Origin: Modestobacter sp. VKM Ac-2985
Lineage (GTDB): Bacteria; Actinomycetota; Actinomycetes; Mycobacteriales; Geodermatophilaceae
Assembly: GCF_026967925.1 (NCBI RefSeq)
Contig: NZ_JAPVBI010000001.1
Span: 1,635,894 to 1,699,893, forward strand
DNA length: 64,000 bases
Reading direction: 5' to 3'
Position numbers and translations under genes: made by a program. The notes under the pieces are model-generated. The model saw only the letters and a list, made by a program, of their open reading frames with translations, was not told the origin of the DNA and did no database searches. This document shows, in pieces, positions 1-64,000 of this stretch. Within the stretch, counting starts at the first letter, position 1, and each line of letters begins with the position of its first letter.

Positions 1-10
1 TGCCCGGAGG

Positions 11-847
11 TCAGCCGGCGGCCGCTCCCGACGGCGACACCGCCGGAACGGGCAGGCCTCCCGCGAGCAGGGCGCCGGCGCCGGGGACGACCGGGTCCAG
101 GCCCAGCTCGCGCAGCACCTGGTAGGTCGTGGCCGAGGCGGCGGAGAGGACGGGGAGCCCGGCCGCCTCCTGCACCGGCTGCAGTGCCGCCAGCGAGGGC
201 ATCTGCACACATGCCGACAGCACGAGGGCGTCGGCGTCGTGCAGATCGAGCTTGCGCCAGTGCTCCAGCAGGTCGGCCGGGTCCAGCCGCGCGACGGCGA
301 TGTTGTCGGCGACCTCGAGGCTGAGCGTGTCCACGACCTCGATGCCGGCGTCCTCCAGGTACTCGGCCACCAGTTGGGTCAGCGGCTTCATGTAGGGGGT
401 CAGGATGGCGACCCGCCGCGCGCCGAGCGCGGTGATCCCGCTGATCAGCGCACCGGCGCTGGAGATCACCGGCGCCGGCACCCCCTGACCGCGAAGGACC
501 GCAGTGATCTCGTCCTCGGCCGTGCAGTGGAAGCCGGGGCCCTGGGCCATCAGGGCGACCAGGCAGGCGGTGGCGACGACGTCGGGCCGGGCGTCGGCGA
601 GTTCGAGGGATGCCCGCTCGGTCTGGGCGTTCATCGCCGCGAGCTGCTCAGGGGTGACGTGCTGCATCCGCATCCGGCTGGCATGGAACACGAACCGGTC
701 GTCAGGGTGGAGCGCGGCCCGGGCGGCCAGCATCCGGGGCAGCTCCGTCTCCATCGTCAGGTTCGAGCTGGGCACGATCATGCCGATGTGGTGGTCCCGT
801 CCGGCGCCGTACCCGCGAGCGGCTGCGGCTGCCGTGTCCTCGGTCAT
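11..847 (-). CDS. Maleate cis-trans isomerase (Asp/Glu racemase superfamily)
   Basis: A 278-residue protein of the Asp/Glu racemase / maleate isomerase family, which converts maleate to fumarate through a covalent cysteine adduct. Both catalytic cysteines are visible: Cys95 in TACLVA and Cys213 in LSACVQMPS. Their spacing of 118 residues is what I recall for bacterial maleate isomerases. The N-terminal IGMIVPSSNLTMETELPR segment is also typical. The ATG overlaps the stop of the upstream nicX-like gene (ATGA), so the two are translationally coupled. Together they fit the lower nicotinate pathway, where 2,5-dihydroxypyridine is cleaved and maleate is isomerised. The gene stops 10 bases inside the window, so further pathway genes such as the deformylase and amidase could lie beyond the left edge. 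Arylmalonate decarboxylase is a less likely alternative. Confidence 0.85.
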   Translation of the reverse strand: MTEDTAAAAARGYGAGRDHHIGMIVPSSNLTMETELPRMLAARAALHPDDRFVFHASRMRMQHVTPEQLAAMNAQTERASLELADARPDVVATACLVALMAQGPGFHCTAEDEITAVLRGQGVPAPVISSAGALISGITALGARRVAILTPYMKPLTQLVAEYLEDAGIEVVDTLSLEVADNIAVARLDPADLLEHWRKLDLHDADALVLSACVQMPSLAALQPVQEAAGLPVLSAASATTYQVLRELGLDPVVPGAGALLAGGLPVPAVSPSGAAAG

Positions 848-1890
848 CGGCGGGCGACGGGGCGCATCTCGGGGACGGTGAGCTCGCCCGCGTCGACGAT
901 GAGCTGGTCGTCGAGGTACAGGCTGCAGCCGCGCATCGGGATGTCGAAGTGGCAGGGGGTGTCGTTGGGGCCGCCGAGCTCGTTGTTGGGGCCGATGGAG
1001 AACATGACGTTGCCGTAGAAGGAGCGCAGTTCCATCCCCATGCCGCCGCCGAACTGGGTGAGGCCGTGCCAGTGGGCGCGCTCGTCGAGGCCCCAGCCGA
1101 CGTGGGACATCCCGTAGCCGCGCGGGTCGTCGAAGGACTCGATGTAGGACCGCAGCAGGTCCGCGTCCAGGCTCGGGGCCCCGCCGACACCGCGGATGCT
1201 CTGGATGAACCCCTGCTCGATGATCAGTTCGACCGGGGTCTGCACGTAGGTGTTGAACGGCAGCAGCACGTCGCCGGGGGAGAGGACGATCGTCCCGTCC
1301 ACGCCGTCATCTGCACCGCCGGTGAACACGAAGGCCGCCGGCCAGTGGTCCCAGCGGCCGGGGGTGTCGGTGAACCCGTACTCGCTCAGGGTCGGGTAGA
1401 CCCCGAGCCGGTAGGTGACGTCGGTGCCGGCGGGGCTGGTGATCCGCATGGTCTGGGCCTTGGCCAGCAGATCGGCGCCGATCTCGACCCGTTCGCGCAG
1501 TTCCCGGGTGGGCATGAGGCGGGCCAGCAGCGGGGCGGGCTCCACGGCGGTGAGGATCCGGGTGTTGGCGTCCTGGATCTCGAACTGCTCCTTGCTGAAC
1601 AGCAGGAAGGTCAGGTCCACCACCATGTCGGCGGCCTTCAGCGCGTCGACGGCCAGCCGGTTGGTGGCCAGCCCGGAATCACCCACCGCCCAGGCGCCCT
1701 TCGCCGAGGCCGGTGCGGGCAGCCGCAGGTGGTAGGTCTCCGCGCCCAGCTGCTGGGCCGCCCACAGGAACGCATCGGCGTACTCGGGCCGCTCGGCGCC
1801 GCGGGAGAGCACCGCCACGGTCTCCCCCTCGTGCACTGCGGAGAGCTTCAGCTGCTGCAGGCAGATGTCGTTGAACAAGTTCTGGTCCAT
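844..1890 (-). CDS. nicX: 2,5-dihydroxypyridine 5,6-dioxygenase (NicX-like)
   Basis: A 348-residue non-haem iron dioxygenase of the NicX family (aminopeptidase M29-like fold), which opens 2,5-dihydroxypyridine to N-formylmaleamate in nicotinate breakdown. The iron ligands known for the Pseudomonas enzyme align with His263 (SHVGWG) and His314/Asp316 (CHFDIPM). The frame stays open upstream, but the ATG at 1890 is chosen because GGAGG sits seven bases before it and the protein begins as relatives do (MDQNLFNDICLQQLKL). It overlaps the maleate isomerase by four bases (ATGA). The next two steps of the pathway are not in the window. Substrate assignment is by family and context. Confidence 0.82.
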   Translation of the reverse strand: MDQNLFNDICLQQLKLSAVHEGETVAVLSRGAERPEYADAFLWAAQQLGAETYHLRLPAPASAKGAWAVGDSGLATNRLAVDALKAADMVVDLTFLLFSKEQFEIQDANTRILTAVEPAPLLARLMPTRELRERVEIGADLLAKAQTMRITSPAGTDVTYRLGVYPTLSEYGFTDTPGRWDHWPAAFVFTGGADDGVDGTIVLSPGDVLLPFNTYVQTPVELIIEQGFIQSIRGVGGAPSLDADLLRSYIESFDDPRGYGMSHVGWGLDERAHWHGLTQFGGGMGMELRSFYGNVMFSIGPNNELGGPNDTPCHFDIPMRGCSLYLDDQLIVDAGELTVPEMRPVARR

Positions 1891-1923
1891 CGAGTCCTCC
1901 AGGACACCGGGCGGCGGAATGTC

Positions 1924-1937
1924 GTCCGTGTTCGGAC
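1924..1937. promoter_or_regulatory. Short inverted repeat upstream of nicX-like gene
   Basis: GTCCG-TGTT-CGGAC, a 5-bp inverted repeat 34 bases upstream of the nicX-like ATG. It is a possible operator or small hairpin in the leader. Five-base arms are common by chance at this GC content, so the call is tentative. Confidence 0.2.
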
Positions 1938-2046
1938 TACCTTGCGGCAGGTGCGCACCGGCGTCCAGCCCCTGAGCCGAGCTGGAACACAGCGTTAACA
2001 GGTGCCGGTTGCGCTCGTCCCTCCGCACGACCGGCCGGTGGTGGGG

Positions 2047-2886
2047 CTACGCAGGGCCTCGGCGGAGTCGGGCGCAGTCGGCCGAGCCCAGCTCGACCGG
2101 GGGCCCGGCGGCCAGCTCGGCCAGCACGATGGCCTGCACCAGCGCGTCGGCGGGCAGCTGGCCGTGGGAGACCTCGGCGTCGGCGCAGACCGACTGAACG
2201 GGGAGGTTCAGGGCCCCGTCCAGCTCGGCGGACGCCGGCGGCGTGACGGTCTCGTCCTGCGTCGTCCACACCGAGACCCAGCTGGGCCCGGCCGGCGTCT
2301 CATCGCCGGCGTTCAGCTCGGCGAGCAGCGGGCTGCCGGTGGTCAGCTGCTGGCAGGCGTCCGGGCACTCCGCGGCCAGGAACCGGGCGGCCAGGTCGGC
2401 GATGGCCGTGCCGTGGTGCGGGGAGCCCAGGGTGAGCACCCGCCGGGCCTGCTCCGCGCCGCCGTCGGCCGCCCACAGCCGGGCGATGACCCCACCGGCG
2501 GAGTAGCCGACGACGTCCACGCTGTCGGCGCCGGTGCGCTCGAGCGCCTCGTCGACCGCGGTGCCCAGCACCGCCGCCGAGGCGGCGAGGTCACCGGTGC
2601 CGTCGCCCGGCACCGGGACGACGGTGGCGTCCCGCCCGCTGGCGGTGAGCCGGTCTGCGAGCGGCTGCAGCGAGCCGACCGAGCCCCCGTACCCGGGCAC
2701 CAGCAGCACCGGGCCGGGGGTGAGCTCCTCGACGGCGGCCGGCCCGGCTCCGTCGTCCGGGCCGGTCAGCCGGTGGACGGCGAGGGCTGCGACGGCCACC
2801 ACCGCGACCAGCGCGAGCAGCGCGAGCGCGAGACGACGACGGACGGGGGAGAGGCCGGCGAGCACCAGCCCACTGTCCCTGCCCAT
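2047..2886 (-). CDS. Membrane-anchored or secreted lipase/esterase (alpha/beta hydrolase)
   Basis: A 279-residue alpha/beta hydrolase resembling actinobacterial triacylglycerol lipases. Residues 16-39 form an N-terminal hydrophobic segment after Arg-rich residues, so the enzyme is secreted or anchored. The nucleophile elbow GYSAGG places Ser129; LGSPHHGT at 153-160 is the usual lipase segment. Asp211 and His241 (VSHGQL) are good candidates for the rest of the triad. Cysteines at 174, 178, 234 and 271 suit disulphides outside the cell. The ATG at 2886 is chosen because the upstream extension lacks coding character. The stop is TAG. It is transcribed away from the phosphatidyltransferase gene, with only 37 bp between the starts. 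The substrate is unknown. Confidence 0.75.
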   Translation of the reverse strand: MGRDSGLVLAGLSPVRRRLALALLALVAVVAVAALAVHRLTGPDDGAGPAAVEELTPGPVLLVPGYGGSVGSLQPLADRLTASGRDATVVPVPGDGTGDLAASAAVLGTAVDEALERTGADSVDVVGYSAGGVIARLWAADGGAEQARRVLTLGSPHHGTAIADLAARFLAAECPDACQQLTTGSPLLAELNAGDETPAGPSWVSVWTTQDETVTPPASAELDGALNLPVQSVCADAEVSHGQLPADALVQAIVLAELAAGPPVELGSADCARLRRGPA

Positions 2887-2923
2887 GGCACCGGGCTGCC
2901 CGGTTCGTGGTGGACTGCACACC

Positions 2924-3607
2924 GTGCTGAGCCGCGACGAGTACCTGGTGGCCTGGTCACGCTGGCACGGGGGCACCGACCCGGCCGAGAGCCGGCTGGT
3001 GCGCGGCTGGCTGTCGCTGGCCTACAGCCTGGCCGTGCCGCTGGCCCGGCTCTCCCCGCTGGTGGCCACCGCGCTGGGGCTGCTGGTCGCGGTGGCCGCG
3101 ATCGCCCCGGCCGCCGCAGGTGGGGCGTGGCTGATCGCGGCCGGGCTGCTCATCGGGCTGTCCGGCCTGCTGGACTCCCTGGACGGCGCGCTGGCCATCG
3201 CGGGCGGGCGCGCCTCCCGCCGTGGGTTCGTGCTGGACTCCGCCGTCGACCGGCTGACCGAGGCCGGCTACGCCGTGGCCTTCTGGGTCGCCGGCGCCCC
3301 GGGCTGGCTGGCCGCCGCCTTCGGTGCGCTGTGCTGGCTGCCGGACTACCTGCGCGCCCGGGCCGGGCAGGCCGGCGTGCACGAGACCGGCGCCGTCTCG
3401 GTGTGGGAGCGGCCCAGCCGGGTGGCGATGGCGGCGCTCGGGCTGGTCGGCGCCGGGGTCGTCTCCCTCCTGGACGTGCAGCTGGAACTGGGGGGCGCCG
3501 ATGCGGTCGTGCTCGCCGTCGGCGGCGCGGCGGCGGTCGGCTGCCTGCTGGGCGTCATCGGGACGGTGCAGCTCGGCGTCCAGCTGCGCCGGGCGCTGGC
3601 CGACTGA
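2924..3607 (+). CDS. CDP-alcohol phosphatidyltransferase family membrane protein
   Basis: About 227 residues with several hydrophobic helices. The family moves a phosphatidyl or phospho-alcohol group from a CDP-linked donor onto an acceptor alcohol in the membrane. The active-site motif reads D-SL-DG-AL-A-I, eight residues, G-FVL-D-SAV-D. The four aspartates and both glycines of D-x2-DG-x2-AR-x8-G-x3-D-x3-D are kept, but the Arg of AR is Ile. The GTG at 2924 is preferred. An in-frame ATG at 2885 would overlap the start codon of the divergent lipase. No acceptor can be named. The next gene, a sugar kinase, starts 121 bp downstream on the same strand. Confidence 0.75.
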   Translation: MLSRDEYLVAWSRWHGGTDPAESRLVRGWLSLAYSLAVPLARLSPLVATALGLLVAVAAIAPAAAGGAWLIAAGLLIGLSGLLDSLDGALAIAGGRASRRGFVLDSAVDRLTEAGYAVAFWVAGAPGWLAAAFGALCWLPDYLRARAGQAGVHETGAVSVWERPSRVAMAALGLVGAGVVSLLDVQLELGGADAVVLAVGGAAAVGCLLGVIGTVQLGVQLRRALAD

Positions 3608-3728
3608 CTGCCCCACCTCCGCGAGCGGGCACCTGCCGCGGCTCCTACGCTGTTCCCGCCCCGGCGTCCGTTCCCGGCCGGGGTCCGCAGGCCGATGGTG
3701 GCCGCCGTCCCCGGAGAGAGTCGCCCCC

Positions 3729-4706
3729 ATGCCCGTCGTCGTGACCGGTTCCATCGCCACCGACCACCTGATGACCTTCCCCGGGAGGTTCACCGACCAG
3801 TTCGTCGAGGGCAAGATGGAGAACGTCTCGCTCTCCTTCCTGGTCGACGACCTGGTGCAGCACCGCGGCGGTGCCGGGGCGAACATGGCCTACGGGCTCG
3901 GGCTGCTGGGCCAGGAGCCGGTGCTGGTCGGCGCGGTGGGCAACGACTTCGCCGACTACGACGCCTGGCTGAGCCGGCACGGCGTGGACACCGGCAGCGT
4001 GCGCTGGTCGGAGCTGAAGCACACGGCCCGCTTCGTCTGCACCACCGACGCGGCGAACAACCAGATCGCGTCCTTCTACTCCGGGGCGATGTCCGAGGCC
4101 GCGCTGATCGAGCTGGCCCCGGTGGCCACGCGCGTCGGTGACCTGGACCTGGTGATCATCGGGCCGAACGACCCGACGGCGATGGTGCAGCACACGCAGG
4201 AGTGCCGGCAGCGGGGCTACCCGTTCCTCGCCGACCCCTCGCAGCAGCTGGCCTGGGCCGACGGGGCGATGATCCGCGAGCTCGTCGACGGCGCCGACCT
4301 GCTGTTCACCAACGAGTACGAGCACGCCCTGCTGCTGCAGAAGACCGGCTGGGACGACGCCGAGGTGCTCGCCCGGGTGGGCACCTGGGTCACCACGCAG
4401 GCCGCCAAGGGCGTGCGGGTCGAGCAGGCGGGGGAGGCGACGATCGAGGTGATCGCCGTCCCGGAGACCAAGCCGGTGGAGCCGACCGGCGGCGGCGACG
4501 CGTTGCGGGCGGGGTTCGTGGCGGCTCTCCAGTGGGGGCTCGACATCGAACGCGCCACCCAGGTCGGGTCTGCGGTCGCCACCGCCGCGGTCGAGGTGAT
4601 CGGCACGCAGGAGTACACGCTGCCCCGCGCGCCGTTCCTGGAGCGGTTCGCCGAGGCCTTCGGCACCGACGCCGCCGACGAGGTCGCCCCGCACCTGCCG
4701 GGCTGA
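3729..4706 (+). CDS. PfkB-family carbohydrate kinase, adenosine-kinase-like
   Basis: A 325-residue ribokinase/PfkB-family kinase resembling the actinobacterial adenosine kinases (Mycobacterium AdoK group). These phosphorylate a sugar or nucleoside hydroxyl with ATP. The N-terminal signature HRGGAGANMAYGLG lies near residues 45-58. The C-terminal signature ends PTGGGDALRAGF with the catalytic base Asp257; the anion-hole motif is GGGD rather than GAGD. The ATG follows GGAGAGA with suitable spacing. It is convergent with the flavin reductase and separated from it by a long hairpin. Adenosine is the likely substrate by similarity, but another sugar cannot be excluded. Confidence 0.8.
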   Translation: MPVVVTGSIATDHLMTFPGRFTDQFVEGKMENVSLSFLVDDLVQHRGGAGANMAYGLGLLGQEPVLVGAVGNDFADYDAWLSRHGVDTGSVRWSELKHTARFVCTTDAANNQIASFYSGAMSEAALIELAPVATRVGDLDLVIIGPNDPTAMVQHTQECRQRGYPFLADPSQQLAWADGAMIRELVDGADLLFTNEYEHALLLQKTGWDDAEVLARVGTWVTTQAAKGVRVEQAGEATIEVIAVPETKPVEPTGGGDALRAGFVAALQWGLDIERATQVGSAVATAAVEVIGTQEYTLPRAPFLERFAEAFGTDAADEVAPHLPG

Positions 4707-4722
4707 GGGAAGGCCCCGCTGC

Positions 4723-4790
4723 CTCAGGCATAGGAAGCTCTTCACCCGGTTCTTGGCCGGCACGTGGGTGAACAGCTTCCTTTGCCTCAG
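4723..4790. terminator. Bidirectional stem-loop between convergent genes
   Basis: Arms 4723-4747 and 4766-4790 pair over 25 bp with three mismatches, around an 18-base loop. It lies between the kinase stop and the flavin reductase stop; the right arm overlaps that stop codon. There is no T-tract, as is common for actinobacterial terminator hairpins, and it could serve both strands. Confidence 0.7.
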
Positions 4791-5443
4791 CTGCCGCGGA
4801 GGCGGTCGCCGATGGACGGGTCCTCGGTCCAGCTGCGGTAGGGGATCCGGCGGATCTCCTTGACCTCGCCGATCGTCGACCACTCGTTGCCGCCGAGCCG
4901 GGCGAGGGGCTGCAGCGCCTCGATCCGTGGCCGGCCGTCCCGGACGACGCTGTCCCACGCCGAGACGTGCACCACCCGGCCGAACACCACCGTGCTGTCG
5001 CCCAGCCGCAGGGTCGCGTGCAGGACGCACTCCAGGGTCACCGGTGACTGGGCGACCCGCATGGTGGTGATCCGGTCGCTGGCCTCCAGGGTCACCCCGG
5101 TGTGCTCGGCCTCGCTCTGGTCCGGCGGGAAGTCGGTCCCGGTGGCGTTGACCTGCTCGAACAACGCCTCCGGGGTGAGGCTGATGGTGAACTCGCCGCT
5201 GTCCTCCACGTTGCGCAGCGAGTCCTTGCGGCCCACCGAGGTGAACTGGACGACCGGCGGGTCGACGCAGGCCACCGTGTAGAAGGAGTGCGGCGCCAGG
5301 TTGTGCACGCCCTCCGCCGAGCGGCTGCAGACCCAGGCGATCGGCCGGGGCACCACCACCGAGTTCAGCACCCGGTAGAAGGCCCCGGTCTCCATCTCCG
5401 CCGGGTCGAAGGAGACGCGCGGCGGGCTGCTCTGCTCGGTCAC
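4787..5443 (-). CDS. Flavin reductase family protein (FMN-binding split barrel)
   Basis: A 218-residue protein of the flavin reductase / DIM6-NTAB family, which binds FMN in a split-barrel fold. The usual features are seen: VVPRPIAWV near residue 30, the NLAPHSFYTVACVDPPVVQFT strand-turn (read in parts) near 48-68, and the KDSLRNVEDSGEFTISL segment. The family includes reductases that feed flavin to monooxygenases and others of unknown role. It is the last gene of the minus-strand operon, 31 bp after the UAG-containing peroxiredoxin-like gene, so a shared redox role is possible. The substrate is not evident. Confidence 0.8.
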   Translation of the reverse strand: MTEQSSPPRVSFDPAEMETGAFYRVLNSVVVPRPIAWVCSRSAEGVHNLAPHSFYTVACVDPPVVQFTSVGRKDSLRNVEDSGEFTISLTPEALFEQVNATGTDFPPDQSEAEHTGVTLEASDRITTMRVAQSPVTLECVLHATLRLGDSTVVFGRVVHVSAWDSVVRDGRPRIEALQPLARLGGNEWSTIGEVKEIRRIPYRSWTEDPSIGDRLRGS

Positions 5444-5474
5444 CGGCCCATCGTCGCCGATCGGGTCGCCGGGC

Positions 5475-6143
5475 TCAGCTGCGGGCCTGCCCGTCCGGCG
5501 GGTGCTCGGCGCGCCAGGTGTCGAAGGCGCCGAGGAAGGACTCGGCCATCCGCTGCTCGGTGACCAGCAGGTCGCGGTCCCGGTCGTCGACCATCCGGTC
5601 GCTCAGCGCCATGGTGTTGAACCGGATGGCGCGGAAGTAGGGGATGAAGGAGCTGGGCTTGAACGCACGCTTCGAGGGGTGGGGCTGCACGCCCTCGGGC
5701 GTCCAGGGGGCTGGCTCGGGGAGCGCGGGGAGGCCGAGGGACTCGAGCGCGGTGAGCACCGGCTCGTCGTCGGTGCGGTCGGTGAAGTCCCGGGACAGCT
5801 CCCGGAAGACCTCGCGGCCGTCCGGGGCCACGGCGACGACGACCGGCCGGAAGATCGACGCGTCGGCGTCCCAGGCCCCCAGCGGCTTCGCCAGCCGGGT
5901 GCCCTCGGGATCGCTGGCCCACCGGAACGGCAGGTGCCAGGTGTGGTCCATGGCGAGCTGGACCTCGGGCGGGTCGACCGAGGCGAGCACCACCTCGGCG
6001 CCGGCGGCGGTGATGCGGGGCAGGGACTGGGCCAGACGGACCGCCTGGGCGCAGCAGTAGGGCTACCAGTCGCCGCGCAGGCCGACGAAGAGGAGGGCGG
6101 CGCGCGTGTCGGTGCGCAGGTCGAGGAGGTCGCTGCTCGTCAC
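5475..6143 (-). CDS. Candidate UAG-encoded selenoprotein, peroxiredoxin-like (AhpC/TSA, thioredoxin fold)
   Basis: The frame runs from a GTG at 6143 to a TGA at 5475 with one in-frame TAG at 6063-6065 (codon 27 of 222). Up to that codon it reads ...LLFVGLRGDW; beyond it PYCCAQAVRLAQSLPRI. This matches the F-x-R-G-D-W-C-P-Y-C-x-A-Q start of AhpC/TSA-like thioredoxin-fold proteins, with TAG in place of the first, peroxidatic cysteine. The rest (VVLASVDPP, HTWHLPFRWASDPEG, PVVVAVAPDGREV) continues the same fold, and about 80 further residues follow. The GTG overlaps the glycosyltransferase stop (GTGA), so the start is credible. A SECIS-like hairpin follows the TAG. Geodermatophilus and Blastococcus are reported to insert selenocysteine at UAG. 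The alternative is a pseudogene; but TGC or TGT to TAG needs two base changes, and the downstream part keeps its reading frame. Confidence 0.82.
6030..6050 (-). promoter_or_regulatory. SECIS-like stem-loop downstream of the in-frame TAG
   Basis: In the mRNA the 5' arm GCCCAGGC (6050-6043) pairs with GUCUGGCC (6037-6030), one mismatch and one G-U pair, closing a GGUCC loop at 6042-6038. The loop begins 21 bases after the TAG. In E. coli fdhF, as I recall it, the GGUCU loop begins about 19 bases after the UGA. Loop sequence and distance therefore both match the bacterial selenocysteine insertion element bound by SelB. Confidence 0.65.
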
Positions 6144-7309
6144 CTGCCCAGGATGGGTGCCCGGGGCTCGGCCCGCTGGTCGACTGCGGCGACCGGCAGG
6201 GTGCGCCCGCGCCACCGGAGCGAGCCCCGCCGGTGTCCGGCCACCGAGCGGGCGACCAGCACGTCGAGCAGGACGATCGACACCGGGTGCGCCAGCGAGT
6301 CCGGCCAGGCCCGGCCACCCGTGCGGGACGCGACCACGGCCCGGTTCACCACCCCGGCGGCGTAGCCGACCAGTCCGACGCGGGAACCGGTCAGCGCAGC
6401 CAGCGGCGGCAGCAGCCAGACGGCGCTGAGCCCGGCCGCCATCCCGACGGCGGCCGCCGGGCGCCCGCCGACCGCCGACCACAGCGACTTCGTGTAGCCG
6501 TCCCGGACGCCGGGCCAGCCGTCGTACATCCGGCAGGCGGCCAGCGTCGAGCCGTCGACGACGACGCCCCGGCCCCCGGCGGCCTTGACCGCGCGCAGCA
6601 GCGCGACGTCCTCGATCACCTCACCGCGGACGGCGGCGTGCCCGCCGGCCCGGTCGTAGGCGGCCCGGCGGACCACCAGGAACTGCCCGTTGGCCGCCGC
6701 CAGCGACGGTCGTGGTGACCGCTCGGCCAGGCGCAGCGGCAACAGGGTGGCCCACAGCCACTGCTGCAGCGGTTGGACCAGCCGCTCGGCGGTGCTGCCG
6801 GTGAGCTGGCGCGGCCAGGGGGAGACCAGGTCGAGCGCCGCGTCGTCGAGCAGGGCGACCGCCGAGGCGATCGCGTCGGGCATCAGCCGGACGTCGGCGT
6901 CCAGGAAGACCAGCACGTCGTCGTCGGCCTGCTGGCGGTCCGTGGCGGCGCCCTGGGCGCAGGCGTTCGGCTTGCCCAGCCAGCCCGGCCCGGGCGGCGT
7001 CGCGGGCAGCAGGGTGACCCGGGCGTCGCCGACCGCCGTGACCCGGTCGGCGGTGCCGTCGGTGGAGCCGTCGTCGACGACCACGACCTGCAGGTGCGGC
7101 ACCCCGCGCTGGTCGAGCACGGCGGCCAGGCAGCCTTCGATCTGGTGGGCCTCGTCGCGTGCCGGGACCACCACGGTCACCCGGCGGGGGACCGGCCGCG
7201 GCAGGGCCGGCGGCCGGCGGAGGAGCCGGCTGTTCAGCGCGGCGTGGACCGCGGCCGCCACCGAGAGCCCGGCGCACACCCGCAGCAGCCCGCGCCAGGC
7301 AGCGGTCAT
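6140..7309 (-). CDS. Family 2 glycosyltransferase, CruG-like (carotenoid glycosylation)
   Basis: A 389-residue GT2 enzyme with an N-terminal membrane segment (about 8-24), a nucleotide-sugar domain (VTVVVPARDEAHQIEGCL, VVVVDDGSTDGTADRV, metal-binding DAD in VFLDADVRL, and VIEDVALLRAVKAAG), and C-terminal hydrophobic helices. Gene order with a CruF-type hydratase and a CrtI-type oxidoreductase suggests CruG, which glycosylates the hydroxylated carotenoid end. The ATG overlaps the CruF stop (ATGA), and its own stop overlaps the GTG of the selenoprotein candidate (GTGA). The carotenoid role rests on context; the sequence alone supports only a membrane GT2. Confidence 0.75.
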   Translation of the reverse strand: MTAAWRGLLRVCAGLSVAAAVHAALNSRLLRRPPALPRPVPRRVTVVVPARDEAHQIEGCLAAVLDQRGVPHLQVVVVDDGSTDGTADRVTAVGDARVTLLPATPPGPGWLGKPNACAQGAATDRQQADDDVLVFLDADVRLMPDAIASAVALLDDAALDLVSPWPRQLTGSTAERLVQPLQQWLWATLLPLRLAERSPRPSLAAANGQFLVVRRAAYDRAGGHAAVRGEVIEDVALLRAVKAAGGRGVVVDGSTLAACRMYDGWPGVRDGYTKSLWSAVGGRPAAAVGMAAGLSAVWLLPPLAALTGSRVGLVGYAAGVVNRAVVASRTGGRAWPDSLAHPVSIVLLDVLVARSVAGHRRGSLRWRGRTLPVAAVDQRAEPRAPILGR

Positions 7310-8124
7310 CGGCGTCGGCGCCGTTCCTGGACGGCCAGGACGGCGAGCACCGGCACCGCCAGGACGACGCCCCAGACCGCCGAGCCCGGGAGGTCCAGCC
7401 ACGCGGCGTGGGCCAGGGCGCCGCCCAGCACCATCCAGCCCAGCGTGAGCAGCGGTGCGGCGTCCCCGATCCGCGGCGGGAGGCTGGTGCGCTCCACGAG
7501 CAGGTCCAGCAGGGTCATCAGCACCAGGCCGGCCAGCAGCCAGCCGACCAGATTGGTGAGCGGCACGGTGGGGATGCCCGGCAGCCCCGGCTCCGGGTAC
7601 GTCCAGCGCCAGTAGCCGGCCTGCACGAGCTGCGGGTCGAGCACGACGTCCCAGGCGGCGAAGACGTAGGCCGCCACCGCCACCCGGGCGGCCCGGCGCC
7701 GGCCGGGGCGGATTTGGGAGGTGAGCCGGGCGGCGAGCACCCAGCTCGGCCACGCCATCATCAGCCAGGCCAGCGGCACCAGGAAGGGCACCCCGAGCAG
7801 GGTCGGCCCGAGCAGGTCGCTGTAGCGGTACTCGCCGTACGGGAACCCGGTGCGCAGCCCGAGCGCCTCGAACAGCACCGCGACGACGCCGACCAGGACC
7901 AGCACCGCGGCCCCGGTGCGCACGCCGCGGCTCACCGCGGCGTGGCTGACCGAGACCGCCGAGCCCAGCAGCACGATCGCCCAGCTGACCGTGTCACGGC
8001 CGTCCCCGCTGCTCAGCGGGTAGGCGATCGCGGCGCCGAGCAGCGCAACGGTCAGCGCCAGCGGCAGCCACGGCAGCGGCGCCGGCTCGGTACCCGGGCG
8101 GCGGGTGGTCAGCGTGCCGGTCAC
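7306..8124 (-). CDS. cruF: CruF-like carotenoid 1',2'-hydratase, integral membrane
   Basis: A 272-residue membrane protein with about seven hydrophobic helices and the motifs of the carotenoid biosynthesis (CruF / bisanhydrobacterioruberin hydratase) family: FPYGEYRYSDLLGPTLLGVP, LAWLMMAWPSW and AAWDVVLDPQLVQAGYWRW (the last two read in parts). The enzyme hydrates the terminal psi-end of linear carotenes. The start is a GTG at 8124 that overlaps the stop of the upstream oxidoreductase (GTGA). It lies between a CrtI/CrtO-like dehydrogenase and a CruG-like transferase, so the operon probably makes a hydroxylated, glycosylated carotenoid. Confidence 0.8.
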   Translation of the reverse strand: MTGTLTTRRPGTEPAPLPWLPLALTVALLGAAIAYPLSSGDGRDTVSWAIVLLGSAVSVSHAAVSRGVRTGAAVLVLVGVVAVLFEALGLRTGFPYGEYRYSDLLGPTLLGVPFLVPLAWLMMAWPSWVLAARLTSQIRPGRRRAARVAVAAYVFAAWDVVLDPQLVQAGYWRWTYPEPGLPGIPTVPLTNLVGWLLAGLVLMTLLDLLVERTSLPPRIGDAAPLLTLGWMVLGGALAHAAWLDLPGSAVWGVVLAVPVLAVLAVQERRRRR

Positions 8125-9782
8125 CTCGACGTCCTCCGGGACAGCAGGCGGCCGGCCCGCCCGGTCAGCTCTGCCCGCAGCCGGGCGGCCGGCCGGCGGT
8201 CGGCGAGCACCACCCGGGCCGCGGTGCGCCCGGAGTTGCCGGAGACCCCGCCGCCGGGGTGCGTGGAGGCACCGGTCAGGTACAGCCCACCGAGGCCCGG
8301 TACCCGGTGACCGGACAGCGCCGGGGTGGGCCGGAAGCCGAACATGCTGGCCAGGCTCATCTCCACGTGCATGACGTTGCCACGCAGCAGGGACAGTTCC
8401 TGCTCCAGCTTCAGCGGGGTCTGCACGTACAGCCGCTGTATCGAGTCGGCGAAGCCCGGCGCGTACCGGTCGACCGCGGCGATCAGCTGCTGGGCGGCCC
8501 GGTCGGCGATCTCCTCCCAGTCCGACCCGTCGGCGAGCTCGTAGGGGTACCACTGACCCCAGACGGTGACCACGTGCTGGCCGGCCGGGGCGAGGGTCGG
8601 GTCGCTCGCGGAGAACGACATGGCCAGCGGCACCGGCTCCCGGGGGAGCTCGCCGGCCAGCCAGTCGCCGTGCGCCCGGGCCAGCTGGGCCCGGTCGGTG
8701 CAGAGCAGCTGCAGCCCCTGCAGCGCCTCGTCGCCCGCGCCGGGGTACTGGGGGAGGGCGTCGGTCTGGGCGCGCAGCACCAGGCCGAAGCCGTTGCCCA
8801 GCGGCGGGTCGGCGTCGGCCAGCGCGGGCGGGGCGTCGTCGCCGGCGAGCGCCCGGGTGGCCAGCACGTGGCAGGCGGCGACGACCACCGGTGCGGTGAT
8901 CCGACGTCCGGAGACCGTCTGCACCCCGGTGACCCGCCGGTCGTCGGCCGGCCCGTCGACGAGCAGGCGGGCCGCGCCGTCCCCGAGGGTGACCCGGCCG
9001 CCGTCGCTGGCCAGCCGCGCCGCCAGCGCCTGGGTGAGCCCGCCCGACCCGCCGACCGGGTGACCCGGCGGGACGTCGTGCAGCAGCGCGACCCAGCCGA
9101 CCATCGCGGCGGTGCCGGGCTCGGACATGGGTGGGCCGGACTGGGCGCCGAACCAGGCCAGGGCCGCCTTGAGCCGCTCGCTGGTGAACCACCGGTCGAG
9201 CAGGGCGTCGCCGGAGCCGAGGAAGTCGGTGGCGATCTCCCCGCCCGGGGTGCGGGGCTGGCCGCGCCGGGGGGCACCGACCGGCCACAGGTGCCGGACC
9301 AGCCGGGTCATCGCCGGCCGGTCGCCGAAGGCCTTGACGACGGCGGCGCTGCGCGGGCCCCAGACCTCGACGAACCGGCGGTAGGCCGCGGCGTCGGCGT
9401 CCCCGCAGGCGGCGGCGATGGAGGCGCAGGTGGCGTCGAGGTCGACGGAGAAGACCAGCGGCCGGCCGTCGGGGCCGGGGTCGCCGGGCACCGGTGCCGG
9501 TGCGAAGCCCCAGGGGTCGCAGTCGACGTAGCGCAGGCCGAAACGATCGAGCTCCAGCTCCTCGACCACCCCGCTGTGCCGGATGATCACGTGCGCGCTG
9601 GAGCCGCGGTCGACCCGGACGCCGGGCCAGCGCTCCACCGTGGAGACGGCGCCGCCGAGGACGTCGTCGGACTCCACCACCTCCACGCGCAGCCCTGCCC
9701 GGGCGAGGTGGCAGGCGGCGACCAGGCCGTTGTGCCCGGAACCGATGACGACGACGTCGGCCGTGCTGTCGACGGTGATCAG
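8121..9782 (-). CDS. FAD-dependent phytoene desaturase/CrtO-like oxidoreductase
   Basis: About 553 residues of the NAD(P)/FAD-dependent amine-oxidase superfamily (CrtI/CrtO-like). The dinucleotide-binding motif is at the extreme N-terminus (VVVIGSGHNGLVAACHLARAG). The C-terminal FAD contact LYLTGASTHPGGGVSGNSGR is typical of phytoene-desaturase-like enzymes. No ATG, GTG or TTG lies in frame between the upstream gene and the FAD motif. The best start is CTG at 9782, which overlaps the stop of the acetyltransferase as CTGA, in line with the ATGA/GTGA overlaps of this operon; ATC at 9779 is the other possibility. Probably a carotene desaturase or ketolase; the exact reaction is not resolved. Confidence 0.75.
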   Translation of the reverse strand: MITVDSTADVVVIGSGHNGLVAACHLARAGLRVEVVESDDVLGGAVSTVERWPGVRVDRGSSAHVIIRHSGVVEELELDRFGLRYVDCDPWGFAPAPVPGDPGPDGRPLVFSVDLDATCASIAAACGDADAAAYRRFVEVWGPRSAAVVKAFGDRPAMTRLVRHLWPVGAPRRGQPRTPGGEIATDFLGSGDALLDRWFTSERLKAALAWFGAQSGPPMSEPGTAAMVGWVALLHDVPPGHPVGGSGGLTQALAARLASDGGRVTLGDGAARLLVDGPADDRRVTGVQTVSGRRITAPVVVAACHVLATRALAGDDAPPALADADPPLGNGFGLVLRAQTDALPQYPGAGDEALQGLQLLCTDRAQLARAHGDWLAGELPREPVPLAMSFSASDPTLAPAGQHVVTVWGQWYPYELADGSDWEEIADRAAQQLIAAVDRYAPGFADSIQRLYVQTPLKLEQELSLLRGNVMHVEMSLASMFGFRPTPALSGHRVPGLGGLYLTGASTHPGGGVSGNSGRTAARVVLADRRPAARLRAELTGRAGRLLSRRTSR

Positions 9783-10372
9783 TCCTTTCCGGTGGGGGGA
9801 GCCAGCGGCAGCCGCGCGCCCAGGATCGCGAAGGGGCGGGCGTCGCCGGGGAAGTGGTAGCCGCGGGCCAGGTCGACGAACCCGTCGGCGTGGTACAGCC
9901 GGAAGGCCTTGGTGTCGGTGTCCGGGGTGCTCAGCAGGGCGGCCGGCTGGGGGAGGTCGGCCAGCAGCGCGTGCAGCAGCTGCCGGCCCAGGCCCTGGCT
10001 CTGCCGGTCGGGGTGCACGTGCAGCTCGCACACCTCGAACGCGCCGGGCAGCCACTGCTTCGCCGTCCGCCGGTCCAGGGCGTTGCGGACCTGGTCGTGC
10101 CACCACTGGCCGGGGGCGACGACGTAGCCGTAGCCGAAGCCGACCAGCCGCTCGCCGACCGTGCCGTCGTCCTGCCTGACCTCGGCGAAGGCGCCGACGG
10201 CGCGGAAGCCCTCCCGCTCGGTGTGCTGGACGGCGTAGCCGTAGCGCCCGGCGACGACGGAGTCGCCGTAGCCCATCGCAGCCCCGTAGATCGCCAGTGC
10301 CTCGTGCAGGTGCTCGCGCATCCAGTCGGTGGGCAGCTCGGTGACCCGGGCTGCGGGTGTGGTGCCGGTCAT
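9779..10372 (-). CDS. GNAT-family N-acetyltransferase
   Basis: A 197-residue GNAT protein. The acetyl-CoA pyrophosphate loop is seen as VHPDRQSQGLGRQLLHALL (Q-x-x-G-x-G type), followed by the characteristic alpha4/beta5 stretch LLSTPDTDTKAFRLYHADGF. The N-terminal half (MREHLHEALAIYGAAMGY) is family-specific. The ATG overlaps the stop of the YbaK-like gene (ATGA), and the stop overlaps the proposed CTG start of the carotenoid oxidoreductase. The acceptor is unknown. Its place in a pigment operon may be only translational packing. Confidence 0.75.
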   Translation of the reverse strand: MTGTTPAARVTELPTDWMREHLHEALAIYGAAMGYGDSVVAGRYGYAVQHTEREGFRAVGAFAEVRQDDGTVGERLVGFGYGYVVAPGQWWHDQVRNALDRRTAKQWLPGAFEVCELHVHPDRQSQGLGRQLLHALLADLPQPAALLSTPDTDTKAFRLYHADGFVDLARGYHFPGDARPFAILGARLPLAPPTGKD

Positions 10373-10893
10373 CGGGTGGTCTCCTCGTCGGCGGCGGCCG
10401 GGAGGGGCCCCGGGCCGACCTCCGCGGGGGTGCCGCCGGTGAGCTGCAACAGCTCGTCGTAGCTGGTGGGGAAGACGGTGTGCGGGTGCCCGGCGGCCGC
10501 CCACACCCGCGGGTGCCGGGCGAGCTCCACGTCGACCAGCGTGCCGATCGGCTCCGGGTGCCCGACCGGCGCCACCCCGCCGATCGCCTGGCCGGTGTGC
10601 CGGCGGACGAACTCCGGGGTGGCCCGGGTGATCCGCGGGACGCCGAGCAGGTCGGCGACGAGTGCCTCGTCGACCCGGTGCGCGCCGCTGGTGAGCACCA
10701 GCAGCGGGACGCCGCCGGCGTCGAACACCAGGCTGTTGGCGATCGCCCCGACCTCGACGCCGAGCTGGGCCGCTGCCGCGGCGGCGGTGCGAGCACTGTC
10801 GGGCAGCGCGCACACCTCGCCGGCGACGCCGGAGGCGCGCAGCACCTGCTCGACCTCGGCGACCCGTGGGTGCGGGGTCTCCGCAGCGGTCAT
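10369..10893 (-). CDS. YbaK/aminoacyl-tRNA deacylase-domain protein
   Basis: A 174-residue YbaK/ProX-type editing domain, a fold that hydrolyses mischarged aminoacyl-tRNAs such as Cys-tRNA(Pro) or Ala-tRNA(Pro). Motifs seen are GVEVGAIANSLVF, LVLTSGAHRVD, RATPEFVRRHTGQAIGGVAPVGH (read in parts) and the terminal HTVFPTSYDELLQLTGG. The ATG at 10893 is preceded by GGGAGG at about nine bases. It is the first gene of the minus-strand operon that runs to the flavin reductase. The substrate is unknown; freestanding YbaK proteins differ in specificity. Confidence 0.8.
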   Translation of the reverse strand: MTAAETPHPRVAEVEQVLRASGVAGEVCALPDSARTAAAAAAQLGVEVGAIANSLVFDAGGVPLLVLTSGAHRVDEALVADLLGVPRITRATPEFVRRHTGQAIGGVAPVGHPEPIGTLVDVELARHPRVWAAAGHPHTVFPTSYDELLQLTGGTPAEVGPGPLPAAADEETTR

Positions 10894-11230
10894 GCCCGCG
10901 ATCCTCCCACCGGGTCCGGGACCGCGCGCCACCTGGCACCTGGGCCGGAGCCGACGGTCGGGCGTGACGTCCCCGGAGATGCGCCGACCTCGAGCTCGGG
11001 TCGAGGGTTGCGTGACGACCTGGGTGCAGTCGCTGTAACGACACGGATGTTGACACGCATGTCCGGCTTGACCGCTCCGGCCCACTCCGGTCTACTCATC
11101 GGTGTTCGAACACCTGTTCGAACACCGGCGACCCGTTCGCCGGCCCGGGCCGTCACGTCTCCGACGTGCGCTTCCCCGCCGGGCCGGGGGGCGGGCGGCC
11201 GGTGGGGGGCGACGAGTTGCGGAGTCTGAC
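10894..11230. other. Intergenic region between YbaK operon and SOS mutasome operon
   Basis: This 337-bp divergent spacer carries the leader of the minus-strand operon, a TTGACA at 11050-11055 and a TTGACC at 11068-11073 on the plus strand, and the LexA box at 11106-11121. No open frame here has coding character. Confidence 0.6.
11106..11121. promoter_or_regulatory. SOS (LexA) box of the mutasome operon
   Basis: TCGAAC-ACCT-GTTCGA, an exact match to the actinobacterial LexA consensus TCGAAC-N4-GTTCGA, 110 bp upstream of the DUF6504 gene. It is set in overlapping palindromes (GTGTTCGAACAC and TGTTCGAACA). The DUF6504-HEPN-DnaE2 operon is therefore likely damage-inducible. Confidence 0.9.
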
Positions 11231-11557
11231 ATGAGCCGAGTGCTCGCCGGGGCCGGTGGCCGGGCCGGTGAAGAGGTGCAGGTCGAGCAGGGGCCGTCGG
11301 GGCCGGCCGAGTTCTGGCGAGGGTCGACCCGGTACGTGGTGGGGGAGCTGCTCGACTCGTGGGTGGAGACCGCGCCGTGGTGGCAGGCCGACGCCGCCGG
11401 ACGGGGTGGGGCGTCGGCCGAGCTGGTCGCCACCCGGCAGGTCTGGCGGGTCGAGGCGGTCCGCGCCGGCCGGTCCCGGATGAGCTTCGCCGGGGTCTTC
11501 GACCTGTCCTGGGAGCCGGCGGGCAACCAGTGGCTGCTCGTCCGGGTGCACGACTGA
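11231..11557 (+). CDS. DUF6504 family protein (mutasome operon)
   Basis: A 108-residue small protein with the DUF6504 signature: EFWRGSTRYVVGELLDSWVE near residues 28-47, a tandem Trp (APWWQ), TRQVWRVEAV, and the tail FDLSWEPAGNQWLLVRVHD. The biochemical role is unknown. The family is usually encoded beside translesion polymerase genes in actinobacteria. The ATG follows GGAG, and the stop overlaps the next ATG (TGATG). With an SOS box upstream it is probably damage-induced. Confidence 0.8.
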   Translation: MSRVLAGAGGRAGEEVQVEQGPSGPAEFWRGSTRYVVGELLDSWVETAPWWQADAAGRGGASAELVATRQVWRVEAVRAGRSRMSFAGVFDLSWEPAGNQWLLVRVHD

Positions 11558-12072
11558 TGGGCGCCGCCCGGGCCCTCCCGGCCGCCGCCGACGGGCAGCT
11601 CCCGTTGCTCCCGCCGCTGCCCGCGGCCGCCGCCCAGCTGCTCGGTCAGGCCCATCGCGGGCTGGCCGAGGCCGCCGCCAGCCCCGACGCGGCCTGGCGG
11701 TACGCGACCGCACACCTGGCCGCGCTGCGCGCCGCGGCGGCCGTGCTGGCTGCCCGCACCCAGCCCGAGGCCGGGCGTCGCCGGCCGCGCAGCGCCTGGG
11801 TGCTGATCGGTCAGGTCGCCCCCGAGCTGTCGGAGTGGGCGGCGTTCTTCGCCGCGGGGGCGGCCAAGCGCGCTGCCGCCGAGGCGGGGCTCTCGCACGC
11901 GGTCACCGCGCGGGAGGCCGACGACCTGGTCCGGGACGTCGGCACGTTCCTCGGCGTCGTCGAGACCGCGATCAGCCGCCCGGCACCGCCGGCGCCCGCG
12001 CGCCTGCGCGTGGTCGACCCCGGTGCGCATCGGCGCGGCCCGGATCGTCCCGGTCCCGGCTCCACCTCGTGA
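11557..12072 (+). CDS. SAV_6107-like HEPN domain protein
   Basis: A 171-residue, Ala-rich, mostly helical protein resembling the SAV_6107-type HEPN-domain family found next to dnaE2 in actinobacteria. The conserved part covers roughly residues 20-150: LLGQAHRGLAEAAASPDAAW, RRRPRSAWVLIGQVAPELSE and READDLVRDVGTFLGVVE. No R-x4-6-H nuclease motif of active HEPN RNases is visible, so a structural or adaptor role is more likely than RNase activity. Start and stop overlap both neighbours (TGATG, GTGA). The function is unproven. Confidence 0.7.
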   Translation: MGAARALPAAADGQLPLLPPLPAAAAQLLGQAHRGLAEAAASPDAAWRYATAHLAALRAAAAVLAARTQPEAGRRRPRSAWVLIGQVAPELSEWAAFFAAGAAKRAAAEAGLSHAVTAREADDLVRDVGTFLGVVETAISRPAPPAPARLRVVDPGAHRRGPDRPGPGSTS

Positions 12073-15000
12073 GCGACCCCTTCGTCCACCTGCACGTCGC
12101 GTCGGGGTACTCGATGCGGCACGGCGCCAACCACCCGGCCGACCTGGTCGCCCGGGCAGCCGAGCACGGCATGGGCGCCCTGGCCCTGACCGACCGCGAC
12201 GGTCTCTACGGCGCGGTCAAGTTCGCGCTGGCCTGCCGGTCGGCGGGCATCCGGCCGCTGTTCGGCGTCGACCTCGCGGTCGACCCGGTCGCCGGGGGCG
12301 AGCCGGGTGACCAGGCCCCCGGGCGGATCACTGCTGCGGCCCGGCACCGGGCCGCCCACCCCGTCGGCCGCCGTGCCCCGGCGCGCGGCGGGGCCAGCGT
12401 CGACTCCCGGCTGCCCCGGGCCACCTTCCTGGCCCGCGACGGCGCCGGTTGGCGGTCGCTGTGCCGGCTGACCAGCGCCACCCACCTCGGCGGCACCCGC
12501 GGTGAGCCGGTCAGCTCGCTGACGCTGGCCGGTGCGCACGCGACCGGGCTGCTGGCGGTGCTGGGGCCGGGGTCCTCGGTCGGCCGCGCGCTGGCCGCCG
12601 GCCGGGCCGACCTGGCACGGGCCCGGCTGGACACCTGGCGCGCGGTGTTCGGGCCGGGCCAGCTGGCCCTCGAGGTCGTGCACCACCGCGGCCAGGGCGA
12701 CCGGTCCCGCGCCCAGGCGATGCTGCGGCTGGCCGCCGAGGCCGGGGTGCCGGCGGTGCTGACCAACGCGGTCCGCTACGTCGACGCCCTCGACGCCCCG
12801 ACCGCCGACGTGCTGGACGCCGCCCGCCGGCTGGTGCCGCTGGGCCAGCGGCACGTCGACCGGCGCACCGCCGAGGGGCACCTGAAGTCGGGCAAGGAGA
12901 TGGCGCTGCTCGCCGAGGAGCTGGCCGGGCCGGACCGGGACGCGGCGCTGCAGCTGCTGGAGACCACCGCCCGGGTCGCCGAGCAGTGCGCGGTCGACGT
13001 CCGGGCCGATCTCGGCATCGGCACCGTCCGCTACCCCGAGCTCGACGTGGTCACCACCCCTGCCGAGCGGGGGATGGGCCCCTCGCAGGTGCTGCGGGCC
13101 CGGTGCGAGGCCGGGTTCGGCCGGCGTGGGATGACCCCGTCGGCCGTGGTGCGCGAGCGGCTGGAGGAGGAGCTGGCGGTCATCGACTCCCTCGGCTATC
13201 CCTCCTACTTTCTCACCGTCGCCGACGTGGTGGCCTTGATCAAGGAGCTCCGGGTCCGCGCGGCGGCCCGGGGCTCGGGCGCCGGCAGCCTGGTCACCTA
13301 CCTGCTGGGCATCTCCGACGTCGACCCGATCCGGTACGGCCTGCTGATGGAGCGCTTCCTCTCCCCGTTGCGCCACCAGCTGCCCGACATCGACATCGAC
13401 GTGGAGTCCGCCCGCAGGATGGAGGTCTACGACGCGGTGATCGAGCGCTTCGGCGCCTCCCGGGTCAGCTGCATCTCGATGATGGACACCTACCGGGTGC
13501 GGCACGCGGTCCGCGACGTCGGCGCCGCCCTCGGGCTGCCCCCGGCGGAGGTCGACGCGGTGGCCAAGGCGTTCCCGCACATCCGGGCCAACCAGGTGCA
13601 CGCGGCCCTGCGCGACCTGCCGGAGCTGCGGGCCAGCCGGCTGGGCTCCCGGCGGACGGGTGGCAGTGGCGATCTCGACCTGCTCTTCGACCTGGTCTCC
13701 CGGCTCGACGGCCTGCCCCGGCACATCGCTCTGCACCCGTGCGGGGTGCTGCTCTCCGACGCCACGCTGCTCGACCGCACGCCGGTGGAGAGCAGCTACC
13801 TGGGCTACCCGATGAGCCAGTTCGACAAGGACGACGTCGAGGAGCTGGGGCTGCTCAAGCTGGACCTGCTCGGCATCCGGATGCAGTCGGCGATCGCGCA
13901 CGCCATGGACGAGGTGGCCCGGGTCGACGGTGAGCAGGTCGAGATCGACGCCGTCCCGCGCGACGACCCGACCACCTTCGAGCTGATCCGCAGCACCCGC
14001 ACCCTGGGCATGTTCCAGATCGAGTCACCGGGTCAGCGGGAGCTGGTCGGCAAGTTCGGTCCGCAGACCTTCGAGGACCTCATCGTCGACATCTCGCTGT
14101 TCCGGCCGGGGCCGGTGAAGAGCGACATGGTCACCCCGTTCCTGATGGCCCGGAACGGCTGGCGTGACCCGGTCTACCCGCACCCGGCGCTGGTCCCGGC
14201 GCTGGCGGAGACCGCCGGGGTGGTGGTCTTCCACGAGCAGGTGCTGCAGATCGTGTCGGTGATGACCGGCTGCGACCTGGCCGAGGCCGACGAGGTGCGC
14301 CGCGCGCTGGGGGAGAAGGACGCCCACCCGGAGGTGAAGGCCTGGTTCGCGCCGCAGGCGCTGGCGGAGGGCTTCGACGTCGCGGTGGTCGAACAGGTGT
14401 GGGAGGTGCTGGTCGCCTTCGGCTCCTTCGGCTTCTGCAAGGCCCACGCCGCGGCGTTCGCGCTGCCCACCTACCAGTCGGCCTGGCTGAAGACCCACCA
14501 CACCGCGGCCTTCCTGGCCGGGGTGCTCACCCACGACCCGGGGATGTACCCCAAGCGGCTGATCCTCGACGACGCCCGCAACTTCGGGGTGCAGGTGCTC
14601 GGCCTGGACGTCAACGCCTCGGCCGGCACCTACCGGGTCGAACGGGTCGACGGCAGCACGGACGACGGGCCGGCCGACCAGTCGCGCCCCCGCCCGGCGT
14701 GGATGCCGGCGTCGATGCCCGACCCGGGGCGGTACGGCATCCGGCTGTCGCTGGCCGACGTCAAGGGGATCAACGACGAGGAGGTCGCCCGGATCCGGGC
14801 CGGGCAGCCCTACCGGTCGCTGACCGACTTCTGGAACCGGGCGAAGGTGTCCCGGCCGGTGGTGGAGCGGCTGGTGCTGGCCGGCGGGTTCGACTCCGTC
14901 TACGGGTTCGGGATGCGCGACAGCGAGGGCGGCCGGCCGGCGCGGCGGCGGGAGCAGCTGACCCGCCGCGACCTGTTGCTGCAGATCGGCGAGCTGGACC

Positions 15001-15827
15001 GCTGGAGCCGCAGCGGGGCCCGGGCGAGCAGCACGGGCCAGCTGGGCCTGGACCTGTTCGGCGCCGAGGCCGGGGAGGCCGAGCCCGGGCTGTTCGACCC
15101 GGCGGGCGACGAGGGAGCAACCGGACAACCGGAGTTCGTCGCCTCCGGGCTGCCGGAGTTCACCGACGCGGAACGGGTGCGCGCCGAGCTGGAGGTGCTG
15201 GGGCTGGACGCCAGCCGGCACGTCGTGGAGTTCTACCGGCCGTTCCTGGCCGCCCTCGGTGCGGTGCCGGCCGAGGAGCTGCTGCAGTGCCGCAGCGGGT
15301 CGGAGGTGCTGGTGGCCGGGGTGAAGGTGGCCACCCAGACCCCGCCGATCCGGTCCGGTCGCCGGGTGGTGTTCGTGACCCTGGACGACGGCACCGGCTG
15401 CGCGGACGCGACCTTCTTCGAGGACGTGCAGGGGCCCTACGCCGCCACGGTCTTCCACTCCTGGCTGCTGGTGGTCCGCGGGGTGATGCGGCGCACCGGG
15501 CCGCGCGGGGTGTCGATGCGGGCCACCGGGGCGTGGGAGCTGCCCGCGCTGCACGAGGCCTGGGAGACCGGTGGGCTCGCGGCGGTCGCCGAGCTGATGG
15601 CCGCGCCGGGGGAGTACACCGAGCAGGCGATCGCCGGGGCAGCGGCGTCCCGGGCGTCCCGGCCGGTGGTGGTGCGGCCGGTGCTGGTGCACCCGACCGG
15701 CTTCCGCATGTCGCCCTACGCCGACATCAAGCCGGCCGGGGAGGACGCCGCCACCGCCGCCCGCCGCGCGGCCGCAGCGCCACCGCGCAAGCTCTGGCAC
15801 TCCAGCCCCGGCAGCTCCGGCCACTGA
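12069..15827 (+). CDS. dnaE2: Error-prone DNA polymerase III alpha subunit DnaE2
   Basis: A 1252-residue C-family polymerase. The PHP domain opens at once (FVHLHVASGYSMRHGANHP) with ALTDRDGLYGAVKFAL. The palm aspartates are in PDIDIDVE near residues 440-445, and LGLLKLDLLGIR is the conserved third block. An OB-fold lies near residues 1075-1150 (VLVAGVKVATQTPPIRSGRR, FVTLDDGTG). It is assigned to DnaE2 rather than DnaE1 because a replicative-type dnaE begins at 62926 and this copy sits in a LexA-boxed operon. The GTG overlaps the HEPN stop. Translesion synthesis in this group normally needs ImuB; no imuB lies beside it here. Confidence 0.92.
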   Translation: MSDPFVHLHVASGYSMRHGANHPADLVARAAEHGMGALALTDRDGLYGAVKFALACRSAGIRPLFGVDLAVDPVAGGEPGDQAPGRITAAARHRAAHPVGRRAPARGGASVDSRLPRATFLARDGAGWRSLCRLTSATHLGGTRGEPVSSLTLAGAHATGLLAVLGPGSSVGRALAAGRADLARARLDTWRAVFGPGQLALEVVHHRGQGDRSRAQAMLRLAAEAGVPAVLTNAVRYVDALDAPTADVLDAARRLVPLGQRHVDRRTAEGHLKSGKEMALLAEELAGPDRDAALQLLETTARVAEQCAVDVRADLGIGTVRYPELDVVTTPAERGMGPSQVLRARCEAGFGRRGMTPSAVVRERLEEELAVIDSLGYPSYFLTVADVVALIKELRVRAAARGSGAGSLVTYLLGISDVDPIRYGLLMERFLSPLRHQLPDIDIDVESARRMEVYDAVIERFGASRVSCISMMDTYRVRHAVRDVGAALGLPPAEVDAVAKAFPHIRANQVHAALRDLPELRASRLGSRRTGGSGDLDLLFDLVSRLDGLPRHIALHPCGVLLSDATLLDRTPVESSYLGYPMSQFDKDDVEELGLLKLDLLGIRMQSAIAHAMDEVARVDGEQVEIDAVPRDDPTTFELIRSTRTLGMFQIESPGQRELVGKFGPQTFEDLIVDISLFRPGPVKSDMVTPFLMARNGWRDPVYPHPALVPALAETAGVVVFHEQVLQIVSVMTGCDLAEADEVRRALGEKDAHPEVKAWFAPQALAEGFDVAVVEQVWEVLVAFGSFGFCKAHAAAFALPTYQSAWLKTHHTAAFLAGVLTHDPGMYPKRLILDDARNFGVQVLGLDVNASAGTYRVERVDGSTDDGPADQSRPRPAWMPASMPDPGRYGIRLSLADVKGINDEEVARIRAGQPYRSLTDFWNRAKVSRPVVERLVLAGGFDSVYGFGMRDSEGGRPARRREQLTRRDLLLQIGELDRWSRSGARASSTGQLGLDLFGAEAGEAEPGLFDPAGDEGATGQPEFVASGLPEFTDAERVRAELEVLGLDASRHVVEFYRPFLAALGAVPAEELLQCRSGSEVLVAGVKVATQTPPIRSGRRVVFVTLDDGTGCADATFFEDVQGPYAATVFHSWLLVVRGVMRRTGPRGVSMRATGAWELPALHEAWETGGLAAVAELMAAPGEYTEQAIAGAAASRASRPVVVRPVLVHPTGFRMSPYADIKPAGEDAATAARRAAAAPPRKLWHSSPGSSGH

Positions 15828-15839
15828 GGTGGCTCCTGT

Positions 15840-15886
15840 GACCCGGCACGGCCCAGGACCAGGGACGTCGTGGGCCGTGCCGGGTC
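15840..15886. terminator. Perfect 16-bp hairpin after dnaE2
   Basis: Arms 15840-15855 and 15871-15886 are perfectly complementary, with a 15-base loop, 13 bp past the dnaE2 stop. There is no T-run. It is likely the intrinsic terminator of the mutasome operon. Confidence 0.7.
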
Positions 15887-15997
15887 CAACGGCACCACCG
15901 CGAGCCCCGCGGCGACAGCAGCACGGCTGGGCAGCGGCACGACCACGAGCTGCGCGGCGGCGCCGGTCCGGGCCGGGTGTGCTCGGCGGTCCGCGAT

Positions 15998-16010
15998 TAG
16001 GCTCCGCTGG
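15998..16010 (+). promoter_or_regulatory. Leaderless-type promoter (-10 TAGGCT) for methyltransferase
   Basis: TAGGCT at 15998-16003 fits the actinobacterial TAnnnT -10 element. It is seven bases from the GTG at 16011, so transcription would begin at or beside the start codon. No ribosome-binding site precedes that GTG. Confidence 0.5.
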
Positions 16011-16754
16011 GTGACGAACTCCCCGGCCACCGCCGCGCAGGCCCCCGCCCGCACCGCGGCGATCTGGGCCGCGCTCGACCCGCTGGTCACGGCCGGCTCC
16101 CCGCTGCAGGTCCTCGACCTCGGCGGCGGCAGCGGGATGTTCGCCGTCCCGCTCGCCGCCCTCGGCCACCAGGTCACCGTCGTCGACCCCAGCGCCGATG
16201 CGCTGGCCACCCTGCACCGCCGGGCCGCCACCGTCGGCGCGGGCGACCGGGTCCGTGGCGTGCAGGGCGACGGCGACCGGATGCTCACCGCCCTGCCCTC
16301 CGGTGACCTCTTCGACCTGGTGCTGTGCCACTTCGTCCTCGAGGTGGTCGACGAGCCGGCCAGCACCCTCCAGCAGCTCGCCAGTGCGCTGCGGCCCGGT
16401 GGACAGCTCTCCCTCGCCGTGGCGAACCGGGCCGGCGCCGTCCTCGGGCGGGCGATCAGCGGGCACCCGGTCGAGGCGGTCGCTCTCCTGGCCGACCGCG
16501 ACCCGGCCCCCGGCCGCGGCGGCCACGTCCACCGGCGGTTCGACCCGGCCGAGCTGCTCGCGCTGCTCGCCGGCGCCGGGTTGGAGCCGGGGGAGTGGCA
16601 CGGCGTCGCCGTCGTCGCCGATCTGCTGGGCGCCTCCTCCGGCGCCGACCCCGACGCGCTGCGCGCGCTGGAGCTGGCCCTGTCCGGCACCTCGCCCTAC
16701 CGGGACGTCGCCACCGGCCTGCACGTCCTCGCCACCCGCCCGGCCGCCGGCTGA
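16011..16754 (+). CDS. Class I SAM-dependent methyltransferase
   Basis: A 247-residue Rossmann-fold methyltransferase. Motif I reads VLDLGGGSGMFAVPLAALGH near residue 30, followed by VTVVDPSADALATLHRR and FDLVLCHFVLEVVDEPASTL (motif IV). The C-terminal RFDPAELLALLAGAGLEPGEW segment resembles CmoA/UbiE/tRNA-modifying or small-molecule methyltransferases of the Methyltransf_11 type. The start is a GTG with a -10-like box directly upstream and no Shine-Dalgarno. The phosphodiesterase gene follows after 20 bp. The substrate is not identifiable from sequence. Confidence 0.8.
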   Translation: MTNSPATAAQAPARTAAIWAALDPLVTAGSPLQVLDLGGGSGMFAVPLAALGHQVTVVDPSADALATLHRRAATVGAGDRVRGVQGDGDRMLTALPSGDLFDLVLCHFVLEVVDEPASTLQQLASALRPGGQLSLAVANRAGAVLGRAISGHPVEAVALLADRDPAPGRGGHVHRRFDPAELLALLAGAGLEPGEWHGVAVVADLLGASSGADPDALRALELALSGTSPYRDVATGLHVLATRPAAG

Positions 16755-16774
16755 CCCGGCCGCCGGCCGAGCCG

Positions 16775-17944
16775 ATGAGCCTGCCCGACGAGTTCGGCGT
16801 CCCGCCCTACGGGAGCGCCACCCTCGCCGACGTGCTGCCCAGCGCGGCCACCGCCCTCGGCGTCCCGGTGCACCGCGGCGACCTGCCCGTCGACCCGCTC
16901 GACCTGACCGCCGCCGTGGCCGGCGCCCGCCGGGTCGCCGTCCTGCTGGTCGACGGCCTGGGTGCGGAGCTGGTCACCGCCCACCCGGGTCAGGCACCGG
17001 TGCTCAACGCGCTCGGCACCCCGGTCGGCACGCTGTCCGCACCGTGTCCGAGCACCACCCCGGTCAGCCTCGTCACCCTGGGCACCGGCCTGCCGCCGGG
17101 CAGCCACGGCGTGCTCGGCTTCGTCACCGCGGTGCCCGGCGAGGAGCGCACCCTCAACCACGTCCACTGGGACGACGACCCCGACCCGCTGCGGTGGCAG
17201 GCCCAGTCGACCGTGTTCGAGCAGGCCACCGCCGACGGCGTCTCCTGCACCGTCGTCGCCCCGCACGCCTTCGCCGGCTCCGGCCTCACCCGCGCCGCCT
17301 ACCGCGGGGCCGACTACGCCAGCGCGTTCAGCCCCGGCGACCTGGTCGCCGGGATGCACGCCGCACTGCGCACCGGCGAGCGCAGCCTGGTCTACGGCTA
17401 CACCGCCGACCTCGACCTGACCGGGCACGTCCGCGGCGTCGACTCGGCCGCCTGGCGCGCCCAGCTGGGCATCGTCGACCGGCTGGTGGAGCAGCTGGCC
17501 GAGGGGCTGCCCGACGACGCGGTGCTGCTCGTGACCGCCGACCACGGCATGGTCGACGTCCCCGACGACACCCGGCTCGACATCGGCGCGGAGCCCGCGC
17601 TCACCGAGGGCGTGCGGCTGCTGGCCGGTGAACCCCGCGCCCGGTACGTGCACGCCGAGCCCGGGGCCGCCGAGGACGTGCTCGCGGCCTGGCGCGCGGT
17701 GCTCGGGCATCGCGCCTGGGTGGTCAGCCGGGCGGAGGCGGTCGCCAGCGGGGTGTTCGGGGAGGTCCAGGAGCAGCTGGCCGACCGGATCGGCGACGTC
17801 GTCGCGCTGGCCCGGGGCAGCTGGGCGTTCACCGACGTCCAGCGGGACCCGTTCGGGTCGATGCTGGCGGCCTACCACGGCTCCCTGACCCCCGCAGAGC
17901 TGGCGATCCCGCTGCTGGCCGCCCGCGGTCGGGCGCTGGGCTGA
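16775..17944 (+). CDS. Alkaline phosphatase superfamily phosphodiesterase (nucleotide pyrophosphatase type)
   Basis: A 389-residue enzyme of the type I phosphodiesterase / nucleotide pyrophosphatase fold, without an obvious signal peptide. Metal and catalytic motifs are all present: VLLVDGLGAELV (first Asp), the nucleophile Thr in PSTTPVSLVTLGTGLPPG, DLDLTGHVRGVDS (Asp and His) and VTADHGMVD (Asp-His). Such enzymes hydrolyse nucleotide or phospholipid-type phosphodiesters at a two-metal site. It follows the methyltransferase closely and is convergent with the sucrase-ferredoxin gene. The substrate is unknown. Confidence 0.82.
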   Translation: MSLPDEFGVPPYGSATLADVLPSAATALGVPVHRGDLPVDPLDLTAAVAGARRVAVLLVDGLGAELVTAHPGQAPVLNALGTPVGTLSAPCPSTTPVSLVTLGTGLPPGSHGVLGFVTAVPGEERTLNHVHWDDDPDPLRWQAQSTVFEQATADGVSCTVVAPHAFAGSGLTRAAYRGADYASAFSPGDLVAGMHAALRTGERSLVYGYTADLDLTGHVRGVDSAAWRAQLGIVDRLVEQLAEGLPDDAVLLVTADHGMVDVPDDTRLDIGAEPALTEGVRLLAGEPRARYVHAEPGAAEDVLAAWRAVLGHRAWVVSRAEAVASGVFGEVQEQLADRIGDVVALARGSWAFTDVQRDPFGSMLAAYHGSLTPAELAIPLLAARGRALG

Positions 17945-17986
17945 ACGTCCGGCGCTGAACGGCAGGCGCTCCGCGCCGGCCGGGGC

Positions 17987-18985
17987 TCAGCCCTGAGCCG
18001 GTGTCGCCGCCAGCCGCAGGGACAGCGGGTGCCAGGTGCGCCAGTGGCCCGGCTGCGGGGCGGCGCAGGTGAGCCGGTGCGACTCCGCCGACAGCCTGCT
18101 CTCCACGGTGACCACGACGTCGCCGTCCGGGCCGGCCAGGGTCACCTCGAACCGCTCGATGCCGGGCGCGGGCGACGGCAGCCCGGTCACCCGACGCGGC
18201 GGCAGGTCGCCCACGCCGAGCAGGCCGAGCTCCCCGCGGGCGTGGTGCTGCGCCGCCTGGGCGGCCGGGGCCAGCCCGGCCCGCCCGCGCAGGAACGGGA
18301 GCGCGACCTGGCCGGCGGCGTGCGCGGCGAGCAGCACCTGGCCGCCTTCGGGCACCTGCCCGTAGACCAGCCCCCAGGGCAGGACGACGACGTTCGCGGC
18401 GAACCGGTCACCGCCCAGGTGGCTGGTCTCCCAGACATCGGCGGCCGCCCCGGCGGCGGGCAGTGCCCGGGCGAGCGGCCGGCCGCGGACGGCGCAGCAG
18501 ACGTCGTGCGCGCCGTGCGTGCAGACCAGGTACGTCGGCACCTGCGTCGGCTCGCCGATCGAGCCGTCCCAGGGCAGCTGGAGCAGCTCGGCGTCATCGG
18601 CCCGGGTCGACCACCGGACGGTCTCCCGGCCCGGGGTGGTGTCGGCGACGGCCCAGCGGCGACCGGAGTCCGACAGCCGCTCGCCGGGCCGGCGCACCAT
18701 CTGGATCCGCATGCCCAGTTCGCGCGCCCGGGCCGCCAGCCGGGAGGCGACCCGGCGGTCGAACCGGGACTCCAGCAGTGCGTCGCGCCCCCACGGGCCG
18801 GGCTGCTCGACCAGCAGCCAGCGCCGGGCCGGTGGCGCGGTGGCGACGGGTGAGTCGCCGCGGAGGAGCGCCTGCACCGAGCAGCGGGCCGGGTCCAGTC
18901 GCCCGGCCGGGGTGGACCGGAGTGGCGGGGTGGGCTGGACGGGACCGATCGGCTCAGGCCCCACCGGTGTCGCCACGACCCCCAT
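17987..18985 (-). CDS. Sucrase/ferredoxin-like family protein
   Basis: A 332-residue protein of the Suc_Fer-like family, whose C-terminal part is a thioredoxin-like [2Fe-2S] ferredoxin fold. Cluster-associated residues are seen in VCTHGAHDVCCAVRGRPLA (H-x4-CC pattern) near residue 155 and SHLGGDRFAANVVVLPWG near residue 190. The role is not established; the group name comes from an old yeast annotation. The first 32 bp overlap the end of the JmjC gene; the conserved domain begins only near residue 33 (ARCSVQALLRGD), so the true start may lie later. Confidence 0.8.
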   Translation of the reverse strand: MGVVATPVGPEPIGPVQPTPPLRSTPAGRLDPARCSVQALLRGDSPVATAPPARRWLLVEQPGPWGRDALLESRFDRRVASRLAARARELGMRIQMVRRPGERLSDSGRRWAVADTTPGRETVRWSTRADDAELLQLPWDGSIGEPTQVPTYLVCTHGAHDVCCAVRGRPLARALPAAGAAADVWETSHLGGDRFAANVVVLPWGLVYGQVPEGGQVLLAAHAAGQVALPFLRGRAGLAPAAQAAQHHARGELGLLGVGDLPPRRVTGLPSPAPGIERFEVTLAGPDGDVVVTVESRLSAESHRLTCAAPQPGHWRTWHPLSLRLAATPAQG

Positions 18986-20321
18986 CGTGCCCGGCGGTGG
19001 CGGCCGGTGCCCCGGCGGTGGCGTCCGGCACGACCGCGATCGCCTCGGTGACCAGCCGGCGGGCCAGCGTGAGCTGGTCGGCCGCGTCCAGTCCGGGCAG
19101 GTCCCCGACCTTCAGCTCGCCCGCGGCGAACAGCGCGGCCAGGGCCGGGTGCGTGCTGGCCGGCAGGTCGTGGGTGCGGCGACCGGCGACCAGGGCCACC
19201 CGGTCGCCGTCCGGGTCGCGCAGCTGCAGGCGCAGCAACGGCCGCACCTGCAGCACGGTGTCGACCGCCAGCGCCGCGATCGCGCTGGACTGGGCCAGTG
19301 GTGACACCGGGGCCGGCCGCACCTGCGCCCAGGTACGGGCCCGCAGCGCGTCGGCCACGGCCGCCGGGTCGACCTCGCCGAGCCAGCGCTGCAGCCCGGA
19401 GAGCACTGCGGCGACGTCCTCGGCGGTGGTCGACGGGTCGGCCAGGTCGACGCCGAGGGGGAGGGAGCCGCGCAGCGCCGGGTCCTCCGCGGCCAGGGTG
19501 CGCACCTGGTCCAGGGCGGACTCCACGGCGCCCCACCGGGTCACCGAGTGCACGCCGACGGTCAGGTGGGCGCTGATCTCCCCGAGCGCGACCGCCGAGT
19601 GCAGGTAGCCGCGGGGCAGGTAGAGGGCATCACCGGGACGCAGCACCGCGTCGATCACGGGCGGGCGCTGCGCGGCGGCGGCGACCTCGTCGGCGCGATC
19701 GGTCCAGGGGTGGGTGCGCAGCGGGTCGGTGAGCACCGGCTCGTGGATCGTCCAGTGCTTCTCGCCGGCGACCTGCAGCACGAACACGTCGTGCACGTCG
19801 TAGTGCGGGGAGAACCCACGTGAGGACGGCGGGGTGATGTAGGCGTTGACCTGGGTGGGGTGCCCGAGGTCGGCGGCGAGCTGGCCGGCGAACTCGATCA
19901 CCGGCGGCCACAGCCGGTGCAGGCCCTGCAGGACGACGGTGCTGCCGTCGGCGAACAGCCGCAGCACCGCGTCGGAGGAGACCTGGTCGGCCACCTCGGC
20001 GCCCGCGCCCTGGGGGCTGGTGAAGCGCTTGGCGTCGACGACCGCGCCGTCCTTGGCGATCCGCAGGAAGGGGGTGCGCAGGCCGCGGGTGCTCAGCAGC
20101 TCGTCGACGGCGGCCAGGTCGAGCAGGTCGGTGAAGGTGCCGCCGAGCTCGGCGGCGGTGGAGAGCAGGGGCCGGCGGGACCAGTGCTCGGCGGCGAACA
20201 CCTCCGGCTCGACCCGGATGCACCGGCGCAACGCGGGGCGGGTGGGGCTCCCGGCCCAGGGGCGGGCGTCGCCCTCCTCAGCGGAGGACGACGCCCGGTC
20301 CTGCAGTTCTGGGTCGAGCAC
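18954..20321 (-). CDS. JmjC-domain (cupin-4) 2-oxoglutarate oxygenase
   Basis: A 455-residue cupin-4/JmjC protein resembling the ribosomal-oxygenase group (YcfD/RoxA, MINA, NO66), which hydroxylates Arg or His side chains with Fe(II) and 2-oxoglutarate. The iron triad is clear: His173 and Asp175 in SPHYDVHDVF, and His241 in LPRGYLHSAV. The C-terminal 200 residues are helical and include a winged-helix-like part. The GTG at 20321 starts two bases after the stop of a 98-residue Gly-Ala-Asp repeat peptide, so the two are coupled. That peptide is the obvious candidate substrate; a ribosomal protein is the alternative. Confidence 0.85.
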   Translation of the reverse strand: MLDPELQDRASSSAEEGDARPWAGSPTRPALRRCIRVEPEVFAAEHWSRRPLLSTAAELGGTFTDLLDLAAVDELLSTRGLRTPFLRIAKDGAVVDAKRFTSPQGAGAEVADQVSSDAVLRLFADGSTVVLQGLHRLWPPVIEFAGQLAADLGHPTQVNAYITPPSSRGFSPHYDVHDVFVLQVAGEKHWTIHEPVLTDPLRTHPWTDRADEVAAAAQRPPVIDAVLRPGDALYLPRGYLHSAVALGEISAHLTVGVHSVTRWGAVESALDQVRTLAAEDPALRGSLPLGVDLADPSTTAEDVAAVLSGLQRWLGEVDPAAVADALRARTWAQVRPAPVSPLAQSSAIAALAVDTVLQVRPLLRLQLRDPDGDRVALVAGRRTHDLPASTHPALAALFAAGELKVGDLPGLDAADQLTLARRLVTEAIAVVPDATAGAPAATAGHDGGRGDTGGA

Positions 20322-20323
20322 GG

Positions 20324-20620
20324 TCAGGCCGAGCCGTCCGCGCCGCCGTCGTGCTGGCCGGGCGTGCCGCCGCCGGCACCGGAGTCGGCCGGGCCCTCGG
20401 CCCCGCCGTCCGCGCCGCCGTCGTGCTGGCCGGGGGTGCCGCCGCCGGCACCGGAGTCGGCCGGACCCTCGGCGCCACCGTCGGCGCCACCGTCGGCACC
20501 GCCGTCGGCGCCACCATCGGCACCGCCGTCCGCGCCACCGTCGTGCTGACCCGGGGTGCCCTCGGCACCGCCGTCGGCGGGGCCCTCCGTGCTGGTCATG
20601 TCGTCGTCGTCGAGCGCCAT
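20324..20620 (-). CDS. Gly-Ala-Asp repeat peptide, possible JmjC substrate
   Basis: A 98-residue peptide of unknown family. It starts MALDDDDMTSTEGPADGG and continues as GGAD/GGAE repeats. Three copies of GTPGQHDGGADG lie at residues 21-32, 61-72 and 85-96, each with one His (26, 66, 90). It has no Cys, no aromatic residue and no signal peptide, and is strongly acidic. The ATG has a strong GGAGGA site seven bases upstream, which argues that it is translated. It lies directly before the JmjC oxygenase, whose relatives hydroxylate His, Arg or Asp. A modified peptide (RiPP-like) or a hydroxylated low-complexity protein are both possible; neither is shown. Confidence 0.65.
   Translation of the reverse strand: MALDDDDMTSTEGPADGGAEGTPGQHDGGADGGADGGADGGADGGADGGAEGPADSGAGGGTPGQHDGGADGGAEGPADSGAGGGTPGQHDGGADGSA
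20355..20560. repeat. Tandem and direct repeats inside the Gly-Ala-Asp peptide gene
   Basis: A block of about 65-70 bp encoding the EGPADSGAGGGTPGQHDGGADG unit (22 residues, given here in parts: EGPADSGAGGG, TPGQHDGGADG) occurs twice. It is followed by a run of 12-bp GGADG-coding repeats. Copy number may vary between strains by slippage. Confidence 0.75.
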
Positions 20621-20718
20621 GGCTCCTCCGATCGTCGAGGTCGTGGCCACCGGTCGGCGACCACCTGGCCCAGTTCTACCGCGATGATCGACTCCCCACA
20701 CCTCCTGCCCGCCCACAG

Positions 20719-20738
20719 TCCGGTCGTGCACGACCGGA
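20719..20738. promoter_or_regulatory. 20-bp perfect palindrome, candidate operator
   Basis: Half-site TCCGGTCGTG followed directly by its exact reverse complement. It lies just upstream of the -10-like CATAGT at 20744-20749, so it covers the -35 to -15 region of the acyl-CoA dehydrogenase promoter. It is also in the divergent spacer to the repeat-peptide/JmjC pair. It suits a TetR- or MarR-like dimer. Confidence 0.55.
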
Positions 20739-20743
20739 TGCGG

Positions 20744-20757
20744 CATAGTCCGGTGCG
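20744..20757 (+). promoter_or_regulatory. Leaderless-type promoter for the acyl-CoA dehydrogenase operon
   Basis: CATAGT at 20744-20749 lies eight bases before the ATG at 20758, which has no Shine-Dalgarno. Transcription would start at or next to the ATG. Confidence 0.4.
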
Positions 20758-21759
20758 ATGAGCGCATCAGGGACGGTCGGGACAGGCCCGGGTCGAGCCG
20801 CCGCTGCGGCGGTGGACGGCACCGCCGCCGCCTTCCGCGCCCTCCTCGCGGAGGGCTGGTCGCCCCCGCGGCCCGGCGCCGGCGCCACCCTCACCCGGTG
20901 GCGGGCGCTGGCCGCCGTCGCCGAGCGGGACCTCTCGCTGGCCCGGCTGGCCGAGGGGCACGCCGATGCGCTGGCCGTGCTCACCGAGCTCGACGGGCCG
21001 CCCGTGCGGCCCGGGTCCCGGCTCGGCGTGTGGGCGGCCGAGCCACCGGACGGGCAGGTCACCGCCACGTCCTCCGCCGACGGCTGGCGGCTGGACGGGC
21101 GCAAGCGGTGGTGCTCCGGCGCCGGGTCGCTCACCGCCGCCCTGGTCACCGCGAGCGCCGAGGACGGGCGCCGGCTGTTCCTCCTCGACCTCCGGCACCC
21201 CGGGGTGGCGGTCGACGCCTCGCCGTGGGTCAACGCCGGCATGGCCGGTGCCGAGACCGCGGACGTCCACCTGCGCGACGTCCCCGCCGTGCCGGTGGGC
21301 GGCCCGCGGGCGTACCTGGACCGGCCCGGCTTCTGGCACGGCGGGATCGGGGTCGCCGCCGTCTGGGCCGGTGGGGCGCGGGGCGTGGCGGCGGCCCTGC
21401 ACGACGCCGCCGTCCGGCGCGGGCCCGACCCGCTGCGGGACGCGGCCCTCGGCGCGGTCGACGTCGTGCTCGCCGGGCTGGACTCGGCGCTGCAGGTCGC
21501 CGCCGCGGAGGTCGACGCCGACCCGCTCGACGCCGCCGGGGAGGCCCAGCTGCGGGCCCAGCGGGTGCGGGCGCTGGCCGCCCGCGCCGGCGAGGAGGTG
21601 CTGGGGGTCGTGGGACGGGCACTCGGCGCCGGACCGCTGGCCCACGACGCCGGGCACGCCGCCCGCGTCGCCGACCTCACCGTCTACCTGCGGCAGCACC
21701 ACGGCGAGCGGGACGTCGCCGCGCTGGGTGCGCTGGTCCGCGAACGGGGGAGCCGGTGA
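20758..21759 (+). CDS. Acyl-CoA dehydrogenase-like protein
   Basis: A 333-residue acyl-CoA dehydrogenase homologue, shorter than the usual 380-400. The middle beta-domain is recognisable (GQVTATSSADGWRLDGRKRW then FLLDLRHPGVAV), and the C-terminal helical part (LRAQRVRALAARAGEEVLGV, ALGAGPLAHD) resembles the flavin-contact region. The N-terminal helical domain is reduced. It is the first gene of a four-gene overlapping operon (PIG-L deacetylase, methyltransferase, glycosyltransferase), which suggests a role in making or modifying a glycolipid or acylated small molecule rather than beta-oxidation. No substrate can be named. Confidence 0.75.
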   Translation: MSASGTVGTGPGRAAAAAVDGTAAAFRALLAEGWSPPRPGAGATLTRWRALAAVAERDLSLARLAEGHADALAVLTELDGPPVRPGSRLGVWAAEPPDGQVTATSSADGWRLDGRKRWCSGAGSLTAALVTASAEDGRRLFLLDLRHPGVAVDASPWVNAGMAGAETADVHLRDVPAVPVGGPRAYLDRPGFWHGGIGVAAVWAGGARGVAAALHDAAVRRGPDPLRDAALGAVDVVLAGLDSALQVAAAEVDADPLDAAGEAQLRAQRVRALAARAGEEVLGVVGRALGAGPLAHDAGHAARVADLTVYLRQHHGERDVAALGALVRERGSR

Positions 21760-22505
21760 GCACGGGCGGGGACCGGATCGCCGCACCGGGCACCGAGGAG
21801 GCCGACTGGGCCGCCTGGCTGCCCGGCACCGACTGGCCGGTCTGGACGCCGGACCCGGCCTGGAGCCGGGTCGCGGTCTGCGCCGCCCACCCGGACGACG
21901 AGGTGCTGGGCGCGGGCGGTGCGCTCGCCCGGCTGGCGGCCGCCGGGGTGCAGCTGGACCTGGTCGCGGTCACCGACGGGGAGGGCAGCCACCCCGGCAG
22001 CACGGTGCTCACCCCGGCTGAGCTGGCGTACGCCCGGGTCGCCGAGACCGAGCACGCCCTCGCCGCCCTCGGGGTGAGCGCCCGGGTCGTCCGGCTGGGC
22101 CTGCCGGACTCCGGCCTGGCCGCGCGGGAGGCCGAGCTCACCCGGCGGCTGGCCGACGCCGTCGCCCGCTGCGACGCCGTCCTGGCACCGTGGTCCGGCG
22201 ACGCGCACCCCGACCACGAGGCGGTCGGGCGGGCCGCCCTCACCGCCGGCCGGACGGCGGGCGTGCCGGTCTGGCAGTACCCGGTGTGGGCCTGGCACTG
22301 GGCGACGCCGGGGGACCCGCGCGTGCCGTGGCACACCGCCCACCGGGTGCCGCTGTCGCCGCGGGAGCAGGCGGCCAAGCGGGCCGCGGTGGCGTGCTTC
22401 CTCACCCAGGTCCGGGCGCTGGGGCCCGGCGCGGGTGACCGCGCGGTGCTGCCCCCGGACGTGCTGGCCCACTTCGACCGCGACTCGGAGGTGCTGTTCC
22501 GGTGA
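21756..22505 (+). CDS. PIG-L family deacetylase
   Basis: A 249-residue LmbE/PIG-L zinc amidohydrolase. The metal motif AHPDDE (His45, Asp47-Asp48) and the later HPDHEAVG segment (about residue 151) are intact. The family removes acetyl groups from N-acetylglucosamine conjugates, as in mycothiol or GPI precursors. The GTG overlaps the stop of the acyl-CoA dehydrogenase (GTGA), and the stop overlaps the next GTG. The operon partner is a methyltransferase, not a mycothiol gene, so this is probably a different amino-sugar conjugate. Confidence 0.82.
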   Translation: MSTGGDRIAAPGTEEADWAAWLPGTDWPVWTPDPAWSRVAVCAAHPDDEVLGAGGALARLAAAGVQLDLVAVTDGEGSHPGSTVLTPAELAYARVAETEHALAALGVSARVVRLGLPDSGLAAREAELTRRLADAVARCDAVLAPWSGDAHPDHEAVGRAALTAGRTAGVPVWQYPVWAWHWATPGDPRVPWHTAHRVPLSPREQAAKRAAVACFLTQVRALGPGAGDRAVLPPDVLAHFDRDSEVLFR

Positions 22506-23110
22506 GCCTGCCGCCGTCCTTCTTCGACGCGATGTACGCCGCGGCCGAGGACCCCTGGTCGATGCGCACCCGGTGGTACGAGCGGCGCAAGTACTCCCTC
22601 ACGACGGCGGTGCTGCCGCAGGAGCGGTACGGGGACGGGCTGGAGGTCGGCTGCTCGGTCGGCGAGCTCACCGCCCGCCTGGCCGGCCGCTGCGACCGGT
22701 TGACCGGCTGGGACGCCAGCGCCGCAGCGGTCGCCCGGGCCACCGCCCGCGTCGCCGGCGCCGGGCAGGTGCGGATCGAGCAGGCCGCCGTCCCGCACCG
22801 GCCGCTGCCGCAGGTCGACCTGCTGGTGCTGTCGGAGGTGCTGTACTACCTCGACGCCGCGGACCTGCAGCGGTTCCTGGCGCAGGTGCCCGCCGCGGTG
22901 CGGCCCGGCGGCACCGTGGTGGCCGTGCACTGGCGACACCCGGTGCCGGAGTACCCGCAGACCGGTGACGCCGTCCACGAGGCCCTGCGCGCGGCGCTGC
23001 CCTGGCCACGGGTCGCCACCCACGAGGAGCCGGACCTGCTGCTGGACTGCTGGGTCGCGGCCGACGACCCCCGGGCGGCGTCGGTCGCCGCCGCCGAGCA
23101 CCTGTGGTGA
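22502..23110 (+). CDS. SAM-dependent methyltransferase, NodS-like
   Basis: A 202-residue NodS-type methyltransferase. It starts PPSFFDAMYAAAEDPWSMRT and RWYERRKYSLTTAVLPQERY, which is the typical NodS-family opening, then motif I LEVGCSVGELTARLA and VDLLVLSEVLYYLDAADLQ. NodS N-methylates de-N-acetylated chitooligosaccharides. Following a PIG-L deacetylase, N-methylation of a freed amino group is an attractive reading, but it is inferred. The GTG overlaps the PIG-L stop. Confidence 0.8.
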   Translation: MSLPPSFFDAMYAAAEDPWSMRTRWYERRKYSLTTAVLPQERYGDGLEVGCSVGELTARLAGRCDRLTGWDASAAAVARATARVAGAGQVRIEQAAVPHRPLPQVDLLVLSEVLYYLDAADLQRFLAQVPAAVRPGGTVVAVHWRHPVPEYPQTGDAVHEALRAALPWPRVATHEEPDLLLDCWVAADDPRAASVAAAEHLW

Positions 23111-23123
23111 CCGGGGAGCGGCG

Positions 23124-23858
23124 GTGAGTCGGGTCGAGCTGCTCGGGGTGGTGGTGCCCGCGAGGGACGAGGAGGAGCTGCTGCCCCGCTGCCTGGCCGC
23201 GCTGGCCGCCGCCGCCCGCGCGCCGGAGCTGGCCGGCACCGCGGTCCAGGTCGTGGTGGTGGCCGACGGCTGCACCGACGGGACCGCCGCGGTCGCCCGG
23301 CGGGCCGGGGTGACCGTGCTGGTCGACGGTCGCGGGGGCAACGTCGGGGCGGCCCGGCGCCGCGGCGTGCTGCGGGTGCTGGCCGATGCGGGCCGCACCG
23401 GGACGCCGGCCGACCGGGTCTGGGTGGCCGCCACCGACGCCGACAGCCGGGTCCCGGAGGACTGGCTGGTGCTGCAGGTGACCGCAGCGCAGTCCGGGGC
23501 GGACGCCCTGGTCGGCACGGTCGAGGTCGACGACTGGACCGGGTTCCCGGCCGAGGCCGTCGCCGCCTTCACCGCCGACTACGGCGCCTGGCGGGCCGGT
23601 GGACCCGGCGCCGTCCACCCGCACGTCCACGGTGCGAACCTGGGCGTGCGCGGCAGCGCGTACCTGCAGGCAGGTGGCTTCCCGGCCTTGGCCGTGGACG
23701 AGGACCGCAGCCTGGTGGACGCGCTCGGGCGGGGCGGGTGGAACGTGCTGCGCGCCCCGGCCGGGCCGGTGCGCACCTCCGCACGCCGGGTGCCGCGGGC
23801 ACGAGGTGGTCTCGGCACCGACCTGGCGCACCTGGCGACGCGGTTCGACGCCGGCTGA
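23124..23858 (+). CDS. Family 2 glycosyltransferase
   Basis: A 244-residue GT2 protein without membrane helices. Motifs are LLGVVVPARDEEELLPRCL, VVVVADGCTDGTAAVARRAG, RGGNVGAARRRG, the metal-binding DAD in WVAATDADSRVPEDW, and VDEDRSLVDAL near the C-terminus. GTG start, 13 bp after the methyltransferase stop. It is the last gene of the acyl-CoA dehydrogenase/PIG-L/NodS/GT2 operon, which together could build a modified amino-sugar glycoside. The donor and acceptor sugars are unknown. Confidence 0.8.
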   Translation: MSRVELLGVVVPARDEEELLPRCLAALAAAARAPELAGTAVQVVVVADGCTDGTAAVARRAGVTVLVDGRGGNVGAARRRGVLRVLADAGRTGTPADRVWVAATDADSRVPEDWLVLQVTAAQSGADALVGTVEVDDWTGFPAEAVAAFTADYGAWRAGGPGAVHPHVHGANLGVRGSAYLQAGGFPALAVDEDRSLVDALGRGGWNVLRAPAGPVRTSARRVPRARGGLGTDLAHLATRFDAG

Positions 23859-24032
23859 CGCCGGTCGCCTCGTGCAACGACTGCCCGACCACGGGGGGCG
23901 CCGGGCCGGGCCGGACGCGGCGCCGGCTTCATGACGATTGGGTCACGGTCCCTCGCCGTGTCGTGGACGGCCTGTCCCGGCCGGGCACCTCAGGAGGTGC
24001 CAGACACGACGACGCACGAGAGAGGACCGGTC

Positions 24033-24728
24033 ATGACCGAGAGTCGTACGCGTACCGACGTGAGTTCCCAGAGCAACGTGGCACGGGAGGTGCCGCCGGA
24101 GTCGACGGCCGGCGCGACCCGTGACGTGCGGTCCGAGCCGATGGTCCACGAGGTGGAACGGCACGACGCACCGACGCAGCTGTCGATCGCCCCCTCCCGG
24201 CGGGACCGGGTCCGCTGGGGTCCGGTCTGGGCGGGCCTGATCGTCGCGGTCCCCACGTTCCTGCTGCTGGAGCTGGCCACCTTCGCCCTCGGCTGGTGGG
24301 ACGTCGGCGGGGGAGGCTCGAACGAGGCCAACTGGATCAGCGGCGTCGTCGGGTTGATCGCCTTCTTCCTCGGCGGGCTCACCGCCGGGGCCTCGGCCCT
24401 GTGGCGGGGGATCAGTGACGGCCTGCTGCACGGCATCCTGGTCTGGGCGCTGGGCGTCGTGACGATCGTCTTCCTGACGCTGTTCGGTGGTGGTGCGCTC
24501 TTCGGCTCGCTGGCCAACGTGATCACCCAGGTCGGCTCGTTCTCCCAGGCCAACCTCCCGGACGTCCAGGCGGCCAGTGCCCTGGAGACCGTCCGGTCGG
24601 GTGCCAGCTGGGCCGTCCTCGGCCTGGGGCTGTCGATCGCGGCCTCGGCGCTGGGTGGCGTGCTCGGCGCCAAGATGTGGCCGAGCAAGAAGGACACCGA
24701 GGAGCACCGGGCCGCCGCTGCCCGCTGA
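24033..24728 (+). CDS. Hypothetical membrane protein
   Basis: A 231-residue protein of unknown family. The first 65 residues are hydrophilic and Arg/Glu-rich. Four hydrophobic segments follow: about 72-92 (GPVWAGLIVAVPTFLLLELA), 105-125 (WISGVVGLIAFFLGGLTAGA), 132-158 (LHGILVWALGVVTIVFLTLFGG), and 190-215 (WAVLGLGLSIAASALGGVLG). A short lysine-rich tail (MWPSKKDTEEH) follows. Glycine-rich helices with TAGA/GG repeats resemble stress-induced membrane proteins of actinobacteria. The ATG is preceded by GAGAGGA. It stands alone between the GT2 gene and dinB; 174 bp upstream show no clear promoter. Confidence 0.65.
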   Translation: MTESRTRTDVSSQSNVAREVPPESTAGATRDVRSEPMVHEVERHDAPTQLSIAPSRRDRVRWGPVWAGLIVAVPTFLLLELATFALGWWDVGGGGSNEANWISGVVGLIAFFLGGLTAGASALWRGISDGLLHGILVWALGVVTIVFLTLFGGGALFGSLANVITQVGSFSQANLPDVQAASALETVRSGASWAVLGLGLSIAASALGGVLGAKMWPSKKDTEEHRAAAAR

Positions 24729-24777
24729 CCCTCGAGGACACGCGCCGGGGTGCTCCGCCGCCGGCGTCGTGACCGGC

Positions 24778-24783
24778 TATCGT
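24778..24783 (+). promoter_or_regulatory. -10 element of dinB
   Basis: TATCGT fits TAnnnT and lies ten bases before the LexA box, so the likely transcription start falls at the edge of the operator. The same GGCTATCGTC context precedes lspA. Confidence 0.45.
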
Positions 24784-24792
24784 CCCCGTGGG

Positions 24793-24808
24793 TCGAACAC
24801 GTGTTCGA
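24793..24808. promoter_or_regulatory. SOS (LexA) box of dinB
   Basis: TCGAAC-ACGT-GTTCGA, a perfect 16-bp palindrome matching the actinobacterial LexA consensus, 24 bp before the dinB GTG. It is nested in a 40-bp near-perfect palindrome (24781-24820, two mismatches per 20-base arm) whose outer arms are CGTCCCC and GGGGACG. Confidence 0.92.
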
Positions 24809-24831
24809 TCCGCGGGGACGACGGGGGTGCG

Positions 24832-26070
24832 GTGACCAGGGACCGGGCTGTCGGCTGCACGTTGCTGCACGTCGACATGGACGCCTTCTTCGCCAGCGTC
24901 GAGGTGCGCCGGCACCCCGAGCTGGCCGGCACACCGGTCATCGTCGGCGGGGTCGGCAACCGCGGGGTCGTCACCTCGGCCACCTACGAGGCCCGCCGGT
25001 ACGGCGTGCACAGCGCCATGCCGACCTCCCGGGCGCTGCGCCTGTGCCCGACGGCCACCGTGCTCCCCGGCGACCTCGACCTCTACACCGAGGTGTCCCG
25101 GTCGGTGATGGCGCTGTTCCGCTCCCTCACGCCACTGGTCGAGCCGCTGAGCCTGGACGAGGCGTTCCTCGACGTCTCCGGCAGCGGTCGCCGGCTGGGC
25201 GACCCGGTGGCGATCGGGGAGCACATCCGGGCCCGGGTCCACGACGAGCAGGGGATCACCTGCTCGGTCGGGGTGGCCGGCAGCAAGTTCGTGGCCAAGC
25301 TGGCCTCCACCCGGGCCAAGCCCGACGGGCTGCTGGTGGTGCCGCCGGCCGAGGTCATGGACTTCCTGCACCCGCTGCCGGTGGGCGCCCTGTGGGGCGT
25401 CGGCCCGAAGACCGAGGAGGTCCTCCTCCGGCTGGGGCTGCGCACGGTCGGGGACCTGGCCCACGTGCCGGCGCGGACCCTGCAGCGGGCGGTGGGCCAG
25501 GCGGCCGGCAGCCACCTGCACGAACTCGCCTGGGGCCGCGACCCGCGGCGGGTGGTGCCCGACGAGCCCGACCGGTCCACCGGGGCCGAGGAGACCTTCG
25601 GCACCGACGTCGACGACCCGCAGGTGGTCCACCGGGAGCTGCTGCACCTGGCCGAGCGGACGGCGGGGCGACTGCGCTCCACCGGCCACCTGGCGCGCAC
25701 GGTGACCGTCAAGGTCCGCTTCGCCGACTTCACCACGATCACCCGCTCCCGCACGCTGAAGGTCCCCACCGACGTGGGCCAGGAGCTGTACGACACGGCC
25801 CGCGCGCTCTTCGACGCCCTGGGGCTGGACCGGGCCCGCATCCGGCTGGTCGGGGTCAGGGCCGAAGGACTGGTGAGGGCCGAGGCGACCGCGCGACAGC
25901 TCGAACTGGGGGCTCGCGAGCACGGCCGCCGGGACGCCGAGCTGGCCGCCGACCGGGCTGCCCGGCGCTTCGGGGCCGGCGCCGTCCGGCCGGCCACCCT
26001 GCTCGGCCGCCGGCAGGTCCCGGGCGCCGGTCCGGTTGCGCGCGGCCCTTCCTCGGGGACGCCCCGCTGA
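24832..26070 (+). CDS. dinB: DNA polymerase IV (Y-family translesion polymerase)
   Basis: A 412-residue Y-family polymerase. Catalytic acidic residues are Asp15 (HVDMDAFFAS), Asp109 and Glu110 (SLDEAFLDV). The palm, thumb with helix-hairpin-helix (LWGVGPKTEEVLLRLGLRTV) and little finger (TVTVKVRFADFTTITRSRTL) are complete. A weak clamp-binding sequence QLELG lies near residue 365, followed by a 45-residue tail. The GTG at 24832 is in frame 24 bp after the LexA box, so expression should be damage-inducible. It performs error-prone bypass synthesis. The DUF3040 gene follows with its own promoter. Confidence 0.93.
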   Translation: MTRDRAVGCTLLHVDMDAFFASVEVRRHPELAGTPVIVGGVGNRGVVTSATYEARRYGVHSAMPTSRALRLCPTATVLPGDLDLYTEVSRSVMALFRSLTPLVEPLSLDEAFLDVSGSGRRLGDPVAIGEHIRARVHDEQGITCSVGVAGSKFVAKLASTRAKPDGLLVVPPAEVMDFLHPLPVGALWGVGPKTEEVLLRLGLRTVGDLAHVPARTLQRAVGQAAGSHLHELAWGRDPRRVVPDEPDRSTGAEETFGTDVDDPQVVHRELLHLAERTAGRLRSTGHLARTVTVKVRFADFTTITRSRTLKVPTDVGQELYDTARALFDALGLDRARIRLVGVRAEGLVRAEATARQLELGAREHGRRDAELAADRAARRFGAGAVRPATLLGRRQVPGAGPVARGPSSGTPR

Positions 26071-26168
26071 CCTGGCCCTCTGCCCCGCGGAGGCGCTGCG
26101 GGGCGGCAACATGATCCTCGCCGGGTGTGTCGACGGCGACTCGCCTTTCGCACGCCGCAAACGGCTCG

Positions 26169-26174
26169 TATCCT
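26169..26174 (+). promoter_or_regulatory. Putative -10 of the DUF3040 gene
   Basis: TATCCT (TAnnnT), with TTTCGC 17 bp upstream as a weak -35. It gives a leader of about 55 bases ending in GGAGGT before the GTG. Confidence 0.4.
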
Positions 26175-26234
26175 CGGTGCTACCGCGGGCGGACTGCCGC
26201 CGGTGGCTTCTTGCACTTGTACCTGGAGGTCGAC

Positions 26235-26648
26235 GTGCCGCTCTCCGAGCACGAGCAGCGTCTGCTGGAGCAGATCGAGCGCGCCCTCGTCGATGACGAT
26301 CCGAAGTTCGCCTCGACGGTCCGCACCGGTGACCGGCGGCAGAAGGCCCGCCGCAAGCTGCAGCTGGGGGCCGCCCTGGTGGTCGTCGGCCTGGCCGTGG
26401 TGGTCGGCGGGGTGGCCCTGCCCAACGCCGTCGTCGGCGTGCTGGGCTTCCTGGTGGCCTTCGGCGGGGCCGTTCTCGGGGTCCTGAACTACAAGGCCGC
26501 GACCGGTGAGGTGCCGGCCGGTTCCGCGCCGGGTCCGGCCGGGCGGCCGGCGGCCGGCGGCCGCGGGGGCAGCAGCAGCGCGAAGGCGCGCCGCCAGCCG
26601 CTGAAGAGCCGGCTCGAGGAGCGTTTCCGCCGCCGCTACGACCAGTAG
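26235..26648 (+). CDS. DUF3040 membrane protein
   Basis: A 137-residue protein with the DUF3040 signature at the N-terminus (PLSEHEQRLLEQIERALVDD then PKFAS), a hydrophobic hairpin at about 38-82 forming two helices, and a basic, Ser/Gly-rich tail ending KSRLEERFRRRYDQ. The family is actinobacterial and of unknown function, and it is often encoded after dinB, as here. The GTG has GGAGGT five bases upstream. The stop is TAG. It is convergent with the PRPP synthetase gene across a perfect hairpin. Confidence 0.85.
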   Translation: MPLSEHEQRLLEQIERALVDDDPKFASTVRTGDRRQKARRKLQLGAALVVVGLAVVVGGVALPNAVVGVLGFLVAFGGAVLGVLNYKAATGEVPAGSAPGPAGRPAAGGRGGSSSAKARRQPLKSRLEERFRRRYDQ

Positions 26649-26669
26649 CACTCACCGGGACCACCCGCT

Positions 26670-26715
26670 GAGCCAGCAGCCGCCGTACCCCGTCCGGGAC
26701 GGCGGCTGCTGGCTC
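26670..26715. terminator. Perfect 17-bp hairpin between convergent genes
   Basis: Arms 26670-26686 and 26699-26715 match exactly around a 12-base loop, between the DUF3040 stop (26648) and the PRPP synthetase stop (26726). It suits termination from both sides. Confidence 0.75.
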
Positions 26716-26725
26716 TCCGGTCGGC

Positions 26726-27682
26726 TCAGACCTCGGGCGTCGCCGTCGTGTCGAACAGCGCGCTGACCGACTCCCCGTCGTGGATCCGCTGCACGGCCTG
26801 GGCGAGCGCGGGGGCCACCGAGAGCACGGTCAGCTTCTCCGAGGCCCCGGCCGGCACCGGCACGGTGTTCGTGCAGACGATCTCCACGACGTCGGACTGG
26901 GCGCCGATCCGCTCCAGCGCACCCGCGGCGAACAGGCCGTGCGTGCAGGCCACCCGGATCGAGCGGGCGCCGTCGTCCCGCAGCCGGTCGATGAGCTCCA
27001 GCACCGTGCTGCCCTTGGCGATCTCGTCGTCCAGCACGATCACGTCACGGCCGGCGACGTCCCCGATCACGGCGCTGATGCTGACCCGGTCGTCGGCGTA
27101 CCGCTGCTTGGCACCCGCGGCGACCGGCACCCCGAGCCGCCGGGCGAAGGCTGCGGCCTCCTTGGCGTTGCCCAGGTCGGGGGAGACGACGGTGGTGCGG
27201 GAGAGGTCCAGCGCGCGGAAGTGATCGGCCAGTTCGCGCAGGGCGTGCAGGTGGTCGACCGGCACGCTGAAGAAGCCGTGCACCTGCGGGGAGTGCAGCG
27301 TCATGGCCAGCACCCGGCTGGCCCCGGCCGCCACCATCAGGTCGGCGATCAGTCGGCCACCGATGGAGATCCGAGGGGCGTCCTTCTTGTCCGACCGCGC
27401 GTAGGCGTAGTGCGGCATCACCACGGTGATCCGGGCAGCCGAGGCGCCGCGGGCCGCGTCGATCATCAGCAGCAGCTCGACCAGGTTCTCCTGCACCGGG
27501 GTGACCAGCGGTTGCACCAGGAAGACGTCGCGCTCCCGGCAGTTGGCCTGCAGCTGCACCTCGAGGCAGTCGTTGGCGAAGCGGGTCACCCGGACCGGCT
27601 GCAGCGGCACGCCCAGGTGGGCACACATCTCCGCGGCGAGCTCGGGGTGGGCACTGCCGGCGAAGACGGCGATCTCGCGCAA
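26726..27682 (-). CDS. Ribose-phosphate pyrophosphokinase paralogue
   Basis: A 318-residue PRPP synthetase homologue that would make PRPP from ribose 5-phosphate and ATP. Seen are the ATP-loop region PHYAYARSDKKDAPRISIGG, the DLGNAKEAAAFARRLGVPVA segment, and the PRPP loop VIVLDDEIAKGSTVLELI. Typical bacterial Prs has DDMIDTGGT here; the EIAKGST form marks a divergent subgroup. The start is TTG at 27682 (MREIAVFAG) with GGAG upstream. It is not next to glmU, where the main actinobacterial prs usually lies, so this may be a second copy with a special role. Confidence 0.85.
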   Translation of the reverse strand: MREIAVFAGSAHPELAAEMCAHLGVPLQPVRVTRFANDCLEVQLQANCRERDVFLVQPLVTPVQENLVELLLMIDAARGASAARITVVMPHYAYARSDKKDAPRISIGGRLIADLMVAAGASRVLAMTLHSPQVHGFFSVPVDHLHALRELADHFRALDLSRTTVVSPDLGNAKEAAAFARRLGVPVAAGAKQRYADDRVSISAVIGDVAGRDVIVLDDEIAKGSTVLELIDRLRDDGARSIRVACTHGLFAAGALERIGAQSDVVEIVCTNTVPVPAGASEKLTVLSVAPALAQAVQRIHDGESVSALFDTTATPEV

Positions 27683-27758
27683 GGGGCACTCCGCAGCTGG
27701 GGGGAGCCGGTGGCGACGCCACCGACACCGGCCACCGTAGCCAGCCCCGGCCCGGTGG

Positions 27759-30113
27759 TCAGGCCGGGCGGGGTCGGCGGGGTGCCCGGGCGGCGGCCCA
27801 CCGTGCGGCCGTCGCGAGCGTGGAGGCCGGCCACAGCGCCGCCCGGACCCGCTCCCCGCGGGAGGAGGACCGGAGCAACGCCCGTCGCACCGTCGCCAGC
27901 GCCGCGGTCAGCGCAGGGTCCGGGCTGGGGCGGGCCGCCGGTGGGCCGTACACCGAACGCTCCTGGGCTCGTGCCAGCACCTGCACCGCGGCGACCGCGG
28001 CGGGGTCGGTGGTGGCGAGCCGCTGGGCCAGCTGCTGGGCCAGCTGGCGTGCCGTCGACCTCCCGGGCAGCTCGACGGCCAGGTCGACGGTGGTCGCCAG
28101 CAGCTCCTCCCACAGGGCGCCCGGCTGCCCGTCGGCCAGCCGGGCGGCGCGCTGCCGGCGGCGGAGGAGGAACGGCAGCGCGGCCAGGGCGAGGACGACC
28201 AGCGTGCCCGCTGCCCCCAGCAGCCACGGCCTGAGCTGCTCCTCCGGCGCGGACTGGGCCGCCAGCGGCGGCACGTACTGGTCGTCGCGGTCCAGCTCGG
28301 CAGCCGGTGGCGCCGGCAGCGGGGCCGCACCGCCCGGCGTGAACGGGTCCGGGCCGCTGGTGTCGGCCTCGTCCGTGCGCGGTGCCCAGGGGAGCGCCAC
28401 GGCCCGGTCGGCGGCGATCGGGGTCGGGTCGAAGGGGATCCAGCCCAGGCCGGCGAACCAGACCTCGACCCAGGCGTGTGCGTCGTCGGTGGTGACCACC
28501 CGGTCGCCGTCCTCGCCGACCTGACCGGGTGTGTAGCCCAGCACCACCCGGGCCGGGACCCCTGCCGCCCGGACGAGCACGGCCATGGCGCCGGCGTACT
28601 GCTCGCAGTAGCCCCGCTTCAGCCGGAGGAAGTCGGCCAGGTCGTCGCCGGTGGTGCCCGGGCCGGTGGACAGGCTGTAGGTGAAGCCGTTGGCCGGGTC
28701 GGTGAACAGGCCGAGCACGGCCCGGACCCGCTCGTAGGGCGACTGTGCCGGGTCGGTCAGCTGGTCGGACAGGGCCACGACGCTGGGGTCGAGCTCCGGC
28801 AGTGCCGTGTAGCGCTCCACCATGGGGTCGCCCGGGTCCTGGGGTGCGGCAGCCAGCTCCGCCGCGCTCGGCTGCGGCTGCCGCGAGGTGAACCGGTAGG
28901 CGAGCCCGCCGGTGGTCACGTCCCGGCCGAAGACGGTCCGGGCGGCCGGGTCGAAGCGCCAGTCCTCGTCCTCGGAGCCCAGCACCTGCACCGACAGCGG
29001 GGAGTCGAACAGCGGGAGGAAGCGGTCGTCGTGCGAGAGCACGGTGACCCGGGCGGTCACCTCGCGGCTGGACTGCCGGTCCAGGAGCGGCGCCAGGGGA
29101 CCGTCGGCCGCGATCGATGCCTGGCCGTCGAGGTTGGTCATCCGCCAGCCGACGTCGCCGCTGTACTCGTCCAGCGAGACCGAGCGCAGGTACCCCGGGT
29201 CGGCCACCGAGGCGTCGACGGCCAGCAGGTCGATCGGCTCGGGCAGGCTCAGCTGGCCGGCCATCTCCGCCACCGGGTCCAGCGACGTCCCCACGCCGTT
29301 GCCGGTGCCCGCCCCGCCCCACCCCGCCGCGAGCGAGCCCTCGGCCAGGGTCGGCACGAACGCCGGCAGCAGCAGCCCGGCCACGAGGGCGACCAGGCCG
29401 GTGCGCAGGGCCGGCAGGGTGCCGGTGCCCATCGGCGACCCGCTGCCGCCCCGGCCGCTCCCGACCAGCCGCGCCCGCTGGTCGGCCCACAGCAGGACCG
29501 CGAACCCGGCGGCCGGTGCGGCGAAGGAGATCAGCGCCACCTCCCCGGTCACGGTGCTCACCGGGACGCAGTAGAGGACCAGCAGGCCGAGCCCGCCCAG
29601 GGCCGGCTGGCGGGCGGGGACGGCGAGCAGGTCGACGGCCAGCGCGATCAGGGCGACGAAGACGGTGGTCAGCGCCACCAGCCCGGTGAGCGGCAGCGCC
29701 GGGGTGGCCTGCTCCCGGATCTCCGCGGTGCCGTCACCGAGCAGGCCGGCGAGGTCGGTCAGGCTGTCCAGGGTCGGCAGCACGCCCGCCCAGGCGCGGT
29801 CGGGCGTGAAGACGACGGTGAGCACGACGAGCACCAGCGCCACCTGGCCCAGCGGCACGGCCAGCCGCGCCGGACCGGACCACCAGGGGCCGTCGTCCTC
29901 GGCGGCGTCCACCAGCCGGTCCAGCAGTGCCCGCAGCGCCACCCCGCCCAGGCCCACGGCCGCCACCACCATCGTCACCGGCAGCAGCCACGTGCGGGCG
30001 GCGAAGACGGGGTCCAGCGCCAGCGCGCCCAGCAGCACGGCGACCGCGACGGCGATCCCGGTGCCCGGCCCGCCGCGGGTGGCCCGCGGCAGCTCGTCGA
30101 CCTGGCCGCTCAT
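27759..30113 (-). CDS. TgpA-type transglutaminase-like membrane protein (DUF3488)
   Basis: A 784-residue protein. An N-terminal bundle of about six hydrophobic helices (DUF3488, residues 25-230) precedes an extracytoplasmic region and a transglutaminase core. The catalytic triad is visible: Cys503 ([11 protein letters not shown]), His546 ([10 protein letters not shown]) and Asp562 (WIPFDPTPI). One further helix near 635-660 and a cytoplasmic DUF4129-like tail follow. The ATG overlaps the stop of the DUF58 gene (ATGA). MoxR-DUF58-transglutaminase is a common operon; it is linked to envelope processes, but the substrate is unknown. Confidence 0.87.
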
Positions 30114-31462
30114 GCCGGCACCGGTCCCGCGGTGCCGGCCCGGCTGCCCACCTGGCTCCACAGCTGTGCCACGGTCCGGTCCGGGCCGACGGCGACCACC
30201 TGCCAGCCGGCCGCACGGAGCAGGTCACCGGCCTGCTGCTGCCGGGTGCACACCTCGGCCCGGGCGGCGGGGCTGAGCGTGCGCCGGCCCCGGGTTGCCC
30301 CGGCGTCCAGCCAGCCGGCGGTGTCCACGAGCACCGCGACGTCCCGGCCCGGACCGGAGCGGGCGCGGACCAGCGCCGCGACGTCCTCGGGTCCGACGAG
30401 GCCCAGCAGGCAGATCGCCGGTCCGTCGGACCCGGACCGGCGCAGCGCCTCCATGCCCAGCTGCAGGCCGGGCTGCGGTGCCCCGCCCAGGACGGCGAGC
30501 CGCTCGAGCAGCTCGTCCGGGCCCAGCTGTCCCCGGCCGAGCGCCGGGGTGAGCTCCCCGCCGTCGGTCACCACCCGCAGCGCCGCCCCCCGGTGCAGCA
30601 GGTGGGTGCCGATGCTGGCCGCGGCCTCCACCACCCACTCCAGGGTGTCCTGCGGCGGGGCCGGGTCACCCGCTGGGCTCTCGACCCGGCCCCCGAGCAG
30701 GTGGGCGGTCGACCGGGTGTCGACGAACACGGTCGCCGCCGCGCGCCACGGGCGTTCCTCCAGCCGGACCATCAGCTCGCCGGTGCGCGCGGTGGCCCGC
30801 CAGTGCACCAGCCGCAGGTCGTCGCCGTGGCGGTACTCCCGGGTGCTGACGTCGTCCTCGCCGTGCACGGCGATCGCGCGGCGGGCGCCCTCGCCGCCGT
30901 CCCCGCCGGCGCCGGTCAGCGCGCCGCCACCGAGCAGTGGTACGACCCGGGGCAGCACCAGCAGCGCGGCGGTGTCGCTGCCGGTCGCCGTGCGCAGCAC
31001 CAGGCCGAAGGGGTCGACGAGCCGCAGGCTCAGCGGCCCCAGGGTGTACCGGCCGCGCCGGGAACCGTGCAGCCGGTACCGGAGCGGCGCGGTGCCGCCG
31101 CTGGCGAGCCGCTCCACGACGAAGCGCGGCTGCGCACCCAGGTCGGCCGGCAGGTGCTCGGTGAGCAACCACAGCCCGCCGGCCCGCCGGTCGGCGTTGG
31201 ACACCTCCACCAGCACCTCGGCGGACCCGCCGCGCGGCAACCGGGCCGGGCTGACGGTGCGCCGGGTCGCGACCCGGAAGCGCTGGCGGGCGATCCCGAC
31301 GGCCGACACCACCGGCAGGGCGAGCACGAACAGGGCCAGCTGCACGAGGGCCCGCTCGCCGAGCAGGGCGCCCAGCGCGCCCAGGGTCAGCCCGGCGGCG
31401 ACCAGGCAGCGGCCGCGCAGCGTGAGGGAGGACGCCGCGTCGGCGATCCGGGTGCGCGCCAT
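30110..31462 (-). CDS. DUF58 domain protein
   Basis: A 450-residue protein with two N-terminal hydrophobic helices (about 15-60), a beta-rich part, and the DUF58 signature [20 protein letters not shown] near residue 220. A VWA-like domain follows ([15 protein letters not shown]). The ATG at 31462 is 26 bp after the MoxR gene. DUF58 proteins accompany MoxR ATPases and are thought to be their membrane-side partners. The gene stop overlaps the TgpA-like ATG. Confidence 0.85.
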
Positions 31463-31488
31463 GGGGGACCGTCCGTCTCTGGGATGGG

Positions 31489-32547
31489 TCAGCGGCCGCC
31501 GTGGACGGGCACGGTGGTGAGCAGGTCGGTGACCACCCGCTGGGCGTCCCGCCGTGCCAGCGCCGCGTCCGGGGTCAGCAGCAGCCGGTGGGCCAGCACC
31601 GGGACCGCCATGGCCTGCACGTCGTCGGGGAGCACGTGGTCGCGGCCGGCCAGTGCGGCGGTGGCGCGGGCGGCGCGCAGCAGCTGCAGTCCCGCGCGCG
31701 GCGAGGCACCCAGCCGCAGGTCGGGGGAGCGGCGGGTGGCCTCGACCAGCGAGACGACGTACTGGCGCAGCGGCTCGGCGACGTGCAGCCGGCCCACCGC
31801 GGCCACCAGGGTCCGCACGCGCGCGGCGTCGAGCACCGGGGTGAGCGCGGTGAGCGGGTCGACGGTGGCCCGCCCGCCGAGCATCGCCAGCTCGGCCTCA
31901 CGGTCGGGGTAGCCCATCGAGACCCGGGCGGTGAACCGGTCCCGCTGCGCCTCGGGGAGGGGGTAGGTGCCCTCCATCTCCAGCGGGTTCTGCGTCGCGA
32001 CCACCATGAACGGCCGGGCCAGTTCGTAGGTGACCCCGTCGACGGTGACCTGCCGCTCCTCCATGCACTCCAGCAGGGCCGACTGCGTCTTGGGGGAGGC
32101 GCGGTTGATCTCGTCGGCCACGACCACGTTGGCGAAGACGGCGCCGGGCTTGAACTCGAACGCCCGGGACTCCTGGTCGTAGACCGCCACCCCGGTGACG
32201 TCGCTGGGCAGCAGGTCGGGGGTGAACTGGATCCGGCGCACCGTGCCGTCGATGGTGCGGGCCAGCGCCTTGGCCAGGGTGGTCTTCCCGACCCCGGGGA
32301 CGTCCTCGATCAGCAGGTGGCCCTCGGCCAGCAGCACGACCAGTGCCAGCCGGACGACGTCGGGCTTGCCCTGCACCACCCGGCCGATCGCCTCGGCGAG
32401 CTGCGCCCCCTCGGCCGCCACGTCGGCGTCGGTCTCCGGCTGCGTCGCTGCGGCGTCCTGGCCGGTGTCGTGCCGGGGGGCGGAGCGCAGCTCCGCGACC
32501 CCCCGGTCCGACCGCAGCTCTGCCGTGCCCTCGGTCACCCCGCTCAC
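31489..32547 (-). CDS. MoxR-family AAA+ ATPase
   Basis: A 352-residue MoxR AAA+ ATPase. The Walker A is EDVPGVGKTTLAKALA near residue 80, Walker B is VVVADEINRASPKTQSALLE, and sensor 1 is VVATQNPLEMEGTYPLPEAQ. A C-terminal lid domain follows. About 45 poorly conserved N-terminal residues precede the fold. The start is a GTG at 32547. It heads the MoxR-DUF58-TgpA operon and is divergent from mraZ. MoxR proteins act as chaperone-like ATPases for metal insertion or VWA-protein activation. Confidence 0.88.
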   Translation of the reverse strand: MSGVTEGTAELRSDRGVAELRSAPRHDTGQDAAATQPETDADVAAEGAQLAEAIGRVVQGKPDVVRLALVVLLAEGHLLIEDVPGVGKTTLAKALARTIDGTVRRIQFTPDLLPSDVTGVAVYDQESRAFEFKPGAVFANVVVADEINRASPKTQSALLECMEERQVTVDGVTYELARPFMVVATQNPLEMEGTYPLPEAQRDRFTARVSMGYPDREAELAMLGGRATVDPLTALTPVLDAARVRTLVAAVGRLHVAEPLRQYVVSLVEATRRSPDLRLGASPRAGLQLLRAARATAALAGRDHVLPDDVQAMAVPVLAHRLLLTPDAALARRDAQRVVTDLLTTVPVHGGR

Positions 32548-32686
32548 GGTACGTGCTGCTCAGCGGCGCGCACGGTCGATCCCGTTCCGCGGCCCGGATG
32601 CGGCCCGGATGCCGCCCGGAGGTGGCTCGGAGGCGGCCCGGCGGGGGGCCGGTGGAGGCCGGTGGGGAGAAGGGGGCGACACGGCG

Positions 32687-32716
32687 TGGAGTGGTGTCCA
32701 GTGGGGGCCAGTGGGT
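32687..32716 (+). promoter_or_regulatory. MraZ-binding boxes, three 10-bp-phased TGG repeats
   Basis: AGTGG recurs at 32690, 32700 and 32710 with an exact 10-bp period (TGGTG, TGGGG, TGGGT), followed at once by the -10 TACTGT. This matches the known E. coli MraZ target of TGGGN repeats with 5-base spacers. MraZ probably autoregulates the dcw operon here. Confidence 0.75.
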
Positions 32717-32722
32717 TACTGT
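32717..32722 (+). promoter_or_regulatory. -10 element of the mraZ/dcw promoter
   Basis: TACTGT (TAnnnT) directly after the MraZ boxes, which take the place of the -35 region. The predicted transcription start near 32729 leaves a leader of about 70 bases before mraZ. Confidence 0.55.
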
Positions 32723-32798
32723 GTCGCGCAATGGGGAGGCAGGGGCCACGGATGGTGCCCGGCACGACCACAGGAGGACTGATGCAGGGGGTGATCCG

Positions 32799-33233
32799 GT
32801 GTTCGTCGGCAGCTACCCCTTGCGGCTCGACGAGAAGGGCCGGCTCGCCCTCCCGGTCCGCTACCGCGAGCTCGTGGCCGACGGCATGGTGATCAAGAAG
32901 GGCCAGGAGCGCTGCGTCTACGGCCTGACCATGGCCCGGGTCGCCGAGCAGAGCGCCGCGCTGAAGTCGATGGCGCCGGCCGACACCAACGCCGGCCGCA
33001 TGCACGCCCGGATGAGCTTCGGCTCGATGGTCGAGGTCGAGGCGGACAAGACCGGCCGGATCACCATCCCGGCGACCCTCCGGGAGTACGCCGGCCTGGA
33101 CCGCGACGTCGTCGTCGTCGGCGTGGACACCCGATTCGAGATCTGGGACTCCGGCACCTGGGACGCCTACGTGGCAGAGCAGGAGGCCGTCTTCGCCGCC
33201 ATGGAGAGCGAGGGGATGCCGACCCTGTCCTGA
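32799..33233 (+). CDS. mraZ: Transcriptional regulator MraZ
   Basis: A 144-residue MraZ with its two AbrB-like halves: [20 protein letters not shown] at the N-terminus and [20 protein letters not shown] near residue 75. MraZ binds TGG repeats in its own promoter and represses or tunes the division and cell-wall operon; such repeats lie 85 bp upstream. The start is GTG at 32799 because the homologous protein begins there. The strongest Shine-Dalgarno in the leader (GGAGG, 32773-32777) instead faces an out-of-frame ATG at 32782. Confidence 0.93.
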
Positions 33234-33577
33234 GTCGCCCCCACCCGACCCCACCGCACGACCGCACCGCAGGACCGCGCCACCCCGCACGAGCCGACTT
33301 CCCCCCGGCTCGACCGGGCCCGGACAGCGAGCCGACTTCCCCCCGGCTCGACGTCCACCGCACCGACCGCCCCACCGCCCAGCTGCCCCATCCCGGCTCC
33401 ACCTGGTACCGCTTCCCCGGCGCCAGGCGAGGCGGGCGGGGCAGCGGGCCGGGGCGGTGCCCGCTCCCGCCCCACCCGCGCTCCACCGCGCACCACCCAC
33501 CCCACTCGGCCCCACTCGCCGCCCGCCCGCACGCCCCACCCCACCCGTCCGCCCCTGCGCAGCGAGAGGAGCCGTCG
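33234..33577. other. mraZ-rsmH spacer with duplicated hairpin
   Basis: A 344-bp C-rich spacer inside the dcw cluster. It has no credible gene. It holds two identical hairpin units (33291-33314 and 33329-33352) and long C-rich, purine-poor runs. RsmH has its own GAGAGGA site at the end of the spacer. Confidence 0.6.
33290..33352. repeat. Duplicated 24-bp hairpin unit
   Basis: The 24-base unit beginning GAGCCGACTTCC and ending CCGGCTCGAC occurs twice, 38 bp apart. Each copy folds with the preceding C into CGAGCCG / CGGCTCG around a C-rich loop. Confidence 0.7.
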
Positions 33578-34555
33578 ATGAGCAGCCCCGAGGCCTCCGG
33601 GCCCGCGCTGCACGTCCCCGTCCTCCTCGACCGGGTCACCGAGCTGCTCCACCCCGCCCTGCAGGCACCCGGCGCCGTCCTGGTCGACTGCACGCTCGGG
33701 CTGGCCGGCCACTCCCTGGCCCTGCTGAGGGCCCACCCCGAGCTCCGGTTGATCGGCCTGGACCGCGACCCCGACGCCCGCGCCGAGGCCGCCGCCCGGA
33801 TCGCCGCGGCCGGCCACACGCAGCGCACCACGCTGGTCCCGGCCGTCTTCGACGAGCTGCCCGACGTGCTGGCCGACCTGGGGGTCGACGAGGTGCAGGG
33901 CGTCCTGTTCGACCTCGGCGTCTCCTCCCTGCAGCTGGACCGCCCCACCCGCGGGTTCAGCTACTCCACCGACGCACCGCTGGACATGCGGATGGACCCC
34001 ACCGGGCCCCGCACCGCCGCCGACGTGGTCAACACCTACTCCCGGGGCGAGCTCACCCGGGTGCTGAAGGTCTACGGCGAGGAGCGCTTCGCCGGCCGGA
34101 TCGCCTCCGCCATCGAGCGGGAGCGCGCCCGGGAGCCGTTCACCGGCACCGCCCGGCTGGCCGAGCTGGTGCGCTCGGCGATCCCCGCGGCCACCCGCCG
34201 CACCGGGGGACACCCGGCCAAGCGGACCTTCCAGGCCCTCCGGATCGAGGTCAACGACGAACTGGGAGTGCTCTCCCGGGCACTGCCCGCCGCCATCGAC
34301 GCGCTCGCGATCGGTGGCCGACTGGTCGTGATCAGCTTCCACTCCCTCGAGGACCGCATCGTGAAGCAGACGCTCGCCGCAGAAGCGGTGGACCGCACCC
34401 CGCCCGGCATGCCGGTCCCGATGCCCGAGCACGCGCCGGTGCTGAAGCTCGTCACCCGTGGCGGTGAGGCACCCGGCGAGGCCGAGCTCGCCGTCAACCC
34501 CCGGTCCGCCTCGGCCCGGGTGCGGGCCGCCGAGCGGGTCCGGCGGGCGGCATGA
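33578..34555 (+). CDS. rsmH: 16S rRNA (cytosine-1402-N4)-methyltransferase RsmH
   Basis: A 325-residue RsmH (MraW). It uses SAM to N4-methylate C1402 in the decoding centre of 16S rRNA. Recognisable are [13 protein letters not shown], the SAM loop [13 protein letters not shown], the LDRDP strand, [16 protein letters not shown] (catalytic motif), [19 protein letters not shown] and [11 protein letters not shown], and the final [14 protein letters not shown]-like tail. The ATG follows GAGAGGA. The stop overlaps the ATG of the FtsL-like gene (ATGA). Confidence 0.95.
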
Positions 34556-35370
34556 GCCAGCCCGCGCGGTCCGCCCCCCGGACCAGCAGTGCCCCGACCC
34601 CGCGCACCGGCCAGTCCCGCAGCCAGTCCCAGGGCGCCGGCGCGCGCACCGGTGCGACCCGGGCGGGCACCGGCCGCACGGGCACGGCCCGGACGACGGC
34701 ACGGACGACGACGGCCCGGACGACGACGGCCCGGACGACGACGGCCCGGACCACCGGTCGGGCGACCACCGGCCCGGTGCACGTGCCCCGGGTCGCCCCG
34801 CCCCGGCGCAGCGGGCCGGTCCCGAGTGGCCCGCAGCTGCGGCTGGTGCCGCCCAGCCGGCCGACCCCGGCCCGCGCACCCCGTGGCAGCCGCCGGACGG
34901 TGCTGCGCGGTCGGCGGGCGCCGTTCGTCGCCGTGCTCGTCGCCCTGCTGGTCGGGACGACGCTGGGCCTCCTGCTGCTCAACACCGCCATCGCCGTGGA
35001 CTCCCTGCGTGCCACCGAGCAGCGGGTCGCGATGGCCGAGCAGGCCAAGGAGGTGGCTCGACTGGAGCAGCAGGTGATCGCTGCCGACACTGCTGCCGAA
35101 CTGGCCCGCGCCGCAGCCGCGGTCGGGCTGGTCCCGCCGGGGGACGCAGCCCACCTGGTGCTGCAGCCCGACGGCAGCTCCGTCCTGCTGGGCAGCGCGA
35201 CCCCGGCGACGGCACCCGTCGAGCCGGGGGCCACCGACCCGGCGGCCGACGGGGCCACCGCACCCCGACCAGCCCCCGCCGACACCTCCACCGAGTCCGC
35301 CCCGCCGGAGTCCGCCCCGGCTCCCGGACCCACGCCCACCGACCCCGTGTCGCCGACCCCCGGGAACTGA
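34552..35370 (+). CDS. FtsL-like divisome membrane protein
   Basis: A 272-residue bitopic protein at the ftsL position between rsmH and ftsI. A long basic, Thr/Arg-rich cytoplasmic region (1-120) precedes one transmembrane helix (about 123-145, [20 protein letters not shown]) and a short coiled-coil ([20 protein letters not shown]) ending near residue 200. The Pro/Ala/Ser-rich tail is about 70 residues. FtsL forms a coiled-coil with FtsB/FtsQ and activates FtsWI. Sequence identity in this family is low; the call rests on position and topology. Tandem ARTTT repeats lie near residue 45-62. Confidence 0.75.
34690..34750. repeat. 15-bp tandem repeat in the FtsL-like gene
   Basis: About four copies of a 15-bp unit (CGGCCCGGACGACGA), encoding ARTTT repeats in the cytoplasmic tail. 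The in-frame period allows copy change without frameshift. Confidence 0.75.
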
Positions 35371-35373
35371 TCC

Positions 35374-37236
35374 GTGCCCCCTGCAGGCCCTCTCCCGCCG
35401 CATCGTCCGGTCGGGGGTCGCCGCACCCCGCAGCGGCCCACCGGGCCGGCCGGTCGCGGTGCGCCGCGCGCGCGTCGCGAGCCCGGCGCGCGGCGCCTCC
35501 AGCCGCTGGGGCTGACGCAGCGGGACCAGCGCAACCGCTGGGGGCTGGCCTTCCTGATCACCCTGCTGGTCGTGGTGGTCGGCAAGCTGGTCGTGCTCCA
35601 GGGGGTCGACGGGGCCGCCTACGCGCAGGCGGCCGAGAACGACCGGATGCGCACGTACCCGATCGAGGCCGTCCGGGGGCAGATCGTCGACCGCAACGGG
35701 AAGGTGCTCGCCTGGTCGGTGGACGCCAAGCGGGTGACGGCGGACCCGATGCTGGTCTCCGACCCCACCCGCACGGCGCTGGCGTTGACCACGCTGCTCG
35801 GCATCCCGGTCGACGAGCTGGTCGAGAAGCTCTCCCGGGACGGGCGCTACGTCGTCCTGGCCGACGAGGTCAGCACCGACGTCACCGACCAGATCCGCGA
35901 GCTCCCGGCCTCCACCCAGGCCGGCCTGGTCTTCCAGGACGACCCGGTGCGGCTCTACCCGGCGGGCACGGTCGGCGGCCAGCTGGTCGGCTTCGTCGGC
36001 AAGGAGGGCGACGGCCTCGCCGGGATCGAGCAGACCTTCGAGGAGCACCTGGCCGGGGTCGACGGCGAGGAGCGGATCGAGGTGGACGGCGTCGGCAACC
36101 CGATCCCCTCGGGCATCGACGACACCCAGCCGGCGACCGACGGCAGCACCGTGCAGCTGACGCTGGACCAGGACCTGCAGTTCGTCGTCCAGCAGACGCT
36201 GGACGCGGCCTGCGCCGACGAGGCGACGGCCACGGCGTCGGCCGTGGTCCAGGACGTGCAGACCGGCGAGGTGGTGGCGATGGCCTCCTGCCCGGGCTAC
36301 GACCCGGGCAGCTACAACACGACGGACCCGGCCCTGCTCGGCAACCCGGTCGTCTCCGAGGTCTACGAGCCGGGCTCGGTGATGAAGGCGGTGACGCTGG
36401 CCGCCGCCATCGAGGAGGGCAAGGCCACCAAGGACACGGTGCTCAACGTCGACGGGCACATCCAGGCCGGCGACGTCGTGGTCACCGACGCCCACGACCA
36501 CGAGCCGATCGACTTCACCGTGACCGGGATCCTCGCCAAGTCCAGCAACGTCGGGTCGATCATGCTGGCCCGCGAGGTCGGCGACAGCACCTTCGAGCAG
36601 TACCTGCAGGACTTCGGCTTCGGCTCGACCACCGGCATCGAGCTCCCCGGCGAGAGCGCCGGCATCCTGGAGGACTCGGCGGACTGGACCGCCAGCCGCG
36701 CGGCCAACGTGCCGATCGGACAGGGCGTCTCGGTGACCACCCTGCAGATGGCGTCGGCGTACCAGGCCCTCGCGAACGACGGCGTGCGGATCGCCCCGCG
36801 GGTGGTGTCCTCGCTGACCGCCGAGGACGGCACGGTCACCGAGGTGCCCCGGCCCGAGGGCGTGCGGGTGGTCAGCGAGGACACCGCCGACCAGCTGACC
36901 TACATGCTCGAGGCGGTGGTCGGCCCCGGGGGCACCGCACCCCTGGGCGAGATCGACGGCTTCCGGGTGGCCGGCAAGACCGGCACGGCCCAGCGGGCCA
37001 ACCCCGAGACGGGCAGCTACGCCGGTGGCGGCTACTTCACCACCTTCGTCGGCTACGCCCCGGCCGACGACCCGCAGTACGTCGTGGCCGTCGACCTCGA
37101 GCGGCCCACCAGCGACGCCGAGGGCGGCCAGGTGGCGGCCCCGGTCTTCGCCGACGTCATGCGGTATGCGCTGATCTCCGGGGGCGTCGTCCCCTCCGGC
37201 GCGCCGCGCCCGGACTTCACCCTCACCGTCCCCTGA
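35374..37236 (+). CDS. ftsI: Peptidoglycan D,D-transpeptidase FtsI (PBP3)
   Basis: A 620-residue class B penicillin-binding protein that cross-links septal peptidoglycan. A basic N-terminal tail of about 50 residues leads to one transmembrane helix (AFLITLLVVVVGKLVVLQG, about 58-76). The dimerisation domain begins RGQIVDRNGKVLAW. Transpeptidase motifs are Ser335-x-x-Lys338 (PGSVMK), Ser390-Ser-Asn392 (KSSNVGS) and Lys535-Thr-Gly (AGKTGTAQ). The GTG at 35374 follows the FtsL-like stop by three bases. No PASTA domains. Confidence 0.95.
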   Translation: MPPAGPLPPHRPVGGRRTPQRPTGPAGRGAPRARREPGARRLQPLGLTQRDQRNRWGLAFLITLLVVVVGKLVVLQGVDGAAYAQAAENDRMRTYPIEAVRGQIVDRNGKVLAWSVDAKRVTADPMLVSDPTRTALALTTLLGIPVDELVEKLSRDGRYVVLADEVSTDVTDQIRELPASTQAGLVFQDDPVRLYPAGTVGGQLVGFVGKEGDGLAGIEQTFEEHLAGVDGEERIEVDGVGNPIPSGIDDTQPATDGSTVQLTLDQDLQFVVQQTLDAACADEATATASAVVQDVQTGEVVAMASCPGYDPGSYNTTDPALLGNPVVSEVYEPGSVMKAVTLAAAIEEGKATKDTVLNVDGHIQAGDVVVTDAHDHEPIDFTVTGILAKSSNVGSIMLAREVGDSTFEQYLQDFGFGSTTGIELPGESAGILEDSADWTASRAANVPIGQGVSVTTLQMASAYQALANDGVRIAPRVVSSLTAEDGTVTEVPRPEGVRVVSEDTADQLTYMLEAVVGPGGTAPLGEIDGFRVAGKTGTAQRANPETGSYAGGGYFTTFVGYAPADDPQYVVAVDLERPTSDAEGGQVAAPVFADVMRYALISGGVVPSGAPRPDFTLTVP

Positions 37237-37316
37237 ACCCCACCGGCGCAGGAGCCGCCCACCCGCCGGTGCGACACGGAGCCGCCAGGTGATCGGGTCG
37301 CGCTCCTCCACGCCGG

Positions 37317-37330
37317 TAGATTGGACCGTC
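37317..37330 (+). promoter_or_regulatory. Internal leaderless-type promoter before murE
   Basis: TAGATT at 37317-37322 (TAnnnT) is eight bases from the GTG at 37331, with no Shine-Dalgarno between. It would supply murE onward independently of the mraZ promoter. Confidence 0.5.
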
Positions 37331-38887
37331 GTGACCCCGACTGCGCCCGGGGCGGCGTCCCGGCCGGCCGGGAACCGCCCGCTCTCCCTCGGTGACCTCG
37401 CCGACCTCGTCGGCGCACCCGTGACCGGTGCGACCGCCGTGGAGGTCACCGGTGTCACCCACGCCTCCGGCGACGTCCGCCCCGGTGACCTCTACGCCGC
37501 CCTGCCCGGCGCCCGCACCCACGGCGCCCGCTACACCGCCGACGCCGCCGCGCGCGGTGCCCGGGCGGTGCTGACCGACCCGGCGGGGGAGGAGCAGGCC
37601 CGGGCCACCGGCCTGCCGGTCTGCGTGGTCCGCGACCCGCGGTCCGTGCTCGGTGCGGTCGCCTCCCGGGTCTACGGGCTCCCCAGCGAGCGGCTCACCG
37701 TGCTGGGCATCACCGGCACCAACGGCAAGACGACGACGAGCTACCTGGTCGAGGCCGGCCTGGCCGCCGCCGGGTGGGCCAGCGGCCTGATCGGCACGGT
37801 GCAGACCCGCACCCGCGGCCAGGACGCCGACGGGACGCCGGTGACCACCGAGCTGCCCAGCGTCCGCACCACGCCGGAGGCGGCCGACCTGCACGCCCTG
37901 CTCGGCACGATGGTCGACTCCGGCGTGCGCGCGGTCGTCATGGAGGTCTCCAGCCACGCGCTGGTGCAGGGCCGGGTCGGTGGGGTGCGCTTCGCCGCGG
38001 CCGGGTTCACCAACCTCTCCCGCGACCACCTGGACTTCCACGGCGACCCGGAGAGCTACTTCCAGGCCAAGGCGCTGCTGTTCGACGGGCGGGCCGCCGT
38101 CGAGGTGGTCGACGTCGACGACCCCGCCGGGCGGCGGCTGGTCCGCCCGGGCACGGTCACCGTCTCCGGCTCCGGTGCCGGGGGTGCGGACTGGTCGGCC
38201 ACCGACGTGGCCGCCGTCCCCACCGGCGGCTCGACGTTCACGCTGCACGGCCCCGGCGGGCGCAGCTGGCCCGCACGGCTGCGGTTGCCGGGCAGCTTCA
38301 ACGTGGCCAACGCGGTGCTCGCCGTGGCGTTGCTGGACGCCGTAGGCGTGTCGCCGGAGACGGCGCTGCCGGGGATCGCGGAGACCGTCGTCCCCGGGCG
38401 GATGGAGCCGGTGGACGCCGGCCAGCCGTTCGTCGCCGTCGTCGACTACGCGCACACCCCCGACGCGGTGCAGACCGCGCTTGCCGCGCTGCGCCCGGCG
38501 ACCCCGGGCCGGCTGATCACCGTGCTGGGCTGCGGCGGTGACCGCGACCCGGGCAAGCGGCCGGGGATGGGCGCCGCGGCGTCGGCCGCCAGCGACGTGC
38601 TGGTGGTCACCGACGACAACCCGCGGTCGGAGGACCCGGCGGCCATCCGTGCGGCGATGCGCGCCGGTGCCGGTGAGGTCCCGGCCGACCAGCGGGCCGA
38701 GGTGCTGGAGGTCGGTGACCGGCGGGCCGCCCTCGCGGCCGCCGTCGGGCTCGCACGGGCGGGTGACACGCTGCTCGTGGCCGGCAAGGGCCACGAGACG
38801 GGTCAGGAGGTGGGCGGTCAGGTGCTGCCCTTCGACGACCGCGTGGTGCTGCGCGAGCTGCTGGCCGCGAGCGAGGTGGGCACGTGA
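37331..38887 (+). CDS. murE: UDP-MurNAc-tripeptide synthetase MurE (meso-DAP adding)
   Basis: A 518-residue Mur ligase that adds the third residue to UDP-MurNAc-dipeptide. The ATP loop is GITGTNGKTTTSYLVEAG, and the specificity motif is Asp-Asn-Pro-Arg at 429-432, which marks meso-diaminopimelate as substrate. Other Mur motifs are VMEVSSHAL and SRDHLDFHG, and AVVDYAHTPDAV. The GTG at 37331 is preferred over an earlier in-frame GTG at 37289, because a -10-like box lies directly before it and the conserved protein starts soon after. Confidence 0.94.
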   Translation: MTPTAPGAASRPAGNRPLSLGDLADLVGAPVTGATAVEVTGVTHASGDVRPGDLYAALPGARTHGARYTADAAARGARAVLTDPAGEEQARATGLPVCVVRDPRSVLGAVASRVYGLPSERLTVLGITGTNGKTTTSYLVEAGLAAAGWASGLIGTVQTRTRGQDADGTPVTTELPSVRTTPEAADLHALLGTMVDSGVRAVVMEVSSHALVQGRVGGVRFAAAGFTNLSRDHLDFHGDPESYFQAKALLFDGRAAVEVVDVDDPAGRRLVRPGTVTVSGSGAGGADWSATDVAAVPTGGSTFTLHGPGGRSWPARLRLPGSFNVANAVLAVALLDAVGVSPETALPGIAETVVPGRMEPVDAGQPFVAVVDYAHTPDAVQTALAALRPATPGRLITVLGCGGDRDPGKRPGMGAAASAASDVLVVTDDNPRSEDPAAIRAAMRAGAGEVPADQRAEVLEVGDRRAALAAAVGLARAGDTLLVAGKGHETGQEVGGQVLPFDDRVVLRELLAASEVGT

Positions 38888-38960
38888 CCGAGCTCGCGAG
38901 GTCACGCATGAGCGCAGCATCGTCGAGCATGCGGCCGACGAGCGCCAGCGAGGAGGACGC

Positions 38961-40391
38961 GTGATCGCAATGACCGTGGCCGAGGTGGCCGCGGCCGTCG
39001 ACGGCGACCTGGTCGGCGACCCCTCCGCCACGGTGACCGGCGCGGTGCTGGTCGACTCCCGCGCCGTGGCCCCCGGTGACCTCTTCGTCGCCCTCCCCGG
39101 GGAACGGGTGGACGGCGCCGACTTCCTCCCGGCCGCTGCCGCAGCCGGGGCGGCCGGGGCACTGACCACCCGCGCCGACCCCGCCCTGCCCTGCGTCGTC
39201 GTCGCCGACCCGGTGGCGGCCCTCGGTCGCCTGGCCGCGGCCGTGCACGGCCGACTGGTGCAGGCGGGTCTGGTGACCATCGGCGTCACCGGGTCCTCCG
39301 GCAAGACCTCGACCAAGGACCTGCTCGGCCAGGTGCTGGCCGCCGCCGGCCCGACCGTCAGCCCCCAGGGGTCCTTCAACAACGACATCGGCCTGCCGCT
39401 GACCGTGCTGTCCGCCGATGCGGACACCCGCTTCCTGGTCCTGGAGATGGGCTCGCGGGGCCCCGGCCACATCGCCCGGCTGTGCCACATCGCCCGGCCG
39501 GCCATCGGCGTGGTGCTCAACGTCGGGTCCGCCCACCTCGGGGAGTTCGGCAGCGCCGAGGTGATCGCCACCAGCAAGGGCGAGCTGGTGGCGGCCCTGC
39601 CGGCCACCGGCACCGCCGTGCTCAACGCCGACGACGCCCGGGTGGCCGGCATGGCCCCCCGCACCCAGGCCGCGGTGCTGACCACCGGGCTGGCCGGGCA
39701 CGCCGACGTGCGGGCCACCGACGTCGAGCTCGACGACGCCGCCCGCGCCCGGTTCACCCTCCACGCGCGCGGCGAGGAGCACCCGGTCGCCCTGCAGGTC
39801 GTCGGCGTGCACCAGGTCGCCAACGCCCTGTCCGCCGCCGGCGCGGCGCTGGCTGCCGGGATGACGCCCGCCGCGGTCGCGCAGGCGCTGTCGGCCGCCG
39901 CGCCGCGCAGCCGCTGGCGGATGGAGGTCACCACCCGCGCCGACGGCGTGACCGTCGTCAACGACGCCTACAACGCCAACCCCGAGTCGATGCGGGCCGC
40001 GCTGGCCGCGCTCCGCCGGCTGCGGGGCCGCCGCCGGATCGCCGTGCTCGGCGCGATGGGGGAGCTCGGCCCCACCGCCGGGGCTGCGCACGAGGAGCTG
40101 GGCCGGGACGCCGTGCGCGCCGGGGTCGACCTCGTCGTCTCCGTCGGGCCCGACGCGGCCGGTGTGCACGCAGGTGCCCGCGCGGAACTGGACGTCCGTG
40201 GTCGCGCAGGCGACCGCGGGGGAGAGCAGGAGGAGTCCGTGCACCTGCCGGACCGGGCAGCAGCCCGGCGGTTGCTGAGCGAGGTGGTCGGACCGGGTGA
40301 CGTCGTCCTGGTGAAGGCCTCGCGCAGCTACGGCCTCGAGGAGCTCGCCGCCGATCTGATCGCCGACGGCGGCCCGGAGGTGACCGCGTGA
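38961..40391 (+). CDS. murF: UDP-MurNAc-pentapeptide synthetase MurF
   Basis: A 476-residue Mur ligase that attaches D-Ala-D-Ala. Motifs are VLVDSRAVAPGDLFVALPGE (N-terminal domain), the ATP loop GVTGSSGKTSTKDLLGQVL, EMGSRGPGHIARL, NVGSAHLGEFGS and VVNDAYNANPESM. GTG at 38961 is chosen since GGAGGA precedes it at four bases; the in-frame ATG at 38970 is too far. The stop overlaps the mraY GTG (GTGA). Confidence 0.94.
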   Translation: MIAMTVAEVAAAVDGDLVGDPSATVTGAVLVDSRAVAPGDLFVALPGERVDGADFLPAAAAAGAAGALTTRADPALPCVVVADPVAALGRLAAAVHGRLVQAGLVTIGVTGSSGKTSTKDLLGQVLAAAGPTVSPQGSFNNDIGLPLTVLSADADTRFLVLEMGSRGPGHIARLCHIARPAIGVVLNVGSAHLGEFGSAEVIATSKGELVAALPATGTAVLNADDARVAGMAPRTQAAVLTTGLAGHADVRATDVELDDAARARFTLHARGEEHPVALQVVGVHQVANALSAAGAALAAGMTPAAVAQALSAAAPRSRWRMEVTTRADGVTVVNDAYNANPESMRAALAALRRLRGRRRIAVLGAMGELGPTAGAAHEELGRDAVRAGVDLVVSVGPDAAGVHAGARAELDVRGRAGDRGGEQEESVHLPDRAAARRLLSEVVGPGDVVLVKASRSYGLEELAADLIADGGPEVTA

Positions 40392-41467
40392 GGTCCGTCC
40401 TCGTCGCCGCCGCCGTCGGGCTGATCGTCTCGATCCTGCTGACCCCGTTGGCGATCAAGGCCTTCCGGAAGCACGGCTTCGGCCAGGAGATCCGGGACGA
40501 CGGCCCGGAGAGCCACCTGTCGAAGAAGGGCACGCCCACCATGGGCGGCACCGTGATGGTGCTGGCCACGGTGGTCGGCTACCTGGTGGCGCACCTGTTC
40601 GTGATCAACCAGGAGGGCCGTGGCGTCACCGCCACCGGTCTGCTGCTGCTGTTCCTGCTCATCGGCCTGGGCACGGTCGGGTTCCTCGACGACTACCTCA
40701 AGATCCGGTACCGGCGCAGCCTCGGCCTGAACAAGACCGCCAAGCTGGTCGGCCAGCTGGTCATCGGGGTCACCTTCGCCGTCCTCGCGCTGATGGCCGA
40801 CGGTGAGGACGGGACCGCAGTGGCCACCACGACGGTCTCCTTCGTCCGGGACATCGCCCCGCTCACCCTGCCGACGGTCGCGTTCGTCGCGCTGGCCTAC
40901 CTCTTCATCGCCGGCTTCTCCAACGCGGTCAACCTCACCGACGGCCTCGACGGGCTGGCCGCCGGCGCCTCGGCGATGGTGTTCGGCTCCTACGTGGTCA
41001 TCTCGTTCTGGCAGTTCGGCAACGACTGCGCCGGCGGCCTCGTCGACGGCTGCTACACGGTCCGTGACCCGCTCGACGTCACCCTGGTGGCCGCCGCGGC
41101 GATGGGCGCCTGCCTGGGCTTCCTGTGGTGGAACACCTCACCGGCCCGGATCTTCATGGGCGACACCGGTTCGCTGGCCCTGGGTGGGCTGATGGCCGGG
41201 CTGGCCATCGTCACCCGCACCGAGCTGCTCCTCGTCGTCCTCGGCGGGCTGTTCGTGGCGGTCACCCTGTCGGTGGTGATCCAGGTCGGCTTCTTCCGGG
41301 CCACCCGTCGCCGGGTCTTCCGGATGGCCCCGCTGCACCACCACTTCGAGCTCGCCGGCTGGGCGGAGAACACCGTGATCGTCCGGTTCTGGCTGGTCAC
41401 CGGGATGGCGGTCGCCTTCGGGCTGGGGCTGTTCTACGCCGACTGGCTCTCCGTCACGGGGCTGTAG
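40388..41467 (+). CDS. mraY: Phospho-MurNAc-pentapeptide transferase MraY
   Basis: A 359-residue integral membrane enzyme with ten hydrophobic helices. It transfers phospho-MurNAc-pentapeptide to undecaprenyl phosphate (lipid I). The signature motifs are KKGTPTMGG, the Asp pair in VGFLDDYLKI, NLTDGLDGLAAG, FMGDTGSLALGG and PLHHHFE. GTG start overlapping the murF stop; the stop is TAG, two bases before murD. The gene is intact and ordinary in length. Confidence 0.96.
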   Translation: MRSVLVAAAVGLIVSILLTPLAIKAFRKHGFGQEIRDDGPESHLSKKGTPTMGGTVMVLATVVGYLVAHLFVINQEGRGVTATGLLLLFLLIGLGTVGFLDDYLKIRYRRSLGLNKTAKLVGQLVIGVTFAVLALMADGEDGTAVATTTVSFVRDIAPLTLPTVAFVALAYLFIAGFSNAVNLTDGLDGLAAGASAMVFGSYVVISFWQFGNDCAGGLVDGCYTVRDPLDVTLVAAAAMGACLGFLWWNTSPARIFMGDTGSLALGGLMAGLAIVTRTELLLVVLGGLFVAVTLSVVIQVGFFRATRRRVFRMAPLHHHFELAGWAENTVIVRFWLVTGMAVAFGLGLFYADWLSVTGL

Positions 41468-41469
41468 AG

Positions 41470-42897
41470 ATGACCCACGCGAACGGGACGGCGGACCGGC
41501 CGCTGGGCACCGTGCTGGTCGCCGGGCTCGGCGTCTCCGGCGCCGCGGCGGCGCGGGTGCTGCTGTCCCGCGGGGACGACGTCTGGCTCACCGATGCCAC
41601 CGAGCCCGCCGTGCTGACCGAGCTGGTCGGGGCGGGCGCCCGCTGGCTGGGCGCGCTCAGCGAGCCGCCGGAGGGCATCGACCTGGTCGTCACCTCCCCG
41701 GGCTGGCGGCCGGACTCCCCGCTGCTGCGGACCGCCGCCGCCCGCAGCGTGGAGGTCATCGGCGAGCCGGAGCTGGCCTGGCGGCTGCGGACCGCGGCGC
41801 CGGGCGCGGAGCCCGCCCCCTGGTTCGCGGTCACCGGCACCAACGGGAAGACGACGACGGTCACGATGCTCGAGGCGGTGCTGCTGGCCGGCGGGCGGCG
41901 GGCGGTCGCGGCGGGCAACGTCGGCCGGCCGCTCGTCGAGGTGGTCACCGCCCGCGACGCCGACGGCGTCCCCGTCCACGACGCGATCGCCGTGGAGCTC
42001 TCCAGCTTCCAGCTGCACTGGTCCTCCTCGATCGCCCCGGCCGGGGCCTGCGTGCTCAACGTCGCCGACGACCACGTCGACTGGCACGGCTCCTTCGACG
42101 CCTACCGCGACGCCAAGGCCCGGCTGCTGCGGCTGGCGCCGGTCGCGGTCGCCGACGCCGGGGACCCGGTCGCGTCCGCGCTCGTCGCGGCCCACCGGCA
42201 CCCGGTCACCGTGACCCTCGGCGAGCCCGCCCGCGGCCAACTGGGCGTCCGGTCCGGTGCCCTCGTCGACCGCGCGTTCAGCCCGGACCCGGCCGGTGAG
42301 GTGCTCGTCGAGCTCGAGGCCCTCCAGGTGCGGGGACCGCACAACACGGTCAACGCGCTGGCCGCCGCGGCCCTGGCCCGGGTCGCCGGCGTCGACGCGG
42401 CGGCGGTCGGCCGCGGCCTGGCCGGCTTCCGCGGCGGCGCCCACCGGAACGTGCTGGTCGGCAGTGTCGACGGCATCGACTTCGTCGACGACAGCAAGGC
42501 CACGAACCCGCACGCGGCCGGCGCCTCGCTGGCCGCCTACCCGCGGGTGGTGTGGATCGCCGGGGGCCTGCTCAAGGGCGCCGACGTCGAGCCGCTGGTC
42601 GCCGCGGTCGCCCCGCGGCTGGCCGGGGTGGTGCTGCTGGGCCGGGATCGGGAGGTGCTGGCCCGCTCGCTGGCGCGACACGCCCCGTCGGTCCCACGCA
42701 CGGTGGTCCCCAGCGGCGACGATGGCGCTGTGACGGACGGGGACAGTGTGATGCGTGAGGTGGTCGCGGCCGCCGTCCGGCTGGCCCGCCCCGGGGACAC
42801 CGTGCTGCTCGCCCCGGCGGCCGCCTCGATGGACGTGTTCACCGACTACGCGCACCGCGGCCGGGCCTTCGCCGACGCGGTCCGCGCGCTGGGCTGA
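41470..42897 (+). CDS. murD: UDP-MurNAc-L-alanine:D-glutamate ligase MurD
   Basis: A 475-residue Mur ligase that adds D-Glu. The N-terminal Rossmann domain (VLVAGLGVSGAAAARVLLSR), the ATP loop FAVTGTNGKTTTVTMLEAVL (read in parts), AVELSSFQLHW, NVADDHVDWHG, FVDDSKATNPHAAGASLAAY and WIAGGLLKGADV are all present. The ATG is two bases after the mraY TAG stop. It acts in the cytoplasm between MurC and MurE. Confidence 0.95.
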   Translation: MTHANGTADRPLGTVLVAGLGVSGAAAARVLLSRGDDVWLTDATEPAVLTELVGAGARWLGALSEPPEGIDLVVTSPGWRPDSPLLRTAAARSVEVIGEPELAWRLRTAAPGAEPAPWFAVTGTNGKTTTVTMLEAVLLAGGRRAVAAGNVGRPLVEVVTARDADGVPVHDAIAVELSSFQLHWSSSIAPAGACVLNVADDHVDWHGSFDAYRDAKARLLRLAPVAVADAGDPVASALVAAHRHPVTVTLGEPARGQLGVRSGALVDRAFSPDPAGEVLVELEALQVRGPHNTVNALAAAALARVAGVDAAAVGRGLAGFRGGAHRNVLVGSVDGIDFVDDSKATNPHAAGASLAAYPRVVWIAGGLLKGADVEPLVAAVAPRLAGVVLLGRDREVLARSLARHAPSVPRTVVPSGDDGAVTDGDSVMREVVAAAVRLARPGDTVLLAPAAASMDVFTDYAHRGRAFADAVRALG

Positions 42898-42904
42898 CCG
42901 ACCG

Positions 42905-44566
42905 GTGACGGCGACCACCGGGCAGCGCTCGTCCCGCCGCGCCGGCCGCGCGGAGCAGCAGCCCAGCGCAGCCCGGGCCGGGGGACCGCGCTTCCGCGCC
43001 CCGGCCTGGGTCGACGGCCCGATGACCAGCTCCCACCTGGTGCTCGGGGCGGCCGGCATGCTGTTGGCCATCGGACTGGTGATGGTCTTCTCCGCCTCCT
43101 CGATCGAGGCGGCCAAGGCCGGCCAGCCGGCCTGGCTCCCCGGCGTCCGGCAGATCGCCTTCGCCGCCATCGGGCTGCTCGCCATGCTGGTCGCGATGCA
43201 CCTGCCGGTCGGCCGCATCCGCCAGTTCTCCGGCTGGGCGCTGCTGGGCGTCGTCGGGCTGCTGCTGCTGGTCCTGGTGCCGGGGATCGGGCTGAAGCTG
43301 AACGGCTCGCGCGCCTGGTTCGACCTGGGCTTCACCAACTTCCAGCCCTCCGAGCTGGGCAAGCTGGTCTTCGCCCTCTGGGGCGCGCACGTCATCGCCC
43401 TGCGCGAGAAGTACCTGACCGTCCAGTCGCTGCTCGTCCCGGTGCTGCCGGTGTTCGGCGTGCTGTCGCTGCTGTTGCTGCTCGAGCCGGACATGGGCGC
43501 GGTGGTCAGCCTGGGGCTGGTGCTGGCCGGGCTGATGTGGGCCGGCGGGCTGTCCCGCCGCTACATCGTCGGCGCCGTGGCGCTCGCCGCCGTGGCCGTC
43601 GTCCTGATGGTGTCGTTCGCGAGCTACCGGATGGCCCGGATCACCTCGTTCCTGGACCCCTTCGCCGACCCGGAGAACGGCGGCTACCAGGCCATCCGCG
43701 GGCTGTACGCGCTCGCCACCGGCGGGGTGTGGGGCGTCGGGCTGGGCAACAGCGCGATGAAGTGGAACCTCCTGCCGCACGCGGAGTCCGACTACATCTT
43801 CGCGATCATCGGCGAGGAGCTGGGCTTCCTCGGCTGCCTGGTGGTGGTGACCCTCTACGGGATCCTGGCCTGGGCGGGCTTCCGGATCGCCCGCCGGTCC
43901 ACCGACCGCTTCGTCCAGTTGTCCAGCGTGGCCATCACCGTGTGGCTGGTCGGGCAGGCCGTGATCAACATGGGCTACGTGGTGGGCCTGCTGCCGGTCA
44001 CCGGCGTGACGCTGCCGCTGATCTCCGCCGGCGGCACCTCGCTGGTCCTCACCCTCTTCGTCGTCGGGCTGCTGGTCCGCTTCGCCCGGGCCGAGCCCGC
44101 CGCGATCGCCGTCCAGCGCGGCCAGCACCGCGGCCGGCTCGCCCGGCTGTTCGCGCCGGTCCCCGCCGCGGCCGTCGACCCGGTGCCCTCCCGCCGGCGC
44201 CGGGAGAGCCGGTCCACCGCCCGCCCCGGACCGCCGCCCCCGGCACCCCGCTCCGGGAACGGCCGGACGGTCGCCCGGGTGACCGGGCACCCGACGTCGT
44301 CCCCTGGAGGCCGGGGGCGTGGGGCCGGGGGTCCGGCGCCCGCCCCGGACGCGCGCCGCGGTGGCCAGGAACGGCAGACTGTCGACCGCCGGCAGAACCC
44401 CGGTGACCGCCCGACCGTCCGCAGCCGGCCCTCGTCCGCGGCGGGGCCTGCCCTGCGCGAGGGGCTCCGCGACCGTCCCCGGTCCGGGGAGCCGCCCGCT
44501 GCCCAGGGCCGGCCCGTCCCGCGGTCCCGCCCCTCGAGAACAGAACGGCCAGGACGCCCGCAGTGA
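42905..44566 (+). CDS. ftsW: Lipid II polymerase / division protein FtsW
   Basis: A 553-residue SEDS glycosyltransferase that polymerises lipid II at the septum with FtsI. Ten hydrophobic helices span about 40-410. Diagnostic pieces are [30 protein letters not shown] (catalytic Asp), [19 protein letters not shown] and [11 protein letters not shown]. About 145 Pro/Arg-rich residues follow the last helix, longer than E. coli FtsW, as in many actinobacteria. GTG at 42905 is 7 bp after murD. The stop overlaps the murG GTG. Confidence 0.94.
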
Positions 44567-45756
44567 CCTCCCCCCAGCACGACCCCGGCGAGAACGGCCC
44601 GGTCGTGCCCTCCTCCGACCCCACCCCGGTGCACGTCGTGCTCGCCGGTGGCGGCACCGGCGGCCACATCGAGCCGATGCTCGCCCTCGCCGACGCCCTC
44701 ACCCGCCGCACCGGCGCCGCCGGCGGTGCCCCCCGGGTCACCTGCCTGGGCACCGCTCGGGGCATGGAGACCCGGCTGGTGCCGGCCCGGGGCTACGACC
44801 TGCGGCTCATCCCGCCCGTCCCGCTGCCGCGCAAGCCGACGCCGGACCTGCTGCGCGTCCCGGGCCGCGTCCGCCGGGCCGTCGCCGAGACCCGGGCGTT
44901 GCTCACCGAGCTCGAGGCTGACGTCGTCGTCGGCTTCGGCGGGTACGTGGCCCTGCCGGCCTACCTGGCCGCCCGCCGGGCCGGGCGGGGGCGGGGCGGC
45001 GTCCCGATCGTGGTGCACGAGCAGAACGCGCTGCCGGGGCTGGCCAACCGGATCGGCGCCCGGCTCGCTGCCCGCGTCGCGGTCACCGTCCCGAGCACGC
45101 CGCTGCACCGCGCCGAGCACGTCGGGATGCCGCTGCGGACGGCGATCAGCGGGCTGGACCGGGCCGCCCGGCGGGCCGAGGCGCGCGCGGAGTTCGGGCT
45201 GGACCCCGACCGCCCGACCCTGCTGGTGTTCGGCGGCTCGCAGGGCGCCGCGTCGCTGAACCGGGCCGCGGTCGGCGCGGCCGATGCGCTGACCGCCGCC
45301 GGGGTGCAGGTGCTGCACGCCCGGGGGCCGAAGAACACCGACGTCTCGGTGCCCGCCCGGCCGGCCGGGGGAGCGCCCTACGTCGTCGTGGACTACCTGG
45401 AGCGGATGGACCTGGCCTACGCCGCGGCGGACCTGGCGCTGTGCCGCTCCGGCGCGGTGACCGTCGCCGAGCTCTCCGCGGTCGGGCTCCCGGCCGTGTT
45501 CGTCCCGCTGCCGATCGGCAACGGTGAGCAGCGGCTCAACGCGCTGCCCGTGGTGGAGGCCGGTGGGGGGCTGCTGGTCGCCGACGCGGACCTGTCCCCG
45601 GCCTGGATCCGGGGCGAGCTCGTGCCGCTGCTCACCGACCCGGCCGCGCTGTCGGCGCTGGCCGCCGCCGCGGCCGCAGCCGGCACCCCGGACGCCGACG
45701 AGCGACTCGCCGACCTCGTGCTGCAGGTCGCCGCCGAGGGGGTGCGCACCCGATGA
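44563..45756 (+). CDS. murG: Lipid II synthase MurG (UDP-GlcNAc transferase)
   Basis: A 397-residue GT28 enzyme that adds GlcNAc to lipid I at the inner membrane face. [47 protein letters not shown], the second-domain [15 protein letters not shown] and [20 protein letters not shown] are diagnostic. The GTG overlaps the ftsW stop (GTGA), and the stop overlaps the murC ATG (ATGA). Confidence 0.95.
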
Positions 45757-47204
45757 GCGCCGACGACGTCGCCGCCTGGCGGGGGCCGATCCCGTCGCTC
45801 GACGAGCTGGGGCCGGTGCACTTCATCGGGATCGGCGGGGCCGGGATGAGCGGCATCGCCCGGATCATGCTGGCCCGCGGGGTCCCGGTCTCCGGCAGTG
45901 ACCGGCGGGACTCCCCGGCGCTGCGCGCGCTGGACGCGCTCGGTGCCCGGGTCGAGGTCGGTCACGCCGCCGAGCACCTGGGCGAGGCCGCGACCGTGGT
46001 CGTCTCCACCGCCATCCGCGACGAGAACGCCGAGCTCGCGGCCGCCCGCGAGCGCGGGCTGCGGGTGCTGCCGCGGGCGGTGGCGCTGGCGGCGGTGATG
46101 GCCGGGCGGCGCAGCGTCGCGGTGGCGGGCACCCACGGGAAGACCTCGACGACCTCGATGCTGACCGTCGCCGTCCAGGCCTGTGGCGTCGACCCCTCCT
46201 TCGCCATCGGCGGCACGCTCAACGAGTCCGGTTCGAACGCCCACGCCGGCCAGGGCGACGTCTTCCTCGCCGAGGCCGACGAGAGCGACCGGTCCTTCCT
46301 GTTGCTGGCCCCGCGCGGGGGCATCGTCACCAACGTCGAGGCCGACCACCTGGACAACTACGGCGACCTGGCCGCGGTGGAGGCGGCGTTCGACACGTTC
46401 GTGCGCACCGTCCCCGCCGAGGGCTTCCTGGTGCTCTGCGCCGACGACCCGGGTGCCGCCCGGCTGGCGGGCGTGGGCGCCACTGCCCGGGTGCGCACCT
46501 ACGGCCAGTCGGCCGGTGCGGACCTCCGCCTGGTCGACCTGGAGGTCGGCCCGGACGGCACGCGGTACACCGCCGTCCTCGACGGCCAGGAGCTCGGCGC
46601 GGTGCACATCCGGCTGCCGGGTGTGCACATGGCGCTCAACAGCGCTGCGGCGCTGCTGGCCGGCCTGGAGCTGGGCCTGCCCGCCGCCGGCCTGGTCACC
46701 GGGCTGGGCCGGTTCGGCGGCGTGCACCGTCGCTTCGAGCTGAAGGGCACCGTCGCCGGGGTCCGGGTGTACGACGACTACGCCCACCACCCCACCGAGG
46801 TCGCCGCGCAGCTGCGGGCCGCCCGCGCGGTGGTGGGGGAGGGCCGCCTGCTGGTGCTCTTCCAGCCGCACCTCTACAGCCGGACGGCGCAGTTCGCCAC
46901 CGGCTTCGGTGCCGCCCTGGGCCTGGCCGACGAGGTCGTGGTGATGGAGGTCTACGGCGCTCGAGAGGACCCGGTCCCCGGGGTCACCGGCGCGCTGGTG
47001 GCCGACGCGGTGCCGCTGCCCGCCGGGCGGGTCGCCTTCGAACCCTCGTGGTCGGCGGCCGCCGGGGCGATGGCCGACCGGGCGCGCCCGGGCGACCTGG
47101 TGGTGACCATGGGCGCCGGCGACGTGTCGATGGTCGGACCCGAGGTGCTGGTGGCGCTGGCGCCGACGGACGCGGTGGAGGACGGGCCGGAGCCACCACG
47201 GTGA
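45753..47204 (+). CDS. murC: UDP-MurNAc:L-alanine ligase MurC
   Basis: A 483-residue Mur ligase that adds L-Ala to UDP-MurNAc. [19 protein letters not shown] begins the Rossmann domain; the ATP loop is [43 protein letters not shown] and [19 protein letters not shown] follow. ATG overlapping the murG stop; its stop overlaps the ftsQ GTG. Length and motifs are normal. Confidence 0.95.
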
Positions 47205-48016
47205 GCCGCACGGGGTCGACGACCCGCGACCGGTCCCGCAGACCACGGCGCGGCGCCGCCCCGGCGGGAGCGGCTGCACCGGTCACCTCGCTGGGCTCCC
47301 GGCGCGGCCGCCCCAGCCGCGCGCGCAGCCCTCGCCGCCGGTTGGTCGTGGTGGCGGTCGGACTGTCCCTCGTGGTGGCGCTCGCGGCGTGGGTCCTGCT
47401 GGCCAGCCCGTTGCTCGAGGTGCGCACCGTGCGGGTCGACGGCGCCGTCGCGCTGTCCGACGCCCAGGTCGTCTCCGTCGCCGGGATCGAGCAGGGCACC
47501 CCGCTGGTGCGGGTGGACACCGGGGCGGCGGCCGGGCGGGTGGCTCAGCTGCCTCAGGTCGCCTCGGTGGAGGTGACCCGCGGCTGGCCGGGGACGGTCG
47601 TGGTCACGCTGGCGGAACGCGTCCCGGTGGCCGTCGTGGAGCAGGCGGGCACCCGGCAGCTGCTCGACGCCGGGGGCGTGGTGTTCGACACCATCACCGG
47701 CGACCCTCCCAGCGGGGTGGTCCCGCTCGACGTGCGCGAACCCGGCCCGGACGACGCGGCCACCACCGCCGGGCTGGGTGCGCTCACCGCACTGCCGGAC
47801 GCCGTGCGCAACCAGGTGACGCAGGTGTCCGCGCGCTCCGCCGACGACGTCACGCTGACCCTGACCGACGGCCGGACCGTGCGCTGGGGGAGCGCCGAAC
47901 GGACCGACCGCAAGGCCGAGGTGCTGGACGCGCTGCTCGACCAGATCGACGAGGGGACCCTCGACCCGGCCAGCACCCTCGACGTCAGCACCCCCGACGC
48001 GGTCGTCCTGCGCTGA
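47201..48016 (+). CDS. ftsQ: Cell division protein FtsQ
   Basis: A 271-residue bitopic divisome protein. A basic cytoplasmic tail of about 47 residues is followed by one transmembrane helix (VVVAVGLSLVVALAAWVLLA), then a POTRA domain starting at SPLLEVRTVRVDGAVALSDA and QVASVEVTRGWPGTVVVTLAE, and a beta-domain. It links FtsL/FtsB to the ring. GTG at 47201 overlaps the murC stop (GTGA). Confidence 0.9.
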   Translation: MSRTGSTTRDRSRRPRRGAAPAGAAAPVTSLGSRRGRPSRARSPRRRLVVVAVGLSLVVALAAWVLLASPLLEVRTVRVDGAVALSDAQVVSVAGIEQGTPLVRVDTGAAAGRVAQLPQVASVEVTRGWPGTVVVTLAERVPVAVVEQAGTRQLLDAGGVVFDTITGDPPSGVVPLDVREPGPDDAATTAGLGALTALPDAVRNQVTQVSARSADDVTLTLTDGRTVRWGSAERTDRKAEVLDALLDQIDEGTLDPASTLDVSTPDAVVLR

Positions 48017-48335
48017 ACACGTGCAGCCCGGTCGGGCTCCCGACACGCCCGGCCAGAAAAAGGTGCGCGCGTCGTCCGTCTCGGGCGTGCCGAAGGGGGC
48101 CGGCGATGTCTGCAGTCCAACTGGAGACGCCGACCAGGCGGGTCGTCACGTCCCGTGAGCGGGAAGTGACGGATGTGTCGCCCGATCCTCGTGGGGATCC
48201 GCCGGATGGACACGCCGAACCGAGGGGGGTGCTTGCTGCCCTGGATGGGCACACCTAACTTCGTCCTCACAACGACTCAGTTGACATAACTATAAGGCTT
48301 AACCTAAGGATGAGGGTCCAGTTGGGGAGCGCGGC
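48017..48335. promoter_or_regulatory. ftsZ upstream region with AT-rich promoter island
   Basis: A 319-bp spacer without a coding frame. Its last 90 bases are strikingly AT-rich for this genome. TTGACA at 48281-48286 is followed by TATAAG (48291), TAACCT (48300) and CTAAGG, so overlapping promoters are likely. GGGGAG precedes the ftsZ ATG at nine bases. The position fits the known separate promoter of ftsZ in actinobacteria. Confidence 0.6.
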
Positions 48336-49637
48336 ATGACACCTCCGCACAACTACCTAGCGGTCATCAAGGTCGTCGGCATCGGCGGCGGCGGGGTGAA
48401 CGCGGTCAACCGCATGATCGAGGTCGGCCTCAAGGGGGTCGAGTTCATCGCGATCAACACCGATGCACAGGCGCTGCTGATGAGCGACGCCGACGTCAAG
48501 CTCGACGTCGGTCGTGAGCTCACCCGCGGCCTGGGCGCCGGTGCGCAGCCCGACGTCGGCCGGCAGGCCGCCGAGGACCACCGCGAGGAGATCGAAGAGG
48601 TGCTCAAGGGCGCCGACATGGTCTTCGTGACGGCCGGCGAGGGTGGTGGCACGGGCACCGGTGGTGCGCCCGTCGTCGCCTCCATCTCCCGCAAGCTCGG
48701 TGCGCTCACGATCGGCGTGGTCACCCGTCCGTTCTCCTTCGAGGGGAAGCGGCGGGCGGTCCAGGCCGAGACGGGCATCGAGGAGCTGCGCAACGAGTGC
48801 GACACGCTCATCGTCATCCCGAACGACCGGCTGCTGCAGCTGGGCGACCGGAACGTCAGCGTGATGGACGCCTTCCGCACCGCCGACCAGGTGCTGCTCT
48901 CCGGTGTGCAGGGCATCACCGACCTGATCACCACGCCCGGCCTGATCAACCTGGACTTCGCCGACGTCAAGTCGGTCATGTCCGGGGCCGGCTCGGCGCT
49001 GATGGGCATCGGCAGTGCCCGCGGGGACAACCGTGCCCTGCTGGCGGCTGAGCAGGCGATCGCCTCGCCCCTGCTGGAGGCCTCGATGGAGGGCGCCCAC
49101 GGCGTCCTGCTGTCGATCTCGGGTGGGTCGGACCTGGGGCTGTTCGAGATCAACGAGGCTGCCTCGTTGGTCTCCGATGCCGCGCACCCGGACGCCAACA
49201 TCATCTTCGGCGCCGTCATCGACGACGCCCTCGGTGACGAGGTCCGGGTCACCGTGATCGCGGCCGGTTTCGACGGTGGCAAGCCCGGCACCCGCAAGGA
49301 CGCCGGCAGCACCCCGCTGGCGACGTCGGCACCCACGGCACCGGCTGCACCGGTCAGCGCCCCACCGGCGGCGCGTCCGTCGGCTCCGGTGCAGACCGGG
49401 GAGCGGCCGGCCGGTCCGGCTCCGGCTGCGCCGTCGGCCGCCCCGGCGGCCGCCTCCCCGTCGGCGCCGCGACCGGGCCAGCCCGGCAGCGCGCCGCAGG
49501 GCGGTGGGATCACCGTGCCGCCGCTGCCGCCGATCGCCGGTCAGGGCGGCGGCCAGGGTGGCACCACCCGTCGTCCGCTGGCCTCGGACGACTTCGAGGA
49601 GGAGCTCGACATCCCTGAGTTCCTCCGCAGCCAGTGA
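48336..49637 (+). CDS. ftsZ: Cell division GTPase FtsZ
   Basis: A 433-residue tubulin-like GTPase that forms the Z-ring. The nucleotide-binding signature [16 protein letters not shown] lies near residue 102; VIPNDRLLQ and the T7 loop [13 protein letters not shown] follow. An Ala/Pro-rich linker of about 100 residues ends in the conserved tail [13 protein letters not shown], which binds SepF and other partners. ATG at 48336. Confidence 0.97.
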
Positions 49638-49650
49638 CGCCCGCTCAGCT

Positions 49651-50385
49651 GTGAGTGCAGGACCGGCCGCTCCGTCGGCGGTGCGACCCCGCCGGGTCGT
49701 CACCGACCGGCGGGGCGGCCGTTCTGTCCCGCCGTACGACTCCTTCAACCTGGGGGCGCACGTCGGCGACGACCCGGACGCCGTCGCGGCCAACCGGGCA
49801 CGGCTGGCCGGCGAGCTCGGCGTGCCGACCGACCGGCTGCTCTGGATGACCCAGGTGCACGGCACCGGCGTCGCGATCGTCTCCGACGCCGAGGAGAACC
49901 CGGTCGCCGACGTCGACGCACTCGTCACCGCCACCCCCGGCCTGGTGCTCTGCGTGCTGGTCGCCGACTGCGTGCCGGTGCTGCTGGCCGACCCCGTCGC
50001 CGGGGTGGTCGCCGCCGTGCACGCCGGCCGCGAGGGGGTGCGGGCCGGGGTCGTCCCGGCCACGCTGGCGGCGATGACCCGGCTGGGCTCCCGGCCGGGC
50101 GACGTGGAGGCGCTGCTCGGCCCGGCCGTCTGCGGGCTGGACTACGAGGTGCCCGCGCAGATGCAGGCCGACGTCGCCCGGGTCGCCCCGGCCAGCGCGG
50201 TCCGCACCCGGCGCGGCACCCCGGGGCTGGACCTGCGGGCCGGGATCGCCGATGTGCTGCGCGGAGCGGGGGTCGGGCAGGTCGTGCACGACCCGCGCTG
50301 CACCGTCGAGGACCCCCGGCTGTTCAGCCACCGCCGCGACGGCGTGACCGGTCGCCAGGCCGGCGTCGTCTGGCTCGGCTCCTGA
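49651..50385 (+). CDS. pgeF: Peptidoglycan editing factor PgeF (YfiH/laccase-like)
   Basis: A 244-residue multicopper-oxidase-like YfiH protein. SFNLGAHVGDDPDAVAANRA, MTQVHGTGV, ADCVPVLLADP and VAAVHAGREGV carry the conserved Cys and His of the zinc/copper site. In E. coli the homologue removes wrongly placed L-Ser from UDP-MurNAc peptides, hence the name. GTG at 49651, 13 bp after ftsZ. It is in the usual actinobacterial place between ftsZ and yggS. Confidence 0.88.
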   Translation: MSAGPAAPSAVRPRRVVTDRRGGRSVPPYDSFNLGAHVGDDPDAVAANRARLAGELGVPTDRLLWMTQVHGTGVAIVSDAEENPVADVDALVTATPGLVLCVLVADCVPVLLADPVAGVVAAVHAGREGVRAGVVPATLAAMTRLGSRPGDVEALLGPAVCGLDYEVPAQMQADVARVAPASAVRTRRGTPGLDLRAGIADVLRGAGVGQVVHDPRCTVEDPRLFSHRRDGVTGRQAGVVWLGS

Positions 50386-50496
50386 CCGATCCCCTCCGGG
50401 GGCCCGCCGCACGCACGCTCGCGGTGGGCTCCGGGACGGGATCAGGCTGTCCACCCGCCGGGGGAGCGATGCGTTCCCTGCGGGGAGGATGAGGCC

Positions 50497-51237
50497 ATGT
50501 CGCCCGTCGCCGAGAACAGGCCGTCCCTCGCCGAGAACCTGCGGGCCGTCCGCGCCCGGATCGACGACGCTGCCCGGGCCGCCGGACGTGACCCGGCCGA
50601 GGTGCGGCTGCTGGCGGTGAGCAAGACCTGGTCGGCCGACGCCGTCCGGGCCCTCGCGGCGCTCGGGCAGCGGCACTTCGCCGAGAACCGCGTGCAGGAG
50701 CTGGCCGGCAAGGCGGCGGCCCTGGCCGAGGACCCCGCAGTCCCCGAACTGCACTGGCACCTGGTCGGGCAGCTGCAACGGAACAAGGTGGCCCCCGTGG
50801 CCCGACTGGGTGCCGCGGTGCACTCCGTGGACCGCGCCTCCCTGGTGACGGCGCTGGCCCGCGCCGCCGAGCGTGAGCAGCGGGTCCTGGACGTCTACGT
50901 CCAGGTCGACCTGGGTGGCCCGGAGGGCGAGCTGGGCAGCCGGGGCGGGACAGCACCGGTCGACGTCCCCGGCCTCGCGGACGTCATCGCCGGCGCGCCG
51001 GAGCTGCGCCTGCGTGGCCTGATGGCGGTGGCCCCGCGGGGCGAGGAGCCCGCCCCGGCGTTCGAGCGGCTCGCCGGGCTGGCCGCCCGGCTGCGCGCCG
51101 ACCATCCTGGTGCCACGGAGACATCGGCAGGCATGAGCGGCGACCTGGAGGCTGCTGTGACGGCTGGGGCCACCGTGGTGCGTGTCGGTACTGCGTTGTT
51201 CGGGACGCGCCCCCTAACCTCCGGTGCAGAGCAGTGA
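50497..51237 (+). CDS. YggS family pyridoxal-phosphate homeostasis protein
   Basis: A 246-residue TIM-barrel PLP-binding protein (YggS/PLPBP). The lysine that carries PLP is in VRLLAVSKTWSAD; HFAENRVQEL, WHLVGQLQRNKV and the C-terminal SAGMSGDLEAAVTAGATVVR (phosphate loop) and RVGTALFG are typical. It has no known enzyme activity and buffers free PLP. The ATG is 111 bp after pgeF, preceded by GGATGAGG. Confidence 0.9.
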   Translation: MSPVAENRPSLAENLRAVRARIDDAARAAGRDPAEVRLLAVSKTWSADAVRALAALGQRHFAENRVQELAGKAAALAEDPAVPELHWHLVGQLQRNKVAPVARLGAAVHSVDRASLVTALARAAEREQRVLDVYVQVDLGGPEGELGSRGGTAPVDVPGLADVIAGAPELRLRGLMAVAPRGEEPAPAFERLAGLAARLRADHPGATETSAGMSGDLEAAVTAGATVVRVGTALFGTRPLTSGAEQ

Positions 51238-51380
51238 CACCGGGCTGTGGCACGGGGAGTGAGGCGGCACGACTGCGCTCTCCCGAGTCACACCAGCACC
51301 ACCTGAACCACTCGAACCACCCAGGCACCTGAGTGCAGCGCGGGGCGTCCAGCGCCGACGAGACCAGAGGGAGACGTCCG

Positions 51381-52202
51381 ATGGCGGGAGCGATGCGGAG
51401 GATGGGGGTCTACCTCGGCCTCGTGGAGGACGACGACACCCGAGGCGGGTACGACCGCTACGCCGCACGGCAGGGCGACTACGACCGCGACGACCGGGGC
51501 TACGACCGCGGCTACGACCGGTACGCCGCTGACGACGCCGACCCCGTGGCCGAGGAGTCCCGCTACGGCTACGGCAGCGGCTACGGCGGTGGCTACGACA
51601 CCGAGTACGCCGGCGTGCGCCCGGTCGACGAGCCGGTCGAGGAGCGCGCTCCCGAGCCCGAGGTCTCCCTCGGCCGGCGGCCGGCCACGCCGCGGACGAT
51701 CGGCCTGGCGGGCACGCCGTCGAGCGGGAGCACCGCCGCGCGCCTGGCCGGCAGCGGGCTGTCCGCCGCCGGGAGCGCCGGGTCCGGCTCGTCGGGCCGC
51801 AGCCGGATCACCTCCGGTGGCTCCGGCGCCGCAGCCGGCCTGGCCATGAGCGAGCCCGTGGCCGTCGCGCCCGATCCGGTCCCGGCCCCCGCGCCGGCTC
51901 CGACTCCGGCTCCGGCTCCGCAGGGCTACCGGATCACCACGGTCCACCCGGCCTCCTACAACGAGGCCCGCACCATCGGCGAGCGCTTCCGGGACGGCAT
52001 GCCGGTGATCATGAACCTGACCGACATGGAGCACGCCGACGCGAAGCGGCTCGTCGACTTCGCCATCGGTCTGACGTTCGGGCTGCACGGTAGTATCGAG
52101 CGAGTCACGGCCAAGGTCTTCCTGCTCAGTCCGCAGGACGTCGACGTGACGGCTGAGGACAAGGCCCGCATCCGTGAGGGTGGCTTCTTCAGCCAGTCCT
52201 GA
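51381..52202 (+). CDS. sepF: Cell division protein SepF
   Basis: A 273-residue SepF, which anchors FtsZ to the membrane. The first residues ([19 protein letters not shown]) form the membrane helix. A Tyr/Asp/Gly-rich stretch and an Ala/Pro-rich linker follow, then the globular SepF domain (about 188-273: [51 protein letters not shown]). It is longer than Bacillus SepF because of the linker. The ATG at 51381 follows a GGGAGA site. Confidence 0.92.
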
Positions 52203-52253
52203 CCCCCTGCACCCCGCGCCCCGGCGTGAGGTGCTCCCGAACGAGCGAGGACC

Positions 52254-52553
52254 GTGCCTCTCCTTCTGCAGATCGTGTCGTCGATCCTGCTCGTCTTCCT
52301 GATCCTCCTCTTCGCCCGGTTCGTCGTGGACTGGGTGATGGTGCTCGCCCGCAGCTGGCGCCCCCAGGGTCTGGTCGCGGCGGGGCTCGAGGTCGTCTAC
52401 GCAGCGACCGACCCGCCGCTCAAAGCGGTGCGCAAGGTCATCCCGCCGCTGAACCTCGGGTCCATCCGCCTCGATCTGGGGTTTATGGTGCTGCTGATCG
52501 GCGTGATCCTCCTGCGCAGCATCCTGAGCAGCCTGGCCTACTCCATCGCATGA
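52254..52553 (+). CDS. YggT family membrane protein
   Basis: A 99-residue membrane protein with two hydrophobic segments ([21 protein letters not shown] and [19 protein letters not shown], the first read in parts) and the YggT loop [29 protein letters not shown] (read in parts). The family has been implicated in osmotic shock tolerance and, by place, in division. GTG start with GAGGA upstream. It lies between sepF and wag31 as in other actinobacteria. Confidence 0.87.
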
Positions 52554-52650
52554 TCCGTCGTACCGTGCCCGAACGGGGTGTGGACCCGAACCGGTTCGCC
52601 GCCGATCTGGATCCGTCCCCGTTCCTCCCGTCCGACCTGAGGTGAGCCGC

Positions 52651-53388
52651 ATGCCACTGACTCCCGCCGACGTGCACAACGTCGTCTTCAAGAAGCCGCC
52701 GATCGGCAAGCGCGGCTACGACGAGGACGAGGTGGACGCCTTCCTCGACGTGGTCGAGGCCGAGCTGGCCCGGCTCATCGAGGAGAACAACGACCTGCGC
52801 GGCTCCGGTGGCACCGGGTCCGGTGTGCGGGAGGAGCGGCCCGAGTCCGCGCCGATGACCGTCGCGGCCCCGCCGCCCCCGCCGGCGCAGACGCCGGCGG
52901 CCCAGGTGCGTGAGGACGACGCGATCCGGGCCTCGCGGATGCTGGCGCTGGCCACCGAGACGGCCGAGCGGCACGTCAACGAGGCCAAGGCCCAGGCCGA
53001 CCAGATGGTGGGCACCGCCAAGAGCAGCAGCGACCGGATGATGTCCGAGGCGCGGGCCAAGAGCGAGCAGATGGTCGGTGAGGCCAAGAGCCGCGCCGAC
53101 GCCATGCTCGGCGACGCCCGCACCCGCGCGGACACGATGGAGCGCGAGGCCCGCGCCAAGGCCACCGCTCTCGCCCAGGACGCCGAGCGCAAGCAGGTGG
53201 AGGCGATGGGCTCCCTGGAGGAGAAGCGGGCCAGCCTCGAGCGCAAGGTCGACGAGCTGCGCACCTTCGAGCGGGAGTACCGCACCCGGCTGCGCTCCTA
53301 CCTGGAGTCGCACCTGCGCGACCTGGACAGCCGCGGCTCGGCCGAGCCGGCGTCCACCAGCCGGCAGAGCCAGCACGTCAGCGCCTGA
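52651..53388 (+). CDS. wag31: DivIVA/Wag31 polar growth protein
   Basis: A 245-residue coiled-coil protein of the DivIVA family, which marks the poles and organises tip growth. The N-terminal lipid-binding domain reads [20 protein letters not shown] and [21 protein letters not shown] Pro-rich linker (about 60-88) precedes a long coiled-coil of Ala/Lys/Met heptads (residues 90-230). The ATG at 52651 is preferred to an in-frame GTG at 52642 because GAGGTGAG lies in front. A -10-like TACCGT at 52561 might give it a separate transcript. Confidence 0.92.
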
Positions 53389-53400
53389 CCCACCAGGCAC

Positions 53401-53449
53401 AGCAGCACAGAGCCCCGCCGGACCTGGTCCGGCGGGGCTCTGTGCTGCT
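53401..53449. terminator. Perfect 24-bp hairpin after wag31
   Basis: Arms 53401-53424 and 53426-53449 are exact complements with a single base at the centre, 12 bp past the wag31 stop. It ends the dcw transcript and may also act on the opposite strand. Confidence 0.85.
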
Positions 53450-53501
53450 CGGGGTCCGGGCCGGCTGCCGAGCCCCGGGTGCTGACTCGGCCGAACCAGA
53501 C

Positions 53502-53530
53502 CGGGCCCCCGGTTGGTCACCGGGGGCCCG
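53502..53530. terminator. 12-bp hairpin after ileS
   Basis: Arms 53502-53513 and 53519-53530 are perfect, with a 5-base loop, eight bases past the ileS stop on the minus strand. It is the likely ileS terminator. Confidence 0.75.
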
Positions 53531-53537
53531 TCGGACG

Positions 53538-56681
<3,144 letters not shown>

Positions 56682-56789
56682 GCCGCCCATCATCCCCGAC
56701 CCCGCCAGCACCTCCGCGCAGCCGTCGGTCCGCAGCCGCCACCGGCCGGGGAGACCGGTACGGGAGACTGCCCCCATGGGGGATCGCCG

Positions 56790-58301
56790 ATGAACACGAC
56801 GGTCACCGTCGCGCTGGCCGTCGGCGCCCTCGTCGTCCTCCTCGCCGCGGTCGCGCTGCGGCTCGCCGACCGGATCGGGCTCCCGTCGCTGCTGCTCTAC
56901 CTGGCGTTCGGGGTGGCGCTGGGGGAGAGCGGCGTCGGCATCGAGTTCGAGGACGTCCAGCTGACCCAGACCCTGGGGGTAGCCGCGCTGGTGGTCATCC
57001 TCGCCGAGGGCGGGCTGACGACCCGCTGGACCGACGTCCGGCGGGCGATCGGTCCCGGGCTCACCCTCGCCACGGTCGGTGTCGCGGTGAGCGTGTCGGT
57101 GACCGCCGCCATCACGGTGTGGCTGCTCGGCTACTCGTGGGGCTTCGCGCTGCTGCTGGCCGCGGTGATCAGCTCCACCGACGCGGCCGCGGTGTTCGCC
57201 ACGCTCCGCCGGATCCCGCTGCCCCGGCGGCTGGCCGCCTCGTTGGAGTCCGAGAGCGGGCTCAACGACGCGCCGGTCATCCTCCTGGTGCTGGCCCTGT
57301 CCGAGGGGCTGACCGGCGGGTACGTCGCCCCGTGGTACCTGGTGCTGGCGGAGGTGGTCGGGCAGCTGGTCGGCGGTGCCGCCATCGGCCTGGCCATCGG
57401 CTTCGGCGGTGCCTGGTTGCTGCGGCGGGTGGCACTGCCGCTGGTCGGCTTCTACCCGCTGGCCACCCTCGCCCTGTGCGTGCTGGCCTACTCCAGTGCC
57501 ACCCTGGTCCTGACCTCCGGGATCGTCGCGGTGTACCTGTGCGGGCTGGTGCTGGGCAACTCGGCGCTGCCGTACCGGGCGGCGAGCATCGGGTTCGCCG
57601 AGGGCATGGCCTCCCTCGCCCAGATCGGGTTGTTCGTGCTGCTCGGGCTGCTGGTCTCCCCGTCCCGGCTGCCGGATGCCGTGCTCCCCGCGCTGGCCGT
57701 GGGCGGGGCGCTGCTGCTGATCGCCCGGCCGCTGTCGGTGCTGCTGAGCCTGACCTGGTTCCGGATGCCGCTGCGGCAGCAGGCGTTCATCTCCTGGGCG
57801 GGGCTGCGCGGCGCCGTCCCCATCGTGCTGGCGACCTTCCCGGTCGCCGCCGGCGTCCCCGGGGCGGACGGGGTGTTCGACACCGTCTTCGTGCTCGTCG
57901 TCATCTTCACCGTCATCCAGGGCTGGGGCCTGCCCGCGGTCGCCCGGCTGCTGCGGATCAGTGCCCCGACCACCCCGCGGGACGTCGACGTCGACTCCGC
58001 GCCGCTGGAGGAGTTCGACGCCGAGCTGATGCAGCTGCGGGTACCGGACAACTCCCGCCTGCACGGCGTCTACCTGCCCGAGCTCCGACTGCCCGAGGAC
58101 GCCGCGGTGGTCCTCGTCGTCCGCGACGGCAAGCCGTTCGTCCCCGACCGGTCCACCCGGCTGATGCACGGCGACCAGGCGCTGCTGGTGTCCGCGCGCG
58201 GGTCCCGCCAGGAGGCCGAGCGGCGGCTGCGCGCGGTCAGCCGCGCCGGCCGGCTCGCCACCTGGCGCGGCGAGAGCGGCCAGCCCAGCGAGACTGATTG
58301 A
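56790..58301 (+). CDS. K+/H+ (CPA1-type) antiporter with TrkA-C domain
   Basis: A 503-residue cation/proton antiporter of the NhaP2/CvrA kind. About 12 hydrophobic helices cover residues 5-395; AAVISSTDAAAVFATLRRIP and SESGLNDAPVILLVLALSEG contain the acidic ion-binding residues (STDAAA, ESGLND). A cytoplasmic TrkA-C/RCK-C domain follows (LEEFDAELMQLRVPDNSRLH, LVVRDGKPFVPDR, LMHGDQALLVSA). Exchanges K+ or Na+ for protons. The ATG at 56790 overlaps the stop of a five-codon mini-ORF (MGDRR) that starts at 56776. Confidence 0.85.
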   Translation: MNTTVTVALAVGALVVLLAAVALRLADRIGLPSLLLYLAFGVALGESGVGIEFEDVQLTQTLGVAALVVILAEGGLTTRWTDVRRAIGPGLTLATVGVAVSVSVTAAITVWLLGYSWGFALLLAAVISSTDAAAVFATLRRIPLPRRLAASLESESGLNDAPVILLVLALSEGLTGGYVAPWYLVLAEVVGQLVGGAAIGLAIGFGGAWLLRRVALPLVGFYPLATLALCVLAYSSATLVLTSGIVAVYLCGLVLGNSALPYRAASIGFAEGMASLAQIGLFVLLGLLVSPSRLPDAVLPALAVGGALLLIARPLSVLLSLTWFRMPLRQQAFISWAGLRGAVPIVLATFPVAAGVPGADGVFDTVFVLVVIFTVIQGWGLPAVARLLRISAPTTPRDVDVDSAPLEEFDAELMQLRVPDNSRLHGVYLPELRLPEDAAVVLVVRDGKPFVPDRSTRLMHGDQALLVSARGSRQEAERRLRAVSRAGRLATWRGESGQPSETD

Positions 58302-58304
58302 CCT

Positions 58305-58322
58305 GTCGGCCTCCGGGCCGAC
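58305..58322. terminator. Short hairpin after the antiporter stop
   Basis: GTCGGCC-TCCG-GGCCGAC, 7-bp stem with a tetraloop, three bases past the antiporter stop. Confidence 0.4.
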
Positions 58323-58405
58323 ACCGCGGCCAGGAGCCGCGCCCCGGTCGGGAGGCCTCCAGGCTCCACGATCGCTGCTGACGTCCGGGTTGACCCGGAC
58401 GGGCG

Positions 58406-58439
58406 GGGGTTGAGCCGCGTCAGGACGCGGCTCAACCCC
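58406..58439. terminator. Perfect 16-bp hairpin between antiporter and mqo
   Basis: Arms 58406-58421 and 58424-58439 are exact, with a 2-base centre, in the convergent spacer. The GGCTCAACCCC arm is repeated once more at 58448-58458, which allows an alternative pairing. Confidence 0.7.
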
Positions 58440-58484
58440 GGCTCAGGCGGCTCAACCCCCGGGGCCAGTGGAGGACGGGCGCGC

Positions 58485-59969
58485 TCAGCCCTGGAGTTCC
58501 AGGGTCTTCGTCGTGTCGGCGCGGACCTCGGCCATCAGGGCCGGCTCCTGGGACAGCTTGTGGCCGTAGGAGGGGATGGCCTCCTGCAGCAGCGGGCGCC
58601 AGGTGTCCATCCGCTCCGGGAAGCAGCGCTCCAGCAGCGTGAGCATCGCCGAGGTGGCGGTGGAGGCCCCCGGTGAGGCGCCCAGCAGGCCGGCGATCGA
58701 GCCCTCGGCCCCCACGATCAGCTCGGTGCCGAACTGCAGCACGCCGCGGCCGGTCGTCGGGTCCTGCTTGATGACCTGCACCCGCTGGCCGGCGGTGATC
58801 AGCTCCCAGTCGTCCTGCTCGGCGGTCGGCACGAACTCCTCGAGTGCGCGGAACCGGGCGCTGGTCGACTGCAGGACCTGGCCGATCAGGTACTTGGTCA
58901 GCGGGATGTTGGCGATCCCGGCGCCGAGCATGGAGCCCAGGTTGCCGCTGCGCACCGACTTCGGCAGGTCCCACATCGACCCGGCCTTGAGGAACTTGGG
59001 GGAGAAGCCGGCGTAGGGCCCGAACAGCAGGGCCTGCTCGCCGTCGATCAGCCGCAGGTCCAGGTGCGGCACCGACATCGGCGGCGCCCCGACCTTCGCC
59101 TGGCCGTAGACCTTGGCCTGGTGCTGGCCGACCAGCTCCGGGGAGCGGGTGCGCAGGAACTGGCCACTGACCGGGAACCCGCCGAAGCCACGGATCTCCG
59201 GGATGCCGGAGCCCTGCAGCAGCGGGAGCGCGCCGCCGCCGGCCCCGACGAAGAGGAAGCGGGTGCGCACGGTGCGGCTGCGGCCGGAGCCGGAGCGGAC
59301 GGTGACCGCCCAGCGCCCGTCGGACTCCCGCCGCACCGTGCGGACCCGGGTGGAGGTGTGCAACTGGACGCCGCGGCTGACCGCGGCGTCCAGCAGCAGC
59401 CGGGTCAGCGCCCCGAAGTTCACGTCGGTGCCGGCCAGCGACCGGGTCGCGGCGGCGACCTCGTCGGCCGGGCGGCCGGCCATCATCAGCGGCACCCACG
59501 AGGCCAGGACGTCGCGGTCCTCGGTGTACTCCATCTCCGCGAACAGCGGCTCGGCGGCCAGCGCCTCGTGCCGGGTGCGCATGTAGCGCCGCCCGGCCTC
59601 GCCGGTCACGAAGCTGACGTGCGGCACGGAGGTGATGAACCGTTTGGGGGAGTCGGTGAGCCCGGACCGCACCAGGTGCGACCAGAACTGCCGGGACACC
59701 TGGAACTGCTCGTTGATGCCGACGGCCTTGGCGGTCTCGACGTGACCGTCCGGTGCCGCGGGGGTGTAGTTCAGCTCGCACAGGGCCGAGTGGCCGGTGC
59801 CCGCGTTGTTCCACGCGTCGGAGCTCTCGCCGGCGACCTGGTCGGCGGACTCGAAGACCGCGACGGTCCAGTCCGGCGCCACGACGCCCAGCAGCGCGGA
59901 GAGCGTCGCGCTCATGATGCCGCCGCCGACGAGGACTACGTCGGGGTTCGAGGAACCATCCGTGGTCAA
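58485..59969 (-). CDS. mqo: Malate:quinone oxidoreductase
   Basis: A 494-residue FAD enzyme that oxidises malate to oxaloacetate and passes electrons to the quinone pool at the inner membrane face. FAD motif VVLVGGGIMSATLSALL; ESSDAWNNAGTGHSALCELN and YTPAAPDG (family signature); FLFVGAGGGALPLLQGSGIP and the PVSGQFLRT and HLDLRLIDGEQALLFGPYAG blocks. The start is TTG at 59969, supported by GGAGG eight bases upstream and by the protein ends of relatives; the frame stays open further upstream without homology. Confidence 0.93.
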   Translation of the reverse strand: MTTDGSSNPDVVLVGGGIMSATLSALLGVVAPDWTVAVFESADQVAGESSDAWNNAGTGHSALCELNYTPAAPDGHVETAKAVGINEQFQVSRQFWSHLVRSGLTDSPKRFITSVPHVSFVTGEAGRRYMRTRHEALAAEPLFAEMEYTEDRDVLASWVPLMMAGRPADEVAAATRSLAGTDVNFGALTRLLLDAAVSRGVQLHTSTRVRTVRRESDGRWAVTVRSGSGRSRTVRTRFLFVGAGGGALPLLQGSGIPEIRGFGGFPVSGQFLRTRSPELVGQHQAKVYGQAKVGAPPMSVPHLDLRLIDGEQALLFGPYAGFSPKFLKAGSMWDLPKSVRSGNLGSMLGAGIANIPLTKYLIGQVLQSTSARFRALEEFVPTAEQDDWELITAGQRVQVIKQDPTTGRGVLQFGTELIVGAEGSIAGLLGASPGASTATSAMLTLLERCFPERMDTWRPLLQEAIPSYGHKLSQEPALMAEVRADTTKTLELQG

Positions 59970-60060
59970 GATCTGCCTCCGTGACTGAGTGCGTACCGGC
60001 CCATCGTCGTCCGCGCCGGCGGGCGACACGTCCCGAACCCGGGAGTCCCCTCGATCTGAG

Positions 60061-60077
60061 GTGATGAGATGCATCAC
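60061..60077. promoter_or_regulatory. Inverted repeat upstream of mqo, candidate operator
   Basis: GTGATG-AGATG-CATCAC, arms of 6 bp, 92-108 bp upstream of the mqo TTG. The minus-strand reading contains TGTGA like CRP/GlxR sites, but the second half-site departs from TCACA. It may serve a GntR- or CRP-type regulator. Confidence 0.35.
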
Positions 60078-60243
60078 AGGGCCGCCTCCTGAGGGTCCCC
60101 TGAGCCACCTCCGCCCGCAGCGCGGGTCCGGACGGCGGGTCCGGCCGCCCCCGCAGACGACGGCCTGCGATCGTGCCCCGCCACCCGGCGGCGCCGCCGA
60201 GGGGGCCTCCCGGCAGTGCACCGAACCGGCCGCAGCCGGCGGC

Positions 60244-60249
60244 TATCGT
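60244..60249 (+). promoter_or_regulatory. Putative -10 of lspA
   Basis: TATCGT (TAnnnT) in GGCTATCGTC, the same ten bases as the dinB -10 region; it gives a leader of about 38 bases with GGAGAGGA before the ATG. Confidence 0.4.
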
Positions 60250-60293
60250 CGGGACCGGCGTGGTCACCGGGGCCGCCAGCGGAGAGGACGGCG

Positions 60294-60872
60294 ATGTCCG
60301 AGCAGCCCGATCCACCGGCGGGTTCCTCGGCTGCTGCGGCCGGACCGCGCGGCCGCTCCCGGGCCCGGCTGCTGCTGGGCCTGGCGGCCGTGGTGCTGGC
60401 CCTGGACCTGGTCACCAAGCTGGTCGTCGTCGCCACGCTGTCCGACCGGGAGCCGTTGCGGCTGCTGGGCGGCGCGCTGTACCTCACCGAGGCCCGCAAC
60501 ACCGGTGCGGCCTTCTCCTTCGCCGAGGGCGCCACGGTGGTGTTCAGCCTGATCGCGCTGGCCGTGGTCGTGGTGATCGTGCGCAGCGCGCGGCGGATGT
60601 ACTCGGCGGCCTGGGCGGTCACCCTCGGCCTGGTGCTCGGCGGTGCCCTGGGCAACCTGATCGACCGGGTGTTCCGCGACCCGGGGTTCCTGCAGGGCGG
60701 CGTCGTGGACTTCCTCTCGGTGTTCGACCCCTACGGGCGGGTGTTCCCGATCTTCAACGTCGCCGACTCGGCGATCGTCTGCGGCGGCGTGCTCGGCGCG
60801 ATCCTGGCCTTCCGCGGCATCGAGTTCGACGGCAGCCGCAGCAGCGACCGGCCGGACACCGTCACCGACTGA
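60294..60872 (+). CDS. lspA: Lipoprotein signal peptidase LspA
   Basis: A 192-residue type II signal peptidase with four membrane helices, which cuts diacylglyceryl prolipoproteins before the lipid-modified Cys. The conserved blocks are [31 protein letters not shown] (first catalytic Asp), VVDFLSV and [15 protein letters not shown] (second catalytic Asp). About 25 extra hydrophilic residues lead. The ATG at 60294 has GGAGAGGA eight bases upstream. The pseudouridine synthase gene follows after 56 bp, the usual actinobacterial pairing. Confidence 0.95.
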
Positions 60873-60916
60873 CCGCGGGACGGCCCGGCGGCGGCCGGGC
60901 ACGGAGCCCCACCCGT

Positions 60917-60928
60917 CACAATGGTGCG
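60917..60928 (+). promoter_or_regulatory. Leaderless-type promoter before the rluD-like gene
   Basis: CACAAT at 60917-60922 is six bases from the GTG at 60929, and there is no Shine-Dalgarno. It resembles the elements before 16011 and 37331, though the first base is C. Confidence 0.35.
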
Positions 60929-61894
60929 GTGATCAGCAGTCCCGGACCGGCCTCCTCCGGCGGGCGACCCGGTGAACACCGGTCGCTGCCCGTGCCCGAC
61001 GGGCTCGAGGGGCAGCGGGTCGACCAGGCGCTGGTGCGGCTGTTCGGGGTCTCCCGCGCCATGGCCGCCGAGCTGGCCGACGGCGGTGCCGTCGTCGTGG
61101 ACGGCCGCGCCCGGGGCAAGGGCGACCGGCTGACCGCCGGCAGCTGGCTGGAGGTCGAGCTGCCGCCACCACCGGGTGAGCCGGCTGCGCCGGTCCCGGT
61201 CTCCGGGCTGACGGTGGTGCACGACGACGACGACGTCGTGGTCATCGACAAGCCGGTCGGGGTGGCCGCGCACGGCAGCCCCGGCTGGACCGGGCCCACG
61301 GTCACCGGCGGACTGGCCGCGGCCGGCTACCGGATCTCCACCAGCGGCGCGGCCGAGCGGCAGGGCGTCGTGCACCGCCTGGACGCCGCGACCACCGGGC
61401 TCATGGTCGTCGCCAAGAGCGAGCGGGCGTACACCCTGCTCAAGGCGGCGTTCAAGGAGCGCACCGTCGACAAGGGGTACCAGGCCCTGGTGCAGGGGCA
61501 CCCCGACCCGTCCAAGGGCACGATCGACGCCCCGATCGACCGGCACCCCAAGCACGACTGGCGGTTCGCGGTGGTGACCGGTGGCCGCCCGTCGGTCACC
61601 CACTACGAGGTGGTGGAGGCCTTCCCGGCGGCCAGCCTCGTCGACGTCCACCTCGAGACCGGGCGCACGCACCAGATCCGGGTGCACTTCTCCGCGCTGC
61701 GCCACCCGTGCGTCGGGGACATGACCTACGGGGCCGACCCGACGCTGGCCGCCCGGCTCGGGGTGGACCGGCAGTGGCTGCACGCCGTGCGGCTCGGGTT
61801 CGCCCACCCCGCCGACGGGCGCTGGGTCGAGTTCACCAGCGACCACCCGGCCGACCTGGCCGGCGCCCTGGCTGTCCTGCGCGCCGAGAACTGA
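60929..61894 (+). CDS. RluA/RluD-family rRNA pseudouridine synthase
   Basis: A 321-residue large-subunit pseudouridine synthase. An S4 RNA-binding domain (about 25-90, [20 protein letters not shown]) precedes the catalytic domain. The catalytic Asp152 is in [44 protein letters not shown] and [12 protein letters not shown] are also typical. By similarity and place after lspA it is RluD-like, probably acting on helix 69 of 23S rRNA, but RluA-type targets are not excluded. GTG start. Confidence 0.88.
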
Positions 61895-61906
61895 GGCGCT
61901 CGCCTC

Positions 61907-62704
61907 GTGTCCGGAGCCCCCGACCTCCCCGCTGCCCTCGCCGACTTCGGCGCTGCGCAGCTGGCGGCGGTGATCATCGCCGTCTACCTGGTCGTGGGGG
62001 AGCCGTTCGTCGGGTACGTGCTGCACCGGCGCTTCGAGGGGCGACTGCGCACCGACCCGGCGGCGCGTCGGTCCTTCTACCGCCGGTTGCTGGTGCTCGA
62101 GTGGGGTCTGGCGGCGGTCACCGTCGTGGTCTGGCTCGCCGCCACCGGGGTGAGCGCGGCCGAGGTGGGGCTGCGCTGGCCGACCGGCTGGCCCGGGCCG
62201 GCGACCTGGTTGGCGGTCGTGGTGCTCATGGCGCTGGTCGTGCTGACCACCCGGGCGCTGCGCAGTGGTGCGGTCGCCGGGCCGCCGCCGGAGACGCTGC
62301 GCCGCACCCGGCCCGGCGAGGCCCGGCACGCCGAGGCCCCCGGGCACTCGGCGCTCGCGCTGCTCCCGCGCAGCCGGTCCGAGCGCCGGCTGTTCGCCCT
62401 GGTCGGGGTCACCGCAGGGGTCTGCGAGGAGTGGCTGTACCGCGGCTTCTTCCTCGCCGTGGTCGCCGCGCTGGCCCCCGGGCTGCCCGCCCTGGGGCTG
62501 GTGCTGGTCGCCGCGCTCGCGTTCGGGCTGGCGCACGCGTACCAGGGGCCGGCGGGGGTGGTGACCACCGGCGTCCTCGGGGGTGTGCTGGCCGGGGTCT
62601 ACCTGGACACCGGGTCGCTCCTGCTGCCGGTGCTGCTGCACGCCGCGATCGACCTGCGGTTCCTGTTCGTGCCGGCCTCCGCGCTGCCGGCCGCCCTCCG
62701 GTGA
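61907..62704 (+). CDS. CPBP family intramembrane metalloprotease
   Basis: A 265-residue membrane protein with about seven hydrophobic segments. The Abi/CAAX-protease motifs are intact: Glu174-Glu175...Arg179 (CEEWLYRGFF), His210 (FGLAHAYQG) and His245 (LLHAAIDLR). Such enzymes are related to Rce1 and act as membrane proteases; many remain without a known substrate. GTG at 61907, 12 bp after the pseudouridine synthase, in a probable lspA-rluD-CPBP transcript. Confidence 0.85.
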   Translation: MSGAPDLPAALADFGAAQLAAVIIAVYLVVGEPFVGYVLHRRFEGRLRTDPAARRSFYRRLLVLEWGLAAVTVVVWLAATGVSAAEVGLRWPTGWPGPATWLAVVVLMALVVLTTRALRSGAVAGPPPETLRRTRPGEARHAEAPGHSALALLPRSRSERRLFALVGVTAGVCEEWLYRGFFLAVVAALAPGLPALGLVLVAALAFGLAHAYQGPAGVVTTGVLGGVLAGVYLDTGSLLLPVLLHAAIDLRFLFVPASALPAALR

Positions 62705-62925
62705 GGCGCCGGGGCGGGCGTGACGGAGTGGTCCGGATCGCCGAGACACGTTCTGTCGGACCCTCGGCGTAGGACTCCGGAGGTGCGAGGATCGGTGGAC
62801 CGACACCCCCGCACGGCAGCACCCCTGAACGGCCTTCCCCGCCGGTCACCCCAGAACGACCCGCCGCCCCTGTCCACCGCTGGTGGTCAGGCGGTGAGCA
62901 CGACCCGTGAGGAGCACCACGCACC

Positions 62926-64000
62926 GTGAGCAGCCCGTCCGCAGAGAACTTCGTGCACCTGCACGTGCACACCGAGTACTCGATGCTCGACGGGGCGGCC
63001 AAGCTCGGTGAGGTCACCAAGGCCGCGGCCGACGAGGGCATGCCGGCGCTGGCGATGACCGACCACGGCAACGTCTTCGGGGCCTACGACTTCTACAAGA
63101 CCGCCAAGGCCGCCGGCGTGAAGCCGATCATCGGCATGGAGGGCTACTACACGCCCGGCTCCCGGTTCGACCGCGCCCCGTTCGAGTTCGGCGACAAGCT
63201 GATCGACGAGGAGGGTGACGGCGGGAACAACCGCGGCAAGGCCGCCTACACGCACATGACCCTGCTGGCGAAGACCACCGAGGGGATGCACAACCTCTTC
63301 CGGATCTCCTCGCTGGCCAGCCTGGAGGGCCAGTACCGCAAGCCGCGCTTCGACCGTGACCTGCTGGAGCGGTACGGCACGGGCCTGATCGCCACCACCG
63401 GGTGCCCCTCCGGCGAGGTCAACATGTGGCTGCGGGCCGGCAAGGTGGACAGGGCCCGGCAGGCGGCGGCGGACTTCCAGGACATCTTCGGGCGTGAGAA
63501 CTTCTACGCCGAGATCATGGACCACGGGCTGTCCATCGAGAAGAAGACCAAGCCGGCCCTGCTGGAGATCGCCAAGGAGCTCGGCATCCCGCTGCTGGGC
63601 ACCAACGACCTGCACTACACCCACCGCGAGGACGCCCAGGCGCACGACGCCCTGCTGTGCATCCAGACCGGCTCCCGGCTCAACGAGCCCAACCGCTTCA
63701 AGTTCAACGGCGACGGCTACTACCTGAAGTCCGCCGCGGAGATGCGCGCGCTGTTCCGCGAGCACCCCGAGGCCTGCGACAACACCCTGCTGATCGCCGA
63801 GCAGTGCGAGGTGCAGTTCACCGAGGGCGCCGACCTGATGCCCCGGTTCCCGCTGCCCGAGGGCGAGGACGAGACCTCCTGGTTCATCAAGGAGGTCGAG
63901 GTCGGGCTGCACAAGCGCTACCCGGCCGGCATCCCCGACCACGTGCGCAAGCAGGCCGACTACGAGGTCGGGATCATCACCCAGATGGGCTTCCCGGGGT
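62926..64000 (+). CDS. dnaE1: Replicative DNA polymerase III alpha subunit DnaE1 (partial)
   Basis: The first 358 codons of a C-family replicative polymerase; the right edge of the window cuts it. The PHP domain is canonical: FVHLHVHTEYSMLDGAAKLG, MTDHGNVFGAYDF, IIGMEGYYTPGSR, TTGCPSGEV and LLGTNDLHYTHREDA. In high-GC actinobacteria dnaE1 commonly lies downstream of lspA and rluD, as here. GTG at 62926 with GAGGAG about 12 bases before. The second alpha subunit (dnaE2, 12069-15827) is the SOS-linked one. Confidence 0.95.
   Translation, partial: MSSPSAENFVHLHVHTEYSMLDGAAKLGEVTKAAADEGMPALAMTDHGNVFGAYDFYKTAKAAGVKPIIGMEGYYTPGSRFDRAPFEFGDKLIDEEGDGGNNRGKAAYTHMTLLAKTTEGMHNLFRISSLASLEGQYRKPRFDRDLLERYGTGLIATTGCPSGEVNMWLRAGKVDRARQAAADFQDIFGRENFYAEIMDHGLSIEKKTKPALLEIAKELGIPLLGTNDLHYTHREDAQAHDALLCIQTGSRLNEPNRFKFNGDGYYLKSAAEMRALFREHPEACDNTLLIAEQCEVQFTEGADLMPRFPLPEGEDETSWFIKEVEVGLHKRYPAGIPDHVRKQADYEVGIITQMGFPG

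Follow-up and report, generated by a model that had tools for sequence, protein, structure and literature searches.

The gene examined here lies on the minus strand of a 64-kb stretch of Modestobacter sp. VKM Ac-2985 DNA (64,000 nucleotides, the window) taken from a genome of 4.7 Mb in 9 contigs (G000). The earlier note had described a 222-codon frame that is coupled to the upstream gene through a GTGA overlap and interrupted once, by TAG, between FVGLRGDW and PYCCAQAV. Retranslation of the minus strand gave the same frame, the same overlap between the GTG start and the upstream TGA stop, and the same single interruption. The features of the locus are as follows, in window positions; G110 is an organism from another family of the same order.

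5475 to 6143, minus strand: predicted gene for a UAG-Sec peroxiredoxin-like protein, with 222 codons, a TGA stop, and a GTG start at 6143; supported by a PF00578 match and by orthologues
6063 to 6065, minus strand: in-frame UAG, codon 27, very probably read as Sec (U27 of RGDWUPYCC); every family orthologue has TAG, G110 has TGA, and distant relatives have Cys
6054 to 6062, minus strand: Pro-Tyr-Cys, the rest of the UxxC motif; C30 and C31 are invariant in 22 orthologues
6051 to 6053, minus strand: C31, a second Cys directly after C30
6026 to 6055, minus strand: putative SECIS stem-loop, with an inner hairpin CCAGGCG-GUC-CGUCUGG at 6032 to 6048 and a single C bulged out of the 5' arm
6140 to 6143, minus strand: GTGA overlap of the start GTG (6141 to 6143) with the stop TGA of the upstream gene (6140 to 6142)
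6140 to 7753, minus strand: upstream neighbor, a family 2 glycosyltransferase (HpnB/CruG-like) with no part in recoding
4787 to 5443, minus strand: downstream neighbor, a flavin reductase-like protein, found in this position only in Modestobacter

The coding signal continues across the TAG, with a third-position GC of 1.00 over the 26 codons before it and 0.98 after it in the same frame. When the window was scanned for single stop codons with strong coding periodicity on either side in one frame, the codon 27 TAG was the only TAG recovered. The scan also returned a single TGA with strongly coding flanks in one frame, at position 61892 on the plus strand, which may simply reflect two neighboring genes that share a frame. 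The mechanical list of open reading frames yields a 172-amino-acid frame starting at 5993, as anticipated by the suggestion that normal gene calling would miss or split the gene.

A family-wide search found the gene in 30 of 115 Geodermatophilaceae genomes, representing 5 of 12 genera, and all 30 copies have TAG as an internal stop. Twenty-eight copies are intact and contain exactly one internal stop each, always TAG, a pattern well outside what chance would give. The other two are frameshifted just after it; the position of the TAG at codon 27 was verified in 21 of the 28 intact family genomes. In a set of 149 relatives, full-length orthologues with TAG at codon 27 were found in 21 family genomes, together with the two frameshifted TAG copies. 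The named orthologue records come from Modestobacter, Blastococcus, and Geodermatophilus and all carry TAG, such that TAG at this codon spans at least three genera. The orthologue in G110 is 55% identical and has TGA at codon 27, and more distant relatives (~30% identical), which we take to be members of cd02970, have Cys at the Sec site within RGDWCPYC. The alignment therefore agrees with the expectation of Cys, or of TGA or TAG, at codon 27 in homologues and with the RGDWCPYC motif that had been ascribed to relatives at the position of the stop.

No further orthologues were detected in a class-wide search (395 genomes) or in the family of G110 (24 genomes), and across these searches the UGA form is known from the G110 orthologue only. 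Every close orthologue found carries a Sec codon, and none has Cys at codon 27. In the 22 aligned sequences, U27, P28, C30, and C31 are kept without exception (22/22). UAG also serves as the true terminal stop in 10 of the 21 UAG orthologues, indicating that its decoding depends on context and that the codon has not been globally reassigned. A second TAG or TGA in some orthologues was considered as another internal stop and rejected, as it is the terminal stop; a TGA in a paralogue in genome G002 was likewise rejected as an internal Sec codon because it is the end stop.

The genome encodes the machinery that such decoding would need. A tRNASec gene with a CUA anticodon is located at G000:C1:1342216-1342307 (64.2 bits with the Rfam model, whose gathering score is 47), with selA directly downstream (TIGR00474, 410.8 bits) and then selB at C1:1343721 (268.8 bits). 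selD is found at C1:1333490 (387.8 bits) and has Cys in its GGGCACK motif. All four genes that the earlier note had named for a genome check are thus present. In the 149-relative set, a CUA tRNASec was found in every family genome that carries the gene (23/23), and SelD is the Cys form in the UAG genomes checked. The tRNASec of G110 has a UCA anticodon (L056). Since TAG occurs with a CUA tRNASec and TGA with a UCA tRNASec, the Sec codon tracks the tRNASec anticodon, and this pairing within the same gene provides a clean natural demonstration that the former follows the latter. Within the family, genera g6, g8, and g10 have a UCA tRNASec in the genomes checked. The selD gene of G110 (L226, G110:C5:157722-158645) is ~4 kb away from the UGA version of the gene and itself contains an in-frame TGA, which is probably a Sec codon.

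Just 3' of the UAG, the transcript can fold into a hairpin whose inner stem of 7 bp, CCAGGCG-GUC-CG(C/U)CUGG, continues below the bulged C; the GGUC apex is 20 nt from the UAG. In the codons after the UAG that the hairpin spans, silent sites are 0.92 identical, compared with 0.75 in the rest of the gene (P = 0.004), and the gene's most conserved windows lie in this region. Because there is so little sequence variation, only one pair of the inner stem (G-C/G-U) shows covariation. The single-sequence folding energy of the hairpin showed no excess over shuffles (z = -0.44), a measure that is uninformative in such GC-rich sequence, and an Rfam search returned no SECIS match; matches to snoRNA models in that search were below the gathering score and were taken as chance. 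The GGUC loop is also found in the hairpin of the UAG-Sec formate dehydrogenase gene of the same genome. The hairpin is therefore a likely candidate for a SECIS element.

The two frameshifted copies, in G002 (L027) and G039 (L028), come from different genera, and each is missing a single C from the GCGCCC run of the hairpin's 5' arm, ~15 to 18 nt after the UAG, with the result that the bulge is lost and the frame is shifted. The downstream 186 to 187 codons nevertheless still evolve under purifying selection (dN/dS of about 0.23 to 0.44) and have no other lesion. The deletion seems most likely to be either a recent independent loss or an assembly error at a strong hairpin.

Selenoprotein genes with UAG were sought in two families only, AhpC/TSA and formate dehydrogenase. 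At the Sec site of the formate dehydrogenase of G000 (L217, G000:C1:218913-219656), the codon is UAG (ENQARI-U-HSATVPG), and a hairpin, GUCCCC-GGUC-UGGGGAC, is found 18 nt after the UAG. Its orthologues have UAG in Blastococcus saxobsidens and G013 and UGA in G110 and G121. Formate dehydrogenase-like frames with an in-frame TGA were also counted in UCA genomes of the family (G029, G031, G038, and G045), and genera g8 and g10 have such frames; the counts are per frame, and inspection of some of them did not confirm a Sec-site position for the TGA. These distributions suggest that UAG use arose inside the Geodermatophilaceae from a UGA-using ancestor.

We considered whether the TAG could instead be a real stop, either in a decaying gene or through a sequencing error, such that the downstream part would be a remnant or would be translated separately, for example from the GTG at 5993. 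The separate frame in the mechanical list and the existence of frameshifted copies in two genomes are in keeping with this explanation. However, all family orthologues, which come from at least three genera, have their TAG at this same codon, dN/dS downstream of the UAG is 0.22 to 0.41 within the family, and the active site, RGDW...PYCC, spans the TAG with almost no variation. Moreover, the same codon is TGA in an organism that decodes UGA, and unless the UAG is read, the part of the protein 3' of it, and with it the active site, would not be made. These comparative data exclude a pseudogene and a sequencing error, and a real stop is accordingly very improbable.

Decoding of the UAG as another amino acid, by a pyrrolysine system or an ordinary amber suppressor, is also highly unlikely, even though ARAGORN labels the CUA tRNA as tRNA-Pyl. 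The covariance model identifies this tRNA as tRNASec, it lies beside selA and selB, and at the site that it would decode, distant homologues have Cys and an organism with a UCA tRNASec has UGA. A search of G000 for pyrrolysyl-tRNA synthetase (PylS) gave no match, implying that the ARAGORN label follows from the anticodon only.

With the frame, the machinery genes, the match of codon to anticodon, purifying selection that continues across the UAG, and the conserved hairpin established from sequence, we consider it very probable (~0.94) that the gene encodes a 222-residue selenoprotein of peroxiredoxin/thioredoxin fold in which UAG is read as Sec by a CUA Sec-tRNASec, SelA, SelB, SelD, and a 3' SECIS hairpin. 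In this scheme, SelA would make Sec-tRNASec (CUA) from Ser-tRNA, using selenophosphate supplied by SelD. SelB would deliver the Sec-tRNASec, and the SECIS hairpin immediately downstream would direct SelB to the UAG at codon 27, so that other UAGs would still terminate. Both selenium insertion at codon 27 and SelB binding to the hairpin are what we infer from the genes and their comparison. The claim of a UAG-Sec peroxiredoxin-like enzyme is supported by the CUA tRNASec, by selA, selB, and selD, and by the codons of the homologues; selB and the CUA tRNASec, whose absence the earlier note had named as grounds for refutation, are both present.

The predicted protein matches PF00578 (AhpC/TSA) at 43.7 bits, relative to a cutoff of 26, and all 22 aligned members match at an E value of 0.001 or better. 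An AlphaFold model (pLDDT of 92) has a peroxiredoxin fold over residues 1 to 139, and its best match among solved structures is Mycobacterium tuberculosis AhpE (Z score of 17.2 over 134 residues, 22% identity), for which a mycothiol-exposed structure, 5id2, is also available. Comparison of the family profile with solved structures by sequence gave no match. The product would thus consist of a peroxiredoxin/thioredoxin-fold core (residues 1 to 139) followed by a C-terminal helical part. Sec27 is placed just before the first long helix of the model (residues 28 to 46), and at the start of this helix it would form a U-P-Y-C-C active site.

Given the PF00578 match and the observation that the nearest solved folds are peroxiredoxins, with AhpE first, the protein could be decoded as proposed and yet be a true peroxiredoxin, that is, a peroxidase of the AhpC type and not a thiol:disulfide oxidoreductase. 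We regard this as a serious possibility of somewhat less than even odds, since sequence alignments, which are weak matches, align U27 to the leading Cys of WCxxC, the thioredoxin-type motif, in PDI and ResA, and since a conserved peroxidatic TxxC was not seen, the motif being UPYCC. If C30 were the equivalent of the peroxidatic Cys, U27 would, judging from the profile alignment, sit at the Thr position. The best reading appears to be that Sec takes the place of the more N-terminal Cys in a CxxC motif, with C30 as the likely resolving or partner thiol. The earlier proposal that the stop replaces the reactive Cys accordingly holds insofar as the site is the first Cys of RGDWCPYC, although it does not clearly correspond to the peroxidatic Cys.

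Since these weak alignments match U27 to the leading Cys of a thioredoxin-type motif, we describe the protein as a peroxiredoxin-like oxidoreductase of the UxxC type, which is a safer label than peroxidase. The protein may have peroxidase activity. Most likely, it would use thiols to reduce peroxides or disulfides in a mycothiol-containing organism. More tentatively, the gene could define a distinct selenoenzyme family that exists only in Sec form (UAG or UGA), has no close Cys form, and reduces disulfides or peroxides in a mycothiol-linked manner.

UAG-directed Sec insertion with tRNASec-CUA was reportedly described in Geodermatophilus and Blastococcus by Mukai et al. in 2016. G000 likewise has a CUA tRNASec and a UAG formate dehydrogenase. 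PMC5330540 states that UAG-Sec was reported in the Geodermatophilaceae in 2016 for formate dehydrogenase and UGSC proteins, consistent with what the earlier note said of Geodermatophilus and Blastococcus. The selenoproteins that this paper attributes to Mukai et al. are formate dehydrogenase and UGSC-motif proteins; the Modestobacter peroxiredoxin-like gene is not among them, and Modestobacter is not mentioned in the passages concerned. The paper itself, by Santesmasses, Mariotti, and Guigo (2017), adds a predicted UAG-Sec AhpC with a predicted SECIS in B. saxobsidens DD2, which resembles the Modestobacter gene in being AhpC/TSA-type, in coming from the same family of organisms, and in having UAG-Sec and tRNASec-CUA (PMC5330540). 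The orthologue in B. saxobsidens DSM 44509 is 78% identical to the Modestobacter gene and is the only PF00578 gene found there with an internal TAG. It is therefore very likely the same gene as the DD2 AhpC described in that paper. The Modestobacter gene is thus well supported as a new example of a known phenomenon, with UAG-Sec itself and, very likely, the Blastococcus copy published earlier.

A peroxiredoxin-like thiol:disulfide oxidoreductase with pfam00578 and UxxC is a listed bacterial selenoprotein family (PMC9312934). The Modestobacter gene, likened to this family by description, shares pfam00578 and UxxC but differs in having UAG rather than UGA, a second Cys in UPYCC, and a C-terminal helical extension. 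The peroxiredoxin-like cd02970 family is listed as having a selenoprotein form of the UxxS type (PMC13188914); the Cys relatives of our gene assigned to that family are distant, with the RGDWCPYC motif and Cys at the Sec site.

In the 10 orthologues that end with UAG, the codon means both Sec and stop inside one open frame. Being short and found in a cultivable actinobacterial genus, the gene would be a convenient reporter for UAG-directed Sec insertion. Standard annotation is likely to miss or truncate such genes, and the automatic tRNA caller labels the tRNA as a pyrrolysine tRNA.

The locus had been described as a carotenoid operon. CruG/HpnB-like and CruF-like genes do lie upstream, but this setting is limited to some Modestobacter among the loci examined. 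Since the CruF/CruG-like and flavin reductase context is absent from the Blastococcus and Geodermatophilus loci examined, a role for the gene in carotenoid metabolism is doubtful. In G039, one neighbor is an Rv2466c-like mycothiol-dependent enzyme, and in G110, it is a pyridine nucleotide-disulfide oxidoreductase, with selD nearby.

Two genomes of the family contain more than one tRNASec gene. G036 has one with a UCA and one with a CUA anticodon (L037/L293 at G036:C17; L066 at G036:C11), and the UCA copy lies near transposase-like sequence, as read from the translation, with no evident selA alongside. On contig G048:C255, two CUA tRNASec genes (L100 and L101) lie ~59 kb apart.
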